Part shown: piece after piece, positions 1 to 64,000 of the stretch | How positions within the stretch are numbered: position 1 is the stretch's first letter | Layout: each line of letters begins with the position of its first letter | Assembly: GCF_010668805.1 (NCBI RefSeq) | Contig: NZ_WUFT01000009.1 | Coordinates: 186,001 to 250,000, forward strand | Length of the DNA: 64,000 nucleotides | Origin: Rhizobium phaseoli | GTDB lineage: Bacteria > Pseudomonadota > Alphaproteobacteria > Rhizobiales > Rhizobiaceae | Direction: 5' to 3' | Translations under genes and position numbers: made by a program | Notes under the pieces: generated by a model | What the model saw: only the letters and a program-made list of their open reading frames with translations | The model's database searches: none | What the model was told of the DNA's origin: nothing

Positions 1-144
1 GCCAAGATTCGCGAGGTGTTCCTGGCCAACGGGATTGCATTCGCGCAGCCGACGGTGCAGGTCGGGGGAGATGACAAGGGGGCCGCGGCGGCCGCTCAAG
101 CGATCCGTGCGCAGCAGGCAAACGCGGCGACGCCGGCGAAGTGA
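1..144 (+). CDS. C-terminal end of a probable MscS-type mechanosensitive channel (partial)
   Basis: The window opens inside an open frame that reads for 47 codons to a TGA. The visible residues start AKIREVFLANGIAFAQPTVQ, which resembles the C-terminal cytoplasmic end of small-conductance mechanosensitive channels, where a helix ending in a G-I motif is followed by a Q/P-rich beta strand. An Ala/Gln-rich tail follows. Only the tail is present, so the pore helix cannot be checked. The assignment rests on this short C-terminal pattern alone and is tentative. Confidence 0.4.
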   Translation, partial: AKIREVFLANGIAFAQPTVQVGGDDKGAAAAAQAIRAQQANAATPAK

Positions 145-228
145 GCTTACAGGGTCAGCCCATCGTCTGTCTCCCGTTCTGAAATGAGGAGCATGACTAT
201 GTCCGAAAACCGCTCACAGTTTCGGCAT

Positions 229-582
229 TTAAGGTTTCAAATCATAAGCTTGCTGCGATGCGCGAAGCTCCACCAATGTCTTGCCGACACAACTGCCGCC
301 TCCCAACCCACCGACCGCCTTCGCCTTGCCATCGAGCGTGATCGTGCCGGCGATCCGGTCAGATGCCGCATAGGTCGCCACACCGTCATGGGAGACCCTC
401 GATATGTAAAACGCATGGTACGTTTCGTTGTATTTGCAATGGATGACCAGCGGAAACTGAGAGAAGGGATCGTCCTCGGCGCGGGCGACGGTCATCTGAA
501 AAACCGACCCCACCACTGCGGTGCCATCAAGCCTGCAACAAATCGTTTCGATCTTTGGCGGGACACATATGTCATGGTTCAA
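229..582 (-). CDS. Conserved-looking hypothetical protein, 117 aa
   Basis: I do not recognise a named domain. The protein has no obvious signal peptide or membrane segment. It carries a glycine-rich stretch (AVGGLGGGSCVGKT) near residues 88-101, followed by a short helix LVELRASQQAYDL at the C terminus. The minus-strand frame was preferred to the overlapping plus-strand frame (184-630) because it reads as a more balanced protein, while the other is rich in Arg, His and Cys as antisense frames tend to be. It lies just downstream of the Crp/Fnr gene on the same strand, about 36 bases away, so the two may be co-transcribed. Function unknown. Confidence 0.5.
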   Translation of the reverse strand: MNHDICVPPKIETICCRLDGTAVVGSVFQMTVARAEDDPFSQFPLVIHCKYNETYHAFYISRVSHDGVATYAASDRIAGTITLDGKAKAVGGLGGGSCVGKTLVELRASQQAYDLKP

Positions 583-618
583 CCCCTTTGTTACACTCCT
601 GGCAAATATCCGCTTTCG

Positions 619-1263
619 CTAAATCGTTAAGGCGATGAGTGCATCCCGGTCGAGAAGCCGGACAATTCGTTGCGATTTGCCGTTGAGACGAAGGATGTGT
701 TTTTCCCGCAGCTTCGTGAAAGAGCGGGCAACCGTTTCTACCGTCAGGCCAAGATAGTCGGCAATATCGCTGCGACACATCATGATATCGAATTCCGGAT
801 CCTCGGGATGACGTTCAACCATCTCCTGAACAAAGGCCGCAAGGCGCTTCAGCGCGCTTTGCTCGCTGATGATGAGCTGTTTTTGCTGGGCCTTGGCAAG
901 GCCCGTCAGGGCAATCTGTAAAAGATCGATGGGAACGACCGCGGCCTGATTGGTCCGAAACGATCTTACGCGCGTTTCGCAGATGGCTTCTGCAAAATCG
1001 GTTCGCACATTTCCGATCTCGAGCCCGAACCATTCGCCCTTGCCGCAGAACGATAAGATGTGCCGCTGGCCATTCGATGTGAGCCGGTAAATCCGAACTG
1101 CGCCTGCTTCGACCTGGTAGATCGCAGTAACGTGTTCGCCTTCGCTATAGATCGTCTCGTCGGCGCTGAATTTTATCGACTGATCCTTTGCCGCCCCTGG
1201 ACCCGCCCTGTGGCGGTGGTCGGGAACCGTCGTGAATTTTCTGACCGCCTGAGCTTGAAACAT
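619..1263 (-). CDS. Crp/Fnr family transcription regulator (FixK-like)
   Basis: A 214-residue protein with an N-terminal cyclic-nucleotide-binding-type beta roll (about residues 25-140) and a C-terminal winged helix (about 150-210). The recognition helix reads DYLGLTVETVARSFTKL near residues 168-184. FNR-class proteins use E-x-x-S-R in this helix; here the middle Ser is Ala (E-T-V-A-R), so DNA preference may differ slightly from TTGAT-N4-ATCAA. There is no N-terminal cysteine cluster, so it cannot carry an FNR-type iron-sulphur cluster and resembles the FixK/NnrR group. GGGAG lies about 9 bases before the ATG. Location a few kb from a FixL/FixJ-like pair suggests a role in oxygen or nitrogen-oxide signalling, which is inference. 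Confidence 0.85.
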   Translation of the reverse strand: MFQAQAVRKFTTVPDHRHRAGPGAAKDQSIKFSADETIYSEGEHVTAIYQVEAGAVRIYRLTSNGQRHILSFCGKGEWFGLEIGNVRTDFAEAICETRVRSFRTNQAAVVPIDLLQIALTGLAKAQQKQLIISEQSALKRLAAFVQEMVERHPEDPEFDIMMCRSDIADYLGLTVETVARSFTKLREKHILRLNGKSQRIVRLLDRDALIALTI

Positions 1264-1412
1264 GCGCGTTGCTCCCGTCCACGCTGCAGCATAAGCAATC
1301 GTTGCGTTCCTCGGTATTCGAGATACCCCTTACGTATTGCTACGGAAGCAGGCGATCACGGACCGGTGTATAAGGCTATTGCCCCTGAAGAGCCGTATCG
1401 CGGGAGGTCTAA

Positions 1413-2375
1413 ATGGCATCGGAAGAGGGAGGGGACAGCCCGGCACGACAAGAACCGGCAAGCATTCGCGCACAGCTTGATCGTATGCTCGCAAGTCCGG
1501 AATTCCTCGCTCCCGAACGCGGCCGCCGCTTTCTCCAATATATCGTGGAAGAGACGCTAGATGGCCATGGCGAGCACCTCAAGGCCTCTACGATCGCACA
1601 GGCGGTCTTCGGACGCGATGCCTCCTTCGACGCGCAGAACGATCCTGTTGTCCGTATTGAGGCGGGGCGTATCCGTCGCGCAATCGAACGGTACTATCTC
1701 GTTTGCGGAGGCAGCGACCCGATACGGATCACCATTCCCAAAGGGGGCTATGCTCCGCATTTTTCGAGCGGTGAAGAAGCCTCCAACCCAGGCGACGTGT
1801 CTGCGCTAAATGAGAGAAAGCAAAATCCCCCCGGGCACGAGAGACCGCTGACCTATCGCGATCTCCTCCTGCCGATCGGCATTCCTGCACTGTTGGGCGC
1901 CATGGCGGTTCTCGCCCTTATCCGTCCCCTCGCGTCCTACCTCTCGCCGGCGGGGACCTTGCCACCTCCTGCCCAGTCAATGTTGGACAGCAACACCAGG
2001 ATTGTCGTCGAACCTTTCGCAGCCCTCGGGGCTACCGCGCAAGGAGCAGACTTTGCGAAGGGAGTGGTCGATCAGCTCATCGCCAGGCTCGTCAAGGTGA
2101 ACGGCTTCGTCGTGCTGACCCCCGGGCAATTCGGTACGGAGCCTATCGGCCCGCTCTTTAATTTGCAGGGGAGTGCTCTTGTCGAGGGCGGCGCGGTTCT
2201 CCGTCTGCATGTCCGCCTGATAAACGGCGCCGATGGCGCGGTCATCTGGGCAAATCAATATGATCGCGACCTCAGTGATCAAACTATTCTCGATGTCGAG
2301 GACGAGGTTGCCGCTCAAATCACCAAGGAGATTTCAAGCAGCCGCAAACTGGGCCGCTCGGGCTCCCAGCCATAG
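1413..2375 (+). CDS. TolB/FlgO-like domain protein, short paralogue without TPR tail, 320 aa
   Basis: The N-terminal 100 residues carry the conserved pattern FLQYIVEETL...FGRDASFDAQNDPVVRIEAG-RIRRAIERYY...ITIPKGGYAPHF found in rhizobial proteins often annotated as adenylate-cyclase-like or TPR proteins. A single membrane helix lies near residues 150-170. The periplasmic-type TolB N-terminal/FlgO-like fold follows (about 185-310), with the typical ending VIWANQYDRDLSDQ...EVAAQITKEI. The TPR region present in its two paralogues in this window is absent. GGGAGG sits 5 bases before the ATG. No cyclase catalytic domain is visible, so no enzymatic role is claimed. It diverges from the Crp/Fnr gene and converges with the next paralogue. 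Confidence 0.75.
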   Translation: MASEEGGDSPARQEPASIRAQLDRMLASPEFLAPERGRRFLQYIVEETLDGHGEHLKASTIAQAVFGRDASFDAQNDPVVRIEAGRIRRAIERYYLVCGGSDPIRITIPKGGYAPHFSSGEEASNPGDVSALNERKQNPPGHERPLTYRDLLLPIGIPALLGAMAVLALIRPLASYLSPAGTLPPPAQSMLDSNTRIVVEPFAALGATAQGADFAKGVVDQLIARLVKVNGFVVLTPGQFGTEPIGPLFNLQGSALVEGGAVLRLHVRLINGADGAVIWANQYDRDLSDQTILDVEDEVAAQITKEISSSRKLGRSGSQP

Positions 2376-2425
2376 CGGTAACATGAATCTTTACGGGCTT
2401 ATTCTAGGAAAACCCGATGTCAATC

Positions 2426-4204
2426 TTACGATGGAAGGTTGACCGCCACGCCGGCGGCGCGCAGGCCGTCAAAAAATCGTTCCTGATCTTCAGGACGTTT
2501 CAGACGTAAGGACATCTCCTGGCGGATGTTCGTCATCAAGGCGGGCGCGTTGATATGGAGCCAATCCTGTTCCACCCTGGCCTCATCCAACTTCCCCGCA
2601 GCTCCGAGAATGGATAGCAATACGAGATGACGCAATGGGTTGCAGTCAAGATCGGATTTTCGCGACCACTGTTCCGCGGCTTGCATATCGCCCCGCATAA
2701 ATGCGCAGAGCGCCATGCCGCCTTGGTAGTAGCCTCGGGAACCGGCATTTTTGTCGATCGCAATTGATATCAGCTCGCAGCCTGATTGCCATTTTCCGGA
2801 CATCGCCAGTCGCAGTCCGTACTCGCCCGCAACCTCCACATCGTTAGGATTTGCAGCGTAAGCTGCAGTCCCGGCCGCAAGTGCCTTGTCGATATCCCCC
2901 CTGAAGAAGTTCACCAGCATCATTGCTCGCAGCACCTGGGGATCGTGCGGCGCGAGCAAAGCGGCCCGCTCGGCCGAAACGGTTGCAAGTTCGAGAGATT
3001 CAGCAGAGGGCGTTGTTCCGAGCTTGTAGCGAAATCTGATTTCGTCAAGGTAGACCATCGACAAAAGCGCCCAGGATGTAGCGTTGTCAGGCATACGGCG
3101 GGTTGCCTGCCACAGGCATTCGCGTGCGGCGCCATGACTTTGAGCGGTCATCGTCTGGACATAACTATGATAGGCCAAGACACAGGGATATGCATCATGA
3201 TCCCCGTTCTTCATCGGCACGGCGACCAAACCTGGTTCGGCCTGAAAGAGCGCGCCAAGGGGCTGGCCTAACGCGCTGACGATTTGCCCGGCGACATTTG
3301 TCTGAATACCAAGCTTGTTTTGAGCGCGAAGTTCGGCATCGAAATTACTGGCCCAAACGACGGCTCCATCTGCTTGGCGAACCAGCCTTGCAACGGAGCG
3401 CAGCTTACGTCCGTCCATCTGGATGTTGCCTTGAAGAGCGTAGTCTGCAGCAGCGGCATGATCATCTCTTGACGCATCGGCAACGACGACGATGTCGTCG
3501 AGTTGGGCGAGCTGGCCAATAATGTCATCCCTCAGGCCCCGCGCGATATCCAGATTGGGGTCGATGGTGCTGCTCGTTGCAAAAAACTCGACAGCAACTT
3601 TTGGCCTGTAGGTAGCCGACGATGGAGAACCCGTAGGGACATTTCGCGCTACAAAAAGTGCGGAGCCAAGTGCGAGGAGAAGGAGAACGAAGAAGAAAAG
3701 AAGTCCGGTTGCGACGCCGCGAGCGGTTGGCAGCGCCGGAGGTTGCCCCTCGGGATGCGGATGTCTTTGATCCGCCAGGTCTGCGGGTGGCGCGTTTTGC
3801 GGGCCGTTACCGGGTGGCGCTGGCACGGACGTGTCCAGAGCATATTCGAAATGCGGTACGTATCCGCCTTTAGGGACCGTTATGATGACCTCATCTGCTT
3901 GGCCTACGACGAGATAATAGCGCTCCAGGGCTTTTCGTATTCGACCAGCCTCGATGCGAACGACTGGGTCATTCTGCGGGTCAAAGGAGGCTTCCCGCCC
4001 AAAAACGACATTGGCGATCGTAAATGCCTTCAGAAAGCTTGATCGTCCAGCCAGCGTCTCGTTGACAACGAACTCCAGGAAATTTCGCCCCCGCTTCGGG
4101 GCGTGAAACTCTTCGCTTCCGAGAATTCGTTGAACTTGCTCGCAAATTTCCTCAGCGGTCGGCGTAAGACTGCTAAATACATTAGCTTTTGCCGCGCTTC
4201 TCAT
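2426..4204 (-). CDS. TolB/FlgO-like and TPR-repeat protein, 592 aa
   Basis: Same N-terminal block as the neighbouring 320-aa protein (FLEFVVNETLAG...VRIEAGRIRKALERYY...ITVPKGGYVPHF), then a membrane helix (GVATGLLFFFVLLLLALGSALF, about residues 160-180), a TolB/FlgO-like domain ending near VVWASNFDAEL, and a C-terminal alpha-helical region with TPR-like units (A-x-x-x-N-P-N-D-V-E-V-A-G-E-Y-G-L). An upstream TTG would add nine residues, but GGGGGCGATA immediately precedes the ATG at 4204, so that start is chosen; it also gives exactly the same length, 592 aa, as the paralogue at 19150-20928. Probably an inner-membrane protein with a soluble TPR domain that binds a partner. Function unknown. 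Confidence 0.75.
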   Translation of the reverse strand: MRSAAKANVFSSLTPTAEEICEQVQRILGSEEFHAPKRGRNFLEFVVNETLAGRSSFLKAFTIANVVFGREASFDPQNDPVVRIEAGRIRKALERYYLVVGQADEVIITVPKGGYVPHFEYALDTSVPAPPGNGPQNAPPADLADQRHPHPEGQPPALPTARGVATGLLFFFVLLLLALGSALFVARNVPTGSPSSATYRPKVAVEFFATSSTIDPNLDIARGLRDDIIGQLAQLDDIVVVADASRDDHAAAADYALQGNIQMDGRKLRSVARLVRQADGAVVWASNFDAELRAQNKLGIQTNVAGQIVSALGQPLGALFQAEPGLVAVPMKNGDHDAYPCVLAYHSYVQTMTAQSHGAARECLWQATRRMPDNATSWALLSMVYLDEIRFRYKLGTTPSAESLELATVSAERAALLAPHDPQVLRAMMLVNFFRGDIDKALAAGTAAYAANPNDVEVAGEYGLRLAMSGKWQSGCELISIAIDKNAGSRGYYQGGMALCAFMRGDMQAAEQWSRKSDLDCNPLRHLVLLSILGAAGKLDEARVEQDWLHINAPALMTNIRQEMSLRLKRPEDQERFFDGLRAAGVAVNLPS

Positions 4205-4292
4205 TATCGCCCCCACGACTTGATTAAGCACTTATAAGCGTCTTCTAAATCACCATAGCTGAGTAGATTGCAGTTGCAAGGGCTAGTTCGAA

Positions 4293-4961
4293 CTAACGAG
4301 CGCAGGCTGGCCAGACTTTGACCGGTGAGGTTCGGCGCGTTTCAATTGATTGTTTAACCGCGTGAATGGTCATGGCCATACGCATGAGTTCCGCAAGATT
4401 GCGGGCGCCCATCTTGGCCATCACGTTGGCGCGATGCACTTCCACTGTCCGCGAGCTGATACCCAGATGATAGGCGATCATCTTGTTCTGCAGCCCGTCG
4501 AGGACGCCGGTCAGAACCTGATGTTCGCGATCCGTGAGCTGACGAACGCGCGCCGCGACGGTCTCGGAACCGGCGATGGTGTGACTTTGCCGCCTTTGGC
4601 CCATTGCCAGGTGGATGGCCGCGATCAAAGCTTCCTCCCTGAGAGGCTTTTCCAGGAAATCCGATGCCCCCGCCTTCATCGCGTTGACCGCTGCACCGAC
4701 GTCGCCCTGGCCGGTAATGACGATCGACGGAACGCCCGCACCCAGCCGGTTCAGGCGCTGAAGCAATTCTATGCCGTCGACGTGGGGCATGCGCAGGTCC
4801 GTGATGAGGCAGCTTCTGCCCGAAAGCGGCAGAAGCTCCAGAAACGTGTTTGCGCAGCTGTGCGCCCGCACGGCAAAACCTGCCGACACCAGCAAAAACG
4901 TCAACGATCGTCTCGACGACTCCTCGTCATCGATGAGATGGATCGTAAGGTCGTTCGCCAT
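4293..4961 (-). CDS. fixJ-like: FixJ-type response regulator
   Basis: A 222-residue two-domain regulator. The receiver domain shows the acidic pair D11/D12, the phospho-acceptor D55 (ITDLRMP), T83 (VITGQGD) and K105 (FLEKP). A LuxR/FixJ-type helix-turn-helix occupies about 135-200 (LTDREHQVLTGVLDGLQNKM, then SSRTVEVHRANVMAKM). A C-terminal tail of about 20 residues is extra. It overlaps the 3' end of the sensor kinase gene by 35 bases on the same strand, so the pair is surely co-expressed. By family knowledge the kinase phosphorylates D55 and the regulator then activates target promoters. Whether it signals oxygen is doubtful because the partner kinase lacks a haem motif. Confidence 0.9.
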   Translation of the reverse strand: MANDLTIHLIDDEESSRRSLTFLLVSAGFAVRAHSCANTFLELLPLSGRSCLITDLRMPHVDGIELLQRLNRLGAGVPSIVITGQGDVGAAVNAMKAGASDFLEKPLREEALIAAIHLAMGQRRQSHTIAGSETVAARVRQLTDREHQVLTGVLDGLQNKMIAYHLGISSRTVEVHRANVMAKMGARNLAELMRMAMTIHAVKQSIETRRTSPVKVWPACAR

Positions 4962-6174
4962 CTGCTTTGGTCTCCACTAGCGGAATTGAGAACGAGAAGA
5001 TCGAACCCCTGTCTCCTCCTTTGCGCGCGCTTATGCGGCCCCCATGCGCTTCAACAATGCGCTTGGACAATGCCAGGCCCATACCGAGGCCATGTGGCTT
5101 GCCGGTCACGAAGGGGCGAAACAACGATCCTTCCATCTCGGGTGCAATCCCACAGCCGTTGTCGGACACTTCAACGACAAGAGACGAGAAGTTCTCAACT
5201 GTCGTCCGGACCCCGATAGAGGGCTGCTCGGCACACTCCGTCGCCTCCAAAGCATTGCGCAGGAGGTTTGTGAGCACTTGCACGATCTGAACGCCGTTTG
5301 CGAGAACGACGTCCCGCGCCGCCTTGAGCTGGAAGTTCGTATGAAGGTCTTTTCGCCGCGACCCCATAAGCGCAAGCCGTATCGCCCGATGGATCAGTTC
5401 GTGCATCTCCTGCGATGTCCGCTCGGAGGTGCCGCGCGCGGCGAATTCTCTTATGTTTTGGACAATACTACCTGCCCATAGCGCATGCTGTGTGATTTCC
5501 AACAGGGCTTGACGCAGCTCTTCGCTGCGCCGGGGGCTATCGGTGGCGAGGCGGCCGCACCCTTGGGAATAAGCTGCGATGGAGGACAGCGGCTGGGAAA
5601 GTTCATGCGCAAGCGTGGATGCCATTTCTCCGAGTTCAATCACTCTTGCAAGGCGAGCGACCTCGTGCTGAAGCTCCTGAACTTGACGCAAAGTCTCGCC
5701 CTCGGCTTGATAATCCTCGAAAATCGCTGTGGTGAAGACGCCTTTTTCGCCATGCCTTCTAACGATGGTCAAGGCAGTCGGGAATTGGTCTCCGTTCTTG
5801 GTGAGCGCCAGGCCGGCACGCACTGCGCCGCGGTCTCCCCATCGTCCCTTGAGTTTAACATTCGGTGTCGGACGCCAGACAAAGTCGATCTTGCGTCCGA
5901 TCAACTCCCGCTCTTCGTAGCCGAACAACGCGACCGCAGCCTTGTTGCAGGCCGAAATTACGTGGAGATGGCTGATAAAGAATACCGCATCCGGCATGTC
6001 TTCGTGGAGTTGCTGGATCCAATCCATCCGCCGCCCGTCTTCTTCTTCGGTCAAGGCGCGCGCGGGCTCGGGGTATGGCATTTGGGGCGTCAACGACCAT
6101 ATTTGACCCACCACAATCGGGGCAGCGGTACTAGTTTCGGCAGAGACATGCGGTGCCTCCATCTTGATGGGCAT
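4927..6174 (-). CDS. PAS-domain sensor histidine kinase (FixL-like, apparently haem-free)
   Basis: A soluble kinase of 415 residues. A PAS domain (about 55-155) starts DMPDAVFFISHLHVISACNK and is followed by a HisKA domain with the phospho-acceptor H190 in STLAHELSQPL, then an HATPase domain with N box (LLRNALEA), G1 (DNGCGIAP) and G2 (GLGMGLAL). The frame is open to 6252, but GGCGGAGGAG lies 6 bases before the ATG at 6174, which decides the start. The HELSQPL box and the overlap with a FixJ-type gene place it in the FixL family. The segment that holds the haem-ligating histidine in FixL (RHEHDGYL-like) is replaced by PTPNVKLKGRWG, so haem binding is unlikely. Its signal is unknown. Confidence 0.88.
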   Translation of the reverse strand: MPIKMEAPHVSAETSTAAPIVVGQIWSLTPQMPYPEPARALTEEEDGRRMDWIQQLHEDMPDAVFFISHLHVISACNKAAVALFGYEERELIGRKIDFVWRPTPNVKLKGRWGDRGAVRAGLALTKNGDQFPTALTIVRRHGEKGVFTTAIFEDYQAEGETLRQVQELQHEVARLARVIELGEMASTLAHELSQPLSSIAAYSQGCGRLATDSPRRSEELRQALLEITQHALWAGSIVQNIREFAARGTSERTSQEMHELIHRAIRLALMGSRRKDLHTNFQLKAARDVVLANGVQIVQVLTNLLRNALEATECAEQPSIGVRTTVENFSSLVVEVSDNGCGIAPEMEGSLFRPFVTGKPHGLGMGLALSKRIVEAHGGRISARKGGDRGSIFSFSIPLVETKADGERPYDPSHR

Positions 6175-6663
6175 GATGCTCTCCTCCGCCCTTTGAGACG
6201 CATTGGCCGTTGGGAGCGTCGCTTTTCCCGACCGATAGCCTGATACTACCATCCTTGGATGAGAAACCGGTGTAGGATCGGGTAGCCTCTATTGTTCGTC
6301 CCTCGGGACTTTTGGCCGATCTGTTGTCAGGGCTTGCCATTATCCAATTGATCCGGCGCAATGCGCGCGCTTCATTGATCTATTATTGTGAGAAGCAAAG
6401 GCAACGTGGCCATTCGGGCAGTGAATAAAACCAGAGTCTGATGGCAGGTTGATCCTTTAGATCGATGAGCGATGCCAAAAGGCCGTCGGCTCTATCTCCG
6501 AACAAAAGCCGCGCGACTACTATCTTATCGCAATGCCAGTGCATAGCGGATCCATGTCGATGGTTTAGACGGGATCGAGGCAAGGCATGCCGGTGGAACA
6601 GCGTGCTTGAATGACACCTCGCATCCGGGTCAACCTGGTCAATCTTTGGGGGAGGGCGCGGCG
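6175..6663. other. Mostly non-coding stretch with one possible small ORF
   Basis: Between the kinase start and the next plus-strand gene there is no long convincing gene. The divergent promoters of both must lie here. One small minus-strand frame (6383-6544) reads as protein and is listed separately. No repeat, tRNA or terminator was recognised. Confidence 0.5.
6383..6544 (-). CDS. Possible small protein, 53 aa
   Basis: A short frame starting MHWHCDKIVVARLLFGDR and ending SLPEWPRCLCFSQ. The order of hydrophobic and charged residues looks protein-like, with a central helix GLLASLIDLKDQPAIRLWF. Only a weak GGA lies ahead of the ATG. No family is recognised and it may be a chance frame. Confidence 0.3.
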   Translation of the reverse strand: MHWHCDKIVVARLLFGDRADGLLASLIDLKDQPAIRLWFYSLPEWPRCLCFSQ

Positions 6664-6870
6664 ATGTGGCGGTTGCCTGTCGAAGCTCCGTTCGAACTTG
6701 ATATAGAACTCGCTGTCATCGACGATGACGGCGTTCATGCGCTGGTATTTCCCTGCCAGCGTCTCCCCGATGGCTGGATCAATGCCATGACGGGTGAAGT
6801 GCTCGACGTCCACCCCACACATTGGCGGATATGGCAAATCTATCGATGTGTCGTTTCGAGCCTTCAGTGA
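6664..6870 (+). CDS. Small hypothetical protein, 68 aa
   Basis: Starts MWRLPVEAPFELDIELAVID and contains HALVFPCQRLPDGWINAMTG and VHPTHWRIW. The frame is open further upstream, but GGGGGAGG lies 8 bases before the ATG at 6664, a strong ribosome site that fixes this start. The composition and the conserved-looking PTHWR ending argue for a real gene. It overlaps an antisense frame that is Arg/Cys-rich and was discarded. No signal peptide or membrane segment. Function not recognised. Confidence 0.6.
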   Translation: MWRLPVEAPFELDIELAVIDDDGVHALVFPCQRLPDGWINAMTGEVLDVHPTHWRIWQIYRCVVSSLQ

Positions 6871-7038
6871 AAATGGGATGAGCCTCTCTCTTGGAGTCAC
6901 CCACCACATATTGCGCCGCCAATTGTCTGCGATCAATGACCTGCCCGAGCCGGCCCCAATAGTGTGATGGTCGATAAACGAGCGGCGGCGCCGCGATCAA
7001 AGAAGCTGCAGGGAGGGCCACATGCGTGGTTTCGGCGT

Positions 7039-7230
7039 TCAAGGGCGCGCGAAGGTGAGGCGGAGGCAGATCGCACCGGCGCCCATAAGGATCCAGAGGA
7101 TGATCGCCAGATTGCCATAGGGAGCGACGGCAACCGGGGAAAGATTAAACCCGGACCCGTCGATGTTTCCGACCACGATGGCGGCGCAGCCGGCAAGTCC
7201 CAGGCTCTTGCCGTTTGGCGACCTTGTCAT
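7039..7230 (-). CDS. Possible small membrane protein, 63 aa
   Basis: Begins MTRSPNGKSLGLAGCAAIVV and contains a second hydrophobic stretch NLAIILWILMGAGAICLRL. Two membrane helices separated by a loop with Asp, Gly and Ser are visible. Longer starts upstream (to 7368) are possible, but the added residues look non-native. No good ribosome site is seen ahead of the ATG, which lowers confidence. Function unknown. Confidence 0.4.
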   Translation of the reverse strand: MTRSPNGKSLGLAGCAAIVVGNIDGSGFNLSPVAVAPYGNLAIILWILMGAGAICLRLTFARP

Positions 7231-7371
7231 GAAGACATCCGGAGAATCTGCCTTTCCGTGCCGACGCGCTTCCGGACAGCGGTTCCTGAGTGTGATCTTC
7301 CACCAAAACAATAGGCACCGCAATCCGGTCCAATCTGCGATCGTCCAACTTGCCGGGTGCGTGCCCATGCG

Positions 7372-7396
7372 GGAACGGCCTTCCGTTCATCATGTT
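7372..7396 (+). promoter_or_regulatory. Candidate EcfG/RpoE2 general-stress promoter for the gene at 7492
   Basis: GGAAC at 7372-7376 is followed after 18 bases by TT at 7395-7396 (inside cat-GTT-ctc), matching the rhizobial RpoE2 pattern GGAAC-N18/19-TT. It sits about 95 bases before the start codon of the secreted-protein gene. Confidence 0.5.
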
Positions 7397-7491
7397 CTCG
7401 CTTGGGCAACATTGATCGAACGCAATGCCCGGCTCCTGCGCATGGGCTATCCTACGTGCCGAGGATCAATTTGTTCTCAGGAGTTAGAGAA

Positions 7492-7851
7492 ATGAAGATC
7501 GCCGTGATCATTGGAATTGCCGCGTTGACCGCTTTCGCCGGTACCCTTCCGATACAAGCTCAGCAGGATCGACGCGAATATCGAAGAATGAACTGGAGCG
7601 AGAATTTGCCTGACGCGGTGCGGGCTTATCATGGCAAAAGATTCACGATCGTAAGTTACCGGGTCGCAGGTTTTTCAGAGACCGGTTCACACCCACAGCC
7701 AGGCAGTGAAGCGCATATTGACGCCATTCGAGCCGCAATTCGCGAGAACAAATGGCTCGTGGCGCAGCTCAAGACCAAAAAGCTGCGGCCGAACGATATC
7801 GAGTGGGCGTCACGGGCGCGCAACGGAAACATGACGTTTTATACAAAATAA
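7492..7851 (+). CDS. Small secreted hypothetical protein, 119 aa
   Basis: An N-terminal signal peptide is clear: MKIAVIIGIAALTAFAGT with a cleavage-like IQAQ near residue 23. The mature part is charged and contains AYHGKRFTIVSYRVAGF and ends SRARNGNMTFYTK. The frame is open upstream, but AGGAG lies 8 bases before the ATG at 7492 and the signal peptide begins there. An EcfG-type promoter lies upstream, so expression in general stress is likely. No enzymatic motif was recognised. Confidence 0.75.
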   Translation: MKIAVIIGIAALTAFAGTLPIQAQQDRREYRRMNWSENLPDAVRAYHGKRFTIVSYRVAGFSETGSHPQPGSEAHIDAIRAAIRENKWLVAQLKTKKLRPNDIEWASRARNGNMTFYTK

Positions 7852-8034
7852 CGACGATCTGCGTTGGCGTGCCCCCAGGAATGTCAGGCTGAGGCGATTG
7901 CACCTCGACCGAGCAGAAGACGCAAGCTTGGCCTACGGCGTTCCCGCCACCAGCAAAGGCGGAGGGCCGCCAGGCTTCTGCCTTTGGGCCCGATGATGCT
8001 GTGTAACCGCTGCCCTAACTGTTCTCGAATAGCC

Positions 8035-8358
8035 ATAAGCGCCGCCGAAATGGCTTCGGCGTTCTCCGGGGCTCGAAAGAACCAGGTCGATCTCAGCGTC
8101 GGCATCGCGCTCGGAAGCGCTTCCCAGATTGCGTTGTTCGTTGCACCCGTCCTGGTTTTGCTGAGTTAGGTGATCGGCCCGTCGCCGATGAATCTGCAGT
8201 TCTGGTCGGGTGTCGTGGTGATGGTCTTCCTTGCGACCATCACGGCGATGTTCGTGACGAACAGCGGACGGTCGGCATGGATTGTCGGCGTGTTGGTGCT
8301 GATGGTCTATTCGATCTTCGCCATAACGCTGTACGTCCTGCCGCCGCAAATGCAGTGA
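8035..8358 (+). pseudogene. Remnant of a CAX-type Ca2+/H+ antiporter
   Basis: Two pieces in one frame, divided by a TAG at 8167-8169, read like the C-terminal third of a calcium/proton antiporter of the CAX/ChaA family: AEMASAFSGARKNQVDLSVG, then IALGSASQIALFVAPVLVLL, stop, then IGPSPMNLQFWSGVV and VTNSGRSAWIVGVLVLMVYS. In intact relatives the sequence passes through the stop position with an aromatic residue. Everything N-terminal to about 8035 is missing or scrambled. The gene is therefore truncated and interrupted, and no transport function is expected. Confidence 0.8.
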
Positions 8359-8489
8359 GGTCGTGCAGCGTAATGATGCCCGAGCCCGGGGGCGGGGCGA
8401 TAGGGGTTCCACGATGTTCGACAGCGCCGCGTGCGAAGGACGCTGTAGCTCTTTTGAATTTGAAGAAGGTTGCCGCTTCATAAGGTCTG

Positions 8490-8891
8490 ATGCTGAACCG
8501 CAGAGAGGTGGAAATCGTGCCAGTCGGAAAAGGCGACGAGCTGGGCGCCAGGCAAATGAGACGCCTGTTCTTCATCGCGCTTGCCCGGCAGCTTCGTATC
8601 ATTTGGCCAATCCTATCCGGCATCGTGTCGGTAATGATCGTGTCTGGCCTGGCAATATGGCGCATCGAGAATTGGAGGATCGACGAAGCCCTGTACTTCA
8701 CCTTTGTGACCGGACTCACCATCGGATATGGTGATTTTACGCCCAAACATGTATTGGCCCGGATGTTTGCTCTGGTAATTGGTTTTGCAGGAATCGTGCT
8801 GACCGGCGTCGTTGCGGCTGTCACAGTGAAGGCCTTGAGCGCAACCGATCAAGACAGCCGGAATGGGAGAGACCGGCCAGATGAGCCCTGA
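8490..8891 (+). CDS. Two-TM potassium channel family protein
   Basis: A 133-residue protein with a first membrane helix (about 37-58, IIWPILSGIVSVMIVSGLAI), a pore loop with the selectivity filter TIGYGDFTP (about 80-88) and a second helix (about 93-113). The filter matches the K+ channel signature TxGYGD. There is no RCK regulatory domain; the tail is short and acidic/Asn-rich. It is likely a tetrameric inner-membrane channel for K+. A later ATG at 8556, preceded by AGGCA, is an alternative start. It lies between the antiporter remnant and a small gene and has no obvious operon partner. Confidence 0.82.
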   Translation: MLNRREVEIVPVGKGDELGARQMRRLFFIALARQLRIIWPILSGIVSVMIVSGLAIWRIENWRIDEALYFTFVTGLTIGYGDFTPKHVLARMFALVIGFAGIVLTGVVAAVTVKALSATDQDSRNGRDRPDEP

Positions 8892-9038
8892 TACAATGCA
8901 GCGGCTGCTACCTTCGGGGAAAATAAAGGGGCGGTTTTTTCATGCTTGTGTCGGCTTTCGCCGCACATCCCTTCGACGGCCGGCGTCAATTCGAAAGCGG
9001 TCCGGTCAAACCTGCGATTTTGAAATACATTCTGCGAG

Positions 9039-9063
9039 GGAACGATCTGGTGTTCACGCAGTT
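9039..9063 (+). promoter_or_regulatory. Candidate EcfG/RpoE2 promoter for the gene at 9100
   Basis: GGAAC at 9039-9043 and TT at 9062-9063, separated by exactly 18 bases, end 36 bases before the start codon at 9100. The -10 context is AGTTT rather than the more usual CGTT. Confidence 0.5.
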
Positions 9064-9099
9064 TGGGAGGCCTTGCAGAGGTGAGCGCGGAGTTATTCA

Positions 9100-9336
9100 A
9101 TGGGTAAAGAGCGTGGACGGAGGAAGCTGATGCTGAGGCTCCCCGAGTTCCGTCGCGCGTTGACCGATCAGGCCAGTGAGGCGCTAGGTGAGATTTTCGA
9201 GGCTTATGATCTTGCCGCCGATGCTCTGGACCGTTTCCGAAGACAACATCCAAGGCAACAGACGCTAATCACCGAATATGAACAAGTCTGCCGCGAAATA
9301 GAGCACGAGGTCGCCGTCTATTGCACCAAAGACTGA
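9100..9336 (+). CDS. Small helical hypothetical protein, 78 aa
   Basis: The protein starts MGKERGRRKLMLRLPEF and is mostly charged helix (EIFEAYDLAADALDRFRRQH, then EYEQVCREIEHEVAVYC). A GGAG lies about 8 bases before the ATG; a second in-frame ATG at 9130 is possible. The helical, four-residue-repeat spacing suggests a small coiled or bundle protein. An EcfG-type promoter lies directly upstream, so it probably belongs to the general stress response. No family recognised. Confidence 0.65.
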   Translation: MGKERGRRKLMLRLPEFRRALTDQASEALGEIFEAYDLAADALDRFRRQHPRQQTLITEYEQVCREIEHEVAVYCTKD

Positions 9337-9426
9337 ATGCCGAACACCGCGAAAGCGTCCATCGACAGACGGAGACATACCATCTGAGCTGCCGCATGGA
9401 ACCAGCATCTGCCCATCCCAGTGATT

Positions 9427-10536
9427 TCAAGCGGCCTTTGATCCCTCCGGTGCATCGGATGGCCATGCCCAGGCTTTCAGAAGTTCATAGAAGACACTGA
9501 GGACGATCGGTCCCAAAAATAGCCCCAGCAGACCGTATGATAGAGTTCCTCCTATCACGCCGATCAGGATGACCGGCATTGGAGTCGAGAGGCCCCGCGA
9601 CATCAAGATCGGCTTCAAGATGTTGTCGACGAGCGTGATCGGGACCGCGACGCAGGTAAAGGCAAAGGCCGTGACGGGCGACCAGGAAAACCAAGCCCAG
9701 ATGATGGCAGGCAGGAGCACCAGGCCTGGCCCGAGCTGCATCACGCAGAACATGAAGACTAGAAAGGTCAGTGCCCCGCGCGCTGGCATGCCAAAAACGG
9801 CGAAACATAAACCGCAAAGCAAGGTCTGCAGAAAGGCGACGCCGATGACACCGCGCGAAACGTTTCGCACCGTCGCGCCTGCCAGCCGGGCAAAGCCGAC
9901 ACCTCTGTCCCCGCCGACCCGGCTCGCCAGCGCCTGAATTGCTGTCGCCAGGTGCGCCGCCCTGGTCAGAAGCAAGCCGGAAAGCATGATGGAGGCGACA
10001 AAGCTCAATACGCCGCCGCCGATCGATGCGAGCTTTGCAACAACACCCCCCATGACCTCACGAATGGGCGCTTGAAACTTGACGATGGTGGAGGCCAGGT
10101 CACCAACAATCTGGTTCCATGTGTCATGAATTCGCTCGCCGACGACCGGCCATGCCCGCACCGCTTCCGGGGCTGAGGGGAGCGTGACGGTTCCCGACCA
10201 CAACTTGCCGATCAGCGCCTGCGCGGCATCGGCAAAATTGACCGCAACGAGGGCGAGCGGTGCGATGATCAGCACAAGACAGCCGATGACAATGATCGTG
10301 GCGGCAATTCCCGGTCTGTTTCCGATCAGCCGCGTGAGCGCCTCGAACATCGGAAACAGTGCGACCACGAGAATCGCCGACCAGATGACGATGAGTGCGA
10401 AGGGAGCGATGAGTTTCATGGTCCAGTAGGCAAAAAGCCCGATGATGCCCAATCGAACCAGATCGCTGACTTTCGCCTCTATCGAAACCTGTCCGGCCTC
10501 ACCTCTTTGCGTCGTCGTCTCGGCTGACCTGTCCAT
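9427..10536 (-). CDS. AI-2E family transporter (YdiK/PerM type)
   Basis: A 369-residue membrane protein with about eight hydrophobic segments in the family pattern: two near the N terminus (YWTMKLIAPFALIVIWSAIL), one at about 80-105, a long soluble middle (about 110-190), and five towards the C terminus. The C-terminal signature GLSTPMPVILIGVIGGTLSYG...LFLGPIVLSVFYELLKAW matches this family. Some members export autoinducer-2, others are Na+/H+ antiporters, so the substrate here is unknown. It is the last gene of a minus-strand run SulP, PPK2, AI-2E; the gap to PPK2 is 33 bases, so co-transcription is likely. Confidence 0.88.
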   Translation of the reverse strand: MDRSAETTTQRGEAGQVSIEAKVSDLVRLGIIGLFAYWTMKLIAPFALIVIWSAILVVALFPMFEALTRLIGNRPGIAATIIVIGCLVLIIAPLALVAVNFADAAQALIGKLWSGTVTLPSAPEAVRAWPVVGERIHDTWNQIVGDLASTIVKFQAPIREVMGGVVAKLASIGGGVLSFVASIMLSGLLLTRAAHLATAIQALASRVGGDRGVGFARLAGATVRNVSRGVIGVAFLQTLLCGLCFAVFGMPARGALTFLVFMFCVMQLGPGLVLLPAIIWAWFSWSPVTAFAFTCVAVPITLVDNILKPILMSRGLSTPMPVILIGVIGGTLSYGLLGLFLGPIVLSVFYELLKAWAWPSDAPEGSKAA

Positions 10537-10569
10537 CGTCGCGGCGCCGTCCGTTCTAGGCTCGGTTGT

Positions 10570-11409
10570 TTATGAGGTGACGTCGGGCACGACATGTCGG
10601 ATGCTGTGATCATCGACGAAGTCGGCCGGCCGCTTCTGGCGTTTTTTGAGATCCGGCGCATTAAACTTGAGGCGCTCATAGGGGATGGATTGCAGGATGT
10701 GCGAGATGCAGTTGATCCGCGCGCGTTTCTTGTCGTCCGACGGCACAATCCACCACGGTGCGTGATTTGTATCGGTCATCCGCAGCATCGCGTCATAGGC
10801 GCGCGTGTAATCCCACCAACGCTGAAAGGATTCGACATCCATCGGGCTCAGCTTCCATTGCCGTAGCGGGTCATCGATCCGGCGCTTGAAGCGACGCTCC
10901 TGTTCCTCCTCGCCGACCGTGAGGAAGTATTTCAGCAGAACGACGCCGCTTTCGACGATGGAAGCCTCGAAGCGAGGCGCCAATTCAAGGAAGCGCTCCG
11001 CCTTCTTTTCGCTGCAGAACCCCATGACGCGATCGACGCCGGCACGGTTGTACCAGCTGCGGTCGAATATCACGATCTCGCCGGCTGCCGGCAGATGGGC
11101 GATGTAGCGCTGCATATAGATCTGCGATTTCTCGCGCTCGGTCGGAGCGGGCAGAGCCACGACCCGGAATACGCGTGGACTGACCTTTTCCGTTATCCGC
11201 TTGATCATGCCACCTTTGCCGGCAGCATCGCGTCCTTCGAAAATGATGACGATCCTCGCACCGGATTTCTTCACCCAGGCTTGCAGATGCGCAAGCTCCA
11301 CCTGCAGGAGGCCGATTTCCTTTTCATAATCCCATTTCTTTTTCTTTTTGTCCTTGCTGCCACTGTCGGCTTTCACATCGATCTGGCTCGGTTCGTAATT
11401 CTCGTCCAT
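10570..11409 (-). CDS. ppk2: Polyphosphate kinase 2
   Basis: A 279-residue member of the PPK2 family, which transfers phosphate between polyphosphate and nucleoside di- or monophosphates. The P-loop FEGRDAAGKGG lies near residues 56-66, the Walker B-like FDRSWYNRAGVDRV at about 117-130, and the lid region with RRIDDPLRQWKLSPMD at about 175-190. A Lys-rich, probably disordered N terminus (KDKKKKKWDYEKE) precedes the domain. GGAGGGAGAG sits directly before the ATG. The length suits a one-domain class I enzyme. It follows the SulP gene by 17 bases on the same strand. Polyphosphate storage fits the stress theme of this region. Confidence 0.93.
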   Translation of the reverse strand: MDENYEPSQIDVKADSGSKDKKKKKWDYEKEIGLLQVELAHLQAWVKKSGARIVIIFEGRDAAGKGGMIKRITEKVSPRVFRVVALPAPTEREKSQIYMQRYIAHLPAAGEIVIFDRSWYNRAGVDRVMGFCSEKKAERFLELAPRFEASIVESGVVLLKYFLTVGEEEQERRFKRRIDDPLRQWKLSPMDVESFQRWWDYTRAYDAMLRMTDTNHAPWWIVPSDDKKRARINCISHILQSIPYERLKFNAPDLKKRQKRPADFVDDHSIRHVVPDVTS

Positions 11410-11426
11410 AGCTCTCCCTCCTGTGC

Positions 11427-13145
11427 TTAAGGTGCGTTGGCTGCCGAAGCTGCCGGTCCGGTCCGATCGAAATCACCGATCAGCGTTCGCAGGGCTTCCT
11501 CCCTGCCGTTGAAAAGATTTTCGGCTCCGATCGCCTTGATGACGCCGGCACGTTCGAGAATGCCGCGGCTCTCTTCACTGAGGTCGGCTAACGCGAAAAT
11601 GATGTTCCGCTTGGCGAGGAGCTCGGCCACGGCCTCCAGTGCTGTTGCGCCGGTGCTGTCGATATGCGTGATGGCGCTCGCATCCAGCACGAGGCATCTG
11701 GTTCCGACAGCGAGCTCCTTTGCCACCGATGTCAGTCGCATACGCAGGTAATCGGCGTTGTAAAACAAAATGCTGCCCTGGATGGCGAAGACGGCGGCGC
11801 CCTCGACCGGGCGGGCTTCGGGAAATCGGCGAAGGTCAAAGAAGCCATGCCGTCGCTGGATGCGGCCGAGAAGACCGTCGCGCGGGAACATCGTCTGACG
11901 CAGGAGATAGGCGAAAGTTGCCGCAACAGCGACGACCACGCCGTTGAGGACCCCAAAGCTGATCGCACCCCACATGGCAATCAGCGCAAAGATGAATTCC
12001 ATACGACTGACGCGCCAGATCTTCTTCAGTTCGTGAACATCGATGAGGCTGATCGCCGCCGTTGCAAGGATTGCCGCGAGCGCCGGGATGGGAAGTATCC
12101 GCAAGGCACTGTGCAGGAAAACAAGGGCGGCAATCAGTGTCGCTGCCGATACCAGTCCGGCGGCCTGCGAAACGCCGCCGGTCGACAGGTTTATCGCGGT
12201 TCGCGAATCCGAGACGCTGACCGGAAACGAGCCGAACAGAGCGGGTGCGATATTGGCAGCGCCAAGTCCGATCAGCTCCTGATTGGCGTCGACCTCCTCT
12301 CCGGTTCGCGAGGCGAAGCTTCTTGCTGCGACGATGCCGGCGCCGAAGCTGACGAGAAAGATCGCGGCTGAACCGATCACGATCATATCGAGGGGCATCC
12401 GATGCAACGCGGGCAGGGACAGGCTCGGCAGTCCGCTCGGGATGTCGCCGACAACCGCGATCCCCCGACCTTGGAAGTCGAAGATAGCAGAGAGAATAAC
12501 CGAGAGGACGACCACCAGAACGGGGCCTGGGACCCTGAGATGAAAGGCCCGGACGATCCATAGCAACGCGAACATCACGAGGCCGAGGAGGAACGAAGGC
12601 CAGTGGATGAGATTGCCCTTGGCGATGAGCTCTAGGAGTGGCGGGATCAACCCATCCGATTCAATCTTGAGCCCTGTGAAGCGGCCGATCTGTCCGACAA
12701 GGATCGACACCGACACGCCGGCAAAGAATCCCACCAGAATGGGACGCGACAGAAAGCTCGCCAGGACACCGAGCCGCAATAACCTTGCCGCAATGCAAAA
12801 GACGCCGACGCCAAGGGCAAGAGCCGAGGCGATGGCGATCCTGTCGGTATCGGTCGCAGCCGGTCCAGTTGCGATGATTGCTCCCATGGCAGCCGCCAGC
12901 ACGCTCATGGTCGCAGCATCAGGCCCGACGACCAAGAGCCGGGAAGGTCCAAAGATCGCATAGGCGATCGGCGCGACGATGCTGGCATAGATGCCCGTCT
13001 CCGGGGGCAGACCGGCGATGGCGGGGTAGGCGATGGCGCTCGGCAAGCCAACGGCTGCGATCGACAAGCCGGCCGGAATGTCACTGCGGAGCCAGGCTCG
13101 GTTGAATCCGGCCAGGCCCCGCAACATGGGAAGACTTCCTATCAC
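11427..13145 (-). CDS. SulP family anion transporter with STAS domain
   Basis: A 572-residue protein. The membrane domain (about 20-410) begins with the SulP signature AGLSIAAVGLPSAIAYPAIAGLPPETGIYASIVAPIAYAIFG (split here only as a region, residues 25-66) and has roughly 12-14 helices. A STAS domain follows at about 445-555, with the conserved VLDASAITHIDSTGATALEA segment. The start is GTG, supported by AAGGAG 8 bases upstream. SulP proteins move sulphate, bicarbonate or other anions; the substrate cannot be told. It is the first gene of an operon with ppk2 and the AI-2E transporter. Confidence 0.92.
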   Translation of the reverse strand: MIGSLPMLRGLAGFNRAWLRSDIPAGLSIAAVGLPSAIAYPAIAGLPPETGIYASIVAPIAYAIFGPSRLLVVGPDAATMSVLAAAMGAIIATGPAATDTDRIAIASALALGVGVFCIAARLLRLGVLASFLSRPILVGFFAGVSVSILVGQIGRFTGLKIESDGLIPPLLELIAKGNLIHWPSFLLGLVMFALLWIVRAFHLRVPGPVLVVVLSVILSAIFDFQGRGIAVVGDIPSGLPSLSLPALHRMPLDMIVIGSAAIFLVSFGAGIVAARSFASRTGEEVDANQELIGLGAANIAPALFGSFPVSVSDSRTAINLSTGGVSQAAGLVSAATLIAALVFLHSALRILPIPALAAILATAAISLIDVHELKKIWRVSRMEFIFALIAMWGAISFGVLNGVVVAVAATFAYLLRQTMFPRDGLLGRIQRRHGFFDLRRFPEARPVEGAAVFAIQGSILFYNADYLRMRLTSVAKELAVGTRCLVLDASAITHIDSTGATALEAVAELLAKRNIIFALADLSEESRGILERAGVIKAIGAENLFNGREEALRTLIGDFDRTGPAASAANAP

Positions 13146-13244
13146 CCCTGGCTCCTTATCCCTTGCCGTTGCCCTCGCCCGCTCGGCGCGTCAGAGTTGG
13201 TTTTTGCGGCATAAACCGACGCAGGGTTTCTGCGGGACATGCCG

Positions 13245-14402
13245 TTAGTGTTCGAGGAAGACGAAGTTCATCCAGCTGCTCATCCGCAACAGGACCTTGC
13301 GCATGACTGCGACATGGTGCCAATGGTGGGTGTAGACCGCGACATCGGCGACGACGCCGCCTGGCAGTTGATAATCGTCGGTATTTTCGAGCAACTCGAT
13401 CCGAGCCAGCGTTTGCCCGGGCGATATGCGCTCGGGCGATTGTGGATCGATCAGCGCACCGCTCGGCTGCAACTGGCCCTGGGCCATCACATCGATGACC
13501 CCCTGCACCCGTGCCTTGAATATCTTTCCGGGCACGGCTCTAAAGGAAACCTCCGCTTCATCACCGACGCGCACGCGCTGCAGTGAGTTCTGGATGAAAG
13601 CTGCCGCCAGCATGCGGTCCTGGCTGTCGATGAAGACCATGACCGGGCGCAACGGCAGCGGATTGGCCATCATCCCAGGGCGCAGGAAAACCTGCGTGAC
13701 GTAACCATCGGTCGGAGCCCGCACGACCGTCTGGTCGAGTTCGTACTCGGCGTTGTGCAATTCCGCTTGCAGCCTTGCAACGGTCGGGTTGGTTCCGTTG
13801 ATCTCGGACTCAAAGGCAAGTTTTGCCTGCAACGCTTGGGCGCGGGCCGTCTCGACCGTGGCCTCTGACGTCAGGTAAATGCCGCGCCGGTTTTCGACCT
13901 CGAGCTCGGAAAAGACGGCGCCCCTGCCGTTGGACTTCGCATTCTCGTTCGACTGCTGGAATTTCTCAAAGGCCTGCTGGGACCTGTCCCTCGAGGCCTC
14001 GGCGCCCGTGACTGCTGAATTGGCAGCATCGACGGCCGCTTTCAACTGCAGGACGGACTGCTCGGCTTCGGCGAGCGCGGCTTTCTTTTGATCGACGGTA
14101 AACTGATAGGGCCGCGGATCTATGCGAAAGAGAATGTCGCCCTTCTTCAACGGCGCATTCGCTGTCACCGGGACGTCGATGACCTGGCCTCCGACGACGG
14201 GAATGACCGGAGCCGAGGTGAAGTAGATGCGCCCGTCGCTAGAATAGGGATGGTTGTAACTCATCAGGAGCAGCAGGGTGGAAATGAGGAAGATCCCTCC
14301 AAGAACGGCCGTTGCGAGCGTCCATTGGGTCACCGGGATCCTGAATATTTTAAAGACTACCCAGCAGATTGCGGCGTAGGTGAGTACGAGGAGCAGATCC
14401 AT
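13245..14402 (-). CDS. HlyD/EmrA-type membrane fusion protein (YibH-like)
   Basis: A 385-residue periplasmic adaptor with two N-terminal membrane helices (about 3-20 and 28-48), then the biotinyl-lipoyl-like half (GGQVIDVPVTANAPLKKGDILFRIDPRPYQ), a coiled-coil hairpin (about 110-200) and the returning lipoyl and beta-barrel parts (VVRAPTDGYVTQVFLRPG). Family members join inner-membrane exporters to outer-membrane channels. No exporter ATPase or MFS gene is adjacent. Its ATG overlaps the stop of the DUF3302 gene (TGATG), so the two are translationally coupled, a pair also seen as YibH/YibI in enterobacteria. Confidence 0.9.
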   Translation of the reverse strand: MDLLLVLTYAAICWVVFKIFRIPVTQWTLATAVLGGIFLISTLLLLMSYNHPYSSDGRIYFTSAPVIPVVGGQVIDVPVTANAPLKKGDILFRIDPRPYQFTVDQKKAALAEAEQSVLQLKAAVDAANSAVTGAEASRDRSQQAFEKFQQSNENAKSNGRGAVFSELEVENRRGIYLTSEATVETARAQALQAKLAFESEINGTNPTVARLQAELHNAEYELDQTVVRAPTDGYVTQVFLRPGMMANPLPLRPVMVFIDSQDRMLAAAFIQNSLQRVRVGDEAEVSFRAVPGKIFKARVQGVIDVMAQGQLQPSGALIDPQSPERISPGQTLARIELLENTDDYQLPGGVVADVAVYTHHWHHVAVMRKVLLRMSSWMNFVFLEH

Positions 14403-14743
14403 CAGGCGTTCTCCTTCTCCGGCGTCTGTGTCTCGAGCTCGGCGATTCTTGCATGGAGACGAGCAATTTCCGCATTCGCCTCAGCTTCGGCGGATAACTT
14501 GCCGTCCTGCCGGATGCCCCAGCCCCTGTCTTCGCGGTAAAGCGTCGCCCAAATGAACAGAAACGGCCAAATCACGTGGAGGGTGAAGAGGCTGACCCAA
14601 CCGGCAACATGAATGGCGTCCTGATGGGGGTGGTTTCGTGCCTTGGCCATCAGATGGGGAATGTCATGGATTGCAATCACGGCGTAAAAGAGCGTGACCA
14701 CGACGAAGACTAAGACGCCCAAGGCAAAATAGTCGAGAAACAC
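14402..14743 (-). CDS. DUF3302 membrane protein (YiaW/YibI-like)
   Basis: A 113-residue protein with two membrane helices (DYFALGVLVFVVVTLFYAVI and VAGWVSLFTLHVIWPFLFIW) and a C-terminal coiled tail (EANAEIARLHARIAELET). The frame extends upstream, but the family begins at FLDYFALGVLVF; a GTG codon at 14743 with GGAAGGGGG 5 bases ahead fits that start exactly, so a GTG start is assigned. It sits directly upstream of, and overlaps, the HlyD-type gene, which matches the known pairing of these families. It probably helps the adaptor in the inner membrane. Confidence 0.85.
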   Translation of the reverse strand: MFLDYFALGVLVFVVVTLFYAVIAIHDIPHLMAKARNHPHQDAIHVAGWVSLFTLHVIWPFLFIWATLYREDRGWGIRQDGKLSAEAEANAEIARLHARIAELETQTPEKENA

Positions 14744-15063
14744 GGATCCCCCTTCCGGCTTGGTCTGTCCGAGCCATTTGATCGCAAGCGAGGATTGGAT
14801 AATAGGCCCGTTTCGGTGCAAAGACCCGTAGCATCGCGTAATCTCTATCGGGGCGTCTGCAGCCAATCTGCCTGAGTGGATGCGCCTGAGTGCGAAGGAA
14901 AAACGCCAGATAGGCAGATCCATCCTGTTCCATGGCTCGGTTGTCGAATGCGCAAATCGATTCGAGCCCCGGCGAGCGTAGGATCGCGTATTTTACGTCT
15001 TGGGGCGGTTCGCCTGATATATAGTTCCATCTCTGCTGGCGCAGTTCGGTGTCGGGGGCGGAG
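14744..15063. other. Divergent promoter region, no gene seen
   Basis: This stretch separates the minus-strand DUF3302/HlyD genes from the plus-strand genes at 15064. Frames present here are Arg-rich and look like chance. No GGAAC-N18-TT match with correct spacing was found in either direction. Confidence 0.5.
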
Positions 15064-15375
15064 ATGGTGTCGGGAGAAAGTGGTTCGACATATTTGTCCG
15101 CCCTTGAAGCGGCAGAAGCTTATTTTCCCGACCAGACAAGGCTGGTGCAGCGACTTTTCTACGTCAACGATGCCTTTCACAGCATGTGCGAGGACCTCGC
15201 TGCGGCGGCGCAGGCGTTGGCCCGCGTCGAACAGCTGTCTGACGCGGTGAGGGAGGCGCGACGGCTCGAATATGCGGGGTTGGTCGATGCGCTGCTGAAA
15301 GAGATGAGGGAAGCGATAGCACAATCGAAAATTGTGATGCTCAGGCGGACGCCAATTACCCCCAAACTGCGGTGA
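15064..15375 (+). CDS. Small helical hypothetical protein, 103 aa
   Basis: The sequence begins MVSGESGSTYLSALEAAEAY and is largely helical: QTRLVQRLFYVNDAFHSMCEDLAAAAQALARVEQ (residues about 24-57) resembles short rhizobial proteins in which a FPDQ-x-x-LV-x-RL motif precedes a two-helix hairpin. A GTG at 15049 is an alternative start. It is 43 bases ahead of the DUF3300 gene on the same strand and may share its transcript. No function can be named. Confidence 0.6.
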   Translation: MVSGESGSTYLSALEAAEAYFPDQTRLVQRLFYVNDAFHSMCEDLAAAAQALARVEQLSDAVREARRLEYAGLVDALLKEMREAIAQSKIVMLRRTPITPKLR

Positions 15376-15418
15376 AAGCCTGTGTCGTTCAACGATTAAT
15401 AAGAGAGGTCCGTGTGCG

Positions 15419-16819
15419 ATGAATAGAGTTTCCCGCAAGTTGCTGGTCGGGTTGTCGATCTTGGCGATCATCGCGTTCCAGCCGGTACTCCCGGTCAGAG
15501 CGCAGGCTCCTGCACCCGCTGCTGCGCCAGACCAGGCGGATGCAGAACAGTCCACGGCGACACTCCTTTCAGACGATGAACTTGAAGTGCTCGTGGCGCG
15601 GATCGCGCTCTATCCGGACGAACTGGTCGCGGCGATTTCGGCCGCATCGCTCTTCCCCTTGCAGATCATCGAAGCCCAGCGTTTCCTGGATACCAAAAAG
15701 AAGAACGACAACCTCAAGCCCAAAAGCGATTGGGACGGGAGCGTCGTTTCGCTGCTCAATTATCCTGATATCGTCAAGATGATGAGCGAGGATCTCGAAT
15801 GGACGCAATCCTTGGCCGCTGCGCTTGGCAGCCAGCAAAAGGACGTCCTGATCGCTATTCAGCAGCTTCGCGACGAGGCGGTGGCAAAGAACATCATCAA
15901 GACCGATGACAAGGTGACTGTCGTTACGGAAAACGACAACGTCATCATCCGGCCGACCGATCCGCAGAAAATCTATATTCCGCAATATCCGCCGGAGATG
16001 CTGTACCAACCGGACTATGTAGCCGAACCGATCTCCTACTATCCCGATTATTACGACAATTATTACTATCCCGGCGCGGCGTTTTTTGCCGGCGCCGTCA
16101 CCGGGCTCGCCTGGGCGGCCGTCGTCAATTGGGACGACTGGGGGGTATGGGGCGGTCGCTGGGGCGGTGGTGACATCGACATCGACTGCAACAATTGCCT
16201 AAACGGTCGAAATTTCAACGGCAAGATGAAGTGGAACGATGTCGATTGGTCGAAAGTCGACCGCAGCAAAATGAGCATCGGCAAGGACCAGCTTGCCAAG
16301 CTGGACCGCTCGTCGATCAAATCCGGATTGCAGGCCGACAATCGCAATCAGTTGCGCAACAGAGCGTCCGAAATAAATGCAGGCCAGAGGCCGGGTACGC
16401 GTGATGTCGGCGCCCGCGCCGACGACATCCGGAAGGGAACGGTGCAGGGGCTGAAGGCAAAGCCGCAACCCAGAGCGCCGAACGCGGCCAATCGTCCAGG
16501 CGCGTCTCGTCCCGACACGCGCCCGGCAACGTCAGCCAATCGACCGAACAAGCCGGCGGCAAGGCCTGCGCAAAAAGCCAACAAGCCGCAGATGGCCGCC
16601 AGGTCCGACAATCGCAACCGGCAGCCGAGTGCGCTTGGCAATGTCCAATCCGGCCGTCGGGAAGCGGTTTCCTCGAAGCGCGGTGCGCAGAGCATGGGCA
16701 GCCAGCAGCGCTCTGCGCCGCGTGCAGCGCCACAGCGTTCCCGCCCGCCAGTATCGCGTGGCGGTGGTGGTGGCCGTGGTGGTGGCGGCGGTGGCCGCGG
16801 CGGCGGCGGCCGGCGGTAA
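15419..16819 (+). CDS. DUF3300 exported protein with Gly/Arg-rich tail
   Basis: A 466-residue protein. A signal peptide spans residues 1-29 (ending LPVRAQA). The DUF3300 domain (about 50-260) contains LVARIALYPDELVAAISAAS and a Tyr/Pro-rich segment (QYPPEMLYQPDYVAEP, then YYPDYYDNYYYPG). A hydrophobic stretch AAFFAGAVTGLAWAAVV could touch the membrane. The C-terminal 150 residues are Arg/Pro/Asn-rich, low in complexity, and end in repeated GGGGRG units. It is followed 29 bases later by a DUF2950 gene, and the two families often occur together. The role is unknown but an envelope location is clear. Confidence 0.88.
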   Translation: MNRVSRKLLVGLSILAIIAFQPVLPVRAQAPAPAAAPDQADAEQSTATLLSDDELEVLVARIALYPDELVAAISAASLFPLQIIEAQRFLDTKKKNDNLKPKSDWDGSVVSLLNYPDIVKMMSEDLEWTQSLAAALGSQQKDVLIAIQQLRDEAVAKNIIKTDDKVTVVTENDNVIIRPTDPQKIYIPQYPPEMLYQPDYVAEPISYYPDYYDNYYYPGAAFFAGAVTGLAWAAVVNWDDWGVWGGRWGGGDIDIDCNNCLNGRNFNGKMKWNDVDWSKVDRSKMSIGKDQLAKLDRSSIKSGLQADNRNQLRNRASEINAGQRPGTRDVGARADDIRKGTVQGLKAKPQPRAPNAANRPGASRPDTRPATSANRPNKPAARPAQKANKPQMAARSDNRNRQPSALGNVQSGRREAVSSKRGAQSMGSQQRSAPRAAPQRSRPPVSRGGGGGRGGGGGGRGGGGRR

Positions 16820-16848
16820 ATGTCTTCCCTCCAAGATGCCGGAGTTCT

Positions 16849-17787
16849 ATGATGAAACCTCAATCAGCCTTGATCCCGCTTATGCTTTCTTCCCTGCTCT
16901 GCGTGGTTTCCGCGACGCCGTCAGTGTCGCAGATGCAGACCGATCTTACCGAGTTTGCGGCGGCAGGTCCGACCCCGTCGTTTGGCACGCCGGCGGAGGT
17001 TCTCGATCGCCTGAAGGCCGTGCTGGCTAGCAACGATGTCGACGGGTTCGCAGGTCTTCTCGGCTTGAAGGCAGATAAGCTGCGGTCCAGCAACGAGGCG
17101 ATGATCACCTATGGGCTAATCCGCGAAGGCGCCGCACGACAGATGATCCTGGAGGATCTCAGTGGACGGAAGTTCGTCGCGATCGGCGACAGGCTCTGGC
17201 CTTTGCCCTTCCCGCTGACGGAAAACCAAGGGAAGTGGTTCTTTGATACCAAGGGCGGCCTTCAGGAAATCGTCAATCGCCGGGTCGGCGAAAACGAACT
17301 CGCAACGATCGATACCATGCACGAATATGTCGCCGCTCAGTATCAATATGCTTCCGAGGACCGTGATGGCGACGGCATTTACGAGTTCGCGAAAAAATTG
17401 ATCAGCAGTCCGGGCAAGCTGGACGGGTTGTATTGGGACCCGAGCGTCTTTGGCGAAGAAAGCCCGGCTAGCGCCCTGGTCGAGACGGCGGCTTTCGGCG
17501 CCGCCAAACGCGGCCAAGGCTATTTCGGATACCGCTATCGCATCCTGACCGCCCAGGGTGACAACGTTCTCGGCGGCAAACAAAGCTACATCGTCAATGG
17601 CTATATGACCGCCGGCTTTGCATTGCTCGCCTGGCCCGTCGCATATCGGGTGACCGGCGTGGAGACCTTTATCGTCAACGGGGCGAGCGTCATCTATCAG
17701 CGCGACCTCGGCCCGCAAACGGAACAGCGTGCCGCGGCGATCAAGGATTTCAATCCGGATGCCAACTGGACTGTTGTCAGCCAGTAG
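16849..17787 (+). CDS. DUF2950 exported protein
   Basis: A 312-residue protein with an N-terminal signal peptide (ALIPLMLSSLLCVVSATPSV). The DUF2950 pattern is present: a charged N-terminal domain, W-F-F-D-T-K-G-G at about 140, the motif YASEDRDGDGIYEFAKK at about 170, and the C-terminal GYRYRILTAQGDN and PVAYRVTGVETFIVNG segments. The D-x-D-x-D-G-I element looks like a possible metal-binding loop. Two ATGs stand in tandem at the start. It pairs with the DUF3300 gene and ends just before a strong hairpin at 17807-17837, which probably ends the transcript. Confidence 0.88.
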   Translation: MMKPQSALIPLMLSSLLCVVSATPSVSQMQTDLTEFAAAGPTPSFGTPAEVLDRLKAVLASNDVDGFAGLLGLKADKLRSSNEAMITYGLIREGAARQMILEDLSGRKFVAIGDRLWPLPFPLTENQGKWFFDTKGGLQEIVNRRVGENELATIDTMHEYVAAQYQYASEDRDGDGIYEFAKKLISSPGKLDGLYWDPSVFGEESPASALVETAAFGAAKRGQGYFGYRYRILTAQGDNVLGGKQSYIVNGYMTAGFALLAWPVAYRVTGVETFIVNGASVIYQRDLGPQTEQRAAAIKDFNPDANWTVVSQ

Positions 17788-17806
17788 CCACTAGCTCCAA
17801 GAGAGT

Positions 17807-17837
17807 GTCGCCCGAAAACCGTTAGTTTTCGGGCGAC
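17807..17837 (+). terminator. Perfect 13-bp hairpin after the DUF3300/DUF2950 operon
   Basis: GTCGCCCGAAAAC (17807-17819) pairs with GTTTTCGGGCGAC (17825-17837) around a five-base loop CGTTA. There is no long T run after it, so it may act in both directions for the converging CYTH gene (stop at 17888) rather than as a classical intrinsic terminator. Confidence 0.75.
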
Positions 17838-17887
17838 TTCATCCCTGATCTGACATTGGAAACGGGATTTAGACTTGGCCCCCCGGC

Positions 17888-18385
17888 CTATCCGGCTCTG
17901 GCGCTAACGCCTTGCGTCGGGGAGGGGAGGTTCCGGGCAGCGGCCATCGCGCGGTTGGAGTAGCGCTTATTGCCTGTGACTTCTTGCCCAAGCCAGCTCG
18001 GCAGGTCTGGCCGATCATCCTCGCTTGCCATTTCTATCTCGGCGAGCGTCAATCCCTCATAGCGGCCCGCAAAGACGTCTATGGACCAGATTCTGCCGTG
18101 ATGGAGGACCTGGTAGCGCGTCTTTTCGATGACGTGGCCGGTTGCATGGAGGAGCAGGTCGCGTGCCTCTTCGACGGGGATCTCGTACTCGAATTCCTCC
18201 TTTGAGAGCTCCGCTATGCGGAACTTGATCGTCAGGCACCCGGAATGCCCGTCGATCAGGCGGACGCGTATCGAACTCTCGCCGCGGGACAGGTAAGTCT
18301 GCTGCAGGACATGCGAATTGCCGGCGCTATCGCGCCAGCTATTATCGCGGATCAGGAACTTGCGTTCGATCTCGGTCGCTTTCAA
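17888..18385 (-). CDS. CYTH-domain protein (triphosphate tunnel metalloenzyme)
   Basis: A 165-residue CYTH protein. It opens with the hallmark EIERKFLI motif and has the acidic/basic strands expected of the tunnel (IRVRLIDGHSGCLTIKFR, EFEYEIPVEEA, EKTRYQVLHHGRIWSIDVF, LAEIEMASED). Relatives hydrolyse inorganic tripolyphosphate or act as class IV adenylate cyclases; short bacterial forms like this are mostly triphosphatases. The frame continues upstream through the preceding gene, but GGAGGA lies 7 bases before a TTG at 18385 that starts LKATEIER, so a TTG start is proposed. It follows the 155-aa gene by 35 bases. Confidence 0.85.
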   Translation of the reverse strand: MKATEIERKFLIRDNSWRDSAGNSHVLQQTYLSRGESSIRVRLIDGHSGCLTIKFRIAELSKEEFEYEIPVEEARDLLLHATGHVIEKTRYQVLHHGRIWSIDVFAGRYEGLTLAEIEMASEDDRPDLPSWLGQEVTGNKRYSNRAMAAARNLPSPTQGVSARAG

Positions 18386-18420
18386 GTGATCTTCCTCCGC
18401 TCCGCCCAGCGGCTTCGGCG

Positions 18421-18888
18421 TCAATCGACAGGCGGCTCCCAAGTGAGGAAGAAGCCGACATCTCCAGGCATGCCGTCCGGGAAGCTGATGATCATGGCCT
18501 TCAGCCCGTAGCCCTGCGGCCTTGCAACCGCCTCGAAGAGTTCGAGGAGTTCCTTTGCCTTCCCCTGCAGGGTCTTTTGCCATCCAGGTAGGTTGTTATT
18601 GATGGCGCGTCCGCTGTCCGAGCAGAACGTCGACGGGAAACTGTAGATCAGCGCCTCGTATTTGCCGTCTGCGGCGGCCTTCATCACCAGCCGCTTGATA
18701 ACGGTGCGTTCGGCTTCGCCGATGCTTTTGCGGAAAAAATCCTCGACGAAATCCGCATGTTTTTTTGCTTCACGCGCCTTGATCTTGTCGTTGCGGTCCA
18801 TCTCGAGAAGCTGAAGCTCCAGAGCACGTTTGCGCAATTCCTCTGCACTGGTCATGGGATGAGGGGTCGAGGTCTCAGGGGATGTCAT
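18421..18888 (-). CDS. Hypothetical protein, 155 aa
   Basis: A soluble protein with a charged helical N-terminal half (EELRKRALELQLLEMDRNDK, then AREAKKHADFVEDFF) and a compact C-terminal half (KYEALIYSFPSTFCSDSGRA; GYGLKAMIISFPDGMPGDVG). The second half looks like a small alpha/beta domain that recurs in rhizobial proteins of unknown function. It is co-oriented with, and just upstream of, the CYTH gene, so the two may act together on polyphosphate or nucleotides, which is inference from order only. Confidence 0.65.
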   Translation of the reverse strand: MTSPETSTPHPMTSAEELRKRALELQLLEMDRNDKIKAREAKKHADFVEDFFRKSIGEAERTVIKRLVMKAAADGKYEALIYSFPSTFCSDSGRAINNNLPGWQKTLQGKAKELLELFEAVARPQGYGLKAMIISFPDGMPGDVGFFLTWEPPVD

Positions 18889-19149
18889 GGCAGCTCCTCC
18901 AGGATATTTGATGATGATAGGGGGAGCTGGGAGATTAAGGCAGTAAAATACATGTCGGCTGTGGTAGAATACGGTATCTTACGCTGGTATTCCGCGCACT
19001 GCGCCTTCATACCTCAACCGACTATAGAACGAACTCCTTTGGCCATTATTGGGCTGCTCGGTTGGGTCAGGATTGCCGTTACGCCAGGCTGAGATTATCG
19101 TTGGGACGACATACTGCAAGTTGTTATCAATCGGAACCCGGGGGCCCCG

Positions 19150-20928
19150 ATGACGAGTGCAGGCATTGACCGAAGCACCGCTTCCCAAGACGAGGTGCAA
19201 CAACAACTCGACCGAATTCTTGCCAGCCGGGAGTTTCGCCTCCCGGAACGGGCGAGAAGATTCCTCGAATTCGTGGTGATGGAAACGCTTGCGGGCCGTC
19301 GCGAGTACTTGAAAGCGTTTACCGTTGCGCAAGCCGTTTTTGGCAGGGATGCGAACTTCGATGCCCAACAAGATCCATGTGTTCGGATCGAAGCAGGGCG
19401 ACTGAGACGCGAACTGGAACACTATTACCTGACTGATGGCGGTGACGATCGGGTCATCATCACAATTCCCAAAGGCGGATACGCGCCAGTCTTCGAAGTC
19501 AACCCCAACGCCGAACCCGTCGAAGTGTTGCCAATGGAGCAGCCTCTTGGCCCAGCGCTCTCAGGCGACGATGGCGAGGAGGTCGAAACGGCGGCAGACA
19601 AGATCGGCGTTGAGCACCGACCCCTATCAAGGCGGCCCTGGCTTCTGGTGGCAGGCGCGGTCATTTTCGTCGCCGCGGCAGTGGGCATATTTCAGCAAGT
19701 TCGGTCGCCGCGCTCGGACCGCGGAACGGTACAGGCAGGTGATACCCGCCCCAGCATCATCGTCGAGCGCCTTGATGCTGTATCCGACGGGGCTCCCGCG
19801 ACCGATATCGCCCGGGGCATGACCGACGACATCATCGAGAAGATGGTCCGCTTCAATGAGATCATTGTGGTCACAGCGGTGCCGGGCAATAACGGCGTCG
19901 CTTCGTCAGAGCCGCTCTACGCCCTTCAGGGAAGTGTGGAGCTCGACGGCAACAGGCTGCGTTCAATCCTGAGGCTCGTGCGACGGGCGGACGCGGCGGT
20001 CATCTGGGCAAGAAACTATGACGCGGACACGGACGTGCAAGGTATCCCAGAAACCCAAGCACGCCTTGCGGGGGATATCGCCACGGCTGTCGCCCGCCCG
20101 TTCGGCGTGATGTTTCAGAGCGATACCGCAACCATCGCCGGAAGCGCGGACGCCTTTTCGTGCATTCTCTCCTATTACAGCTACCGTAGCGAAATGACGG
20201 TGCGGGCACTTGAAGTGGCAAAACACTGCCTGCAAGAGGCGATGGAAAAAGCGCCTGCCGATTCCAATGTCGCGGCGCTGCTTTCGCTGATCAACCTCGA
20301 CGAGTTCCGCTTTTCATACCAGCTTCAGACCAAACCGACCGCTTTGACGCTCGGCGTCGCGAAGGAGCTTGCCCAACATGCGGTGCGGCTCGATCCGAAG
20401 AACGCACGCGCACTTCAAGCGCTGATGCTTGCCGACTTTTTCGGCGATGATCAGCCTGGGGCGTTGGACGCCGGCGCCGCTGCCTATGCCAACAACCCGA
20501 ACGATCCCGATGTGGTTGGGGAATATGGCCTGCGCCTTTCAATGTCGGGGCAGTGGGATAGAGGCTGCAGATTGATATCTGAAGCTGTCGGCAAAAATGC
20601 CGGTCCGCGCGGATATTACGAGGTTGGAATGGCGCTGTGCGCTTTCATGCGGGGCGATTTGCAGGCTGCCGAACTATGGTCGCGTATGTCGGACCTGAAC
20701 TACAATCCGATGCATCGTCTCGTATTGTTGTCTATTCTCGGCGCGCTTGGAAAGAAGCAGGAGGCGCAGGAGCAGTTGGAATGGATCAAGGGCAAAACAC
20801 CTGCATTGATTTCGAACGTTCGGCCAGAAGTCGTCAAGCGGCTGGCGCGGGCCGAAGATCAGGACCGGTTTTTCGCAGGCATAGAGGCCGCCGGCCTGTC
20901 GATGCCGGACAAAGCGCCGAACGAGTGA
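19150..20928 (+). CDS. TolB/FlgO-like and TPR-repeat protein, 592 aa (third paralogue)
   Basis: Near end-to-end similarity with the protein at 2426-4204 is visible by eye: FLEFVVMETLAGRREYLKAF, VRIEAGRLRRELEHYY, ITIPKGGYAPVF, a membrane helix (about 160-178), TolB/FlgO-like ALQGSVELDGNRLRSILRLV, then matching TPR segments (AAYANNPNDPDVVGEYGLRL and GYYEVGMALCAFMRGDLQAA). The two have the same length. It stands alone with about 230 bases free on each side. No catalytic domain is seen; the TPR part suggests protein binding. Confidence 0.78.
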   Translation: MTSAGIDRSTASQDEVQQQLDRILASREFRLPERARRFLEFVVMETLAGRREYLKAFTVAQAVFGRDANFDAQQDPCVRIEAGRLRRELEHYYLTDGGDDRVIITIPKGGYAPVFEVNPNAEPVEVLPMEQPLGPALSGDDGEEVETAADKIGVEHRPLSRRPWLLVAGAVIFVAAAVGIFQQVRSPRSDRGTVQAGDTRPSIIVERLDAVSDGAPATDIARGMTDDIIEKMVRFNEIIVVTAVPGNNGVASSEPLYALQGSVELDGNRLRSILRLVRRADAAVIWARNYDADTDVQGIPETQARLAGDIATAVARPFGVMFQSDTATIAGSADAFSCILSYYSYRSEMTVRALEVAKHCLQEAMEKAPADSNVAALLSLINLDEFRFSYQLQTKPTALTLGVAKELAQHAVRLDPKNARALQALMLADFFGDDQPGALDAGAAAYANNPNDPDVVGEYGLRLSMSGQWDRGCRLISEAVGKNAGPRGYYEVGMALCAFMRGDLQAAELWSRMSDLNYNPMHRLVLLSILGALGKKQEAQEQLEWIKGKTPALISNVRPEVVKRLARAEDQDRFFAGIEAAGLSMPDKAPNE

Positions 20929-21159
20929 CGGATACCAGCGGCATCGCGATTGCGCTAATGGCCGAACTTGCCGCAAGAACGCCGGCACTCTATCCCACTC
21001 CAGGCCAGTCCTGCTGCGGCAGGCGACGTTAGGGTGTAACGCTTAACTGGCAAGATGGTCGACCGGTCACCTGTCTCTCCTGGGAACGGCGAGATCGGAC
21101 CGGTTACCGGAACGTCGCAAAAACAATTCGGCTGATGGAGGCTTGCCCCCTCCCCAACA

Positions 21160-22170
21160 TCACAAGCTTGGTATATTTCCGCGAGTTCCTGGTCCGCTCT
21201 TTAAAGCCTCAACCTCCTCAGAGAGGCGATCCTTGATCTCGTCATGAGTTTCCGATGCGACCGCCACAGCACGGTCGTAGACCTCCGAGGCAACGGCTTT
21301 GCCTCGATCAACAAGCTCGGACGTCTCAGCACTCATCGCTTCCTTGGCAGCATCTGACACCTCTCCTGCGAACTCGTCTTCCGTCTCAGTGCTCGGGAGC
21401 GCCGCGCCGATAGCCGCCCCTACGGCGAAAGCCAGTGCGCCTCCGACCAGCGGCTGATCGCGAAACTGGGTGAGGATCATGGCGTTGAGCTGGGTGGTCT
21501 GTTCTTGCAGATTGGTTGCCGCGGTAGAGGTTCGGCTGGTCAACGAGCTGGCGGTCCCCGCCGCGCGATCGGCGATGTCTTGCGCTGCCGTCTTGGCTTG
21601 TTCCCACTTTTCTGCGGCCCAGCCGGATGCCGAGTCGAAAATCGCACCGGTCTCGTCGAGGATTTGATTGACCTGCTTGCCACTGGCATCGACGAAACCG
21701 CGATAGGTTTTGCCCGTCTCGTCTATAAAATGACCGGCACGACGTCCCGTTTCGTCGGTGAGCGCCTTCAGTTGCTTCCCGGACCCGTCGCCGAAATGGC
21801 TGTATCGCACGCCCCCGATAGATGTGGGCGGGCCAATGCGGCGCACGGGCCCTTGAACAGGGTAAAGTGCAAAGTCCGGGCCGGTTGGCGAAGTTGACGG
21901 GGCGGTCGACGGAGGGCTGCCTTTGGCCATCAGCCAAGCCAGACTGACGCCCATCAGGGCAACAGGAAGCGGATTTTCCTTTAGCGCCGAGCCGAGATTG
22001 CCGACGAACTCGCTGCCTCCGCTGCTCTTGGCGTAGGCGAGAACCTCATCGACCAGTTGGCCAGGCGACATTCGCTCCTGGATGGCGTTGATACGATCCC
22101 CAAGTCGTTGCCGATCGTGCTCGATTTCTCGCTCAAGCTCGGCGGACGTTTTGTCTGTAGACGTTTCCAT
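21160..22170 (-). CDS. DUF3618 envelope-stress protein, 336 aa
   Basis: The first 60 residues form the DUF3618 pattern (SAELEREIEHDRQRLGDRINAIQERMSPGQLVDEVL). A hydrophobic segment at about 90-103 (NPLPVALMGVSLAWLMAKG) and a glycine/alanine helix at about 240-258 (GALAFAVGAAIGAALP) may insert in the membrane. Between them is a repeated D-E-T-G-x element (ALTDETGRRAG, HFIDETGKTYRG, FVDASGKQVNQI, LDETGAIF) giving about four short repeats. It is the last gene of a three-gene operon and its ATG overlaps the previous stop (TGATG). Confidence 0.75.
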   Translation of the reverse strand: METSTDKTSAELEREIEHDRQRLGDRINAIQERMSPGQLVDEVLAYAKSSGGSEFVGNLGSALKENPLPVALMGVSLAWLMAKGSPPSTAPSTSPTGPDFALYPVQGPVRRIGPPTSIGGVRYSHFGDGSGKQLKALTDETGRRAGHFIDETGKTYRGFVDASGKQVNQILDETGAIFDSASGWAAEKWEQAKTAAQDIADRAAGTASSLTSRTSTAATNLQEQTTQLNAMILTQFRDQPLVGGALAFAVGAAIGAALPSTETEDEFAGEVSDAAKEAMSAETSELVDRGKAVASEVYDRAVAVASETHDEIKDRLSEEVEALKSGPGTRGNIPSL

Positions 22171-22586
22171 CAGAGTTTATCCTTCACGGTTTGCACGTCA
22201 CGGCGCAGCGAAGTCGTCGTTCGGTCAAGCGTCAAATTGCTGCGTCGGAAAGCGGCAAGACCGCGAGCGATCATGAGCCATGCAATGATGCCAATCACTG
22301 CACCGACGATTACGGAAGCCAGCGCGTTGGCCGTCGGCTCGGCAAATCCTTGCGCCACGAGCAACGCGGCTATGCCGCTGACAATGGCGCTCAACAGGAC
22401 GCCGACGGCTCCAATCGCCATGACCAGTCCGATCAGAAGCACTTCAACGCCGCTCAAAGCATTGGATAGTTTCTCCGACGCTTCGGTTTTGGCCAGATCG
22501 ATCTCCTTGCGCAGAAGACCGGTGACGTCGCGTAAGAGCCCGCCGATTAGTTCTGACAGAGGCGTATTGTCAGAGGAATTTTTCAT
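22170..22586 (-). CDS. Phage-holin-like/DUF1469 membrane protein
   Basis: A 138-residue protein. An amphipathic N-terminal helix (LIGGLLRDVTGLLRKEIDLAK) precedes two membrane hairpin helices (VLLIGLVMAIGAVGVLLSAI and ALASVIVGAVIGIIAWLMIA). This is the layout of the Actinobacterial-holin-X/DUF1469 family, which is common in stress operons and is not a phage lysis gene. Its ATG overlaps the stop of the upstream gene (ATGA) and its stop overlaps the next ATG, so all three products are made together. Confidence 0.8.
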   Translation of the reverse strand: MKNSSDNTPLSELIGGLLRDVTGLLRKEIDLAKTEASEKLSNALSGVEVLLIGLVMAIGAVGVLLSAIVSGIAALLVAQGFAEPTANALASVIVGAVIGIIAWLMIARGLAAFRRSNLTLDRTTTSLRRDVQTVKDKL

Positions 22587-23101
22587 TTGAAATCCCCGCT
22601 TCCAGAAACCGATTTCACTGTAGTCGACGGACCCGTTGGGCGATCTTGATCACTTCGTTTCGAAGAGGCGATCAAGAACCGACTTGCGGTTAAGCCTGCA
22701 AGCGCCGCAATTCCAAGGAATGCCATTGGTTGCCTGCGCCCGAAATTCTCGGCCAATGAAGCAATTTCGCCGAGGTCCTTGCCCTCTATCCTTTTCGCAA
22801 CGGCTGCAACGCTGCTACCGATTTCGCGGGCGTAGCGGCCGACCTGTCGCTGATCGGAGGCTTCCAGTTCCGCCCCGACCTTTTCAAATGCCGCTGCAAT
22901 GCCGCTCACTTGATGCGCGGCAAAATGCGCCTGCTCGGAAACCACCTCGTCGACCTTTTCAATGACGGCGCCGGAGCCCTCCTTGATCATGCCTTTCGTC
23001 GCGCTGATGTCCGCGTTGAGCTTGTTTTTCAGGTCAGTGAGTGGTGAGGCGTTCGCAGACGGACTGCGTTCTCCTGTCGGAGCGGAAAATTCGTCTGTCA
23101 T
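22583..23101 (-). CDS. Nutrient-deprivation-induced-type protein, 172 aa
   Basis: A Ser/Ala-rich N terminus, a long amphipathic helix (about 25-125, including KGMIKEGSGAVIEKVDEVVS) and a short hydrophobic helix (MAFLGIAALAGLTASRFLIA) near the C terminus. It resembles rhizobial proteins annotated as nutrient deprivation induced, which sit with DUF3618 and holin-like genes. GGAGG lies 7 bases before the ATG and an EcfG-type promoter begins about 37 bases further upstream. It is the first gene of the operon. Confidence 0.7.
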   Translation of the reverse strand: MTDEFSAPTGERSPSANASPLTDLKNKLNADISATKGMIKEGSGAVIEKVDEVVSEQAHFAAHQVSGIAAAFEKVGAELEASDQRQVGRYAREIGSSVAAVAKRIEGKDLGEIASLAENFGRRQPMAFLGIAALAGLTASRFLIASSKRSDQDRPTGPSTTVKSVSGSGDFK

Positions 23102-23137
23102 CGAGGGCCTCCATGGCGTGATCGTTTGTGGAGGACG

Positions 23138-23162
23138 AACCTCAATCTTCTAGCTTTGTTCC
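23138..23162 (-). promoter_or_regulatory. Candidate EcfG/RpoE2 promoter for the 23101-21160 operon
   Basis: Read on the minus strand, GGAAC (23162-23158) is followed after 18 bases by TT (23139-23138). The predicted start point lies about 25-30 bases before the ATG at 23101. Confidence 0.55.
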
Positions 23163-23549
23163 CGATGATGGGGTCTGAGGTTGAACAAAAGCCGTGTCGC
23201 TGCGGAGGGACGACTGGACGACGGCAAGGCTGAACCGGCGGACACGCGCCATCAACGCATGTCGTGAGAGGGGCGATGGATCGGAGCTGTTCAATTTTTC
23301 GCAATTTCCTTGAGATCGAGGTAGACAGACCGAATACCCATCAACTCCCTGGCTTTTATGAAAACTATCGATCGAAAGGCTCGGAAGGGGCCCTGCCAGA
23401 GCGATGCGGTTTCCGTCGCGGTCTGCGAACTGGGTAGTTATTCCGTAATCGCCTTCGATTCACCCTTTGAGTTTCACGCCAATTTCTTCGTGCGATCTGC
23501 CGGTAATGTCCATTCCGGCACGAGATGCAAACCGTCAAGGTTCTTCAAA
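23163..23549. other. Intergenic stretch without a convincing gene
   Basis: Frames in this region are short and of mixed composition. One plus-strand frame (23358-23675) runs across the promoter candidate at 23550 and has no ribosome site, so it was not called. No repeats were noticed. Confidence 0.5.
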
Positions 23550-23574
23550 GGAACCGCTGGCGACCGCCAAAGTT
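23550..23574 (+). promoter_or_regulatory. Candidate EcfG/RpoE2 promoter upstream of the cupin gene
   Basis: GGAAC at 23550-23554 and TT at 23573-23574 with an 18-base spacer, 116 bases ahead of the cupin start. The distance is longer than for the other sites, so this one is less certain. Confidence 0.4.
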
Positions 23575-23690
23575 TAGCTTTTGGAGCCACCGGCAGAGAT
23601 GAGTTCGATGGAAAAGACCTGGACGAACAGCATGGACGGCTCGGTCGCCGTCACGTCGCAGCAATTGACGCATAACCTTGGAAGGGCAGC

Positions 23691-24179
23691 ATGGAAGCCG
23701 AAGCGATAATGTTCGAGCCGAGCGACTGGGTCCCGAACAACCCGCGTCTTCCTGTATTGCTTTACAGGGGTCTTTCAGCTGGCGGTGGGCCGACTGATTT
23801 CAAACTTCGCTTCGCAGCAAACGGTTGGACAGGCATCTGGACAAACGGTGTATTCGATTATCAGCACTACCATTCCAGAGCGCACGAAGTACTGGGAATT
23901 TCAACTGGTAGCGCCAGGCTATTGATCGGCGGCCCCGGCGGTCGAGCACTTGAAGTAGCGGCGGGAGATTGCTTGGTGCTTCCAGCGGGGACAGGCCACC
24001 AGAATCTCGGCAGCACGTCGGACTTTGAAGTCATCGGCGCCTATCCGGAGGGACAGCATGCCGACATTCAGACTTCGGCCGCTTCAAGCGAGATGCTAAA
24101 GACAATCTCGTCAGTATCCTTACCCAATACCGATCCCGTTCAAGGACCCGCGGGATTTCTCATCGACAAATGGCGGTAG
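23691..24179 (+). CDS. Cupin-domain protein
   Basis: A 162-residue single-domain cupin. The first conserved motif appears as HYHSRAHEVLGISTGSARLL (residues about 62-81), giving H62, H64 and E69-type ligands, and the second as GDCLVLPAGTGHQNLG (about 100-115) with a histidine. These would hold a divalent metal. Relatives act as dioxygenases, isomerases or sensors, so the reaction is unknown. GGAAGGGCAGC lies before the ATG. It stands just upstream of the ku operon in the same direction with about 250 bases between. Confidence 0.82.
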   Translation: MEAEAIMFEPSDWVPNNPRLPVLLYRGLSAGGGPTDFKLRFAANGWTGIWTNGVFDYQHYHSRAHEVLGISTGSARLLIGGPGGRALEVAAGDCLVLPAGTGHQNLGSTSDFEVIGAYPEGQHADIQTSAASSEMLKTISSVSLPNTDPVQGPAGFLIDKWR

Positions 24180-24374
24180 CCTCCAGCTCCTGCGCGGCCG
24201 ACCCCGGTTTCATCTGAGGCGTCGCCAGTCATTTGGTATTTCTGGCGAAGACCACGGCTTAGTTCTCGCTTCCGATCTGGATCGCGGTCATTTCTGCCAG
24301 TCGGCATTCATGCACCGATGAGCGGGTACTTCGAAAGAGATGTTGCGTTCGTGCTGCGGAGACAAGTGTTGAAC

Positions 24375-24399
24375 GGAACAAATATCGTCAATTTTTGTT
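24375..24399 (+). promoter_or_regulatory. Candidate EcfG/RpoE2 promoter for the ku operon
   Basis: GGAAC at 24375-24379 and TT at 24398-24399 (in a GTTAATG context) with an 18-base spacer, ending 28 bases before the first ku start codon. Stress-sigma control of ku genes is known in Sinorhizobium meliloti, which supports the call. Confidence 0.65.
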
Positions 24400-24427
24400 A
24401 ATGTCTCAATGACTTGGAGGGACAATT

Positions 24428-25318
24428 ATGACCAGCCACCGTGCTCAGTGGAAAGGCCACCTGAAGATTGGGGAATTGAGCTGCGCCGTTGGTTTGTACA
24501 CCGCCGCATCCACATCGGATCGGATCAGCTTTCATATGCTGAACGAGAAAACCGGAAACCGGCTGAAACGCGAGTTCATCGACAGCGAAACCGAGGAGGT
24601 CGTCGACCGCGATCAGCAAGTCAAAGGCTTCGAGGCCGGGAACGGCGATTACATCATGATCGATCCGGATGAGGTGGCGGCGGTCGTGCCAGATTCCGAC
24701 AAGATGCTTGAGGCGGAAGCATTCATTCCTTGTGGTAAAATCGATGATATCTATTTCGACAAACCATACTATTTGGTCCCCGTCGAAGACGAAGCGCAGG
24801 ATGCATTCACCAGCATTCGGGATGCCCTGATCAAGACGAACGCTACTGCTATTGCCCGGACGGTCTTGTTCCGCCGCATGCGTACGGTGCTGATCAGAGC
24901 ACACGGCAAGGGACTGATCGCCACAACACTCAACTTCGATTACGAGGTCCGATCTTCAAAGGAAGCATTCCAGGATGTGACGAAGGTCAAGCTCGAAGGT
25001 GAGATGCTGGACCTCGCAAAGCACATCATCGATACAAAGAAGGGCGAGTTCGATCCCGGGAAAACCGATGATCGCTATGAGACCGCGCTCGCCGCACTGG
25101 TCAAAGCGAAGGCCGAGGGTAAATCCCTGCCGAAGCCGAAGCCGATCAAAGTCTCTAACCCTAACGACTTGCTGAAGGCGCTACGAGAAAGCGCCGGAAT
25201 GGACAAAGGACCCGCCAAAAAGCCGAAGGCGGCTAATGCGAACGCGGGGAGGAAGAATGCTTCCACCTCAAAGACGTCGAAGACCCGAGCAAAAACCGCG
25301 CATAAGAAAGCGAGCTGA
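24428..25318 (+). CDS. ku: Ku DNA-end-binding protein, first copy
   Basis: A 296-residue bacterial Ku. It begins HRAQWKGHLKIGELSCAVGL and shows the family blocks FHMLNEKTGNRLKREFIDSE, KGFEAGNGDYIMIDPDEV, and the bridge-region FDYEVRSSKEAF. Bacterial Ku forms a ring on broken DNA ends and recruits LigD for end joining. The Lys/Ala-rich C-terminal tail (from about 255) is typical and promotes DNA threading. GGAGGGACAATT precedes the ATG. It is followed 5 bases later by a second ku, so the two are translated together and could form a heterodimer, as proposed for paired rhizobial ku genes. Confidence 0.95.
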   Translation: MTSHRAQWKGHLKIGELSCAVGLYTAASTSDRISFHMLNEKTGNRLKREFIDSETEEVVDRDQQVKGFEAGNGDYIMIDPDEVAAVVPDSDKMLEAEAFIPCGKIDDIYFDKPYYLVPVEDEAQDAFTSIRDALIKTNATAIARTVLFRRMRTVLIRAHGKGLIATTLNFDYEVRSSKEAFQDVTKVKLEGEMLDLAKHIIDTKKGEFDPGKTDDRYETALAALVKAKAEGKSLPKPKPIKVSNPNDLLKALRESAGMDKGPAKKPKAANANAGRKNASTSKTSKTRAKTAHKKAS

Positions 25319-25323
25319 CGACC

Positions 25324-26145
25324 ATGGCACCCCGTCGCCCCTACTGGAGAGGCTATCTGAAGCTATCCCTCGTCACCTGCCCGGTCGCCATGACGCCCGC
25401 GACGTCAGAGAGCGAAAAAGTGCGCTTTCATACCCTCAATGAGAAGACCGGCAATCGCGTTGTCTCCCAATACATCGACAGCGTCACCGGAAAGCCGGTG
25501 AAGGATGAAGATGAGGCAAAAGGCTACGAGCGCGGAGAGAACGATTACATCATCCTGACCGACGAAGACCTGGAATCGGTTGAGCTGGAGACGGTACGGA
25601 CAATCGACATCGAAAAGTTCGTCCCTCGCGAAAGCATTGAGTGGATCTATCTCGATACTCCCTTCTACCTCACAGCCAACGAGAAGATCGGCGACGAGGC
25701 ATTCGCCGTCATCCGCGAAGCGATGAAGGCCCAGGATGTGGTCGGCGTGTCCCGCGTGGTTCTCGGTCGCCGTGAGCGGGAGGTGATTTTAAAACCCCAC
25801 GATGAAGGCATTGTGGTCTGGACCTTACGGTTCGGTGACGAGGTTCGGCCCGAAACCGAATACTTCACGGGCATCGACAAGAAGTCCGACGCGAGCGACG
25901 TTGCGGCCCTCGAAAAGGTCATCAAGAAACGGATGAAGGAGTGGTCGCCCGAAATGGTGTCCGATCCGATCCAAGAAAGCCTGCTGAAGCTGATCGCTGA
26001 AAAGAAAAAAGCGCGGAAGCCGGCCAAGAAGTCGACTGCGAAATCTGCGACAGGCGATGACGAGAAGAAGAGCAACGTCATCAACATCATGGACGCACTA
26101 AAAAAGTCAGTCGAGAAGGAGTTGAAGTCTCGCAAGGCGCGATGA
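25324..26145 (+). CDS. ku: Ku DNA-end-binding protein, second copy
   Basis: A 273-residue Ku paralogue starting APRRPYWRGYLKLSLVTCPV. It contains FHTLNEKTGNRVVSQYIDSV, KGYERGENDYIILTDEDLES and the GRREREVILKPHDEGIVVWT strand. The C-terminal tail (about 215-273) is Lys/Ala-rich but shorter than in the first copy. The start has no strong ribosome site; translation is probably coupled to the upstream ku, whose stop lies 5 bases before. The related ligase is 35 kb away in this window rather than adjacent. Confidence 0.95.
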   Translation: MAPRRPYWRGYLKLSLVTCPVAMTPATSESEKVRFHTLNEKTGNRVVSQYIDSVTGKPVKDEDEAKGYERGENDYIILTDEDLESVELETVRTIDIEKFVPRESIEWIYLDTPFYLTANEKIGDEAFAVIREAMKAQDVVGVSRVVLGRREREVILKPHDEGIVVWTLRFGDEVRPETEYFTGIDKKSDASDVAALEKVIKKRMKEWSPEMVSDPIQESLLKLIAEKKKARKPAKKSTAKSATGDDEKKSNVINIMDALKKSVEKELKSRKAR

Positions 26146-26413
26146 TTTCCGGCCACACTCCGCGCTCGGATACCAGACTCCGGCTAGCGATGCCGAAACC
26201 ATCGCCGCAACCGGCTCCAACGCTGCGCTAGATGAAAGCTTCGCATTTCCGCCGGTTGCTCACACCGCGCCACTTTGGCGTATTCCGTGATCTTGATAGC
26301 GTGCTGTGTTCGACGACTGACCCTCCAGCGCGAGCATGAATAAAACGCACATGGCATTCGAAAGTAGACCGCAAAATAACCCGGCTCTTATCAACGAAAG
26401 CGGTCGCGTCGGT

Positions 26414-27082
26414 TTACTCGGCGTCCTCGTTCGCCTTGGGAAACAGTTCTAGCACATTCGACCCGTTCGAGGACGCTTGACTGCCAGGCTTTCGGCGTCG
26501 CGAACTGTTTTGTCCAGCCTTTTGAATTGCTGAAACCAGCCCTTCGCGCTGGCGATAATAGTCGGGCTTGGCAGGCAGAGTGAGGTCGAACTCCTTTAGC
26601 ATATGCTCAATGATATCCATCGCTTCCGCCGCAAGATTAGCATAGCCTTCGTGACGTCGCTCGAAGAAACCACCGTATCCCGGCCTGGAAAGGTCGAGAC
26701 TATCCAAGGCATATGCGAGGTTTTTCACGCGGTTCGACAGCCATAGGATTTCGTCCGAAAGCTCGGCATCGAAAAGGTCCCAATTGGCGTTCGCTGGCAG
26801 TACAAGGGTCGGATCTGGAACGTGGAAGACGAATTCGCCTTCATCCATGGGATTGAATTCGGGCACGTCGTGAACGGCCGCATAACTGGCTCCGACAAAA
26901 TCATCTAGCGCCAGCACCGTCATCATCGCGAGGTTTCTCGTTTCGGCCTTCGGGCGCCGGTCGATCGCCGTCTTCACAAGTCGGATGACGTTCGGAAGCA
27001 AGGAGCCAGCAGCTAAACTGCCAGCGCCGATTAACGCTCCCATTGCCATGATCCCTTGAGTGGTTTCGAAGAACTGCGTCAA
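26414..27082 (-). CDS. Hypothetical protein with N-terminal membrane anchor, 222 aa
   Basis: The sequence opens TQFFETTQGIMAMGALIGAG and has one hydrophobic segment (about 10-30) followed by a basic patch (KTAIDRRPKAETRN) and a soluble acidic domain. A helix rich in Leu and Asn (DEILWLSNRVKNLAYALDSL) and a C-terminal Ser/Arg-rich tail complete it. The frame is open to 27124 with a TTG, but a second TTG at 27082 has GAGGT six bases ahead and is preferred. It was not recognised as any family. It converges with ku. Confidence 0.55.
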   Translation of the reverse strand: MTQFFETTQGIMAMGALIGAGSLAAGSLLPNVIRLVKTAIDRRPKAETRNLAMMTVLALDDFVGASYAAVHDVPEFNPMDEGEFVFHVPDPTLVLPANANWDLFDAELSDEILWLSNRVKNLAYALDSLDLSRPGYGGFFERRHEGYANLAAEAMDIIEHMLKEFDLTLPAKPDYYRQREGLVSAIQKAGQNSSRRRKPGSQASSNGSNVLELFPKANEDAE

Positions 27083-27701
27083 TAGTGACCTCGTTGAATA
27101 GGAGATGTGAATTGCATCAGGCAAAAGACACAGACGGAATCCCGCACCTTCCGTTCCAGTCTGCCTTGAACCGTATTGAAAGGGAACTGTGTTTCGCCGG
27201 AAGCTCCATCGAGTGTGACGACATCATCATCCCCGACGACCTCAGTTCCGTTGAAGCCTTGGCAAGGAGCTGTCGGTGCAACGATCAATCAGTATCTCAA
27301 ATGAGATCGAGCGGCTCAGCTTTCAAGGACATCCCGATGGTCGAGGCTCGAACGTTTCACATTGATCGGCAAATCGAACAGTCGGACGCACTCTCAGCCT
27401 TGTTCGTGCGAACAGAGGATGAAACCACGTTGATGGGGAGCGCCAGCGCATCTCTCCCTCGATGCGGCGATCGACGAGGCCCATAGGACCGCACGCGAAA
27501 TAGTCCCGAAAGAACTGGTTCTTCACGCCGTAGAGATGTTGCGCTTTAAGATCAGCGGTCACGAGCGGACTGTGTTGCGATCGTCGGTCTCGTGCAGATA
27601 CCGACCAGTTACCTCTCAACGGTCACTGGAACACTTCGATCTTGAAAAGAGCGAAAGGAATAAACATCTGAACATAGCAAGAACATCTTCTGGGAGACGT
27701 C
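27083..27701. other. About 0.6 kb with no supported gene
   Basis: Several frames of 60-130 codons exist on both strands but they overlap each other, lack ribosome sites and are rich in Arg and Ser. Two GTTCC motifs on the plus strand were checked as minus-strand EcfG sites and do not have AA at the right spacing. The region may be decayed. Confidence 0.45.
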
Positions 27702-27944
27702 ATGATGACGACCGACCGCAAACCTCTTTCCAAAACGTCGATCAACACTTTGACCGCGATCGCCAGGTTTCGCCACCAGCGTCGCTCGGGACGCGTCTGG
27801 CTGGTCGGCGACAAACGCATTTCCACGGCAATAATTGCAAACCTCGAAGCGAAAGCGTTCGTGAAGGAAATCGCATTGAACGGGACCCCGGTACTCGTGC
27901 TCACTGACCGCGGAAAACAATTGGTTGCCGACGTCCGATCATGA
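27702..27944 (+). CDS. Small winged-helix-like protein, 80 aa
   Basis: Begins MMTTDRKPLSKTSINTLTAI and has SGRVWLVGDKRISTAIIANL followed by ALNGTPVLVLTDRGKQLVAD. The final part, a hydrophobic strand then L-T-x-x-G-x-x-L, is the ending of many winged-helix and MarR-like domains. GGGAGACGTC precedes the ATG. The protein may be a small DNA-binding regulator, but there is no clear recognition helix. It is 38 bases from the convergent CGNR gene. Confidence 0.55.
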   Translation: MMTTDRKPLSKTSINTLTAIARFRHQRRSGRVWLVGDKRISTAIIANLEAKAFVKEIALNGTPVLVLTDRGKQLVADVRS

Positions 27945-27981
27945 AGGGACTGCCACGAGGGGATGTGTCATGGTGGCCGAT

Positions 27982-28575
27982 CTATTTTGCGCGAAAACGC
28001 TTCACCCGGCTGTGGGTGCCGCAACTCTCGTCGGAGCACCATTTCCGGCGACCACCTTTCGAATGATCAAGGAACAACCAACCGCAATTGGCACCCTTGC
28101 ATTCCCTTATCGGGCGGCGCTCTGGCTTAGTGGCGAGTAAATCTGCCCCCGAGAGGGCAAGAAGGTGCACCAGGTCCAGGGGCTCTTTCAGCTTCTGCAT
28201 CCAGGTCCACGTTTCGCCGTCATGGTGAAACGTCTGCCTTGCCCTTCCAGATGTTGCTGCCTCTTCCAAGTAGGCGATGTCGTCTTGCGACGGCCTTCCA
28301 CCTCGATGCTCGACGAGAAAAAGTCGGTACAGACACTCTCGAAGCTCCTTCCCGGCTCGGAGAGCTTCGAATGCGTCGCCTTGGCTCGCTGTCAGCCCAA
28401 GGGCGCTATCGCCGCGGTCTGCGGTCAGCCCCACTCGGCGAGCAAATATCACAAGATCATCGAAGCTATCCAAAAGGTCGGGGCCCCAGCGATCACCACG
28501 GCTGTCGACAGTGTTGACAAAGTCGAGAACGGGATGCCCGCCGCTTAGGCGCATGTTCTGAACGGTTTTACTCAT
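27982..28575 (-). CDS. CGNR zinc-finger (ABATE-domain) regulator
   Basis: A 197-residue protein with the N-terminal ABATE/DUF1470 pattern (GGHPVLDFVNTVDSRG) and a C-terminal zinc-finger C-x4-C...C-x4-C (CKGANC and CSDESC). The family ends in CGNR-x-K-x-R-x-F; here it reads CGTHSRVKRFRAK, so the Asn-Arg that names the family is replaced by Thr-His. The protein is divergent from an EamA transporter with a near-perfect inverted repeat between, and most likely controls it and itself. Its ligand is unknown. Confidence 0.85.
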   Translation of the reverse strand: MSKTVQNMRLSGGHPVLDFVNTVDSRGDRWGPDLLDSFDDLVIFARRVGLTADRGDSALGLTASQGDAFEALRAGKELRECLYRLFLVEHRGGRPSQDDIAYLEEAATSGRARQTFHHDGETWTWMQKLKEPLDLVHLLALSGADLLATKPERRPIRECKGANCGWLFLDHSKGGRRKWCSDESCGTHSRVKRFRAK

Positions 28576-28605
28576 TGTTTGGAACCCGCCGCCATCAGCG
28601 AAGTT

Positions 28606-28637
28606 TGTAACGGTATAAGATAATTATACCCGTTACA
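28606..28637. promoter_or_regulatory. Near-perfect inverted repeat, probable operator
   Basis: TGTAACGGTATAA (28606-28618) mirrors TTATACCCGTTACA (28624-28637) with a single extra G/C on one side and a 5-base centre. It lies in the 75-base gap between the divergent CGNR regulator and EamA transporter and overlaps an AT-rich -10-like TATAAG, as expected for an autoregulatory operator. Confidence 0.7.
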
Positions 28638-28650
28638 GCAAAAGGTCGAG

Positions 28651-29562
28651 ATGATGACTCCTGGAAATCTCGCTAAGTTCGTCGTGCTCTGCATCGTGTG
28701 GGGCCTGACATGGATAGCCGTCAAGTTGGGGGTCTCTTCCCTACCGCCGCTGCTCTTCGCCGCTACGCGATTTATCTCCGCGGGAGCCGTCTTCATCACA
28801 ATAGCTTTCATGCGGGGTTCCACATTACGACCTTTGCTCTTGGATTGGCGAACGCTCGTCCTTGCAAGCCTGCTGATGATCACCCTCTGTTATGGGCCGC
28901 TCTTCTGGGGAATGACGAAAGTGTCATCCGGGACAGCTGCTGTCCTTGAAATGTCGCTGACACCGGTATGTCTGTTTATCTTCGGGGTGGTCTTACGGCA
29001 AGAAACCTGGAGCTGGGTTGCGCTTCTTGGCATGGCTGTGGGTACGGCAGGCTTGTATTTGCTCTTCAAGGACGGTGTCCAAGCCACTTATGGCGAAGAG
29101 GCCTGGCTTGGAATAGTAGCCGTCAGCTGGGCAGCGGCATCCTCTGCCTTGGGATCGGTCTTGGCCAAACCGCTCATAGAAAAACACGGAAGCTCGGCGC
29201 TGGCAGGTTCGACGACGCTCCTTGGAGGACTGCTGCTTGTTATTGCGGCGATCGTCTCCGGTGAAAGGATCGCAGACCTTTCACCCATGAACTGGACGGC
29301 CCTCGCGCTGGCAGGCTGGTTCTTCTTGGTGATTTTCGGCTCACTGATCGGATATCGGCTTTACATGCAGCTGTTGCGCGACGTCGGACCGACAAGAGCG
29401 GGAGCATTCGCTTTCGTATCACCGATGATTGCCGTCGCGGTGGGCGCGCTCATCGCTCATGAACCCGTAACGAAGACTGGCCTCATCGGGATGGCTTTGC
29501 TGCTCCTCTCTGCTGCGACGTGCCTTTATGGCCCGAAACTTGGATGGAAGCCTGTGGGTTAA
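28651..29562 (+). CDS. EamA/DMT-superfamily transporter
   Basis: A 303-residue membrane protein with ten hydrophobic helices in two EamA repeats (about 5-140 and 150-295). The typical opening VVLCIVWGLTWIAVKLGVSS and the second-repeat ending EPVTKTGLIGMALLLLSAAT are present. AAGGTCGAG precedes tandem ATGs. Members export small metabolites such as amino acids or drugs; the substrate is unknown. It shares a 75-base regulatory region with the CGNR gene, so expression likely depends on that regulator. Confidence 0.9.
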   Translation: MMTPGNLAKFVVLCIVWGLTWIAVKLGVSSLPPLLFAATRFISAGAVFITIAFMRGSTLRPLLLDWRTLVLASLLMITLCYGPLFWGMTKVSSGTAAVLEMSLTPVCLFIFGVVLRQETWSWVALLGMAVGTAGLYLLFKDGVQATYGEEAWLGIVAVSWAAASSALGSVLAKPLIEKHGSSALAGSTTLLGGLLLVIAAIVSGERIADLSPMNWTALALAGWFFLVIFGSLIGYRLYMQLLRDVGPTRAGAFAFVSPMIAVAVGALIAHEPVTKTGLIGMALLLLSAATCLYGPKLGWKPVG

Positions 29563-29965
29563 AGAGCGAGCGTCGGGAGGCACTAGGCGGGAACCGGAGT
29601 TCGTATCCTTTGACAACCCACCGAGCAACGTTGAGGCCGATAGTTTGCTCTTCGTTTCTCTGTGACAGTCGGTCGCTGGGGTGTTCTCATCGCCGCCGCC
29701 CTAGCCAGCCCCGCCAAGTCTAAGGACAGCCCGCAAGCCGGCATCGGCGGGACTAGTCCCAGGCCGGTCGGAGAGAATAGATCCGATCTGAATCTAATCG
29801 CCCACATTCCTTATCAGCGCGCTCGACGCCTGCTCTGCGAGGTCGCGCTGCTGATTGGCTCAGTCGACCGGGGCAGCGGCAAACTCGCCTAGCGAATGCG
29901 CAAGCTCTCGGCGGATACCGCTGGGAAGCCGTCCTTTCAAGACCAATCCGCCTCTAGCGCCGCAA
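29563..29965. other. Intergenic stretch, no gene supported
   Basis: About 400 bases between the convergent EamA and HWE kinase genes. Frames here are short and overlap the kinase tail. No clear hairpin terminator or repeat was recognised. Confidence 0.45.
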
Positions 29966-30982
29966 TTACACCCGAGAGTCGGAATAATCTTGAGCTTGCA
30001 GCTTCTGAAGCGACGCGTCGACCCTGAGCATGAAGCCTGTCGCAGCGTAATCGAGAGAGACATCTCCGTATGCGGCGAGGCTAGAATTGACGAGCCGGGA
30101 GCCAAAGCCCCTCCTCTTTGGAGCCTCCACAACCGGGCCGCCGCGCTCCTGCCACGAAAGGTCCAAGCGATCGTCGCCGGGGTTTTGGCGCACCGACCAC
30201 TCGATTTCGACAGAGCCGGTATCCACAGACAGAGCCCCGTATTTGGTGGCGTTCGTGACAAGCTCGTGCAGCACGAGGGAGAACGAAAGAGCCGCCTGGG
30301 GGTTCAGATTGACTTCAGGTCCTTTTGCTTTGACACGGTTCGACCCAACTCCAAGATTGATCGCGGTCGCCACGACGATCGCGTCCATGGTCGCGCACAG
30401 CCAGTTCTGCTGCAGCAAAATATCATGCGCGTTTGCATAAGCATTGATGCGCGCTGAGACCGACTGCTCCGCTTCCTCCATGCTGACGGCACTTCGGAAC
30501 GATTGGTTGATGATCGCCTGAACGACGGCCAGCGTATTCTTAATGCGATGAGAGAGTTCGTGCATCAGGACCCGCTGACGCTCCTCGTTGTCTCTCTGGT
30601 CGCTTCGATCCCTGAGAATCTTGAGGAAGCCTTCAAGTTCGCCGTCATCCGACCTCAACGCCATCATCTGGCCGGACGCCCAGAATAACGAGCCATCCTT
30701 TCGAATGTGCCAGCGCTCATCATCTCCATGGCCTTGCGTCAACGCGGCGGTCATTTCCCGCTGGGGAATCCCGGCCTCCCGGTCTTCCGGCGTGAAAATT
30801 ACGGCCACGGGCTGGCCGATGATTTCAGCCTCCTCCCATCCAAGGATCCGGCGCGCACCCTCATTCCAGGTGGTCACGAGGCAATCAAGGTCCACGACGA
30901 TGATCGCATATTCGATGGCACTCTGGAGGATGGCTTCGAGGAAGCGCTCACGAGCGCGGCTGGAATGGGAAAAGCGGTTCAT
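29966..30982 (-). CDS. PAS-domain HWE-family sensor histidine kinase
   Basis: A soluble 338-residue kinase. The PAS domain (about 15-130) has AIEYAIIVVDLDCLVTTWNE and GWEEAEIIGQPVAVIFTPED. The HWE phospho-acceptor region reads MHELSHRIKNTLAVVQAII with H145, and the ATPase part has VLHELVTNATKYGALS and the W-x-E element LSWQERGGP that defines the family. HWE kinases are typical of Rhizobiales and often feed the PhyR/EcfG general stress pathway. No response regulator is adjacent. It is divergent from the LOV kinase at 31189 with about 200 bases between. Confidence 0.9.
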   Translation of the reverse strand: MNRFSHSSRARERFLEAILQSAIEYAIIVVDLDCLVTTWNEGARRILGWEEAEIIGQPVAVIFTPEDREAGIPQREMTAALTQGHGDDERWHIRKDGSLFWASGQMMALRSDDGELEGFLKILRDRSDQRDNEERQRVLMHELSHRIKNTLAVVQAIINQSFRSAVSMEEAEQSVSARINAYANAHDILLQQNWLCATMDAIVVATAINLGVGSNRVKAKGPEVNLNPQAALSFSLVLHELVTNATKYGALSVDTGSVEIEWSVRQNPGDDRLDLSWQERGGPVVEAPKRRGFGSRLVNSSLAAYGDVSLDYAATGFMLRVDASLQKLQAQDYSDSRV

Positions 30983-31188
30983 GATGTTCTTCGCCTGATC
31001 CTTTAGGTCACAAGCGGATGACCTAAGCTCAATCCTATACCGGACGCGGCCGCATTGCCATCGCAGCCGTGATGCTTTGGCCGGCCGATCTTTAGAGATC
31101 CTTTCATCTTAGCCAACTCAGTTGATCCTCATGGAAACAAAGGAACGCGATCGGCGTTATCAGCCGACGTCCGATTAAGCGTGGAAGC

Positions 31189-32226
31189 ATGACGAACCAT
31201 TTGACACAAAAACTACACGGAGACTTGCCTTCGGCATCGGCAAAGGCAGCCTTGGCCGACCGAAAAGAGTTAGCGGCGATCGCTTTTGAGCGGACCAGGA
31301 TGCCGATGGTAGTCACCGATGCACGGAAACCGGATCATCCGATCGTTCTGGCAAACAAGTCATTCCTTGAGCTGACGGGTTACACTGCTGACGAGGTGAT
31401 AGGCCGCAACTGCCGTTTCCTTCAGGGGCCGGCGACGTCTCCCATCGCCGTTGCCGAAATTCGCGCAGGCATCGCCGACGAGCGTGAAGTCAGCGTCGAG
31501 ATCCTGAATTATAAAAAAGGTGGAGAAGCATTCTGGAACCGCTTGCACTTGAGCCCCATCCATGGGGATGACGGCGGGATCCTGTATTTCTTTGGGTCGC
31601 AAATAGACATGACGGAGTACCGGCGGGTCGAGGCCCTGGAGGCTTCCGAGCATCGCCTGTTGATGGAGGTCGACCACCGATCTAAGAATGCCCTCGCTAT
31701 TGTTGACAGCATCGTTCGCCTCAGCAATGCCGATGATCCGGCCCTTTATGCCGCTGCCATTCAACACCGCGTGCAGGCGCTCGCACGTGCACATAATCTG
31801 CTGGCCGAACGAGGATGGGCGAGTATTTCGGTTGAAGACCTCGTTCGCCTGCAGGTGACGCCATTTGCGGCAAACCGCGCTGCTTTAAGCGGACCTGATA
31901 TCAGGCTGCCGGCGACGGTTGTCCAGCCGGTTGCGCTCGTTCTTCACGAATTAGCCGTCAATGCGGCCCGTCATGGTGCGCTTGCCGTGCCGCAAGGTAG
32001 GCTTTCGATTAGCTGGATGCCCGGACCGTCTGACGCCGGCTTCAGGCTTCGGTGGCAGGAGGCGGGTGCTGGCACGGCGCCCAAGTCAACCAAACGCGGT
32101 TTTGGCACGGTGATCGTCGGTGCAATGATCGAAAAACAGCTGAAGGGGCGTGTTGAGAAAACCTGGTCGAATGATGGACTGCTTATCGAGATCGAGGTTC
32201 CTTCTGGCGGCTCTACCACCGGATGA
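31189..32226 (+). CDS. LOV-domain blue-light HWE histidine kinase
   Basis: A 345-residue protein. The N-terminal LOV domain (about 30-145) carries the photoactive signature GRNCRFLQGP with C75 placed to form the flavin adduct, plus the later N/Q flavin contacts (EILNYKKGGEAFWNRLHLSP and ILYFFGSQID). The kinase part shows H163 in MEVDHRSKNALAIVDSI, VLHELAVNAARHGALA, and the W-x-E element RWQEAGAG, placing it in the HWE family. It is close in layout to the Brucella and Rhizobium LOV kinases known to respond to blue light. There is no partner regulator beside it. Confidence 0.93.
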   Translation: MTNHLTQKLHGDLPSASAKAALADRKELAAIAFERTRMPMVVTDARKPDHPIVLANKSFLELTGYTADEVIGRNCRFLQGPATSPIAVAEIRAGIADEREVSVEILNYKKGGEAFWNRLHLSPIHGDDGGILYFFGSQIDMTEYRRVEALEASEHRLLMEVDHRSKNALAIVDSIVRLSNADDPALYAAAIQHRVQALARAHNLLAERGWASISVEDLVRLQVTPFAANRAALSGPDIRLPATVVQPVALVLHELAVNAARHGALAVPQGRLSISWMPGPSDAGFRLRWQEAGAGTAPKSTKRGFGTVIVGAMIEKQLKGRVEKTWSNDGLLIEIEVPSGGSTTG

Positions 32227-32360
32227 CGGACGCGGCGTAGACTTCTTAAGCCGTCATGGACGCGAAATGGAATGGCGTAAAGCTGGTCTCAAACAGCTCG
32301 CTCGATCGGGACTATATCGACAGGTCAAACAGCTCACGGACGGACCATCAGGCGACGCCA

Positions 32361-33425
32361 CTACCCGCCATTTCGCTTAAGCATCGCCAAATGCTCGGAG
32401 CAAACTGTCTTGACTAGCTGGAGCAACAAGGCGGTTTGCTCTCCAAGCCAGCCAAGGGCTTCCTCGCTGATCTCGAAATGCTTGGAATACCGCGCCTTCA
32501 CATAGGCCTCGTTCAGGGTGTTAAACCAGGCGCGCTCACGATGCTGATCACGAGGAAAGGCTTCTGTCAGACGTCGGTTTTGTTCTTCGGCAAGGGACCG
32601 GAGGAATTTGATGTTGTGGGAAGGCGGGCCGTAGTTCGTGAGTGTCAGCAGGACACAGGAATAGGCTTGCTCGATCGATTGGTGGAGCTCGAAGGCTGCG
32701 TTCTCAATGTAGTGACGCTCAATGGCTAGCGTTGCCATCTCCAGAAAGCGCATCGCTGCCCGAAACCTTTGGTCGAAATGTTCATCCGCAACTTTGAAAA
32801 GGTCCGCCTGAGAGAGTGGCTTGGGTTCTGCAAGCGGTTCATCATCGAGTTCATAGAGAACGACGCCTTCCTTGCGGATATCAGAGAAGAAGTATTGGCC
32901 TTCCTTGAGATAGGTGTTCACTTCGCGTCTGGAATGGACGATGAAGCTCACCGGTGTTTCGATCGACTTATCATGGATCAGCCGATCGGCGGCCTTGTGC
33001 CAGTACTCGGCGAACTCGCAGAGCTTGCGGTTGTTGACGATGATCAGGAGGTCGAAGTCGGACCGGTAACCCTTCATGGTGAACGGTTCATCCACCCAGA
33101 CGCCTTTGGCATAGGAGCCGAATAGGATGATCTTCAGGATGCGCCCGCGCTTCTTGAATTCCGCGGTGCCGTCCTTTAGCGCGTCTTCGAATTCCTCATG
33201 AAGGATTTCCAGAACGCGGCCAATCTCGCGCTGCTTGCGAAGCGGAATGTGATCGAGAGACGACTTCATGACACCATCGATAGGCGAAAGATCTTGCACC
33301 GTCCACCCGAAGTTTAGGTGCGATTCAGGGTTCATGGGGATGTTCCACTCCAATCCGAATCTTGAACAGACGCCTTTGGCCGGGTAGACGCGCCCGAGCA
33401 GCGGCTTGAGCGCCCCGAAATCCAT
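32361..33425 (-). CDS. Fused nucleotidyltransferase-HEPN protein
   Basis: A 354-residue single-chain protein. After an N-terminal extension, the minimal nucleotidyltransferase domain (about 65-195) has GSYAKGVW and then SDFDLLIIV, the two parts of the active site. The HEPN domain (about 205-345) contains the helix HYIENAAFELHQSIEQAYSC and the segment YVKARYSKHFEI. In separate-gene relatives the nucleotidyltransferase adenylylates the HEPN RNase to silence it, so the fusion may regulate itself. A shorter start at 33269 (MKSSLDHIPLRKQ) is what many relatives use. TTAGGTAAG stands before the chosen ATG. Confidence 0.82.
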   Translation of the reverse strand: MDFGALKPLLGRVYPAKGVCSRFGLEWNIPMNPESHLNFGWTVQDLSPIDGVMKSSLDHIPLRKQREIGRVLEILHEEFEDALKDGTAEFKKRGRILKIILFGSYAKGVWVDEPFTMKGYRSDFDLLIIVNNRKLCEFAEYWHKAADRLIHDKSIETPVSFIVHSRREVNTYLKEGQYFFSDIRKEGVVLYELDDEPLAEPKPLSQADLFKVADEHFDQRFRAAMRFLEMATLAIERHYIENAAFELHQSIEQAYSCVLLTLTNYGPPSHNIKFLRSLAEEQNRRLTEAFPRDQHRERAWFNTLNEAYVKARYSKHFEISEEALGWLGEQTALLLQLVKTVCSEHLAMLKRNGG

Positions 33426-33582
33426 CACTTACCTAACGCCAATTGTCGGAGAGACCCAGGCAACCCTCCAATTGCTGGCCACTTCCTCCAAATTCCGGTG
33501 AATTGTGGGCGCATAGTGAATGAAATTTAGATTCGAAAAATGTAATTCCTATTTCTGCAGCGGTCTTACAAGGATGTTGAAA

Positions 33583-33823
33583 ATGACAGCTACAGTGGGC
33601 GCTAAGGGGCAGGTCACTATCCCGAAAGCGGTGCGGGACTTGCTAGGCATACTTCCAGGAAGCCAGGTCGACTTCGCGCGGGCCGAAGATGGGAGTGTGG
33701 TGGTGATCAGCCGATAGAAAGCACCTGCCAGCCGCTTTTGAGAAACTTCGGGGCCACGCGGGGAAGGGACTCGACACTGATGCGATCATGGCGCTCACGC
33801 GCGGTGGATCGTCCGGCTTTTAG
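33583..33823 (+). pseudogene. Frameshifted AbrB/VapB-type antitoxin
   Basis: The first part, MTATVGAKGQVTIPKAVRDL...GSQVDFARAEDGSVVVISR, is a clear SpoVT/AbrB swapped-hairpin domain and stops at a TAG (33715-33717). In the next frame, from 33719, the natural ending of VapB-like antitoxins continues: KHLPAAFEKLRGHAGKGLDT and DAIMALTRGG, to a TAG at 33821. A short frameshift therefore splits the gene. AAGGA lies before the ATG at 33583. No VapC toxin follows. The N-terminal piece could still bind DNA on its own. Confidence 0.75.
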
Positions 33824-33905
33824 ACACGGGCGTCAAGAGAAGTCGCTGTCTTTGATTTGTAACGATCTACGATCACCGTACAAAATCGGGAATTGGCTTT
33901 TGACC

Positions 33906-34258
33906 TTATCCAGGAACGAGGAGGTCTTCGATGCGCCGAACGCACCAAAGCGGGCATCGAGGCGGCGAAGTGCCCTGCGGGGTCGAGGTGTCGATCGGAT
34001 CGCGGATCAATCGATAATGAACGTCGCATTGCTCGAGGTCTTCGATGACTTGCAGCAGATGGCTCACGGATCTCGACAGCCGATCAAGGCGGACGATGAC
34101 GAGGACGTCGCCCGCAGTTAACTCGCCAAGTAGTCGGGTCAAACCTGACGAGCGCGAGATGCTCCGGAACCGGGTTCTTGGAAAATACGATCGCAGCCGG
34201 CGGCTCGAAGCTCATCCATCTGGGCGTCGTGGACCTGATCGTCCGTCGAGACCAGCCG
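33906..34258 (-). pseudogene. Remnant of a serine recombinase (resolvase/invertase family)
   Basis: Two frames together read like the middle of a resolvase catalytic domain. From 34258: LVSTDDQVHDAQMDELRAAG, then CDRIFQEPGSGAS. After a one-base shift near 34143: LTRLLGELTAGDVLVIVRLD, then RLSRSVSHLLQVIEDL and IDTSTPQG. The first ten or so residues with the catalytic serine and the DNA-binding end are missing or scrambled. It is a trace of a former mobile element next to the toxin-antitoxin pair. Confidence 0.75.
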
Positions 34259-34631
34259 CTTTGGAGGTTGTTGGACGTTACCTCTTCGTCGCTTCGCCGT
34301 TGCGTTTTGAACGGCCCATTTTGAGGTGATTTGTACAGATAAGGAATGCGCGAGAAATCGATCCTTTGCAGGCGCGTTCTATAGATGACATAGAAGCTTG
34401 TGGGCGTGTTTGAAAACCTCGCGCCGGCCGTTGCTCGCTCAGGGCGCATCAGCGGCGCACTGGGGCGGAAATGCCTCAAACAAAGCCTCGAAAGCCGATA
34501 CCTTCCCCGATCGAGCAGCTCATGGTCGTTCACTTTGAGGTGTCTGTGTTTCCGGAAAAACACCATGCTATTGCTTCTCGCCGCGGCATGGAATATATAT
34601 CCCAAAGTATCTATATCATTCAGGATCTGAA
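34259..34631. other. Intergenic stretch with AT-rich promoter of the toxin-antitoxin pair
   Basis: No intact gene is seen. The last 40 bases (about 34587-34625) are unusually AT-rich, with a GGAATATATATCC near-palindrome, and probably carry the promoter and operator for the toxin gene. The rest may be decayed sequence from the mobile element. Confidence 0.45.
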
Positions 34632-34988
34632 ATGACAGGCTGGAGGGTCGAGCTCCACGAGCGCTTCAAGATTGAGGTTCTCGACCTACCAGCCGATGTT
34701 CGGGTGGAGTTGTTGGCATATCTGGTGCTTCTTCGCCAGAAAGGTTTTCGACTGGGTCGGCCCGAAGTCGATACGCTTTCAGGGTCCAAGCACGCGAATA
34801 TGAAGGAATTACGCATCAAGGTGCTGAAGGTGCAATGGCGGTTTGCCTTTGCTTTTGATCCCGAACGAAAGGCCGTTGTCCTTTGCGGCGGAGCTAAGAG
34901 CGGCGTGAGCCAGAAGCTCTTTTACAAGCGGCTGATCGATCTGGCCGATAGACGATACGACGAACATTTGATCGGGTTGGAGAAGTGA
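34632..34988 (+). CDS. RelE/HigB-like toxin (Gp49 type)
   Basis: A 118-residue protein of the RelE/ParE superfamily, Gp49/HigB branch. It shows the expected order: an N-terminal helix pair, the strand KELRIKVLKVQWRFAFAFDP, then VVLCGGAKSGVSQKLFYKRL and the closing helix DLADRRYDEHL. Such toxins cut mRNA on the ribosome. AGGA lies 8 bases before the ATG. It is followed one base later by its Xre antitoxin; the toxin-first order is usual for HigBA systems. Confidence 0.88.
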   Translation: MTGWRVELHERFKIEVLDLPADVRVELLAYLVLLRQKGFRLGRPEVDTLSGSKHANMKELRIKVLKVQWRFAFAFDPERKAVVLCGGAKSGVSQKLFYKRLIDLADRRYDEHLIGLEK

Positions 34989-34989
34989 C

Positions 34990-35316
34990 ATGGATGATCT
35001 CGACAAGCTGATAAAAACGCTTCCTGAAGCTGAACAGCACGCAGTTGCCCAGCGAGCTGAGGAACTCGTCATTGCCCATAATCTGCGAGAACTACGCGCG
35101 CTCGTCGGGCGGACGCAGGAAGACGTGTCTGCCGGAACCGGTTTCAAGCAGACCAATGTTTCGAGACTCGAAAAGCGCGCGGATATGAAGCTATCAACGC
35201 TTCGCGACTACGTTGAATCACTCGGCGGCACTCTGAAGATTGTTGCGGACGTTGCGGGCAAGAAAGTCGATCTATCCAACATCGCCGAGCGATCTCGACA
35301 AGGTTCAAAAGCCTGA
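34990..35316 (+). CDS. Xre-family antitoxin (HigA-like)
   Basis: A 108-residue protein with a helix-turn-helix of the Xre type (NLRELRALVGRTQEDVSAGT, GFKQTNVSRLEKRADMKLS, TLRDYVESLGGTLKIVADV) at about 35-95. The N-terminal helix (LIKTLPEAEQHAVAQRAEEL) probably covers the toxin. It starts 1 base after the toxin stop and GGAG lies in the toxin end, so production is coupled. It most likely represses its own promoter in complex with the toxin. Confidence 0.9.
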   Translation: MDDLDKLIKTLPEAEQHAVAQRAEELVIAHNLRELRALVGRTQEDVSAGTGFKQTNVSRLEKRADMKLSTLRDYVESLGGTLKIVADVAGKKVDLSNIAERSRQGSKA

Positions 35317-35375
35317 CCAAGTCCGTCGGCAAGTGAAGCTGTGATGACGCGGGCTTCCGTGTGCAAATTTGAGGC

Positions 35376-36524
35376 TTACAACATCCTTGCCGCCCGCCCG
35401 CTCCGGCGAGTGGCATTATTATAATAGCTCGACGCTTGCTGTACGGATCGATGCCTTGACTGCTCCATGGCCTCGGGCAAGGGAATGCCGCGGTTGGCGG
35501 CCTCGGTGAGATACCCCGACCGTAGTCCGTGCGCCGAAAACTCCCCAGGCTCGAGCCCAGCCATCTCCGCCCGCTGCTTGACGATCGCATTGATCGCACT
35601 CGGCTCCAGCGCCCGCTTCGAAACATTGCCCCAGCGATCGACCTTCCGAAAAACAACCCCGCCGTCGATCTTGGCAGCTTCAAGCCAGGCATTGAGCGCC
35701 TCGACCGGACGACCGGTGAGATAAACGATTTCGTCATGATCGGCACCCGATGTTTTGGTGCGACCGAGATGGATCGCAAGCGAGGGGAGGGCAGGGCCGT
35801 CTGCCACTTCAATCGCAGCCTCGACGACCAGCTGTTCCAGGCGAAGGCCTGCGATCTCGCTGCGGCGGCGACCGCCGGAGGCAAAGGCGACCATCAGGAT
35901 CGCCCGATCCCGTAAATCGCGCAGACTACCGGTTGCACAGGTCGCCAGCATCTTTGCCAGCACGTCGCCGGTGACCGCTTTGGCGCTCTTGCGTTTTCTG
36001 GGCCGCGGCGTCGCCCGGACGGCGAGACGGATCGCCGACTTGAGGGCCGGGGAGGTGAAGTTGCCAGTCAACCCTCGCCATTTCGTCAAGGTCGACCAGG
36101 TGGCCAGCCGTCGGCGCACCGTATCGGCCGCATGCGGACCGACGACTTTGAGAAAACGCTGGTCCCGCAGGCTGCTCTCGACATCTGCCGGCATACCGTG
36201 GCTCGGGTCGTCGGCACGTCTTGCCGGATCCCACAGGTGGTGCGCGACGAACTTCAGCAGCATCGCCTCAGGAGCCGGCCAGGGGAGGGATGCACCCGTC
36301 GCCGCCAGCGACCAAGCCTGCAGATAGGCGAGATCCGACGTCAGCGCCCGCAGGGTGTTTTCGCCCATGCCTTCGTTGACGAGATGCCGCAGGGTTTCGA
36401 CATCCTGGTCAGTCAGTAGTTCGGCCAGCTCGTCGCGGCGCTCCATCGGCAGCACGGCGGCAATGGTGTCGAGTGCGTCGGCGCGCAGATCGACAGGATT
36501 TTTCGAGCTGGATGGTTTGGGCAC
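35376..36524 (-). CDS. Tyrosine recombinase/integrase
   Basis: A 382-residue phage-type integrase. The N-terminal SAM-like core-binding domain (about 20-140) is followed by the catalytic domain with the first Arg in ASGGRRRSEIAGL, the HGLR motif (H-x-x-R: SAHGLRSGYLTEA), the late H/R in QSRHRSVQQAS and the tyrosine in SYYNNATRR. The frame is open to 36611, but a GTG at 36524 with GGAG seven bases ahead is a better start. It is divergent from the DUF1612 gene, a pairing typical of rhizobial plasmids. It may have brought in the defence genes that follow. Confidence 0.88.
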   Translation of the reverse strand: MPKPSSSKNPVDLRADALDTIAAVLPMERRDELAELLTDQDVETLRHLVNEGMGENTLRALTSDLAYLQAWSLAATGASLPWPAPEAMLLKFVAHHLWDPARRADDPSHGMPADVESSLRDQRFLKVVGPHAADTVRRRLATWSTLTKWRGLTGNFTSPALKSAIRLAVRATPRPRKRKSAKAVTGDVLAKMLATCATGSLRDLRDRAILMVAFASGGRRRSEIAGLRLEQLVVEAAIEVADGPALPSLAIHLGRTKTSGADHDEIVYLTGRPVEALNAWLEAAKIDGGVVFRKVDRWGNVSKRALEPSAINAIVKQRAEMAGLEPGEFSAHGLRSGYLTEAANRGIPLPEAMEQSRHRSVQQASSYYNNATRRSGRAARML

Positions 36525-36614
36525 AAGAACGCTCCGGATCGACGGTTTTCGACGGCGCTGAGGCCGTGCTTGGCATCGATTCTCGATGATTTGCGGGCAG
36601 AAATCAATCACCTC

Positions 36615-36633
36615 CGATAAGCATTACTTATCG
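36615..36633. repeat. Short inverted repeat upstream of the integrase
   Basis: CGATAAG (36615-36621) and CTTATCG (36627-36633) flank the loop CATTA. It lies between the divergent integrase and DUF1612 genes and could be an operator or recombinase-binding arm. Confidence 0.45.
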
Positions 36634-36714
36634 ATGGTTGATATTCCAGCTGTCGCTCGTACCATGTGAGGAACTGCAATATTATTATAGAGTTTCTTTA
36701 GCAAATCATTTACC

Positions 36715-37845
36715 ATGTTTTCAATGGCTTACGATGTCACGAAAATCAGCATGACAGCCCTGATGCGGCCGGCTTTCGACGCCGGCATTGCGCTGACGCG
36801 TCTGGACGAGCGCATCGCCCGCTCGCCGGTCGGCCAGGGGTGGATCGAGCGCACCCAATTCACCGACGCCTGCGCCTCACTGTGGATCGACGGCGAACTC
36901 GTCCATCTCGAAGACCTCGTCCTCCACGACGCCAACCGCGATATCCGCACACCCACCCACGAGCTGACCATCGCCCGCGACGTGCTGCGCACCCGCCGAC
37001 GCATCGCCGCGCAGTCGCCGGATTGGGCGTTATCGACCGAGGGTATCCGAAATTTGCGACAGACGTCGGACATCAATCCGGTCGGCGCTGAGGCGGGGCA
37101 GCCAAGCGGCGTCATTCGGCCCGCGGTCGCCGTCGATCCGGAAGGGGAGGCGGATGATGGTAACGACGGCGAAAATCTCCCCGGCGTCGACTATGCCGCC
37201 ATCGATGCGATCCTCGCGCGGTCTGACGCCGCGATCGAGCGAGCCAGCAAGCCCGGCCGGGCTCCGGCCGATCCGCTGGTCTATGATCTCGACTGGAACG
37301 AGGACGAGCGGCTGGACGAATGGCGCGGCGTGCTTCGGCAAGCGCACGACCTGCCGGCGGTGCTGCAGGCGATCGTCGCCCTCGATGCCTGGAACGAGCT
37401 CGCTGTCTTGCAGCATGCGCCCTGGCTCGGCCGGCTATTTGCGGCGTCTATCCTGCGCCAGGCCGGCATCACCACTGGCGCGCATCTCGCCGCCGTCAAT
37501 CTTGGCCTCAAAACCATTCCGGTCGACCGGCGCCGGAACCGCGACCGGGAGACAAGGGTGCTGGCGATTGCGCACGGGTTTTTGGCGGCCGCCGAGATTG
37601 GCTTGAAAGAGCATGACCGGCTGACGCTGGCGAAGACAACGATGGACCGAAAGCTCGACGGGCGCCGGACGTCTTCAAAACTGCCGGAACTGGTCGAGCT
37701 GGTGATGGCGAAACCGCTCGTGTCGGCCGGGATGGTGGCGAAGACGCTCGAGGTGACGCCGCAGGCGGCGCGGCGGATTGTTTTGGAGCTGGGCTTGCGG
37801 GAGATGACGGGGAGGGGGAGGTTTCGAGCCTGGGGAATTGTTTGA
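36715..37845 (+). CDS. RHE_PE00001-family (DUF1612) helix-turn-helix protein
   Basis: A 376-residue protein recognised by its N-terminal pattern [18 protein letters not shown], then [20 protein letters not shown] and [20 protein letters not shown]-type segment. The C-terminal 60 residues form an HTH domain ([38 protein letters not shown]). The middle (about 190-260) has Trp/Glu-rich helices. An ATG at 36724 is an alternative start. The family is frequent on Rhizobium plasmids next to an integrase, where it may regulate the element. Exact role unknown. Confidence 0.85.
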
Positions 37846-38053
37846 GCTTCAAGATTTTCTGGAGCGATCAAAATTCTGTGTCGCCTCTAATCCACAACCA
37901 TTCTCGAATGTATCACCTTGCAGAGCTGTATGCCGTCAGCCGAAGCGGGAAATGGCCGCCGCATAAGCGGCAGTGGATGAACGGGGTGTAACGGCTAGTT
38001 AGTAATCGCGATTAGCGGTAACCGTGTTCTGGTGGGTGGAGGAAGAACACGAC

Positions 38054-38803
38054 ATGAATCGGGACTTATGGAGCTACAGTTTCAACAAGCTACCAAGGTG
38101 GACTTGCCCGCACTGCCAGCAGGGGCTGTTGCACTCGCTCGGCAATTACCCGCACGTCGAAGAGACCGAGTATTCCAAAGAAGATCAGAAGCTAGCGGAA
38201 TCAGAGCCGGACTGGACGATGGAGCGGTTCGTCGCCCTTTTGAAATGCGATGTAGCTCATTGCGGAGAGGTCGTTGCCGTCGGCGGCAATCGTGTCGCGG
38301 AGTTGTTTCAGGATTTCGAGGGGCGTGAGCAACATTGGGAAAGCGCACTAGTTCCCCTGTTCGTTCGTCCTGCGCCGCACATCATTCCGGTTTCTAAAAA
38401 CCTGTCGCCAGCCTGCAACAAGCAGTTGGGGAAGGCATTTGAGCTGTATTGGCTGGACAAAGCTTCGTGCGCCAACCGCCTCCGTATTTTCGTAGAGCGG
38501 CTGATGGATCACTTTGAAGCGCCGACCACCAAGCTCACCAAGAAGGATAAGGTACATTTGCTGAATCTGTCCGAGCGGATTGAAGAATTCGACAAGATGA
38601 AGCCCGGACACAAGGACGCGCTCGATGCGCTGCGCCATGTGGGCAACTACGGTAGCCATGAGGGGCAGATCGACACAGCCGCTCTTCTGGATTGTTTTGA
38701 ACTACTAGAAGACGCGCTGGATGAACTGATTGACGAAAAGAAGGCGATGCTTGCGGCAAAGGCGCAGAAGCTTATCCAGAACAAGGGCAAGAATACGTGG
38801 TAG
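38054..38803 (+). CDS. DUF4145 protein with zinc-ribbon N terminus (HEPN-like)
   Basis: A 249-residue protein. A CPHC pair near residue 25 and a C-x4-C (CDVAHC) near residue 70 form a likely zinc ribbon. The C-terminal DUF4145 domain (about 110-240) ends with the typical DALRHVGNYGSHEGQ, an R-x-x-G-N-x-x-x-H motif that is part of the HEPN superfamily fold. GGAGGAAG lies before the ATG at 38054, which overrules the longer frame at 38024. DUF4145 is common in defence loci and next to restriction genes. It is the first gene of the plus-strand run leading to Shedu. Confidence 0.82.
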   Translation: MNRDLWSYSFNKLPRWTCPHCQQGLLHSLGNYPHVEETEYSKEDQKLAESEPDWTMERFVALLKCDVAHCGEVVAVGGNRVAELFQDFEGREQHWESALVPLFVRPAPHIIPVSKNLSPACNKQLGKAFELYWLDKASCANRLRIFVERLMDHFEAPTTKLTKKDKVHLLNLSERIEEFDKMKPGHKDALDALRHVGNYGSHEGQIDTAALLDCFELLEDALDELIDEKKAMLAAKAQKLIQNKGKNTW

Positions 38804-39044
38804 ACGCTCGTAACGCACTTAACATTCCCCAGCTCTGTCTAAATTCAAGGCTAGGGCATGACCACAAGCTGGAAGCAGTCGGCAGGGAGCCGTACACGCG
38901 TCATATCCGCTCGAGGCGGCGCGGGGACAATTTCACGAGGTATGGATACGGCCTGTACACTATTTGTATGCGTCGGGTGGCAGCCGAGCTCAGGGGCCGC
39001 CGGTTTCCCCCAATCTGGGCATATGCTCGGGATTGTATGTTGCG

Positions 39045-40001
39045 ATGAGCGAGCTTCTCACTAACGCCATTTACTCGATCCAACTTGGCATCGAGGACTA
39101 TCAGTCCAACGATGACCGGCGGCCGATCAGTGCGTTACGCAATTTCTATGCGGGCGTGTTGCTGCTCGGCAAGGAATGCCTCCTTAATGCCGCGCCCGAT
39201 GCGGAGCCGATGGAAATCCTCGCCTCGAAATTCGTGCCGTCGCTTGACGAAGACGGACAGGTGGTGATGACCCCGAAGGGCCAGAGCACCATCGATCTGA
39301 ACGAGCTACGGGAACGCTTCTCAACCTTCAAGCTGAAATGGCCGGAAGGCAACATCAAGGACCTGCAAAGGCTACGTAACGATTTCGAGCATTTCCACTC
39401 GAAAGCGCCCAAAGACGCCATCCGGCAGGCCATTGCCGCCTGCTTCCCGCTGGTCGAAGGGTTCTTCTCCATTTTACTGAAAAGTCCCAAAGTCTCGCTC
39501 GGTTCCGCATGGGATGTGATGCTGGCCGAGCGTGCCTTCTTTAACAAGCAGAAGGCGGATTGTGATGCCACCCTCCAGTCCTTGCCGTGGTGGCACAGTC
39601 TCGAGGACAGCAGCGCATTCTCCTGCACGGAGTGTAGTTCGTCGTTGCTGTTCCAAGCGGATGCGAGCAACGCGGAACCGACGCTAATCGCCGGTGGCTG
39701 CAAGGCATGCGCGGCCGAGTTCAGCGCTGAAGAGACGGTCACGATGATCGTGGAATCCGTTTTCGGGGTCGATGAGTTCGAACGCGTAAAGGACGGGGGC
39801 GAGCAGACCATCTATGACTGCCCTGAATGCGCGTACCCAACCTATGTCCAAGCGGGCATGTACGTGGGCTGCTACTACTGCCAGTACGTGATCGAGGGCG
39901 AATGCGCCCGTTGCTTCACCGACATGAACATCAACAACCAATCGGTCAATAATCCTAGCCTGTGCGATTATTGCGACCACGTCACCAGCCGCGACGATTA
40001 A
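39045..40001 (+). CDS. HEPN-like protein with CxxC-rich zinc-ribbon tail, 318 aa
   Basis: No named family was recognised. The N-terminal half is helical (AIYSIQLGIEDYQSNDDRRP, then FYAGVLLLGKECLLNAAP) and contains RLRNDFEHFH, where R111 and H116 give the R-x4-H spacing of HEPN RNases. The C-terminal half has six CxxC pairs (CTEC, CKAC, CPEC, CYYC, CARC, CDYC), enough for three zinc ribbons. The frame runs upstream to 38964, but the helical core begins at the ATG at 39045. It follows the DUF4145 gene, which has a similar HEPN plus zinc-ribbon layout, and precedes Shedu. A nucleic-acid-binding RNase role is inferred. Confidence 0.6.
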   Translation: MSELLTNAIYSIQLGIEDYQSNDDRRPISALRNFYAGVLLLGKECLLNAAPDAEPMEILASKFVPSLDEDGQVVMTPKGQSTIDLNELRERFSTFKLKWPEGNIKDLQRLRNDFEHFHSKAPKDAIRQAIAACFPLVEGFFSILLKSPKVSLGSAWDVMLAERAFFNKQKADCDATLQSLPWWHSLEDSSAFSCTECSSSLLFQADASNAEPTLIAGGCKACAAEFSAEETVTMIVESVFGVDEFERVKDGGEQTIYDCPECAYPTYVQAGMYVGCYYCQYVIEGECARCFTDMNINNQSVNNPSLCDYCDHVTSRDD

Positions 40002-40386
40002 AAAAAGCGGTCCATCTTCGCCGATAACCTGCCTCCGACCAACAGGGTTCAAGCGGCATTGCAACGGGTCTCTTCCGCCCGTCGCAGCGGAGCAGGGGCC
40101 AGCCCGAGCCGGCGGACGGCCTTCGCGATTTGCCGGTCACCTTTGCTTATTCAGCTTATCGGTATTGATAGGTGCTTGGCTTCCTTGACGATATGCAGCA
40201 TCAGCCCTCTGGCCACGTCCGTGGTCATAAGATCGGCATCAGGGATGGACGCCGACCGGCTGAAACGGCTCTGCTGGTTCCGTTCACGACAGCACTTAAC
40301 GATGCTCTCTAAGCTTATGGATCAACATGGATTCCGCGCGCCCTGCGTGTATACAGAAGATGCACTGCATGATTGGGGAAATGAAA
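40002..40386. other. Intergenic stretch ahead of Shedu
   Basis: A plus-strand frame at 40059-40394 is Arg/Ser-rich and reads poorly, so it is not called. The promoter of the Shedu gene should lie here. No repeats were recognised. Confidence 0.45.
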
Positions 40387-41880
40387 ATGGCTGACGAGTG
40401 GAATGGAGAACTTCGGCTGATCGTTCACGATCTGGGTGACACTATCAATGTAGATGTGCAGCTTAATGACCGATTGGTCCAGAGCGTCAACACCTTCTAC
40501 AATTGGCCGGCCGTCAACGAGCCGAAGCAGCTCTTCACCATCGATCTCGACAGGAAGGTAGCCGGCATTTTCCCACTCATCACCTATCGGAGCGATAAGA
40601 TCTACGCGCAGAAATACTCACAGATCAGGTCGATCTGGTTCGACCTGCCGGACGATGATGTGGGCCGACCGACCGATCACGACAGTGCGGTGGAGTTCCT
40701 GAAGCAATACCTCCCTGGCGGGTTTGTGCAGGACCCCACTTACGGCCTTGGTGTGACGAAGGAACTGCGCCCAATTATCCAGGCGGTGGAAAAAATCGAT
40801 AAAGTCGCCCGTATCGTGATCGTTGCGAAGGAGGCAACTCGGCATGAGCATTCGACCTTCTATTTCAGCGAGATGGATTTCGACACGTTGCGCGTGGCGT
40901 TCGGCCGAACGACACGCAGGCACCAGCAGGAAAGCCTGATGGAGCGCAACATCCTTGCCCATAACAACGTCCTGCATAAGGTCTATCCGGACATATATCG
41001 TATGAAAGAGCCGCCCTATCGGCCGGGTACCATCTACAAACTTGTCGGTGGACAGGACGCAGCACAAACGGTCCTTGAGCGAAAAGACCGGACCGCCCTG
41101 CTCAAGACGGTCGTGGGCAACGCCGCGGCCATTGCCGATCGCGACCCCAAAGAGTTCGTGCAGTTGCAAAAGGATCTGGAGCTTGTCAGCCTCGATCAGT
41201 TGATCCACTCGTTCGAAAAAAGCATGGCCCGGAATCACAACGAAAGCCACTGGCAGAAGATGTTGGAGCTGAACCCGTTCATCCTGTCGATGGTGTTCGG
41301 CTATCCGATCGTCATAGTGCAGGCTGCGGCTTCCGTCGGTGGCGGCACTATCGCCGGCAATGGCACGAAGATCGCCGACTTCCTGTCGAAGAACAGCTCC
41401 AGCCACAACGCGGCAATCGTGGAGATTAAGACACCGCAAACACCAGTCTGTGGCACAGTCTATCGTGGCGGCGCGTGGAAGCCTTCCAACCACCTGATGG
41501 GCGCGGTGGTGCAGGTTCTCGACCAGCGCCAGAAATTCACCCTGAGCCTGTCGCTGCATAAGCAATTCTCGCCGGCCTTGTCGGACCTACAGGCCTATGC
41601 CGTAGATTGCGTGATCGTCATCGGGAAGATGCCGACGGATATCAGCCAAGTCGGCTCGTTCGAGATGATGCGCGGCCAGTTCAAGGATGTGCGTATCGTC
41701 ACCTTCGACGAGCTGTTCGGCAAGCTCTTGCTCCTGCGGGAGATGCTCACCGGCGAACGGTATGTTTCATCGCCTGATGACGAAGATGATCACGACGATC
41801 TCGATGCACTGTTCGAGGTAGAGCCGGATGAAGAGGACGACGACCCGGATTTTGGCGAGGTCGAGAATTCCAGTCGGTAA
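40387..41880 (+). CDS. sduA: Shedu anti-phage nuclease (DUF4263)
   Basis: A 497-residue protein with the DUF4263 nuclease at about 280-430. The core shows ESHWQKMLELNPFILSMVFG, then an Asp in GTKIADFLSK, and the E-x-K pair in AAIVEIKTP, the PD-(D/E)XK arrangement of Shedu. The N-terminal 280 residues are a separate domain of unknown type with many beta strands, which could sense DNA or infection. The C terminus is very acidic (DDEDDHDDLDALFEVEPDEE). GGGGA lies ahead of the ATG at 40387. Shedu is a known single-gene anti-phage system. Confidence 0.88.
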   Translation: MADEWNGELRLIVHDLGDTINVDVQLNDRLVQSVNTFYNWPAVNEPKQLFTIDLDRKVAGIFPLITYRSDKIYAQKYSQIRSIWFDLPDDDVGRPTDHDSAVEFLKQYLPGGFVQDPTYGLGVTKELRPIIQAVEKIDKVARIVIVAKEATRHEHSTFYFSEMDFDTLRVAFGRTTRRHQQESLMERNILAHNNVLHKVYPDIYRMKEPPYRPGTIYKLVGGQDAAQTVLERKDRTALLKTVVGNAAAIADRDPKEFVQLQKDLELVSLDQLIHSFEKSMARNHNESHWQKMLELNPFILSMVFGYPIVIVQAAASVGGGTIAGNGTKIADFLSKNSSSHNAAIVEIKTPQTPVCGTVYRGGAWKPSNHLMGAVVQVLDQRQKFTLSLSLHKQFSPALSDLQAYAVDCVIVIGKMPTDISQVGSFEMMRGQFKDVRIVTFDELFGKLLLLREMLTGERYVSSPDDEDDHDDLDALFEVEPDEEDDDPDFGEVENSSR

Positions 41881-41915
41881 ATGTGAGAAGAAGGCGCCAT
41901 CCGTAAAAAACATCG

Positions 41916-43055
41916 TTACTGGAATACTGAAAATTCGGGGATCTCCTGCCCTTCAGGGAGATCATAGACAACCGCGACCACGTGCCTCGCCCGTGTCAAT
42001 GCGACATACAGCTTGGCACGCGTCTCATCTTCCAGCGCACTTTGCGGGTCTTTCAGCCACGAAACCATATCCTGCGTGGGATAGATGACGACACGGTCAA
42101 ACCCAAGTCCTTTGGCACGACCGAATGTGAGGGTCGGCAGATCTTTGGAGGCGACCTTGACGTTGGAACCCCAGCGGAGCTGTACCGGCCGGCCGGTCTC
42201 GAGATAGCGAGGCAGATCCTGCCGACGCACAATGTAAAGTCCGGCATCTTCGGGTACCGACTGGCGGCAATCTGCGCAGCCACATGCTGCAGGCGCCACC
42301 ATGCCAGGATATAGCTTGGACGACAACGCACATATCACCGTACTGTTGCGGTGCGATGTGGCGAGGCCGTTCACATCGATATCGCAAGCCAGCTTTTTTG
42401 GTAGCGTGTCGCGAATGAAGCTCTCTATTCCGCCATTTCTGTATTTCACAAGACGGGCTTCGTTGTGGGTCAGGTAGGTGACCTGGCGCGGGTCCCCTAC
42501 CAGAACGACATGGGAAGGGCTTTTGAACAAGGCCATCAGGATATCGAGATCGTGGCCGGCGAGATCCTGCACTTCATCCACAAAGATGAACGGAAAGATC
42601 CGAGAGAAACGTTCGAACACCGCCCCAGCGGATTCCTTGTTGCAGCGGATGACCAACTTGGCCAATTTGTCGGAGTAGACGCGATTGCGACGATCGAAAT
42701 AGTAACGCTGAAAATCGCCTTCGCCCCAATAGACGGGGAAACCTGCCTTGGTCCTATAGCGCAATCCTGACCGCTTCGAATCGAGCAGCATACCGGCTAC
42801 ATCCCAATTAAAGAGCCTTCCCTGAAATGGCTTGATGCCATGCTCGATCAGCAGACTGAACCATGTCTGGATTTGCACATTGCCCGGAACAGACCCGTGG
42901 ATTTCGAAGAATTTGCGCCGGATCTCCTCTTCGTTCGATTCAGTGTAGGTGGTGACGAGGACGCGTTTGGACCCGACGGCGAGCGCCTGCCGGACGAGGT
43001 AGGTGGTTTTCCCCGATCCGGCGGCGGCAATCACCAGCTTATTCGGCCCCATCAT
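41916..43055 (-). CDS. gajB: Gabija helicase-like subunit GajB
   Basis: A 379-residue UvrD/Rep-like protein. Walker A AAAGSGKTTYL lies near residue 12, Walker B FIFVDEVQDL near 165, motif III LVGDPRQVTYL after it, and the C-terminal YVALTRARHVVAVVYD motif near the end. A cysteine cluster CGCADC near 265 may bind zinc. Its ATG lies within the stop region of gajA (AAATGATGG), so the two are coupled. In Gabija, GajB senses or unwinds DNA ends and drives the GajA nuclease. At 379 residues it is shorter than the Bacillus GajB of about 490, with parts of the helicase 1B/2B domains reduced. Confidence 0.85.
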   Translation of the reverse strand: MMGPNKLVIAAAGSGKTTYLVRQALAVGSKRVLVTTYTESNEEEIRRKFFEIHGSVPGNVQIQTWFSLLIEHGIKPFQGRLFNWDVAGMLLDSKRSGLRYRTKAGFPVYWGEGDFQRYYFDRRNRVYSDKLAKLVIRCNKESAGAVFERFSRIFPFIFVDEVQDLAGHDLDILMALFKSPSHVVLVGDPRQVTYLTHNEARLVKYRNGGIESFIRDTLPKKLACDIDVNGLATSHRNSTVICALSSKLYPGMVAPAACGCADCRQSVPEDAGLYIVRRQDLPRYLETGRPVQLRWGSNVKVASKDLPTLTFGRAKGLGFDRVVIYPTQDMVSWLKDPQSALEDETRAKLYVALTRARHVVAVVYDLPEGQEIPEFSVFQ

Positions 43056-44683
43056 TTGGCGATCGCGTCCAGAATATATTTCGGATAGGTGATGTTCGCC
43101 GGCGCCGAGAATATTGCGAGCGCGCAATCGGTCTTCTTTCTCAACATGTAGCGATGGAGGTCATCGAGTGCATGATCGGTGCCAAAGAGCTTGTTGAACG
43201 CATCAACGCTGTTCGCCTTCAGCAGCTTTGGCTCCAGCGTATTGTAGTTGAACGCCTTGTCGCCGATGATCAAGTCGCCCTTATCGATCTCCGGGTCATA
43301 GCAAATCTTGATATGCGCGACGCCCTCGAAGTCAGCGTATTTCTTTTTTAACTTGTCGAGATTGCCGTCATTGTCCGTTGCCACGATGACGGGGATTTTC
43401 AATGCCTTCGCCAGTTCGAGAAAGCGCAGGAATGCTGTCCCGACCGAGATGACATCGATCTCGTCATCAATAGGTAATCGCCCTTTGTTTGCATCCATAT
43501 AGGCGCGCTGGACAATCAGCTCGTCGCAATCGCCCTCGACGAGGATCGATTTCTGGGACAGCACGAGACGTAGGGTGTCGTAACCGGGTAGCTTGTGGAA
43601 GAAGTCACTGGCCTTAAGATCCTTGATCCGCGTGACCCGCGCTTCACGTAACAATATGAGGTGGTCCAGTCCGAGCTTGTTCGCGACGAAGCTGCTATGC
43701 GTGGTGATGATGACCTGCTTGCCGCTATTGTCGGTACTGATATCGCTGATGAGCTGGTTGAGCTTGGAGTACGAGAGATGGTTCTCTGGTTCCTCAATCA
43801 GCAGGACGGTCGCTTCGCTGTTCTTCTTACTGCTCAGAGCGAGCCGCGTCTTGATGATACATTGCTCGCCTTTGCCGATGTAATGGAACGGCACATCTTC
43901 GATGTAGGTCATCAGGCTGTTTTCCCACGCATTGTGGGATGACATATCGACCGAAATGCTCACGTTTTTCCGGCTGATCTTGGCCGCTTCCGCCAGCCTC
44001 TTGTTGATGGCGTCGACATTGCCATCGCCTTTAAAAGCGTCTTTCAGCTTTCGGTGAGCCTGCGATATCGCAACGCGTTCCTTCTCGTCCAGAAACTCCC
44101 TGACGATCCGCGAGATATACATGTCCGAGCCGCTCTGCACACGCGTGCTCGTGGAGTCGATCAGCGCGGATTTAACGGGGATGCCCCGTGCCGTCGCAGG
44201 TTGGCGGGAAAACTCCCACCACTGCACATGGTAGAATTCCAATGGGATCGAATTGATATCATTGGTTTTCAGTAGCTCCGCATAGGGGCCATCGTATTTT
44301 TTATCGAACTCGATCGTGAAGAGAAGACCGCAAGCTTTATCGTTCTTTTCAGAGTTCTTGTTTCCGCGCAGGTCTTCTAACGCGTCGTTATCGCCGCCAA
44401 GGAACAGCTCGATCTGAACATCGGGCTGGGGAAGAGGCGCTTTCGTGCCGATGCTTTTCAGGTAATCCCGCTCAACGTTCCTGTTGAAAAGATAGGGGGA
44501 CAGCTCGTTGCGTAGATATTTCCCATTCAGCATTCCGGTGAGGCATAGATGGATTGCTTCCAAGAGCGTGGATTTTCCGGCTTCGTTACCACCGACGATA
44601 ATGTTGACGCCCTGATTGAAATCGACCTCGAACCAGCCTTCGAAACATTTGAAGTTCTTGATCTTGACCTTCTCGATATACAT
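43052..44683 (-). CDS. gajA: Gabija OLD-family ATPase-nuclease GajA
   Basis: A 543-residue OLD-family protein. The ABC-type ATPase (about 1-340) has Walker A GGNEAGKSTLLEA with K37, the Walker B VLLIEEPENHLS and H-loop ITTHSSF. The TOPRIM nuclease (about 370-500) has ILVEGDCDELIV and the metal-binding VIVATDNDGNLDKL. In Gabija, GajA is a sequence-specific nicking nuclease that nucleotides hold inactive and that is released when phage depletes ATP. The gajB gene overlaps its end. The pair is intact and in the normal order. Confidence 0.9.
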   Translation of the reverse strand: MYIEKVKIKNFKCFEGWFEVDFNQGVNIIVGGNEAGKSTLLEAIHLCLTGMLNGKYLRNELSPYLFNRNVERDYLKSIGTKAPLPQPDVQIELFLGGDNDALEDLRGNKNSEKNDKACGLLFTIEFDKKYDGPYAELLKTNDINSIPLEFYHVQWWEFSRQPATARGIPVKSALIDSTSTRVQSGSDMYISRIVREFLDEKERVAISQAHRKLKDAFKGDGNVDAINKRLAEAAKISRKNVSISVDMSSHNAWENSLMTYIEDVPFHYIGKGEQCIIKTRLALSSKKNSEATVLLIEEPENHLSYSKLNQLISDISTDNSGKQVIITTHSSFVANKLGLDHLILLREARVTRIKDLKASDFFHKLPGYDTLRLVLSQKSILVEGDCDELIVQRAYMDANKGRLPIDDEIDVISVGTAFLRFLELAKALKIPVIVATDNDGNLDKLKKKYADFEGVAHIKICYDPEIDKGDLIIGDKAFNYNTLEPKLLKANSVDAFNKLFGTDHALDDLHRYMLRKKTDCALAIFSAPANITYPKYILDAIAK

Positions 44684-45048
44684 CGCTCACCCCATTGCCC
44701 GCGAGGCAACCATAGCTTGTTCCACGAAAATCGGCGAGCAGGTATGAGCGATTATAGTTTGTAGATATTGCATATCCCATCAAATCCACATCGCCTGTGC
44801 CAGGAACGCCTGCATATCAGCAGAGACGGGTTCTTCTTCGTGAAAGCCCGACAGCGCTCACGAAGAGTCTGCCAGCGGCTAGCTAATGGTCCTGTCGTGG
44901 GGAACACCGTCGCAAACTATATCCGCTGCAGACCCCCACCAGGCCTACATCACCGTCTAAGCCGGAACGCGTAATGCGGCGTGATCATATATTGTCCTCA
45001 GCAAGGATCTGCACCATAAAAGCTCAATAACGGGTGTGGGGATCGCCT
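44684..45048. other. Divergent promoter region between gajA and the SLATT gene
   Basis: No coding frame is supported. It must hold the promoters of the minus-strand Gabija pair and the plus-strand SLATT-TIR pair. The left part (44736-44790) is more AT-rich than its surroundings. Confidence 0.45.
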
Positions 45049-45687
45049 ATGATGAACATAGTTGTCAATTGGTGGCTTGTCGCAATCGTAGTGTACGTAA
45101 CGCTCGCAGTTGCTACTGGCGTCCCTGTCCTCCGAGCAATATTCGGTAAAATTGTGCTGCATCCCGGTGGGCCAAATTTCGAGCAATCAAAACACTTCAC
45201 TGATGGTGCAAAGGATGCTTTGCAACAGCATTACGATCGAATTCGTGGCACCTTAGGGTTTTGGAAAAAGCAGGCCGAATTATATCGAAGGGCGCATTAC
45301 TACTGTCTGCTTTGGACAATTCCGTCGTCGGTAATCATTCCCTTCCTGGCTCAGGCTTCGGATGCGGACCCCTTATCAAGGTGGCTCATAACAGTCATTT
45401 CCGCATATTCAGCTATTCTCCTGGCAGTCCATCGGTCGTTTAAAATTGCAGACAATTATCGAGCGTTCAGAGAAGGCGAGTCTAACTTTTATGATACCTA
45501 CCGCCGCATGTTGGACAGGCCACATGCGTTTGGGACGACGGAGGATGAAAGGCTGGATCGCTATTTCGATGAAGTCGAAAATTTGCGCAAGTTTGTAAGG
45601 AATGCAGAGACCGACAACACACCGTCGATCGAACAGGCAAAAAGTCAAGTGAGCCGTGAAGGCGATAGTCCACGTTCGTCGGATTAA
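45049..45687 (+). CDS. SLATT-type (DUF4231) membrane protein, putative effector
   Basis: A 212-residue protein. An extra N-terminal helix (NWWLVAIVVYVTLAVATGVP) is followed by the SLATT core: a helix HYDRIRGTLGFWKKQAELYR, two membrane helices (YCLLWTIPSSVIIPFLAQAS; WLITVISAYSAILLAVHRSF) and a return helix NYRAFREGESNFYDTYRRML. SLATT proteins (SMODS and SLOG-associating two-TM effectors) are predicted pores opened by nucleotide signals. GGGGA precedes tandem ATGs at 45049. It is 85 bases upstream of a TIR gene on the same strand, so a TIR-made nucleotide is a likely trigger. Pore function is inferred. Confidence 0.75.
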   Translation: MMNIVVNWWLVAIVVYVTLAVATGVPVLRAIFGKIVLHPGGPNFEQSKHFTDGAKDALQQHYDRIRGTLGFWKKQAELYRRAHYYCLLWTIPSSVIIPFLAQASDADPLSRWLITVISAYSAILLAVHRSFKIADNYRAFREGESNFYDTYRRMLDRPHAFGTTEDERLDRYFDEVENLRKFVRNAETDNTPSIEQAKSQVSREGDSPRSSD

Positions 45688-45772
45688 CAGTTAGCCAGCC
45701 CGTTTTCTAGTATCTGATATTGCTCATAGCCCACCGCTCGATCTAGGGATTTCCGAGCTTATAGGACAACCA

Positions 45773-46387
45773 ATGACTTTGCTTACTGAAGATCGCGTCC
45801 GTGAACGAGCACGTATGAGCACAAAAGCTGCCGGCTTGTCGTCACGGGAGTTGCTGGCGCGCCAAGCTCGAACAAGCCAACGGCAGTACGACATCTTTCT
45901 CTCGCAAGCCATAAAAGACGAGGAACTTGTCCTTGGCGTATACACGATCCTGTCCGAAGATATCGGTTTGACCGTGTTCTGCGATTGGGTCGAGAGCTCA
46001 GTCTCAGATCATGGCAACACGACGCCCGCTGACGCGGAATACATCAAGGGCAAAATGCTTGCATCGAGGGGACTGATGTTCATCGATTCAGAGCATGCCG
46101 ACGCGTCGAGCTGGATGAGTTGGGAAATTGGGTGGTTTCACGGCGCCAAGAGCCGCGTTTGTGTTCTTCCGATCGTTCACAGCGAGAACGACCAGTACCG
46201 TGGGCGCGAATTCTTAGGCCTTTACCCGATGGTCGAGGAGGATGATCGATTTGTCCTGCGCGTACCTGCTCGTTTAGGTGATGTCGTCGCCAGATACGCA
46301 GCGCCGAAGCCGCTTGCTTTAGCAACGTGGATGCCTTTTCAAGTTTGGGCAACGATGGAGACACTTCCGGATTACTTCTTGAGTTAG
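45773..46387 (+). CDS. TIR-domain protein, partner of the SLATT gene
   Basis: A 204-residue protein. An N-terminal helix (about 5-35) precedes the TIR fold: YDIFLSQAIKDEELVLGVYT (beta A and helix A), then a catalytic-type E118 in SSWMSWEIGWFHGA, and RVCVLPIVHSEN. The TIR glutamate is in the place used by NAD-consuming bacterial TIR enzymes. AGGA lies before the ATG. It runs in the direction of the SLATT gene and ends 2 bases from the stop of the oppositely oriented TIR gene at 46390. It most likely makes a cyclic or linear ADP-ribose-type signal. Confidence 0.82.
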   Translation: MTLLTEDRVRERARMSTKAAGLSSRELLARQARTSQRQYDIFLSQAIKDEELVLGVYTILSEDIGLTVFCDWVESSVSDHGNTTPADAEYIKGKMLASRGLMFIDSEHADASSWMSWEIGWFHGAKSRVCVLPIVHSENDQYRGREFLGLYPMVEEDDRFVLRVPARLGDVVARYAAPKPLALATWMPFQVWATMETLPDYFLS

Positions 46388-46389
46388 GC

Positions 46390-46941
46390 CTAGCGGCGGA
46401 GCCATGCCGAAAGCTCGGTGGCCGTGAAGGTTCTCTGGTCCAGTACCATCCAGATCTCCTTCTCGTAATTTTGATGCTTGCCCCAAACGATGCGATGATA
46501 GAGGCCGAGATACTCCCAGTCCGCCCAAGACATGTCGTATGCTGTGTCGGAGGATGGAAAGAGCGCAATATTTGGAAGATCCTTGTAGCCGTCGGCAACG
46601 CCGAGCTCCCATGGCACCCACCGGCTTTCCTTACTGTTCTTGCTGGTCAGAAGCACAAACTTGCGGGACTGCCTTATCCTCGACTTCAATAGGTTGGCGG
46701 TGTCCGTGTTGGTATAGGGCGGCATTTCAGGGTCCACCTCGTCGACATAGACCTGAGCACCATGATTTTCGAGCACGATAATCGCCCCCACGACAAGGTC
46801 CTTGTCTTTGCTGGAATGGGACAGGAAGGTCGCGCCTTGAGGTGACCGAGAGCGGGCGGCTATGCGCATTCGCGCCTGCTCCGCCTCAGACCGTTTCGCG
46901 GCATAACTGCGAAGTTCATCAGATGTGATAAATTCAACCAA
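46390..46941 (-). CDS. TIR-domain protein of the Thoeris operon (ThsB-like)
   Basis: A 183-residue protein with an N-terminal Arg/Ala/Glu-rich helix like that of the TIR protein at 45773, then the TIR fold: GATFLSHSSKDKDLVVGAII, YVDEVDPEMP, SRKFVLLTSKNSKESRWVPW with E112 in WELGVADG. The protein starts with TTG at 46941, 18 bases after the thsA stop, and is co-oriented with it, so it is the third gene of the Thoeris operon. The catalytic glutamate suggests a signal-producing enzyme rather than an effector. Confidence 0.82.
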   Translation of the reverse strand: MVEFITSDELRSYAAKRSEAEQARMRIAARSRSPQGATFLSHSSKDKDLVVGAIIVLENHGAQVYVDEVDPEMPPYTNTDTANLLKSRIRQSRKFVLLTSKNSKESRWVPWELGVADGYKDLPNIALFPSSDTAYDMSWADWEYLGLYHRIVWGKHQNYEKEIWMVLDQRTFTATELSAWLRR

Positions 46942-46959
46942 GCGCGAAGCCCACCCTTA

Positions 46960-48408
46960 CTATGTGACCTTCGCGAGCCGGTCTAGAATTGCGCGAACTG
47001 AGGTAATAAGCTGCCTTTCTGTCGCCGATGGATTCAATAGCGCAGTGATTTCATCATCCTTTGGCCGAGTGGCCTTCGGGCCGTCTGAAGGTGCGATTGA
47101 TCCGCTTAATTGCTTGGCGATCTGTTCCGCGGCACCACCAAACGCACCGATGGGCAAAATAAAGGACCCTACTGCTTGTGCCAACGCGAACTCTTCCATC
47201 ACGCCATCGGCAATGACCGCAGTCCCTTTGTCAGCCTTTAGTCCACCGAGGAAGACCGTAATGCCTGCTAGGCGGGCCATCTCACTCCGGAGGGCTGTCC
47301 ATTTGGCGCGGTCCGCCGCCCGGCCCGGGAGCGTCTGTGGGAACGGTCGGGCAATGAGCCTGCGGTCGATATCCCAGCCGCCACCCTCTCGCAGAGCATC
47401 CATGAATCCGGAGACGACCGCTGGTCCGATCAGCAAGCCGGTTCCCGTGACGAGATCTAGATGTGCAGCGCCGATCAGGCGGCCGATCTCTTCTGCCACA
47501 GCGTAAATCTGGGACGTGCGTGCATCGCCACCTTCAAGTGGCCAGCTCCCGCTTACCCAAACTCGTTTTGCCGCGACGCGTCTTTCAACCTCGCGCAGCA
47601 GTTCGGGAACTTCGTCGTAGTCATCAATCTCCACCGCCACAAGGCCATATCGGCTTAGGTCCTTTGCCCAGAGCTTGTGTTGGGCGAGACGAGCCTTGAA
47701 CTCGTCGTCATTTATGAAATCTTCCGGTTTCGGCGGCTTGAGGATCGCAAAATGCTCCGGTGGTGCGTCAGTGAAACTCTCCCTGATCAGCGACAGGACA
47801 TGGCGAACATTGGGATCGGTTAGGCTGAGGCCGACGAAAAGCATGGACATGCTGCTCAGATGGGCTTGCAAGAGCGGAAGGAACGCGCCCCGCTTGGTGC
47901 GAAAAAGCTCATAGTCGTCCGTGGAGATGACGATATCATCCAATCTGTCGACGGAACCATGCATCTTATAAAGCCGGGTCGCGCCCGGCGTCACCTTGAG
48001 CGCGAGGTCCTTCGCGCCGGCGACTGGATCCAATGGCCGGCTGATCTCCGCGAAAGCCCGCTCGACAAGTCGATCATAGTTCGTGGTCCAGATATGGCGA
48101 ACGGGAAGGCGGGCAAGCGTTTTTACGGTTTCGGGGAGCGGCCGATCGTGGCCGATTTCCCGCTTGATTACATTGCGCACGCCGGTCGCGTTTCCGGTCT
48201 CTCGAATGTGCGATTGCGCAAGGGCGGCGAGGTCTTGGATATCCCGGGAGTTTACCCCGATCTCCTCGCCGATCTCCATCAGCAACTTCGACCAGGAGGG
48301 ATAGCCTGCGGCCATTGAGACGCCAGCACCTACAAAGACGACGCCGGTGCCTTCGTGCAACGACGATGGAAACTCGCGAAGAAAACGGGTGCGACCATTG
48401 CCTGCCAT
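46960..48408 (-). CDS. thsA: Thoeris effector ThsA (SIR2-STALD)
   Basis: A 482-residue protein of the ThsA layout. The SIR2 NADase (about 15-270) has VVFVGAGVSMAAGYPSWSK, N110 in WTTNYDRL and H150 in LYKMHGSVD, matching the catalytic Asn and His of Bacillus ThsA at nearly the same positions. A SLOG-like STALD domain follows (about 285-440), with KRVWVSGSWPLEGGD, LVTGTGLLIGPAVVSGF and MEEFALAQAVGSFILPIG, which binds the TIR-made signal. On binding, ThsA depletes NAD and kills the infected cell. The N- and C-terminal domains are both intact. Confidence 0.93.
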   Translation of the reverse strand: MAGNGRTRFLREFPSSLHEGTGVVFVGAGVSMAAGYPSWSKLLMEIGEEIGVNSRDIQDLAALAQSHIRETGNATGVRNVIKREIGHDRPLPETVKTLARLPVRHIWTTNYDRLVERAFAEISRPLDPVAGAKDLALKVTPGATRLYKMHGSVDRLDDIVISTDDYELFRTKRGAFLPLLQAHLSSMSMLFVGLSLTDPNVRHVLSLIRESFTDAPPEHFAILKPPKPEDFINDDEFKARLAQHKLWAKDLSRYGLVAVEIDDYDEVPELLREVERRVAAKRVWVSGSWPLEGGDARTSQIYAVAEEIGRLIGAAHLDLVTGTGLLIGPAVVSGFMDALREGGGWDIDRRLIARPFPQTLPGRAADRAKWTALRSEMARLAGITVFLGGLKADKGTAVIADGVMEEFALAQAVGSFILPIGAFGGAAEQIAKQLSGSIAPSDGPKATRPKDDEITALLNPSATERQLITSVRAILDRLAKVT

Positions 48409-48411
48409 CGG

Positions 48412-48888
48412 CTATCGCCGCGCGGCATTAGCGGCCGTCTCAATCCAAGAGCTGATGTTGGCATAGCCGTTATCCGTCACCCAGTCATACTGGCTATACA
48501 GCGTATTCAAACGCGTCTGATTGACATTGAAATAGGAAAGCGGATTCAGACCCTGCACGTCTATGCCATTCTGGGGATGCTTGATATTATGGATGTCTAT
48601 CGCCAGAAGACCTTTTCCAAGCTCATAGCTCCGCTTGATTTCGTGCCGGACCCAGGGGCGGTGATACGTTTCAGCCCCGTAGAGAACGACCGTGACAGAT
48701 GTTCCCGCGAGTTGATCTTCAATCCACTTCTCGATACCGCCTGCGCGTTGCTTAATCTTCTCGAACTCAGCCTTATCGAAGAAGGGCGAGGCTTCGCCTT
48801 CAGGGCGCACAATCCATGAATTCCTCACCTGCATCACACGGTGAACGTCACGGTCGTAGTGAAAGCTAAAAAACACCTTCCGAGCCAA
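48412..48888 (-). CDS. thsB: Thoeris signal enzyme ThsB (TIR-like, DUF1863)
   Basis: A 158-residue DUF1863 TIR-like protein, the ThsB family. It begins ARKVFFSFHYDRDVHRVMQV, as ThsB proteins usually do, and has TVVLYGAETYHRPWVRHEIK with the catalytic-type E83 and LLAIDIHNIKHPQNGI. The open frame extends to 48969, but GGGGAGG lies 5 bases before a TTG at 48888 and the family begins exactly there, so a TTG start is assigned. The stop is 3 bases before thsA. ThsB makes the cyclic ADP-ribose-type signal on phage infection. Confidence 0.92.
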   Translation of the reverse strand: MARKVFFSFHYDRDVHRVMQVRNSWIVRPEGEASPFFDKAEFEKIKQRAGGIEKWIEDQLAGTSVTVVLYGAETYHRPWVRHEIKRSYELGKGLLAIDIHNIKHPQNGIDVQGLNPLSYFNVNQTRLNTLYSQYDWVTDNGYANISSWIETAANAARR

Positions 48889-49088
48889 TAGATCCTCCCC
48901 AATACTATGCCGAATGTGTTCGATCTCTATTCGTAGCATTATTGCCGAATGCTTTTCACTAGAAATCAAGCTAGATTGGCCATATCCACAACCAGCGCGC
49001 TAAACGCTTGCAATACAGTTTGCGTGACTCCGTAGGCTGTCCGCCGCCTAGCACGCGGGAGTTCTCGCAGCTAGACTAACCGGCGTCA

Positions 49089-49541
49089 TTACAGTGAGCT
49101 GATGACAGCTGCATCGACCGCGTCATCGCGTAAGAACCTCCCACAGCAATCCAAGACTTCGCTGAGCGGCTGTCGCTTCACACCCTTTAGTGAACATTCC
49201 CATACGGTGAGTACTCTCCATCCCTCGTTCGACAGAGCCAGATTAGTTCGCTTGTCCCGTTCCTTGTTAGCAGCGATTTTTGCTGCCCAGAATTCGTGGC
49301 GCGAAGTGGGCATCTTAAAAAGGTGGCAGTCATGACCGTGCCAGAAACAACCGTTTACCTGGATAACCGCTGAATACCGCGGGAAGACCAAATCCGGCCG
49401 ACCTGGAAGATTGTGCACATGAAGCCTGAAACGATAGCCGAGCGCATGTAGGCCCTTGCGCAATTGTAGTTCGGGCTTCGTGTCCCGACCGCGGATACGG
49501 CTCATATTAAGGCTGCGCTGTTCCGACGTCAGGTTATCCAT
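49089..49541 (-). CDS. vsr: Very-short-patch-repair endonuclease (Vsr)
   Basis: A 150-residue Vsr-family nuclease. The hallmark N terminus reads LTSEQRSLNMSRIRGRDTKP and is followed by PDLVFPRYSAVIQVNGCFWH, the catalytic region with D and H, and GHDCHLFKMPTSR plus WRVLTVWECSLKG. Vsr cuts at T:G mismatches made when 5-methylcytosine is deaminated. Its ATG shares a base with the TAA of the DUF2357 gene (TAATG), so it is made with it. Its presence with a Dcm-type methylase is normal; its place at the end of a restriction operon is of interest. Confidence 0.93.
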   Translation of the reverse strand: MDNLTSEQRSLNMSRIRGRDTKPELQLRKGLHALGYRFRLHVHNLPGRPDLVFPRYSAVIQVNGCFWHGHDCHLFKMPTSRHEFWAAKIAANKERDKRTNLALSNEGWRVLTVWECSLKGVKRQPLSEVLDCCGRFLRDDAVDAAVISSL

Positions 49542-51205
49542 TATGCGCGCCCATCCAACGTGGCGTCGGAGATTATCAGCCGAAGTGTTGCTGCTACCTC
49601 CGACAAAGTCATCCCAGGCTTCAATGTCGTCGCCCCAAATCGAAACCCGGCGCGATATTCTGGATGGAACAGTCTACCCGGCATTGTTGTTGTCTGATAG
49701 GTGGCGCTGACAACGGGCATGTCCGGTGTAAGCAGATAGGCAGCTGTGACAATGCCCTTCACCTCCCCTGCTTCAGCCTCCTGCACCAGCGCATCCCTGT
49801 ACGTATGTATCGAGCTCAATGCGTCATTGAGTCCTTCAGCGACCCTGTATTTCGCGTCGAGTACGATCATCTTCCCGACATCGCCCGCGGCTGCAGGGCC
49901 TCTGGCGGCAACGATGTCAGGTGTCATTGTCCGGCTGTAGGATCCACGCCGATCTGGATCGAGCCAGAATTCTCTGAATTGCTTTTGAAAACAAAGCTGC
50001 CAGTGAGCCCCGACGGAAACAGTGACCGCCCCGGCTGCGAGCGTCACGCCACCCGCAGCGTCACTGATGAACAGGTCCTGTATGTCAACGCTATCCGCTC
50101 CAAACTCCTGACTGGCGGCCCGGACCAGTCGAAGGAAACACCATAGTTCATAGAGCTCGAAGGTGCGCGCCAGCGGCAGGTTGAGGAAATCCCCGAAGAT
50201 CGCTGCGATTCCAAGGTTCATGTCCTGCCAGATACGGTAGAAACGGCGATAGGACGGGTCATTGCGGAACAAAGCCGAAAGGGTAAGACGAGGAGGAGCA
50301 TCTCCCGCCTCCAGAAACGGCGCGGCCATTTCGAGCTGGCTTAGCCGCCTTGAAAGGCGCCGGCAGCGTCTGGCCCAGGCCGCGGCGTCATTGCGTGAAT
50401 CGGGATCAATTCCCCGATTGCTCTTTTCGAGCTGCTCTGCGGCAACTGTCAGCCACGCTGTCCAGGACCGGAGGCACGCAGCCATTTGTCGGTGTTCTGG
50501 GAGATCAAGAGAGCTCTGACGTTGCCTGATCCGGATCTGTTTGGGCAGGAAACCTTTCAACGGCGCGGGCAGGCGGAAGGGCTGTGCTGTTTCCCTCAGA
50601 ACCGGGCCCGATTGAAACGAGCGGAGGATTTCTGGGCCAGTCGCCCGCACAGCTTTGTAGTGAGCGACACTGCGGTCCTCCGCCTTCAGTATCCGCCTCG
50701 GGCTGCGCGCAATTGCGGTAACGACGATTTCCAGTTCCTCAATCCGGGAGCGTAGAAACTCCAGCCGAGCTATTGCAGGTGGACGGGCGCCAGCCCCCTT
50801 TGCAATGCCCTTCCGGAAGCTGCTCAGCGAAAACAAGGCAAAGGTATCGTCAAGTATCTCGCGCACCATCGTATCAAAATCGTCGCGCGTCAGCTTCCGG
50901 CGATCCGGATCTGTTACGATTTCGAAGCGACGCGGCGTATGTCCGGCCAATCGCAGTTCGGCTTCGACTATACCGGCATGGAAACCCGGGGGCCACCGCC
51001 AACGCGCCATATCGGGAGCAGGAGCGCGCAAAGCCTCGAGGCGGAGGTCGTCGATCAGAAGGTCTGCCGTGGACGCGTCTTCCGCTCCGGACAGTTCGAA
51101 GAGATAAGAGCCCATCTCATGGACTTCACCTGCAAAAATATCTTCGGGATCTGGCCAGACCCGCCAGGCAGCGCCACTCGTCTCATCCCTTATGAGCAGC
51201 GTAGC
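49541..51205 (-). CDS. DUF2357/PD-(D/E)XK nuclease, McrC-like partner
   Basis: A 554-residue protein. The N-terminal half (about 80-330) holds the DUF2357 region with long helices (LDLPEHRQMAACLRSWTAWL), and the C-terminal half (about 400-520) has TPDIVAARGPAA and MIVLDAKYRV, the D...D-x-K nuclease core. Such proteins serve as the nuclease subunit of McrB-like motors. The frame is open upstream to 51349, but the ATG at 51205 has AGGTAGG six bases ahead and starts right after the motor gene stop (10 bases). It is the third catalytic gene of the operon. Confidence 0.82.
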   Translation of the reverse strand, partial: ATLLIRDETSGAAWRVWPDPEDIFAGEVHEMGSYLFELSGAEDASTADLLIDDLRLEALRAPAPDMARWRWPPGFHAGIVEAELRLAGHTPRRFEIVTDPDRRKLTRDDFDTMVREILDDTFALFSLSSFRKGIAKGAGARPPAIARLEFLRSRIEELEIVVTAIARSPRRILKAEDRSVAHYKAVRATGPEILRSFQSGPVLRETAQPFRLPAPLKGFLPKQIRIRQRQSSLDLPEHRQMAACLRSWTAWLTVAAEQLEKSNRGIDPDSRNDAAAWARRCRRLSRRLSQLEMAAPFLEAGDAPPRLTLSALFRNDPSYRRFYRIWQDMNLGIAAIFGDFLNLPLARTFELYELWCFLRLVRAASQEFGADSVDIQDLFISDAAGGVTLAAGAVTVSVGAHWQLCFQKQFREFWLDPDRRGSYSRTMTPDIVAARGPAAAGDVGKMIVLDAKYRVAEGLNDALSSIHTYRDALVQEAEAGEVKGIVTAAYLLTPDMPVVSATYQTTTMPGRLFHPEYRAGFRFGATTLKPGMTLSEVAATLRLIISDATLDGRA

Positions 51206-51215
51206 CATGCTTAAC

Positions 51216-52922
51216 CTACCTGTTTGCCTGGAACGCCCCGAATTCGTCCAGATCGGAAAGGAGCTTCGTGAGGAAATTCTGAGATCGCGGAAGTCCACCC
51301 AGGGCTTTTGCAAGTCCAGCCAGCAGCGGGCGCTGACGCTCGCCGCCACGCACCTTGACCAGGACCTTCTGTACCATCAGATCGTCGATAACCGAATTCG
51401 CAGCCGGGCTCAGATGCTGCTCAGCAAAGGCGTGATAACGGACCACCTCTTCTGCAACACGATAGCCAAAACCCAGTCCGTGCAGAGCCAGAATGATCTG
51501 CGTCTGAAGCAGGTAGCCTTCACACGCCGTCCGCGAGTCGGTCAGTGAAGGATCTCGAATTACAAGCCCGTCAAAGAAGCCGGCCAGATCGACGTTGGAC
51601 ATGTCGATGACAACCGCGCGGTCAAGAACCTTGTCACTGACGGGATTGGTCGTCTCGTCGACATTGATGGTGCCGGTGATGTAAAGGTTTGACGGGAGCT
51701 CCAGCGCGGCAGGGACCGGAGTGCCGTTCGAACCCTCCAGAGGCACGCCGCTCGAATGAAGTCGGATTTTTTCGCCCGTCTCCACCGCGGACAACACGTC
51801 AGATAGGTAGTATTCGACACGTGCGAGGTTCATCTCATCGAGAATGACGAAAACCGGCGAGTCACGGTGAGCCGTGGCGAGCAGGACGGCCTCAAGAAAC
51901 GGGGGAATCATGTAGCGGTTTGAAAGAACGTCGTAGTAGCCGGTCAGTCCGGTCGGATCCGTCCACTCGGGCCTCACAGGGCAGATAAACAGAAAGGGGT
52001 CCCTGGTCTGCATGCTGGCCAGCCCATGGACTGCCTGGGCGTACTGCATTGCGAGGCGCGTTTTGCCTGTGCCAGAGAGCCCGGACAAAATGACAAAATG
52101 CTTGTGCGAGAGAAAATTCATCGCACCGTGGAAGCGAGCAATTTCTCCGTCCGGATAGTGTCCACCCAAACCGGCTATTGCGTCCTCGATTTCTTTCAAA
52201 GGAATTGTCGCCGGCATGCGTTGCATTTCAGCGCTGACGGCTTCTATATCAGCCCAGACGCGCAATTCGTGAATTTTCTCGCGCCCGATCAGATTTCCCA
52301 GGTAGCCGATTAACTCACGCGCCATCAATCCTCTGCTGGCTGATGCAGCAGGAGGCCAGATGGAGAAAAGTATCCGGTCGATGGTGACGGGCTTGCTGAT
52401 TGTCGAGAGGTCGGAGGGCATGGTGTCCCAATACCCCTTGTTTCGAAGATAAAGGAGCCCGTCGCTTGCGATATAACCTTTTACGTTTTTATTATTGTTT
52501 GTGTAATCGAGTCCATCAGGACTAGGCACTGCGTGAGTTCCGTCGTCGGGGATTTCCTCATCAACGGGCTCATCATTATCCTCGTCATCATCGTTACTTG
52601 CTTGTCCCGTTTTGTTTGGCTTAGACTTGCCCGAGGCGCGCATCTCCTCGAGTCTGGCCTCAAACACGGGCAGATCGCTCTTCACGAAGATAGTAAAGTA
52701 GATCTCATCCTCCGGCGGAAACCGCAGAAGGCAGTGAACGGCGATCTGGTCATGCACTGCAGCGTAGGATTGAAGATTTATATTGAAGGCGAACAGTGCA
52801 CCACCAACGATTTTCGCACTGTTTGAAACTCCGAAGGCGTCGGCAATGCGAGTGCCCTTCGTCATACCCGAAAATTTTTGAACCGCGTCCTTATACTGCT
52901 GCTGCCGTTCTCTGATATCCAT
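51216..52922 (-). CDS. McrB-like AAA+ GTPase/ATPase motor
   Basis: A 568-residue protein. The N-terminal 240 residues, with a highly acidic linker (about 108-130, DDDEDNDEPVDEEIPDD), are likely a DNA- or protein-reading domain. The AAA+ motor (about 265-520) has Walker A LSGLSGTGKTRLAMQY, Walker B VFVILDEMNLARVEYYLSDV and the sensor ITGTINVDETT typical of McrB. McrB motors translocate DNA for a partner nuclease. The gene overlaps the end of the methylase gene by 32 bases and precedes the DUF2357 nuclease. The preferred start is the ATG at 52922 rather than the TTG before it. Confidence 0.88.
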   Translation of the reverse strand: MDIRERQQQYKDAVQKFSGMTKGTRIADAFGVSNSAKIVGGALFAFNINLQSYAAVHDQIAVHCLLRFPPEDEIYFTIFVKSDLPVFEARLEEMRASGKSKPNKTGQASNDDDEDNDEPVDEEIPDDGTHAVPSPDGLDYTNNNKNVKGYIASDGLLYLRNKGYWDTMPSDLSTISKPVTIDRILFSIWPPAASASRGLMARELIGYLGNLIGREKIHELRVWADIEAVSAEMQRMPATIPLKEIEDAIAGLGGHYPDGEIARFHGAMNFLSHKHFVILSGLSGTGKTRLAMQYAQAVHGLASMQTRDPFLFICPVRPEWTDPTGLTGYYDVLSNRYMIPPFLEAVLLATAHRDSPVFVILDEMNLARVEYYLSDVLSAVETGEKIRLHSSGVPLEGSNGTPVPAALELPSNLYITGTINVDETTNPVSDKVLDRAVVIDMSNVDLAGFFDGLVIRDPSLTDSRTACEGYLLQTQIILALHGLGFGYRVAEEVVRYHAFAEQHLSPAANSVIDDLMVQKVLVKVRGGERQRPLLAGLAKALGGLPRSQNFLTKLLSDLDEFGAFQANR

Positions 52923-54390
52923 CAACGCTTTCTTTCTGACTCGGACACAACGTTTCCATGATCCGACCTGCCAGCGCCTTGGCCATCAACGGAGGTACGG
53001 CATTTCCAATTTGTTTGAAGCTAGGGTTCATCGTACCACTGAAAACAAAGCCGTCCGGAAATGACTGTAGTCTTGCGGCTTCGCGGACAGAGATCGTACG
53101 CGCCTGATCATTGTCGTAATGGATATGGCTGTAGCTGTCTTTGCCGAGATGCGCCATCAGCGTTCTTGCCGGCTGGTCCCTCCACATTTTCCGCCATTTA
53201 TTTGGGAACTTGGAGGCGTCATATGGCGGGACGATTTTATCTTTGAGGGTCTGGTATTCTACAGAGCCCTCTTGGATGTGCTTTCCCGCCGACTTCAGTT
53301 CGGCGAGCCGCTCGCTGAACATGTTCATGGCGTGCTGCCATGCCTGCGGATACTGATCACCTGGATTCAAGCGAGCGAACAGGGGATAATCCCTTGGAAG
53401 GCAGCGGATCACGTGGTCGCGCAAACCGTCTTGGGGAGCTTCAAACCCAGGCCACGATCGCATTAAACGTGCGTATGCCGAGGCTTTACGCCCACAGTCA
53501 TAAGGGATTCGCTGATCCATGCGGCGCGCACCGCGGCGCAATTCTCCGGAGGCGAGCATAGCGCGTGCGTCGATCCGCGGCAGATCTCCAATTGCCTGTT
53601 CTACGGTTACAGCGGGCGTCATTGACGGGTTTGCCGATGGCGGCTCCAGATAGTCATGTGCTGTGGATATATGGCCATTGAGAACTTTCAGAGCGACTGC
53701 CCGTGACCCCTCGTAGCCCGGTGGGAGGACCAGCCAGTTCGTCGGATCAGGAAACGATATCTTTTCCGAAACCTCGCGACGATATGCAATCAGGAACATA
53801 CGTTCCCTCATCTGGGGCACGCCATAGAATGCTGCGTTAAGGAGCGTATAGCCGCAGATGTACCCTTTATCTTCCAGAACTTCGCAGATTTCCTCCGCAA
53901 TATTCTGACCACCGTGATTAAGTACGTCAGGGACGTTTTCGACCACCACCACCAGTGGCTTAAAGGCATCCACATATCGCAGATACTCCTGATAAAGTCG
54001 CGCCCGCGGGTCATGACGGAAAGCCTGCGGATGCGCATCTATCTCGCGCAACTTTGGTCGCCCGACCCGGGCGAATGCCTGACATGGCGGGCCGCCAACC
54101 AGGATATCGAAAGCATCCTGCACCGGACCTAGGCCGAGTTCAGCAACGAGATCTTCAGGGTGAGTGTTGATTATGTCCCGCGCTTTGGTGTGTTTTGCAT
54201 CGCCGGCATGAAAGTTGAGGCCGTGCGAACGAGCTGCGTCAGGATCAAATTCAATAGCAGCGCGTACAGAGAACCCCATCGATTGAAACCCGAGTGAAAG
54301 TCCGCCGCACCCTGCAAAAAGGTCCAGCAACCGGGGTTTGCCGCCGGCTTGAAGTCTGGCGATTTTCTGACGAACCACTTCCGCGCTCAT
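52891..54390 (-). CDS. DNA cytosine-5 methyltransferase (Dcm family)
   Basis: A 499-residue type II 5-methylcytosine methylase. Motif I is LLDLFAGCGGLSLGFQSMGF, the catalytic Cys103 lies in GGPPCQAFARVG, the ENV motif is VVVENVPDVLNHGG, and later motifs include YGVPQMRERMFLIAY and, near the C terminus, FKQIGNAVPPLMAKALAG. The variable region (about 230-400) that recognises the target is long. The site is unknown. Its ATG overlaps the stop of the small RHH gene (ATGA) and its end overlaps the McrB-like gene, so expression of all parts is tied together. Confidence 0.93.
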   Translation of the reverse strand: MSAEVVRQKIARLQAGGKPRLLDLFAGCGGLSLGFQSMGFSVRAAIEFDPDAARSHGLNFHAGDAKHTKARDIINTHPEDLVAELGLGPVQDAFDILVGGPPCQAFARVGRPKLREIDAHPQAFRHDPRARLYQEYLRYVDAFKPLVVVVENVPDVLNHGGQNIAEEICEVLEDKGYICGYTLLNAAFYGVPQMRERMFLIAYRREVSEKISFPDPTNWLVLPPGYEGSRAVALKVLNGHISTAHDYLEPPSANPSMTPAVTVEQAIGDLPRIDARAMLASGELRRGARRMDQRIPYDCGRKASAYARLMRSWPGFEAPQDGLRDHVIRCLPRDYPLFARLNPGDQYPQAWQHAMNMFSERLAELKSAGKHIQEGSVEYQTLKDKIVPPYDASKFPNKWRKMWRDQPARTLMAHLGKDSYSHIHYDNDQARTISVREAARLQSFPDGFVFSGTMNPSFKQIGNAVPPLMAKALAGRIMETLCPSQKESVDGYQRTAAAV

Positions 54391-54596
54391 GTCAGACTTC
54401 CTTCCTTTGTCTTGGGGAGACGCAGCGGAAGTTTCGTTTCTTCACCGTGCTCCGCAAGGAATTGCATAACCGCTGCGCGAATGATCCATGCAGCAGAAAC
54501 ATCGTTGGCATCTGCGAGCATCTGGATGCGGGAGTGAATTGCCTCAGGAAGCATTACAGATGTCCGGATGGTCTTTTTAGGAGCTGGAGCTTGCAT
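54387..54596 (-). CDS. Small ribbon-helix-helix regulator
   Basis: A 69-residue protein with the RHH signature: strand KTIRTSVMLPEAIHSRIQML and a second helix SAAWIIRAAVMQFLAEHG. Such proteins bind DNA as dimers. It stands first in the restriction operon, overlapping the methylase start by four bases, and could delay expression of the nuclease until the methylase is made, as control proteins do in other restriction systems. That role is inferred from position and family. Confidence 0.8.
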   Translation of the reverse strand: MQAPAPKKTIRTSVMLPEAIHSRIQMLADANDVSAAWIIRAAVMQFLAEHGEETKLPLRLPKTKEGSLT

Positions 54597-54954
54597 GAAT
54601 CATACCGGGTGCATATCGCATCCAACCTACGCTGTAGTGGTGCACTTTGCATCATCCCATAGTTCCAATCCTGTGGATACTGCTCGGAGCGAGAACATAT
54701 AGGGAACATTTCCGGCGTTTGCAACGCTCCTTTTGAACGACCTTCAATATGGAACTGACGCTCCATCATGCGAGCCTGGCTCCTCAGTAGATGATCCGTC
54801 CTCGCCAGAGCACAGCCCGGCAAAAGCCTGAATGCTTCCGTCGCAAAATCAACTCCAAGCTGCATTTCACAATTAGTCAAGCCTTTCATGATACGGTTTA
54901 TTTCGGAATAGATTTACGCGAAGTGATGGGCGTTCGACGGGGGAATAAGGGACC
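54597..54954. other. Divergent promoter region with an uncertain minus-strand frame
   Basis: The promoters of the minus-strand restriction operon and the plus-strand DGQHR cassette lie here. A minus-strand frame from 54889 reads GVDFATEAFRLLPGCALART and could be part of a real protein, but it runs into the RHH gene, has no ribosome site and loses coherence after 54700, so it is not called. Confidence 0.45.
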
Positions 54955-56184
54955 ATGAAGCTAACGATTTTGGACAAGTTCAGGGAGGGAGATGCCGCAA
55001 CATGCTTCCTCTGCAAAGCATCACTCGCTGATTACGTTAGTGGTCTACCAGAGAATTTTCGGGAATTTTACATTCAGCGCGGAATCGTTACCAATCGGTT
55101 TCTTGACAACCTTTGGGACACACTCTCGGCGCAGCGTCACATTCCGCCCATCGTCCTGGTGGGAGGCCAGACAGCTCCTGATCTGTCCCGTAAAGAAGAA
55201 TTCGACCTTTCTGCAGATTTCAAGGTCCTCGACGGCCTGCAACGCAGCCACCGATTGAAGGAAATTTGGGATACTGTAGCCTACATTGAGAACGAATTTG
55301 AGGACAACACTTCGCTGAGCGTGGCTCAACTGGCTCGTCAGCAAGCGAATAATCTGCGGAAGCAAGGAATCAATCCGCAAATCTTTCAAAAAGCGCTTGG
55401 AGCACATCGCGAGGGGAATGGGCGGGAATATCTTTTTGAACGTAATACCATTTGGCTAGAGGTATGGTTCGGCCTCTCAGAGGCCGCGCAGATTCAGAAA
55501 ATGCTCGTTCTCAACGCTGGCCACAAGTCCGTCAACATAAAGCACCAGATCGAACTGATCTTTTGGAGCCGGTTCGAGAAGCTGCAAGCCGAGCTAGCTC
55601 CAGGTGTTGTTCTTCGTGAAAAAGATAAATCGTCCATCAGCTACAGCAAGGGACGTAAGCCCGGCGAATATCACTTTGCCCACCTGATTTCCGCATTTGT
55701 TTCGTTGCTCGATGGAGCGCTCGTCACCACCAACGCGGAATATTCAGCTGACCAGGCATTTCCAGGGGAGAGGGAGTCGGATGAGACCCTGCTAGATGTC
55801 GATGATCAGGTTTTGCGAGCGTTTGCCCATACTATTGCCGCACTCGACCATAGCCTCCGAACGGATATCGGCGTCCGCTGGCTGGGTAGAGAGGTCGTCC
55901 TCGTCGGAATTTTTGGTGCCGTCGGAGCGCTCGCTGAAAAAGGATCCGGGGGCAAGGTTGAGGCGCTTCGAGATTTCGAAGCTAAATTGCCCCAATTCAT
56001 CGCAAGGCTCAATCTCCAGGATTTTGAGCGGTGGCGCAATAGTCTCGAGTTGTCAAAGGTCAACATCGGAAACGTGAACAGGCGCGAAGTGTTCAATGCG
56101 ACTCTTCAGTTCCTTCAGGGGAAGAACGACGGTCTCATCCAGTGGGGAAACATCGGGGAGGTCGACGCCAATGACGCTTCGTGA
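54955..56184 (+). CDS. DGQHR-like (ParB/DndB-like fold) protein
   Basis: A 409-residue protein. The recognisable element is FKVLDGLQRSHRLKEIWD at residues 89-106, which matches the DGQHR motif (here D93-G-L-Q-R97) of DndB-related and ParB-N-like proteins. Upstream lies FLDNLWDTLSAQRHIPPIVL and downstream MLVLNAGHKSVNIKHQIELI, in which the Asn-Ala-Gly also occurs in DGQHR proteins. The C-terminal 180 residues are helical. Such proteins bind DNA and some have nuclease or modification-guiding roles. AAGGGACC precedes the ATG. It overlaps the next gene by 14 bases. Function in defence is inferred from position. Confidence 0.7.
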   Translation: MKLTILDKFREGDAATCFLCKASLADYVSGLPENFREFYIQRGIVTNRFLDNLWDTLSAQRHIPPIVLVGGQTAPDLSRKEEFDLSADFKVLDGLQRSHRLKEIWDTVAYIENEFEDNTSLSVAQLARQQANNLRKQGINPQIFQKALGAHREGNGREYLFERNTIWLEVWFGLSEAAQIQKMLVLNAGHKSVNIKHQIELIFWSRFEKLQAELAPGVVLREKDKSSISYSKGRKPGEYHFAHLISAFVSLLDGALVTTNAEYSADQAFPGERESDETLLDVDDQVLRAFAHTIAALDHSLRTDIGVRWLGREVVLVGIFGAVGALAEKGSGGKVEALRDFEAKLPQFIARLNLQDFERWRNSLELSKVNIGNVNRREVFNATLQFLQGKNDGLIQWGNIGEVDANDAS

Positions 56185-57490
56185 AAACATTATCGAAATA
56201 ATTTCTGACGCCTTGACGGCCGACGAAACGATACTGCCGAGCGATATTCTCGATGCCAACAATCACATCATCTTCGCCGCATCGGAACTTGCGTCCCGGG
56301 CGACGGATCTGTTTGTGGAGGAAGATGACGATTTCGCTGAACAGGTTAAAGCGTTTCTAGACGACCTTCCGCCGCAGCTACCCCTGGCGTCTATTTTTCC
56401 CAGAGCAGTGAACCTTGCGGTTTTCCTGGACTTGGCCAACCTTATCGACTTGGATGATTTAGACAACCCGGTGCCCGCCGAGATTAATCAACTCAACATT
56501 AGCGAAGTAACAGACTTGGAGGCCTTCGCCCGTGACGATAGGCGGGTCCAGTTGTACGTCTATGAACGACCTAATCATATCACGGAATCCTTCGCGTTTC
56601 TCGACCTGACACAGGGTAGCCCGGTCACTACGCAAACCGTTCCTAGAGTGATGACCGCGTGCGCAACTCTTATTGTCGGTCAATATGTCGGCGACATGAG
56701 TGGCAGGCGATGGATAATCTCCTCGATGGATAATGAGGCTCGTCGTCGATCCTACGTGAAGTATCACCTGCTCTTGAATGGCCATCGTCTGACAAATGCG
56801 GTTATTGCCCCCAATTCAACTGCGCTCGTTGGAATCGCAGAAACATTGACCACCGCCAACGAATACATTCAGTTCGGAGAACCATTCGAGATCCTGGGTG
56901 AGATCAATGGTCGGACAACTGTGCTCGACACGATAATGAGCAGCTATCACGTCCTCGAAAACTATATGATACGAGCGCAGATAGCGAAGGTAGCCAACGA
57001 CAACGTGGGCGCTTTATTCGGCATACGCCACTTTAAGCAAATGGAACTGGCCGTCGAGAGAAAGGAACTGGAGCACCTTACTCAATTATTGAAAACCTCG
57101 TGGGACATCGATATCGGCGGCTTAACACTGGCGGGTTTCGTTGACACCAAATTCACCGGCCTTTTTCAGCGGGTTGATTTCGTGGAGCAGCGGTTCCAGG
57201 AATTTATGCGGCGATTGACGGTTAAAAAGCGAAATGAGGTGTTAAACATCAACAGCCCGGTCGACCTGCGGACGGCGCTTCCCAAAATTATTTACCAAGT
57301 TCGGTGCTCAATCGTTCACAACAAGGAGACCGAGTTCCATCTTTCTAACAGAGAGCTCCTAAATCCAGTCGTTCTGATGACACTTACCGATCTGTGCCTG
57401 CCCTGCATGCAAAGGCTTGCATTCGGGCTACCTGCTGCCCCGGCACCCAATCCTTTGCGGTACGATCGATCTACGCTGCAGCTGTACTAA
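56171..57490 (+). CDS. Unrecognised protein with C-terminal HEPN-like motif, 439 aa
   Basis: The N-terminal third is acidic and helical (LRENIIEIISDALTADETIL; AELASRATDLFVEEDDD-type segment). The middle is mixed alpha/beta. Near the C terminus is IIYQVRCSIVHNKETEFHLS, where R378 and H383 give the R-x4-H spacing of HEPN RNases and the V-H-N-K resembles the common I-V-H-G. The frame is open from 56096, but GGGGAGG lies ahead of the ATG at 56171. It overlaps the DGQHR gene, so the two form a unit. I do not recognise the full-length family. RNase function is inferred from one motif. Confidence 0.65.
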   Translation: MTLRENIIEIISDALTADETILPSDILDANNHIIFAASELASRATDLFVEEDDDFAEQVKAFLDDLPPQLPLASIFPRAVNLAVFLDLANLIDLDDLDNPVPAEINQLNISEVTDLEAFARDDRRVQLYVYERPNHITESFAFLDLTQGSPVTTQTVPRVMTACATLIVGQYVGDMSGRRWIISSMDNEARRRSYVKYHLLLNGHRLTNAVIAPNSTALVGIAETLTTANEYIQFGEPFEILGEINGRTTVLDTIMSSYHVLENYMIRAQIAKVANDNVGALFGIRHFKQMELAVERKELEHLTQLLKTSWDIDIGGLTLAGFVDTKFTGLFQRVDFVEQRFQEFMRRLTVKKRNEVLNINSPVDLRTALPKIIYQVRCSIVHNKETEFHLSNRELLNPVVLMTLTDLCLPCMQRLAFGLPAAPAPNPLRYDRSTLQLY

Positions 57491-57498
57491 AAGGATAT

Positions 57499-57528
57499 AG
57501 GCGCTCCAATTTCCGGCTTGGGGCGCCT
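57499..57528 (+). terminator. Hairpin after the DGQHR-HEPN cassette
   Basis: AGGCGC-t-CCAA (57499-57509) pairs with TTGG-g-GCGCCT (57518-57528), with one T-G position in the middle, around an 8-base loop. It starts 9 bases after the stop of the second gene. No T run follows, so termination efficiency is uncertain. Confidence 0.55.
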
Positions 57529-58763
57529 GCCCACTAGCCGCCAACGCTCCGATGGCGATGGGACCAACGGTTCCGCTTCAGGGCGTGCAGCTTCCGCGAC
57601 CAATCGACGTGGTGACGGCCCGGCGATCCCTCTGGCTGTCCGAGCGGGAAACACATCGTGTCTACCCAAAGGTGTTGGAGGCGACCTTCGCATGCCGTGC
57701 CCGCCTGTCGGATGAGCATAGGGCCGCAATCGAGCACGTCGCAGGTTCCGCGCGCCTCGCAGCTGTCGTACCCAGCAAGGTTCGTACCCCTTCAGCGCCC
57801 ACTTAGGCGGCGTATACTTGATCGCTCGCAGCCCCTGCGCTGCTTGAAAGACTTCCGGCTACAGCGGTCTTTAATCTTCTACGAATGTTCATTTCAGACT
57901 TCCGGAAAAGACACGGGGGATCACCACGGCACGCGGTGATGCGGTCCAAGAACTTCGATAAATCGCCAGAGGTTCGGCTGATAAGAAAGGTCTCACCTGA
58001 CGTGATCTTGGTCACGCCTTGCCGGGAAAGGGATCGATCTGGCTGCCGACGCCCGAAGGCTAACACGATTTTGAAGGTCGCGTTTCGTGGCCTGGGAAGG
58101 CTGGCAGCCACACGGGCAAGTTCGCGAGCCAAACCGAAGGATTAAGGAAATCAACGCCTTTGACTTCGAAATCACGGGTCAAAGGTTCGAATCTGTTCAA
58201 GGCGAAGAAGTCCGTCCGGCATAGTCCGGCCAGCGCCGAACGTCGGCCTCGCGCCCTCAAATCGGTCGTTCATGCGGATCCCGAACCGTCCTGAAAGCCG
58301 TCGTTCGCACGCGCCGACGCGAACGACCAAGAAGGGCGGGGAGCTGTCGTTCGCTGCATCCTAGACAAACGGCAGCAATGCGCAGAGAGCTGCCGGTCGG
58401 TGTGCCGCCCTGATAGTGAAGGACAGCGCAGGGGGCAGGCTTTGCTCCTGAAACAGGCAGCAGCACCTCAATCAACGTGACCGGCCGACGCTGACGCCAA
58501 TTCTGGCCGACTGCAGGCGCTCAGAAACTTCGTCCATACGGAATAACCCGATCGCCCTCACCGCCACTGACAGGGACAGTGAGGCAACGTGCCTCCGGCC
58601 TCGCCTGCCGATTTTCGTGGGGTGTTGTTACTGTATGAATATACATTGGGCCTTGACTTCAGCCAGAACTAGTGTGGACTATTACATAGTATTGTTGTGT
58701 CCTAAGCCCCCGTCAGAAGGTACGCGCAAGCTTATTTTCTTAAATCAAAAAAGGAGAGCATTC
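57529..58763. other. Gene-poor scar of about 1.2 kb at the right edge of the defence island
   Basis: No frame here has both a ribosome site and a natural composition. Frames overlap on both strands, with runs of Arg and Pro. An 8-bp hairpin CCTTTGAC/GTCAAAGG (58157-58164 and 58178-58185) and repeated gaacgac/gttcg words between 58260 and 58400 are the only structure noticed. The region is probably decayed coding sequence from a past insertion. Confidence 0.45.
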
Positions 58764-58889
58764 ATGGCACTTAAACCCGGACCAAAGCCGATAGCGAAAT
58801 CCACAGGGAAACCGGATCAGCGCCGCCGTGATAACAAAAGCACCCCAGGGAATACACCGTCCCTCAAACCCAGCAAGCCCACCAAATAA
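58764..58889 (+). CDS. Small basic protein, 41 aa
   Basis: A very short gene with a near-ideal ribosome site (AAAAGGAGAG four bases before the ATG). The product begins MALKPGPKPIAKSTGKPDQR and is made almost only of Lys, Pro, Gly, Ser, Thr, Arg and Asn, with the P-K-P repeat KPGPKP, TPSLKPSKP. It has no hydrophobic core, so it is probably disordered and could bind nucleic acid or ribosomes. AT-rich sequence upstream suggests a strong promoter. No family known to me. Confidence 0.6.
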   Translation: MALKPGPKPIAKSTGKPDQRRRDNKSTPGNTPSLKPSKPTK

Positions 58890-59167
58890 GGCACATAAAA
58901 GAGGCTCTCGCTGATTTGCACTTCTACCCCGGTATTCGATTGAACCTGCGCGAAATGCCGCGCGGACTGCGTGCCTGTCGGATGTTGGATGTCAGCACTC
59001 TTGAATTCCTCGCCGATACCGGTCAGTCCGATAACGGCCCCAAATTGGTCGGTCCTAGATGGCCGGGCGATGTTACCTGGATGTGCAATCTGAAATGAGC
59101 CCCCTCTGTGAGCAGTTGGGTGTGGGCTCGATTTCATCAAGACGCCCAACTCGAACCTGCACTTAAT

Positions 59168-59791
59168 TCATTTCTTCGGGACTGTTTTCGGTTTCGGTTG
59201 ATACAGACGCCGTTTAACGTTTGAGCGCAGAGCGTTGCGAACATCCTTATCCACCATCGACAGGTCGAACCATTCGGAATCAAAATAGCCGCCGCACCAC
59301 CGGGTGGTTTCAGCATATTCTGGATCGTCCCGATCTGCGATGATCTCCAGGAAACGCTCATACCCCGATACGCCACCAACATCTTCGGGCGGTCGCGCCC
59401 TTTCGCCGGCGACACAGCTCCCGTGTTTTGGCGTAGCGGCGAGCGTCAAGAACTCCTCGACCGCGACCGTGTGTCGCCAGCCATCCCCGAAATCATAGTG
59501 GTAGCTGAAGACGGCACCTTGCTCGAAGTCCAGCAAGCGCACCTCGCTCTGGTCGAACACCCGAGGATCGTCATCGGTCGAATCCTCCGTCAGGATCTCG
59601 ACGTCGCCATACCGTAAACCACCGATGCGGAATTCATAAAGGTGATAATTCCACCAGTTAAATGCTGCCTGAATACCGAGATGCAGATGCTCCAGGTTCC
59701 AATGAACAGGCAGGACCAATCGGCGCCAAACGTCCGGCTTCATCTCGTCGATGGAAACTCTGACTTGCACGGCGTTTGCGGGTTTGAACAT
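59168..59791 (-). CDS. pRiA4b ORF-3 family protein
   Basis: A 207-residue protein of the family named after a gene on plasmid pRiA4b. The pattern VRVSIDEMKPDVWRRLVLPV, LHLGIQAAFNWWNYHLYEFR and YHYDFGDGWRHTVAVEE is diagnostic. The C-terminal part has ARPPEDVGGVSGYERFLEII and DSEWFDLSMVDKDVRNAL. It is widespread on plasmids and mobile DNA and has no proven function. A start five codons upstream is possible; neither has a good ribosome site. Confidence 0.9.
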   Translation of the reverse strand: MFKPANAVQVRVSIDEMKPDVWRRLVLPVHWNLEHLHLGIQAAFNWWNYHLYEFRIGGLRYGDVEILTEDSTDDDPRVFDQSEVRLLDFEQGAVFSYHYDFGDGWRHTVAVEEFLTLAATPKHGSCVAGERARPPEDVGGVSGYERFLEIIADRDDPEYAETTRWCGGYFDSEWFDLSMVDKDVRNALRSNVKRRLYQPKPKTVPKK

Positions 59792-59944
59792 GGCACGAAT
59801 GAACAAGGTCAGGCTGCGATCGTCAAGAAGGCGCTCAATTGTGACACCGTATTCGAACTGGATCGTTCTTCACGGCATCTCTGCCCGCTTGTGCAGCCCT
59901 CGAAGCTTACTATCTCTGGTGTAACCCCGAACTGGAGCATCGCC

Positions 59945-60121
59945 ATGGATCGAAACGCGGCCGAAATGCTGCCGGAATTCTATATTGAAATTCTTCCGCC
60001 GGACCGCGATGAAACGTGTGCACCGGATGCAACGACATGTCCGTGCTGTCGAAGGTTACGTCCGGCCTCGAGCATGGATGACGATGGCTGCGGGATCTGC
60101 GACGAATGCATGGCACCGTGA
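59945..60121 (+). CDS. Small zinc-binding protein, 58 aa
   Basis: The product MDRNAAEMLPEFYIEILPPD ends with TTCPCCRRLRPASSMDDDGC and GICDECMAP. Two C-x2-C pairs (CPCC and CDEC, with CGIC between) give a plausible zinc knuckle. GGAG lies 8 bases before the ATG at 59945, and the longer frame upstream has poor composition. It overlaps the next gene by 16 bases. Function unknown. Confidence 0.6.
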   Translation: MDRNAAEMLPEFYIEILPPDRDETCAPDATTCPCCRRLRPASSMDDDGCGICDECMAP

Positions 60122-60432
60122 ACGCGGGTGGCAATGCACCTCCACTAATTCAGGCGACGTTCGAAGACGCGCTTGCGAAATTGCCGGACGGCTATGTCGA
60201 CGGACATTTTGGCAATCGACCATGGGGCGTGACCGTCAAGCGGTCGGAGGACGGCAAGCGGACTTGGCGCTATGGCGAGGAGCTTAGCGGAACCGATATC
60301 GTCAGCTTCAACCTCTATCGACTGGCTGGACCTGGATCGATGCTAAAGCCGTGCGAAATCTCCTCCGCTAAGGTGATCGAATTCGTTCTCGGTTTCGAGC
60401 CTGGTCCGGCGAAAGCCGCGTCGCGTTCATAA
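60106..60432 (+). CDS. Hypothetical protein, 108 aa
   Basis: The sequence includes FEDALAKLPDGYVDGHFGNR, then PWGVTVKRSEDGKRTWRYGE and the strong block ELSGTDIVSFNLYRLAGPGS followed by MLKPCEISSAKVIEFVLGFE. The latter resembles small rhizobial proteins of unknown function with the segment G-T-D-I-V-S-F-N-L-Y-R. Start codons overlap the end of the previous gene (ATG at 60106, GTG at 60118). It ends 107 bases before the small RNA. Confidence 0.65.
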   Translation: MHGTVNAGGNAPPLIQATFEDALAKLPDGYVDGHFGNRPWGVTVKRSEDGKRTWRYGEELSGTDIVSFNLYRLAGPGSMLKPCEISSAKVIEFVLGFEPGPAKAASRS

Positions 60433-60538
60433 TGGCCGAAAAATGAGCACAGGGAAAATATTGCATTGCAACATATGCATGACTGCTCTGCGATCTGAGC
60501 GCTGGCGGTCGCGGCAGCCTCTGGTATCTTCACCTCAA

Positions 60539-60693
60539 CGAAGCAATGCACTTCCTCCCGCAGAGCTTCGTGTCTCAGGCGACCCATTCCTCCTCCCAAG
60601 GGAAGCCTGACGGAACAGCGGCACTCCTCCTCCCAGCCGTTGTTCAATCTTTTGGAAAGCCTGCCGCACCTCCTCCCGCGGCAGGCTTTTTCG
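60539..60693 (+). ncRNA. Small RNA with four hairpins exposing CCTCCC motifs (cuckoo/alpha-r14-like)
   Basis: Four consecutive hairpins are visible. H1: CGAAGC-aa-TGC / GCA-ga-GCTTCG (60539-60570), loop ACTTCCTCCC. H2: TCAGGC-ga-CCC / GGG-aa-GCCTGA (60575-60610), loop ATTCCTCCTCCCAA. H3: GAACAGCGGC / GCCGTTGTTC (60613-60645), loop ACTCCTCCTCCCA. H4: AAAGCCTGCCGC / GCGGCAGGCTTT (60656-60689), loop ACCTCCTCCC, followed by a T run. The CCTCCTCCC motif is complementary to the Shine-Dalgarno and is the mark of the alphaproteobacterial CcsR/cuckoo and alpha-r14 RNAs, which usually have two hairpins. The 5' end is not fixed by a clear promoter. Confidence 0.82.
60656..60691 (+). terminator. Intrinsic terminator of the small RNA
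   Basis: A perfect 12-bp stem AAAGCCTGCCGC/GCGGCAGGCTTT with a 10-base loop ACCTCCTCCC, followed by TTTTT (60687-60691). It doubles as the fourth anti-Shine-Dalgarno hairpin. Confidence 0.9.
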
Positions 60694-60721
60694 TTTTCCG
60701 ATTCAAGTCCGGATTCAGGCG

Positions 60722-61495
60722 TCAAAGCAGACCGCCCTGTTCCACCAGCTCTCCGGATTTCGAGACAATCGTCGATCCGTACGGCTCGCGCGACGAAATG
60801 ATCAGCGCGTCATTGGGTAGTGGACGGGCCAGTTCCTTTGCTTCGTCCCAGGGCGCCCGCATCCAGTTGTCCGTCTCTTCCTTCGTCAGCAACAGGACGG
60901 GCATGGCCTTCTCATGGATCGGCTTCACCAGGTCGTTGGGATCCGTTGTCAGAAATCCATAAAGATCGTCGGTGGTAAGGCCGTCCCTGACCTTTCTGAC
61001 ACTCTGCCATTGCGGCACATGAATGCCGGCAAAGAACATCAGCGACTTCTGCTCGTCGCGGGCGAACCAGGCATTCGGCACGTTGCCGCCATCTTGCCGG
61101 CTGGCCGGATCCGGTTCCGCGAAACTGGTGACCGGGACGAGACATCTGTTTTCGACGCCGAACCATCGTTTCCAGTGCGGAAAACTGAGCTTGCGCACGT
61201 TGGTCGTGCCGCGGTCGGCCTCCATGCGGATCAGTTCTTCGAGATCGAACGGCTTGCCCTTGGCCGCAAGTTTCTCCGCCTTGGCTTTGGCCGCCCTCTC
61301 AAGGGCGAAACGTGGCGAGGGCAGTCCCCAGCGCGCATGGACCAGTTGCTTCTTTCCCTCAGTGGTATTGCGGACGATCGGCCCCACCTGATCGGGGTTC
61401 ATCTGGTAGGCCGGCATCAGGTTGATCAGGCTTTCGGCGTCCTGGGCCCATTTCGCGACCCAGTCCTTGTCTTCCATGCGATAAAGGTTGCACAT
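60722..61495 (-). CDS. SOS-response-associated peptidase (YedK/HMCES family)
   Basis: A 257-residue SRAP-domain protein. The catalytic Cys2 is present (MCNLYRMED), as are the [17 protein letters not shown] segment, [11 protein letters not shown] with the glutamate, and [19 protein letters not shown] with the histidine. These enzymes form a covalent link with abasic sites in single-stranded DNA and protect them. The length fits. It converges on the small RNA and stands upstream of the ligase and imuAB genes in a DNA repair block. No LexA box was recognised ahead of it. Confidence 0.93.
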
Positions 61496-61556
61496 GCTGG
61501 ATATCCACTCCGCCGAGCTCGAATGGTGACCAATCTAGCGGATGGTACCGAATTCG

Positions 61557-62621
61557 CTACTCGAGGCAGAAGACATCGGCATTGTCCTGGCGTTCTCGCA
61601 AGCCCTTGTAGGACGGATGGCGGAGTTTGGCGTCTGTCGTCCATGCGCGAAACTCGATCTCAGCGATCAGGGTTGGCTCGACCCAGACAACGTCTGCGCT
61701 TCCGGAATAAGGCAGGGGCGGCTGCTTTCGCTTCCATCGAAGCGTGTCCAGCATCTTCCGCAATCGGATCGCCTCGGCTTCCCTGAAGCCCGTGCCGACG
61801 CTTCCGACATGCACGAGATCGCCATTGCGGTAGGCGGCGAGCACCAACGAGCCGAAGCCGGCAGGGGATGCTGTCGACCGCTCATAGCCGACGATAAAGA
61901 ACGCTTCGCTCTGGACGCATTTCACCTTCACCCAATCTCCGGTCCGGCCCAAGCGATAGGGCTGATCGAGATGCTTGCCGACGATGCCTTCCAAGCCGAG
62001 GCGGCAGACGTGCTCCAGCAGGACGGCTGGGTCGCCATCCAGTGCTTCCGATAGCCTGACGGCGCCGACCTGGTCACTCATTGAGCCGTTCAACGTGTCC
62101 TCGAGAAGGTGTCGGCGGGACCGATATTCGACACCGCGCAGATCGTGCCCGTCCAGATAAACAAGATCGAAAGCGTAAAGGACAGCGTCGGATGCCCGGT
62201 TGCCGGCTTGTTTGCCGGATGCGCCCAGCGATTGCTGCAATAGCCCGAAATCCGGCCGGCCCTCTTCGTCGAACACGACGGCTTCGCCATCGATGATCAT
62301 CGTCGCCGGCCCGAGCGCTCGTGCGGCCTGTTCTATCGCTGGAAACCGGTGTGTCCAGTCATGTCCGCCACGGGTGAGGATCCTAATCCTCTGCGGCTCG
62401 ATATGAACGGCAAGGCGATAGCCATCCCATTTCAGCTCCCAGCTCCACTCGTTACCCTTTGGTGGATGAGCCTTCAGTTGCGCCAGCGCAGGCTCGACGC
62501 GCTCGGGCATGGGATCGAAGAGCAGCTGTGGTTGGGCCGGATTTCGCTTCTTGCGCGGCCGGGAACGGATCGGGGCCTCGGTGTCACGAAGGAGGGGTTT
62601 TGATCTCGGAGGCTTCGGCAT
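61557..62621 (-). CDS. ligD-like: ATP-dependent DNA ligase (LigD-type ligase domain)
   Basis: A 354-residue ligase with a nucleotidyltransferase domain (about 40-245) and an OB fold (about 250-354). The adenylated lysine is K64 in ELKWDGYRLAV (motif K-x-D-G). Later motifs include IIDGEAVVFDEEGRPDF, LEGIVGKHLDQPYRLG, WVKVKC and, at the end, LRHPSYKGLRE typical of LigD. The polymerase and phosphoesterase domains of full LigD are missing. Such stand-alone ligase domains work with Ku in rhizobia; the two ku genes lie 35 kb away in this window. Confidence 0.92.
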   Translation of the reverse strand: MPKPPRSKPLLRDTEAPIRSRPRKKRNPAQPQLLFDPMPERVEPALAQLKAHPPKGNEWSWELKWDGYRLAVHIEPQRIRILTRGGHDWTHRFPAIEQAARALGPATMIIDGEAVVFDEEGRPDFGLLQQSLGASGKQAGNRASDAVLYAFDLVYLDGHDLRGVEYRSRRHLLEDTLNGSMSDQVGAVRLSEALDGDPAVLLEHVCRLGLEGIVGKHLDQPYRLGRTGDWVKVKCVQSEAFFIVGYERSTASPAGFGSLVLAAYRNGDLVHVGSVGTGFREAEAIRLRKMLDTLRWKRKQPPLPYSGSADVVWVEPTLIAEIEFRAWTTDAKLRHPSYKGLRERQDNADVFCLE

Positions 62622-62827
62622 CCCGACAGTTCAGCAGAAAAATCTTAAAGACACTGTGACCATCTCGACTTGTCCCTGCAATTCACACAAAGGGATTAGC
62701 GCCTGCGAACGCTCGGAAAAAAATCCGCCGCCCGCTATTCAGCTGATTTCCATGAGTATTCTGCTGATTTCTAATGTTCAGGATAATATTCCCATCCCTC
62801 CGGTTGCTTGACTCTTTTGCTGCTCGG

Positions 62828-62842
62828 GAACAGAAAGAGAAC
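62828..62842 (+). promoter_or_regulatory. LexA box (GAAC-N7-GAAC) upstream of imuA
   Basis: GAAC at 62828-62831 and GAAC at 62839-62842 are separated by exactly seven bases (AGAAAGA), the alphaproteobacterial LexA-binding direct repeat. It lies 62 bases before the imuA start codon and should put imuA-imuB under SOS control. Confidence 0.8.
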
Positions 62843-62903
62843 ATCCGCATTTTGTTCGACATGATGTCGGCCGCCAACACGACCTCGAAGGGAGCCGTGA
62901 ACG

Positions 62904-63656
62904 ATGACTGCTGCCCGTCAAAGGGTGATTTCCGATCTGCGCGAGCGCATCGCCTCGCTGGAGGGCGTGTCAGCCAGGAAGGCTGGCTGTCTGTCCTTCG
63001 GCGTGCCGGAAATCGATGCAGTCCTGCCCGGAGGTGGTCTATCCTTCGGGGCGTTGCATGAATTTGCCGGCGGCGGGTCGGGCACAGTGGACGGTGCGGC
63101 GGCAGCCCTGTGTGCGGCAGGGATAGCAGCACGCACCAAAGGCCCGATCGTCTGGTGCCTGACGCGCCCCGACCTGTTCTTTCCCGCGCTCGCTCAGGTC
63201 GGACTCCACCCCGACCGGGTGATCTTTGTCGAATCCGACAAGGAGGAAGACGTTCTGGCAAACATGGAGGAGGGGCTATCCTTTGGTGGGCTCGGCGCCG
63301 TCGTCGGTGAACTCGTTCGCCTGCCGATGGTCAGCTCGCGGCGGCTGCAGCTGGCGGCTGAGCGCACCGGCACCATGGCGCTTGCCGTCCGGCGTTGGCG
63401 ACGGCAGACGGAGGCCAATGATTTCGGGCAGCCGACGGCTTCGACCACGCGATGGCGGGTGAGCGTCATGCCATCGGAGGAATTGCCAGTGCCGGGTGTC
63501 GGACGAGCCCAATGGTTGCTGGAATTGATGCGCGTGAAAGCGGGTGAATGTGCTGAGTTTCTCGTGAGGGCGTGCGATGACAAGGGTCGTCTCGATCTAT
63601 CTTCCGGATCTGCCGACGGATCGCATTCGTCGCGCCGATCCGTCTATTCCGCCTGA
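62904..63656 (+). CDS. imuA: ImuA, translesion mutagenesis accessory protein
   Basis: A 250-residue RecA-related protein. It has GCLSFGVPEIDAVLPGGGLS followed by FGALHEFAGGGSGTVDGAAA (about 30-70), the region of a degenerate P loop, and IVWCLTRPDLFFPALAQVGL, then LVRLPMVSSRRLQLAAERTG. ImuA regulates the ImuB-DnaE2 translesion complex. It begins with ATG and lies under a LexA box. Its 3' end overlaps imuB by 80 bases, which is common for these genes. It may lie on a plasmid, as many rhizobial copies do. Confidence 0.92.
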   Translation: MTAARQRVISDLRERIASLEGVSARKAGCLSFGVPEIDAVLPGGGLSFGALHEFAGGGSGTVDGAAAALCAAGIAARTKGPIVWCLTRPDLFFPALAQVGLHPDRVIFVESDKEEDVLANMEEGLSFGGLGAVVGELVRLPMVSSRRLQLAAERTGTMALAVRRWRRQTEANDFGQPTASTTRWRVSVMPSEELPVPGVGRAQWLLELMRVKAGECAEFLVRACDDKGRLDLSSGSADGSHSSRRSVYSA

Positions 63657-64000
63657 ACAGGCGATCGCCGTGATCGCCAGGAGCGGCTCGAAACGCTGGG
63701 TAGCGGCCGCCGACGCAGCCGCTAGGAAAGCCGGCGTTCATGTCGGCATGCCCTCGGCCAAAGCACAGGCGCTGTTCCGCGGCCTGATGCTGGTCGAGGC
63801 GGATTCTACAATGGATGCCGCAGCACTCGAGCGCATTACTCTCTGGGCGCTGACGCTCTATTCTCCGATTGTCGCGGTCGATGGGATCGACGGGATCGTC
63901 ATGGACACCGAGGGTGCCGACCACCTGCAGGGCGGCGAGCTCGCCATGGTGACGAAGATCGCCAATCAGTTCCTGGCCAAGAAACTCACTCCCCGTGTCG
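63577..64000 (+). CDS. imuB: ImuB, Y-family polymerase-like protein (partial at window end)
   Basis: An open frame from the ATG at 63577 runs to the window edge (141 codons). It begins TRVVSIYLPDLPTDRIRRAD and contains SGSKRWVAAADAAARKAGVH and ALERITLWALTLYSPIVAVD, the start of the catalytically inactive Y-family fold of ImuB. ImuB links ImuA, DnaE2 and the beta clamp. The residue after the first strand and the region that would hold the metal ligands lack the usual acid pair, as expected of ImuB. It starts inside imuA. Confidence 0.9.
   Translation, partial: MTRVVSIYLPDLPTDRIRRADPSIPPEQAIAVIARSGSKRWVAAADAAARKAGVHVGMPSAKAQALFRGLMLVEADSTMDAAALERITLWALTLYSPIVAVDGIDGIVMDTEGADHLQGGELAMVTKIANQFLAKKLTPRV

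Follow-up and report, generated by a model that had tools for sequence, protein, structure and literature searches.

A conserved plasmid copy of a four-hairpin anti-Shine-Dalgarno RNA of the SmelA099 kind in Rhizobium phaseoli

Small RNAs that display anti-Shine-Dalgarno (aSD) motifs in hairpin loops make up the cuckoo family, which has been summed up as having two to four hairpins (PMC4504443). Reinkensmeier et al. described the four-hairpin RFMSmelA099 and the three-hairpin RFMSmelA075, each with CCUCCUCCC, in 2011, and the same source gives RS0680a of R. sphaeroides as a two-hairpin form (PMC3927594). RNAs of the RFMSmelA099 type are described there as occurring in several copies per genome and on each replicon, and deep sequencing and Northern blotting are reported to have confirmed the A. 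tumefaciens member L5 (PMC3927594). SmelA099 itself is listed as a 160-nt RNA encoded on the minus strand of pSymA (1328175-1328334; PMC2873474). Members of ar14, by comparison, are described with three aSD hairpins, and NfeR1 of S. meliloti masks the ribosome-binding sites of ntrB and of two transporter mRNAs with three redundant aSD motifs and thereby silences them; it is called Hfq-independent, and its promoter is reported to contain the LsrB motif TGCA-N6-GCAT within -72 to -57 (PMC10746234). In Rhodobacter, the DUF1127 protein CcaF1 is described as binding RNA, promoting the maturation of the CcsR RNAs and sharing their operon (PMC10253847, PMC12501420), and DUF1127 proteins are said to act by protein contacts as well (PMC12501420).

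The four-hairpin layout is thus not new, having been in print since 2011. The RNA considered here is a real, conserved plasmid copy of this described kind, and the copy itself is a new member. It lies within a 64,000-nt stretch, called the window below, of Rhizobium phaseoli contig NZ_WUFT01000009.1. When folded, the segment 60537-60696 forms four consecutive hairpins, each with an aSD-type loop (Table 1); for the fold of 60500-60720 the z value is -4.33, and none of 200 dinucleotide shuffles was equally low. H1 and H2 are only 3 nt apart, and the stem of H4 comprises 14 bp in the fold of 60537-60696 and 13 bp if folded alone. The first-pass annotation had proposed four stem-loops in a row with stems of 9, 9, 10 and 12 bp, aSD motifs in the loops and a terminator with a T run as the last hairpin. 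The four stem-loops are borne out both by the fold and by covariation among homologues, and the proposed stems differ by at most 2 bp from those folded. The motifs do occupy the loops, with the exception that the loop of H1, CTTCCTCCC, is one base away from the motif (45 of the 56 distinct homologues carry CCTCCTCCC at this place), and H4 is indeed terminator-like, with a T-rich 3' side and tail. A simple consensus scan reported no terminator; its loop limit of 8 bars the 10-nt loop of H4. The loops of H2 and H3 are longer than those of H1 and H4.

Table 1. Positions of the four-hairpin RNA, its upstream elements and the adjoining genes in the window
Feature	Position	Strand	Remarks
108-aa hypothetical ORF, conserved	60106-60432	+	upstream context; no Pfam match
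TGCA-N6-GCAT box (LsrB motif reported for the nfeR1 promoter)	60467-60480	+	-70 to -57 of predicted start 60537
Conserved upstream element GCAT-N2-CT(G/C)..TGC	60477-60491	+	common to ar14-type promoters
Likely -10 element TATCTT	60525-60530	+	position conserved in homologous promoters
Predicted sRNA transcript, SmelA099 homologue	60537-60694	+	158 nt; from published SmelA099 range
Hairpin H1	60538-60571	+	7+3 bp with internal loop; loop CTTCCTCCC 60551-60559
Hairpin H2	60575-60610	+	6+3 bp; loop CCTCCTCCC 60589-60597
Hairpin H3	60613-60645	+	10 bp; loop CCTCCTCCC 60626-60634
Hairpin H4, terminator-like	60654-60691	+	loop CCTCCTCCC 60669-60677; T-rich 3' side and tail
SRAP gene	60722-61495	-	convergent with sRNA; Pfam PF02586

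The Rfam model ar14 (RF02344) matches 60570-60693 of the plus strand with 103.8 bits at a gathering score of 58.8 (E-value 4.4e-18 for the 64-kb window), and this is the sole Rfam match in the window at gathering score. The match spans positions 1-123 of the 123 positions of the model, which correspond to H2-H4, so that the three hairpins with unpaired CCUCCUCCC that characterize ar14 are H2, H3 and H4, and one further hairpin lies 5' of them. Since the ar14 model of Rfam omits H1, the four-hairpin RNA of the window is annotated short. The full-length match upholds the kinship with ar14/cuckoo RNAs that had been suggested from the letters alone; the accompanying statement that such RNAs usually have two hairpins has to be corrected, as ar14 is described with three (PMC10746234), and two are found in RS0680a of R. 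sphaeroides (PMC3927594) and in the Rfam CcsR1 model. With ar14/NfeR1 the window RNA shares the full-length model match, the three aSD hairpins and an LsrB-type box at an almost equal promoter position, and it differs from them by the additional 5' hairpin. We rejected membership in CcsR1 (RF02791), for which the RNA scores 36.8 bits where the gathering score is 65.3, and in ar7 (33.6 against 60 bits). An aSD motif in hairpin loops is also common to the window RNA and CcsR1-4 of Rhodobacter sphaeroides; the latter, however, sit downstream of ccaF1 (DUF1127), whereas the window copy has no upstream DUF1127 gene and hence no operon of the CcsR1 type. The own genome contains six ar14 matches above the cut-off and two below, and two of the six, the window copy (L005) and its paralogue L004, have four motifs.

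The closest similarity is to SmelA099. Read out from NC_003037, the published range is homologous to the window RNA from the 5' start to the terminator: it opens with AATCGAAGC, 3 nt 5' of the CGAAGC of H1, and ends directly past the terminator T-run. Both RNAs are alike in their four adjacent aSD hairpins, in the 5' start relative to H1 and in the kind of terminator hairpin, and copies on several replicons are typical of the SmelA099 family and of the window RNA's kind. Four adjacent loops of the CCUCCUCCC type on variable stems, as expected of the four-hairpin branch, are present, with an H1 stem that varies little. Unlike SmelA099, the window RNA carries CTTCCTCCC in loop 1, and the 108-aa ORF and the SRAP gene which flank the window copy were not found alongside SmelA099 (L138). 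Within the RFMSmelA099 branch, the comparison was made with SmelA099.

We aligned 56 distinct sequences with four hairpins, taken from the own genome, from relatives within the genus and from plasmids; the window copy is row L005, and SmelA099 (L138) is represented by L149 of strain USDA1106, whose four-hairpin sequence is identical and which was grouped with L138. The same four-hairpin layout is thus found on other plasmids. Under one consensus structure 98.1% of the cells pair, and 24 of the 38 base pairs show changes on both sides; none of 500 shuffles reached either value, with the caveat that related sequences can exceed such shuffles, and slid controls gave 34-50% pairing. Stem conservation in relatives therefore holds for the structure overall and is least strong for H1: pairs changed on both sides number seven of eight in H2, eight of ten in H3 and six of twelve in H4. 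The corresponding figure for H1 is only three of eight because its stem hardly varies, each of the changes occurring in one or two sequences of an otherwise nearly invariant stem. A 24-base H1 consensus with at most two mismatches was found in 22 of the 199 genomes of the family sample (14 of 109 genera), and its reversed control gave no match among the genomes listed.

The position of the promoter was placed by comparison. The published start of SmelA099 aligns with 60536, and the first purine is 60537, so that the homologous RNA of the window would extend over about 60537-60694. A TATNNN begins 15 or 14 nt 5' of the CGAA of H1 in 50 of the 53 four-hairpin promoters compared, and a CTG-N2-3-TGC lies 55-58 nt 5' of this CGAA in 51 of the 53 (L157 and L025, which are without CGAA, were dropped from this set). 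The simple consensus scan reported no sigma-70 promoter, and no good -35 hexamer was seen at the window promoter. Since both the published SmelA099 ends and the fixed -10-like position place the start upstream of H1, we rejected a start after H1, and a transcript beginning after H2, which would yield two hairpins, is unlikely on the same grounds. Upstream of 51 of the 56 four-hairpin and 49 of the 75 three-hairpin RNAs there is the element GCAT-N2-CT(G/C)..TGC, for which mononucleotide shuffles predict 0.02 and 0.00 occurrences, respectively; as it is common to both, the two forms probably share a promoter design. The exact GCATTGCTGC element, in contrast, is found in 46 of 75 three-hairpin and in one of 56 four-hairpin upstream regions. 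The box at -70 to -57 of the window promoter has precisely the LsrB motif, and LsrB may bind it and control the RNA. Only 12 of the 56 four-hairpin and 19 of the 75 three-hairpin promoters have the exact TGCA-N6-GCAT, and the 64 kb hold two other exact copies on the same strand and two on the opposite strand.

We consider it very probable that the window RNA is an ar14/cuckoo sRNA of the SmelA099 branch which is transcribed from its own promoter, ends at H4 and blocks translation initiation by its aSD loops. It could be argued instead that the RNA is made, or works, as no more than the three-hairpin ar14 core (H2-H4) and that H1 is the remnant of a leader, given that Rfam models three hairpins, that NfeR1 is described as functioning with three (PMC10746234) and that loop 1 of the window RNA has a change. 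H1, however, lies inside the published SmelA099 transcript, its two helices show 97.9 and 100% pairing across the 56 distinct homologues, a Shinella plasmid copy has kept H1 with a different stem sequence, and the -10-like position is fixed 5' of H1, from which H2 is separated by the 3-nt gap; we regard a core-only RNA as very unlikely. The first-pass annotation had left the choice between a long form of the family and two fused units. The long form stands. Fusion of two complete units was rejected, as H2-H4 fill the whole ar14 model and one hairpin only is left beyond this complete three-hairpin unit; moreover, an actual two-unit tandem, at locus L033 of G039, looks different, with two sets of three motifs 126 nt apart. 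The context GCAC(C/T)TCCTCCCGC, which is common to the loops of H1 (60548-60561) and H4 (60666-60679) and sets them apart from H2 and H3, suggests that H1 may stem from a terminator-type hairpin and speaks for a fusion to this extent, although a fusion of complete units is hardly to be expected.

A further explanation is that the main partner of the RNA is a protein, such as a CcaF1-like DUF1127 protein, which it would titrate or by which it would be processed, and that aSD pairing is secondary. This would agree with a same-strand DUF1127 ORF 147-233 nt upstream of 32 of the 56 distinct four-hairpin loci and with the description of CcaF1 as an RNA-binding DUF1127 protein encoded together with the CcsR RNAs in one operon (PMC12501420, PMC10253847). 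We nevertheless hold it to be unlikely: the loops stay near-perfect aSD motifs while the stems of H2 and H3 change, as pairing with mRNA predicts, no DUF1127 gene lies beside the window copy, and DUF1127 proteins are reported to work through protein contacts also (PMC12501420).

If the window RNA is the translational regulator that we propose, transcription would start just 5' of H1 and end at H4, and the aSD loops, one of them with one change, would pair with strong Shine-Dalgarno sites of the GGGAGGAG type, thereby blocking the initiation of translation in the way described for S. meliloti NfeR1. The RNA would act in trans through redundant loops, and the mRNAs covered would probably be those for transporters. 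The loops are probably interchangeable, so that four of them may provide greater binding capacity or tolerance to processing and no new mechanism. For the window RNA we show structure, conservation, homology and, by comparison, the position of the promoter, and we infer expression, control of the LsrB type, targets and repression. Northern blots of S. meliloti gave a reliable signal for only one of six NfeR1 loci in the conditions of that study (PMC7143759), and the window copy may therefore be silent.

The pattern GGGAGGAG-N3-10-ATG was reported 55 times in the own genome (one site twice), as opposed to four times for the reversed pattern. Among the first 30 such loci (two being the same site), 20 have an ORF of at least 140 aa; the ten with shorter ORFs were left out, as were 16 of 30 for the control. 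ABC transporter Pfam domains are encoded by eight of the 20 ORFs, six of them solute-binding and two ATPase domains (L199, L201, L202, L203, L206, L208, L213 and L218), compared with one of 14 for a GAAAGGA-type control (Fisher p 0.05); a first control Shine-Dalgarno pattern had 8 sites only and was set aside. This borderline enrichment of transporters fits the target class of NfeR1 and is no proof of it, and it would apply equally to every ar14 RNA of the cell, so that the window copy is not singled out.

The link to DUF1127 is the part of this work that is worth following up. The 32 of 56 distinct loci with the upstream ORF (26 of the 41 from sampled genomes) include the paralogue L004 in the own genome, where the ORF lies 207 nt upstream. 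Among distinct three-hairpin rows the ORF is upstream in two of 26, both within locus L033 of G039. These counts refer to loci of more than 2000 bases (the four-hairpin locus L159 has fewer than 400 bases upstream), and since common descent links the rows, the contrast should not be taken as a tally of independent events. Four rhizobial DUF1127 queries gave no match in the 64-kb window at E 0.001. DUF1127 is absent from the main text of PMC3927594, and no paper naming both DUF1127 and NfeR1, under these two names, was found in a mostly non-subscription literature; the linkage between DUF1127 and the four-hairpin RNA, which mirrors the CcaF1-CcsR operon, may be new. It might be speculated that both form an ancestral rhizobial cassette equivalent to CcaF1-CcsR, in which the aSD RNA is bound or matured by the DUF1127 protein, and that plasmid copies lacking the gene, that of the window included, are mobile sRNAs which use DUF1127 proteins of the host to repress transporter and other mRNAs with a timing set by the plasmid; as a whole, this scenario is unlikely. 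L153 and L156 are likewise among the 32 loci, DUF1127 is annotated at L144 and L145 as well, and several of the linked loci have a 3'-5' exonuclease before the DUF1127 ORF and kduI after it. A distinct group of three-hairpin loci (L003, L016, L022, L024, L026, L028 and L029) has DUF1127 ORFs on the same strand 381-461 nt downstream.

Matches to the 191-nt query were obtained in 509 plasmid records, 455 of which cover at least 80% of it. The RNA is thus a multicopy riboregulator found in hundreds of plasmid records, which are almost all rhizobial and in many cases come from near-identical strains. When clusters were defined as TCCTCCC with gaps below 60 nt, 137 loci, overlapping ones included, yielded 45 clusters with four motif copies and 75 with three. 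L025, with five motifs, was counted as four in later steps, and L035 and L137, with eight motifs each, were excluded. This rule missed or undercounted loci with changed motifs (L143 and L154 entered as three, L144 and L145 were left out), and among the rows labelled three there are some four-hairpin RNAs whose motif is altered. A tree of the three-hairpin core requires at least four changes between three and four hairpins, at least three of them forced by well-supported branches; it was computed from 121 rows and 125 columns by a quick method and has few columns and long branches. These change counts speak against one clean origin of the four-hairpin form, and a single clade of four-hairpin rows was not rejected in a tree test (p-AU 0.40). 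The tandem of two three-motif units at L033/L131 (G039) lies downstream of a DUF1127 match. Similarly, L035:1273-1640 (G034, from another family of the order) has eight aSD motifs in a row like the CcsR1-4 cluster, with spacings of 49, 37, 41, 48, 40, 34 and 43, and the array starts 56 nt past a DUF1127 match.

Past the sRNA of the window, the order is SRAP, then ligD. SRAP lies downstream in ten of 59 four-hairpin rows and the 108-aa ORF upstream in ten of 59, the window's own copy counted in both cases, and 27 of 491 matching plasmid records cover at least 80% of the SRAP/ligD neighbourhood (59400-61600). We take the SRAP/ligD arrangement as no sign of a functional linkage, since it is not general in the four-hairpin branch. 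An ORF at 62904 without Pfam hit matches a gene that is annotated as ImuA in the equivalent place on two plasmids, and 60722-63656 of the window, with SRAP, a LigD-type ligase and the likely ImuA, constitutes a DNA-repair block. This block adjoins the sRNA on other plasmids too, and an ImuA match is located 263 nt past the four-hairpin RNA in L152 (a pTi plasmid) and 265 nt past it in L181.
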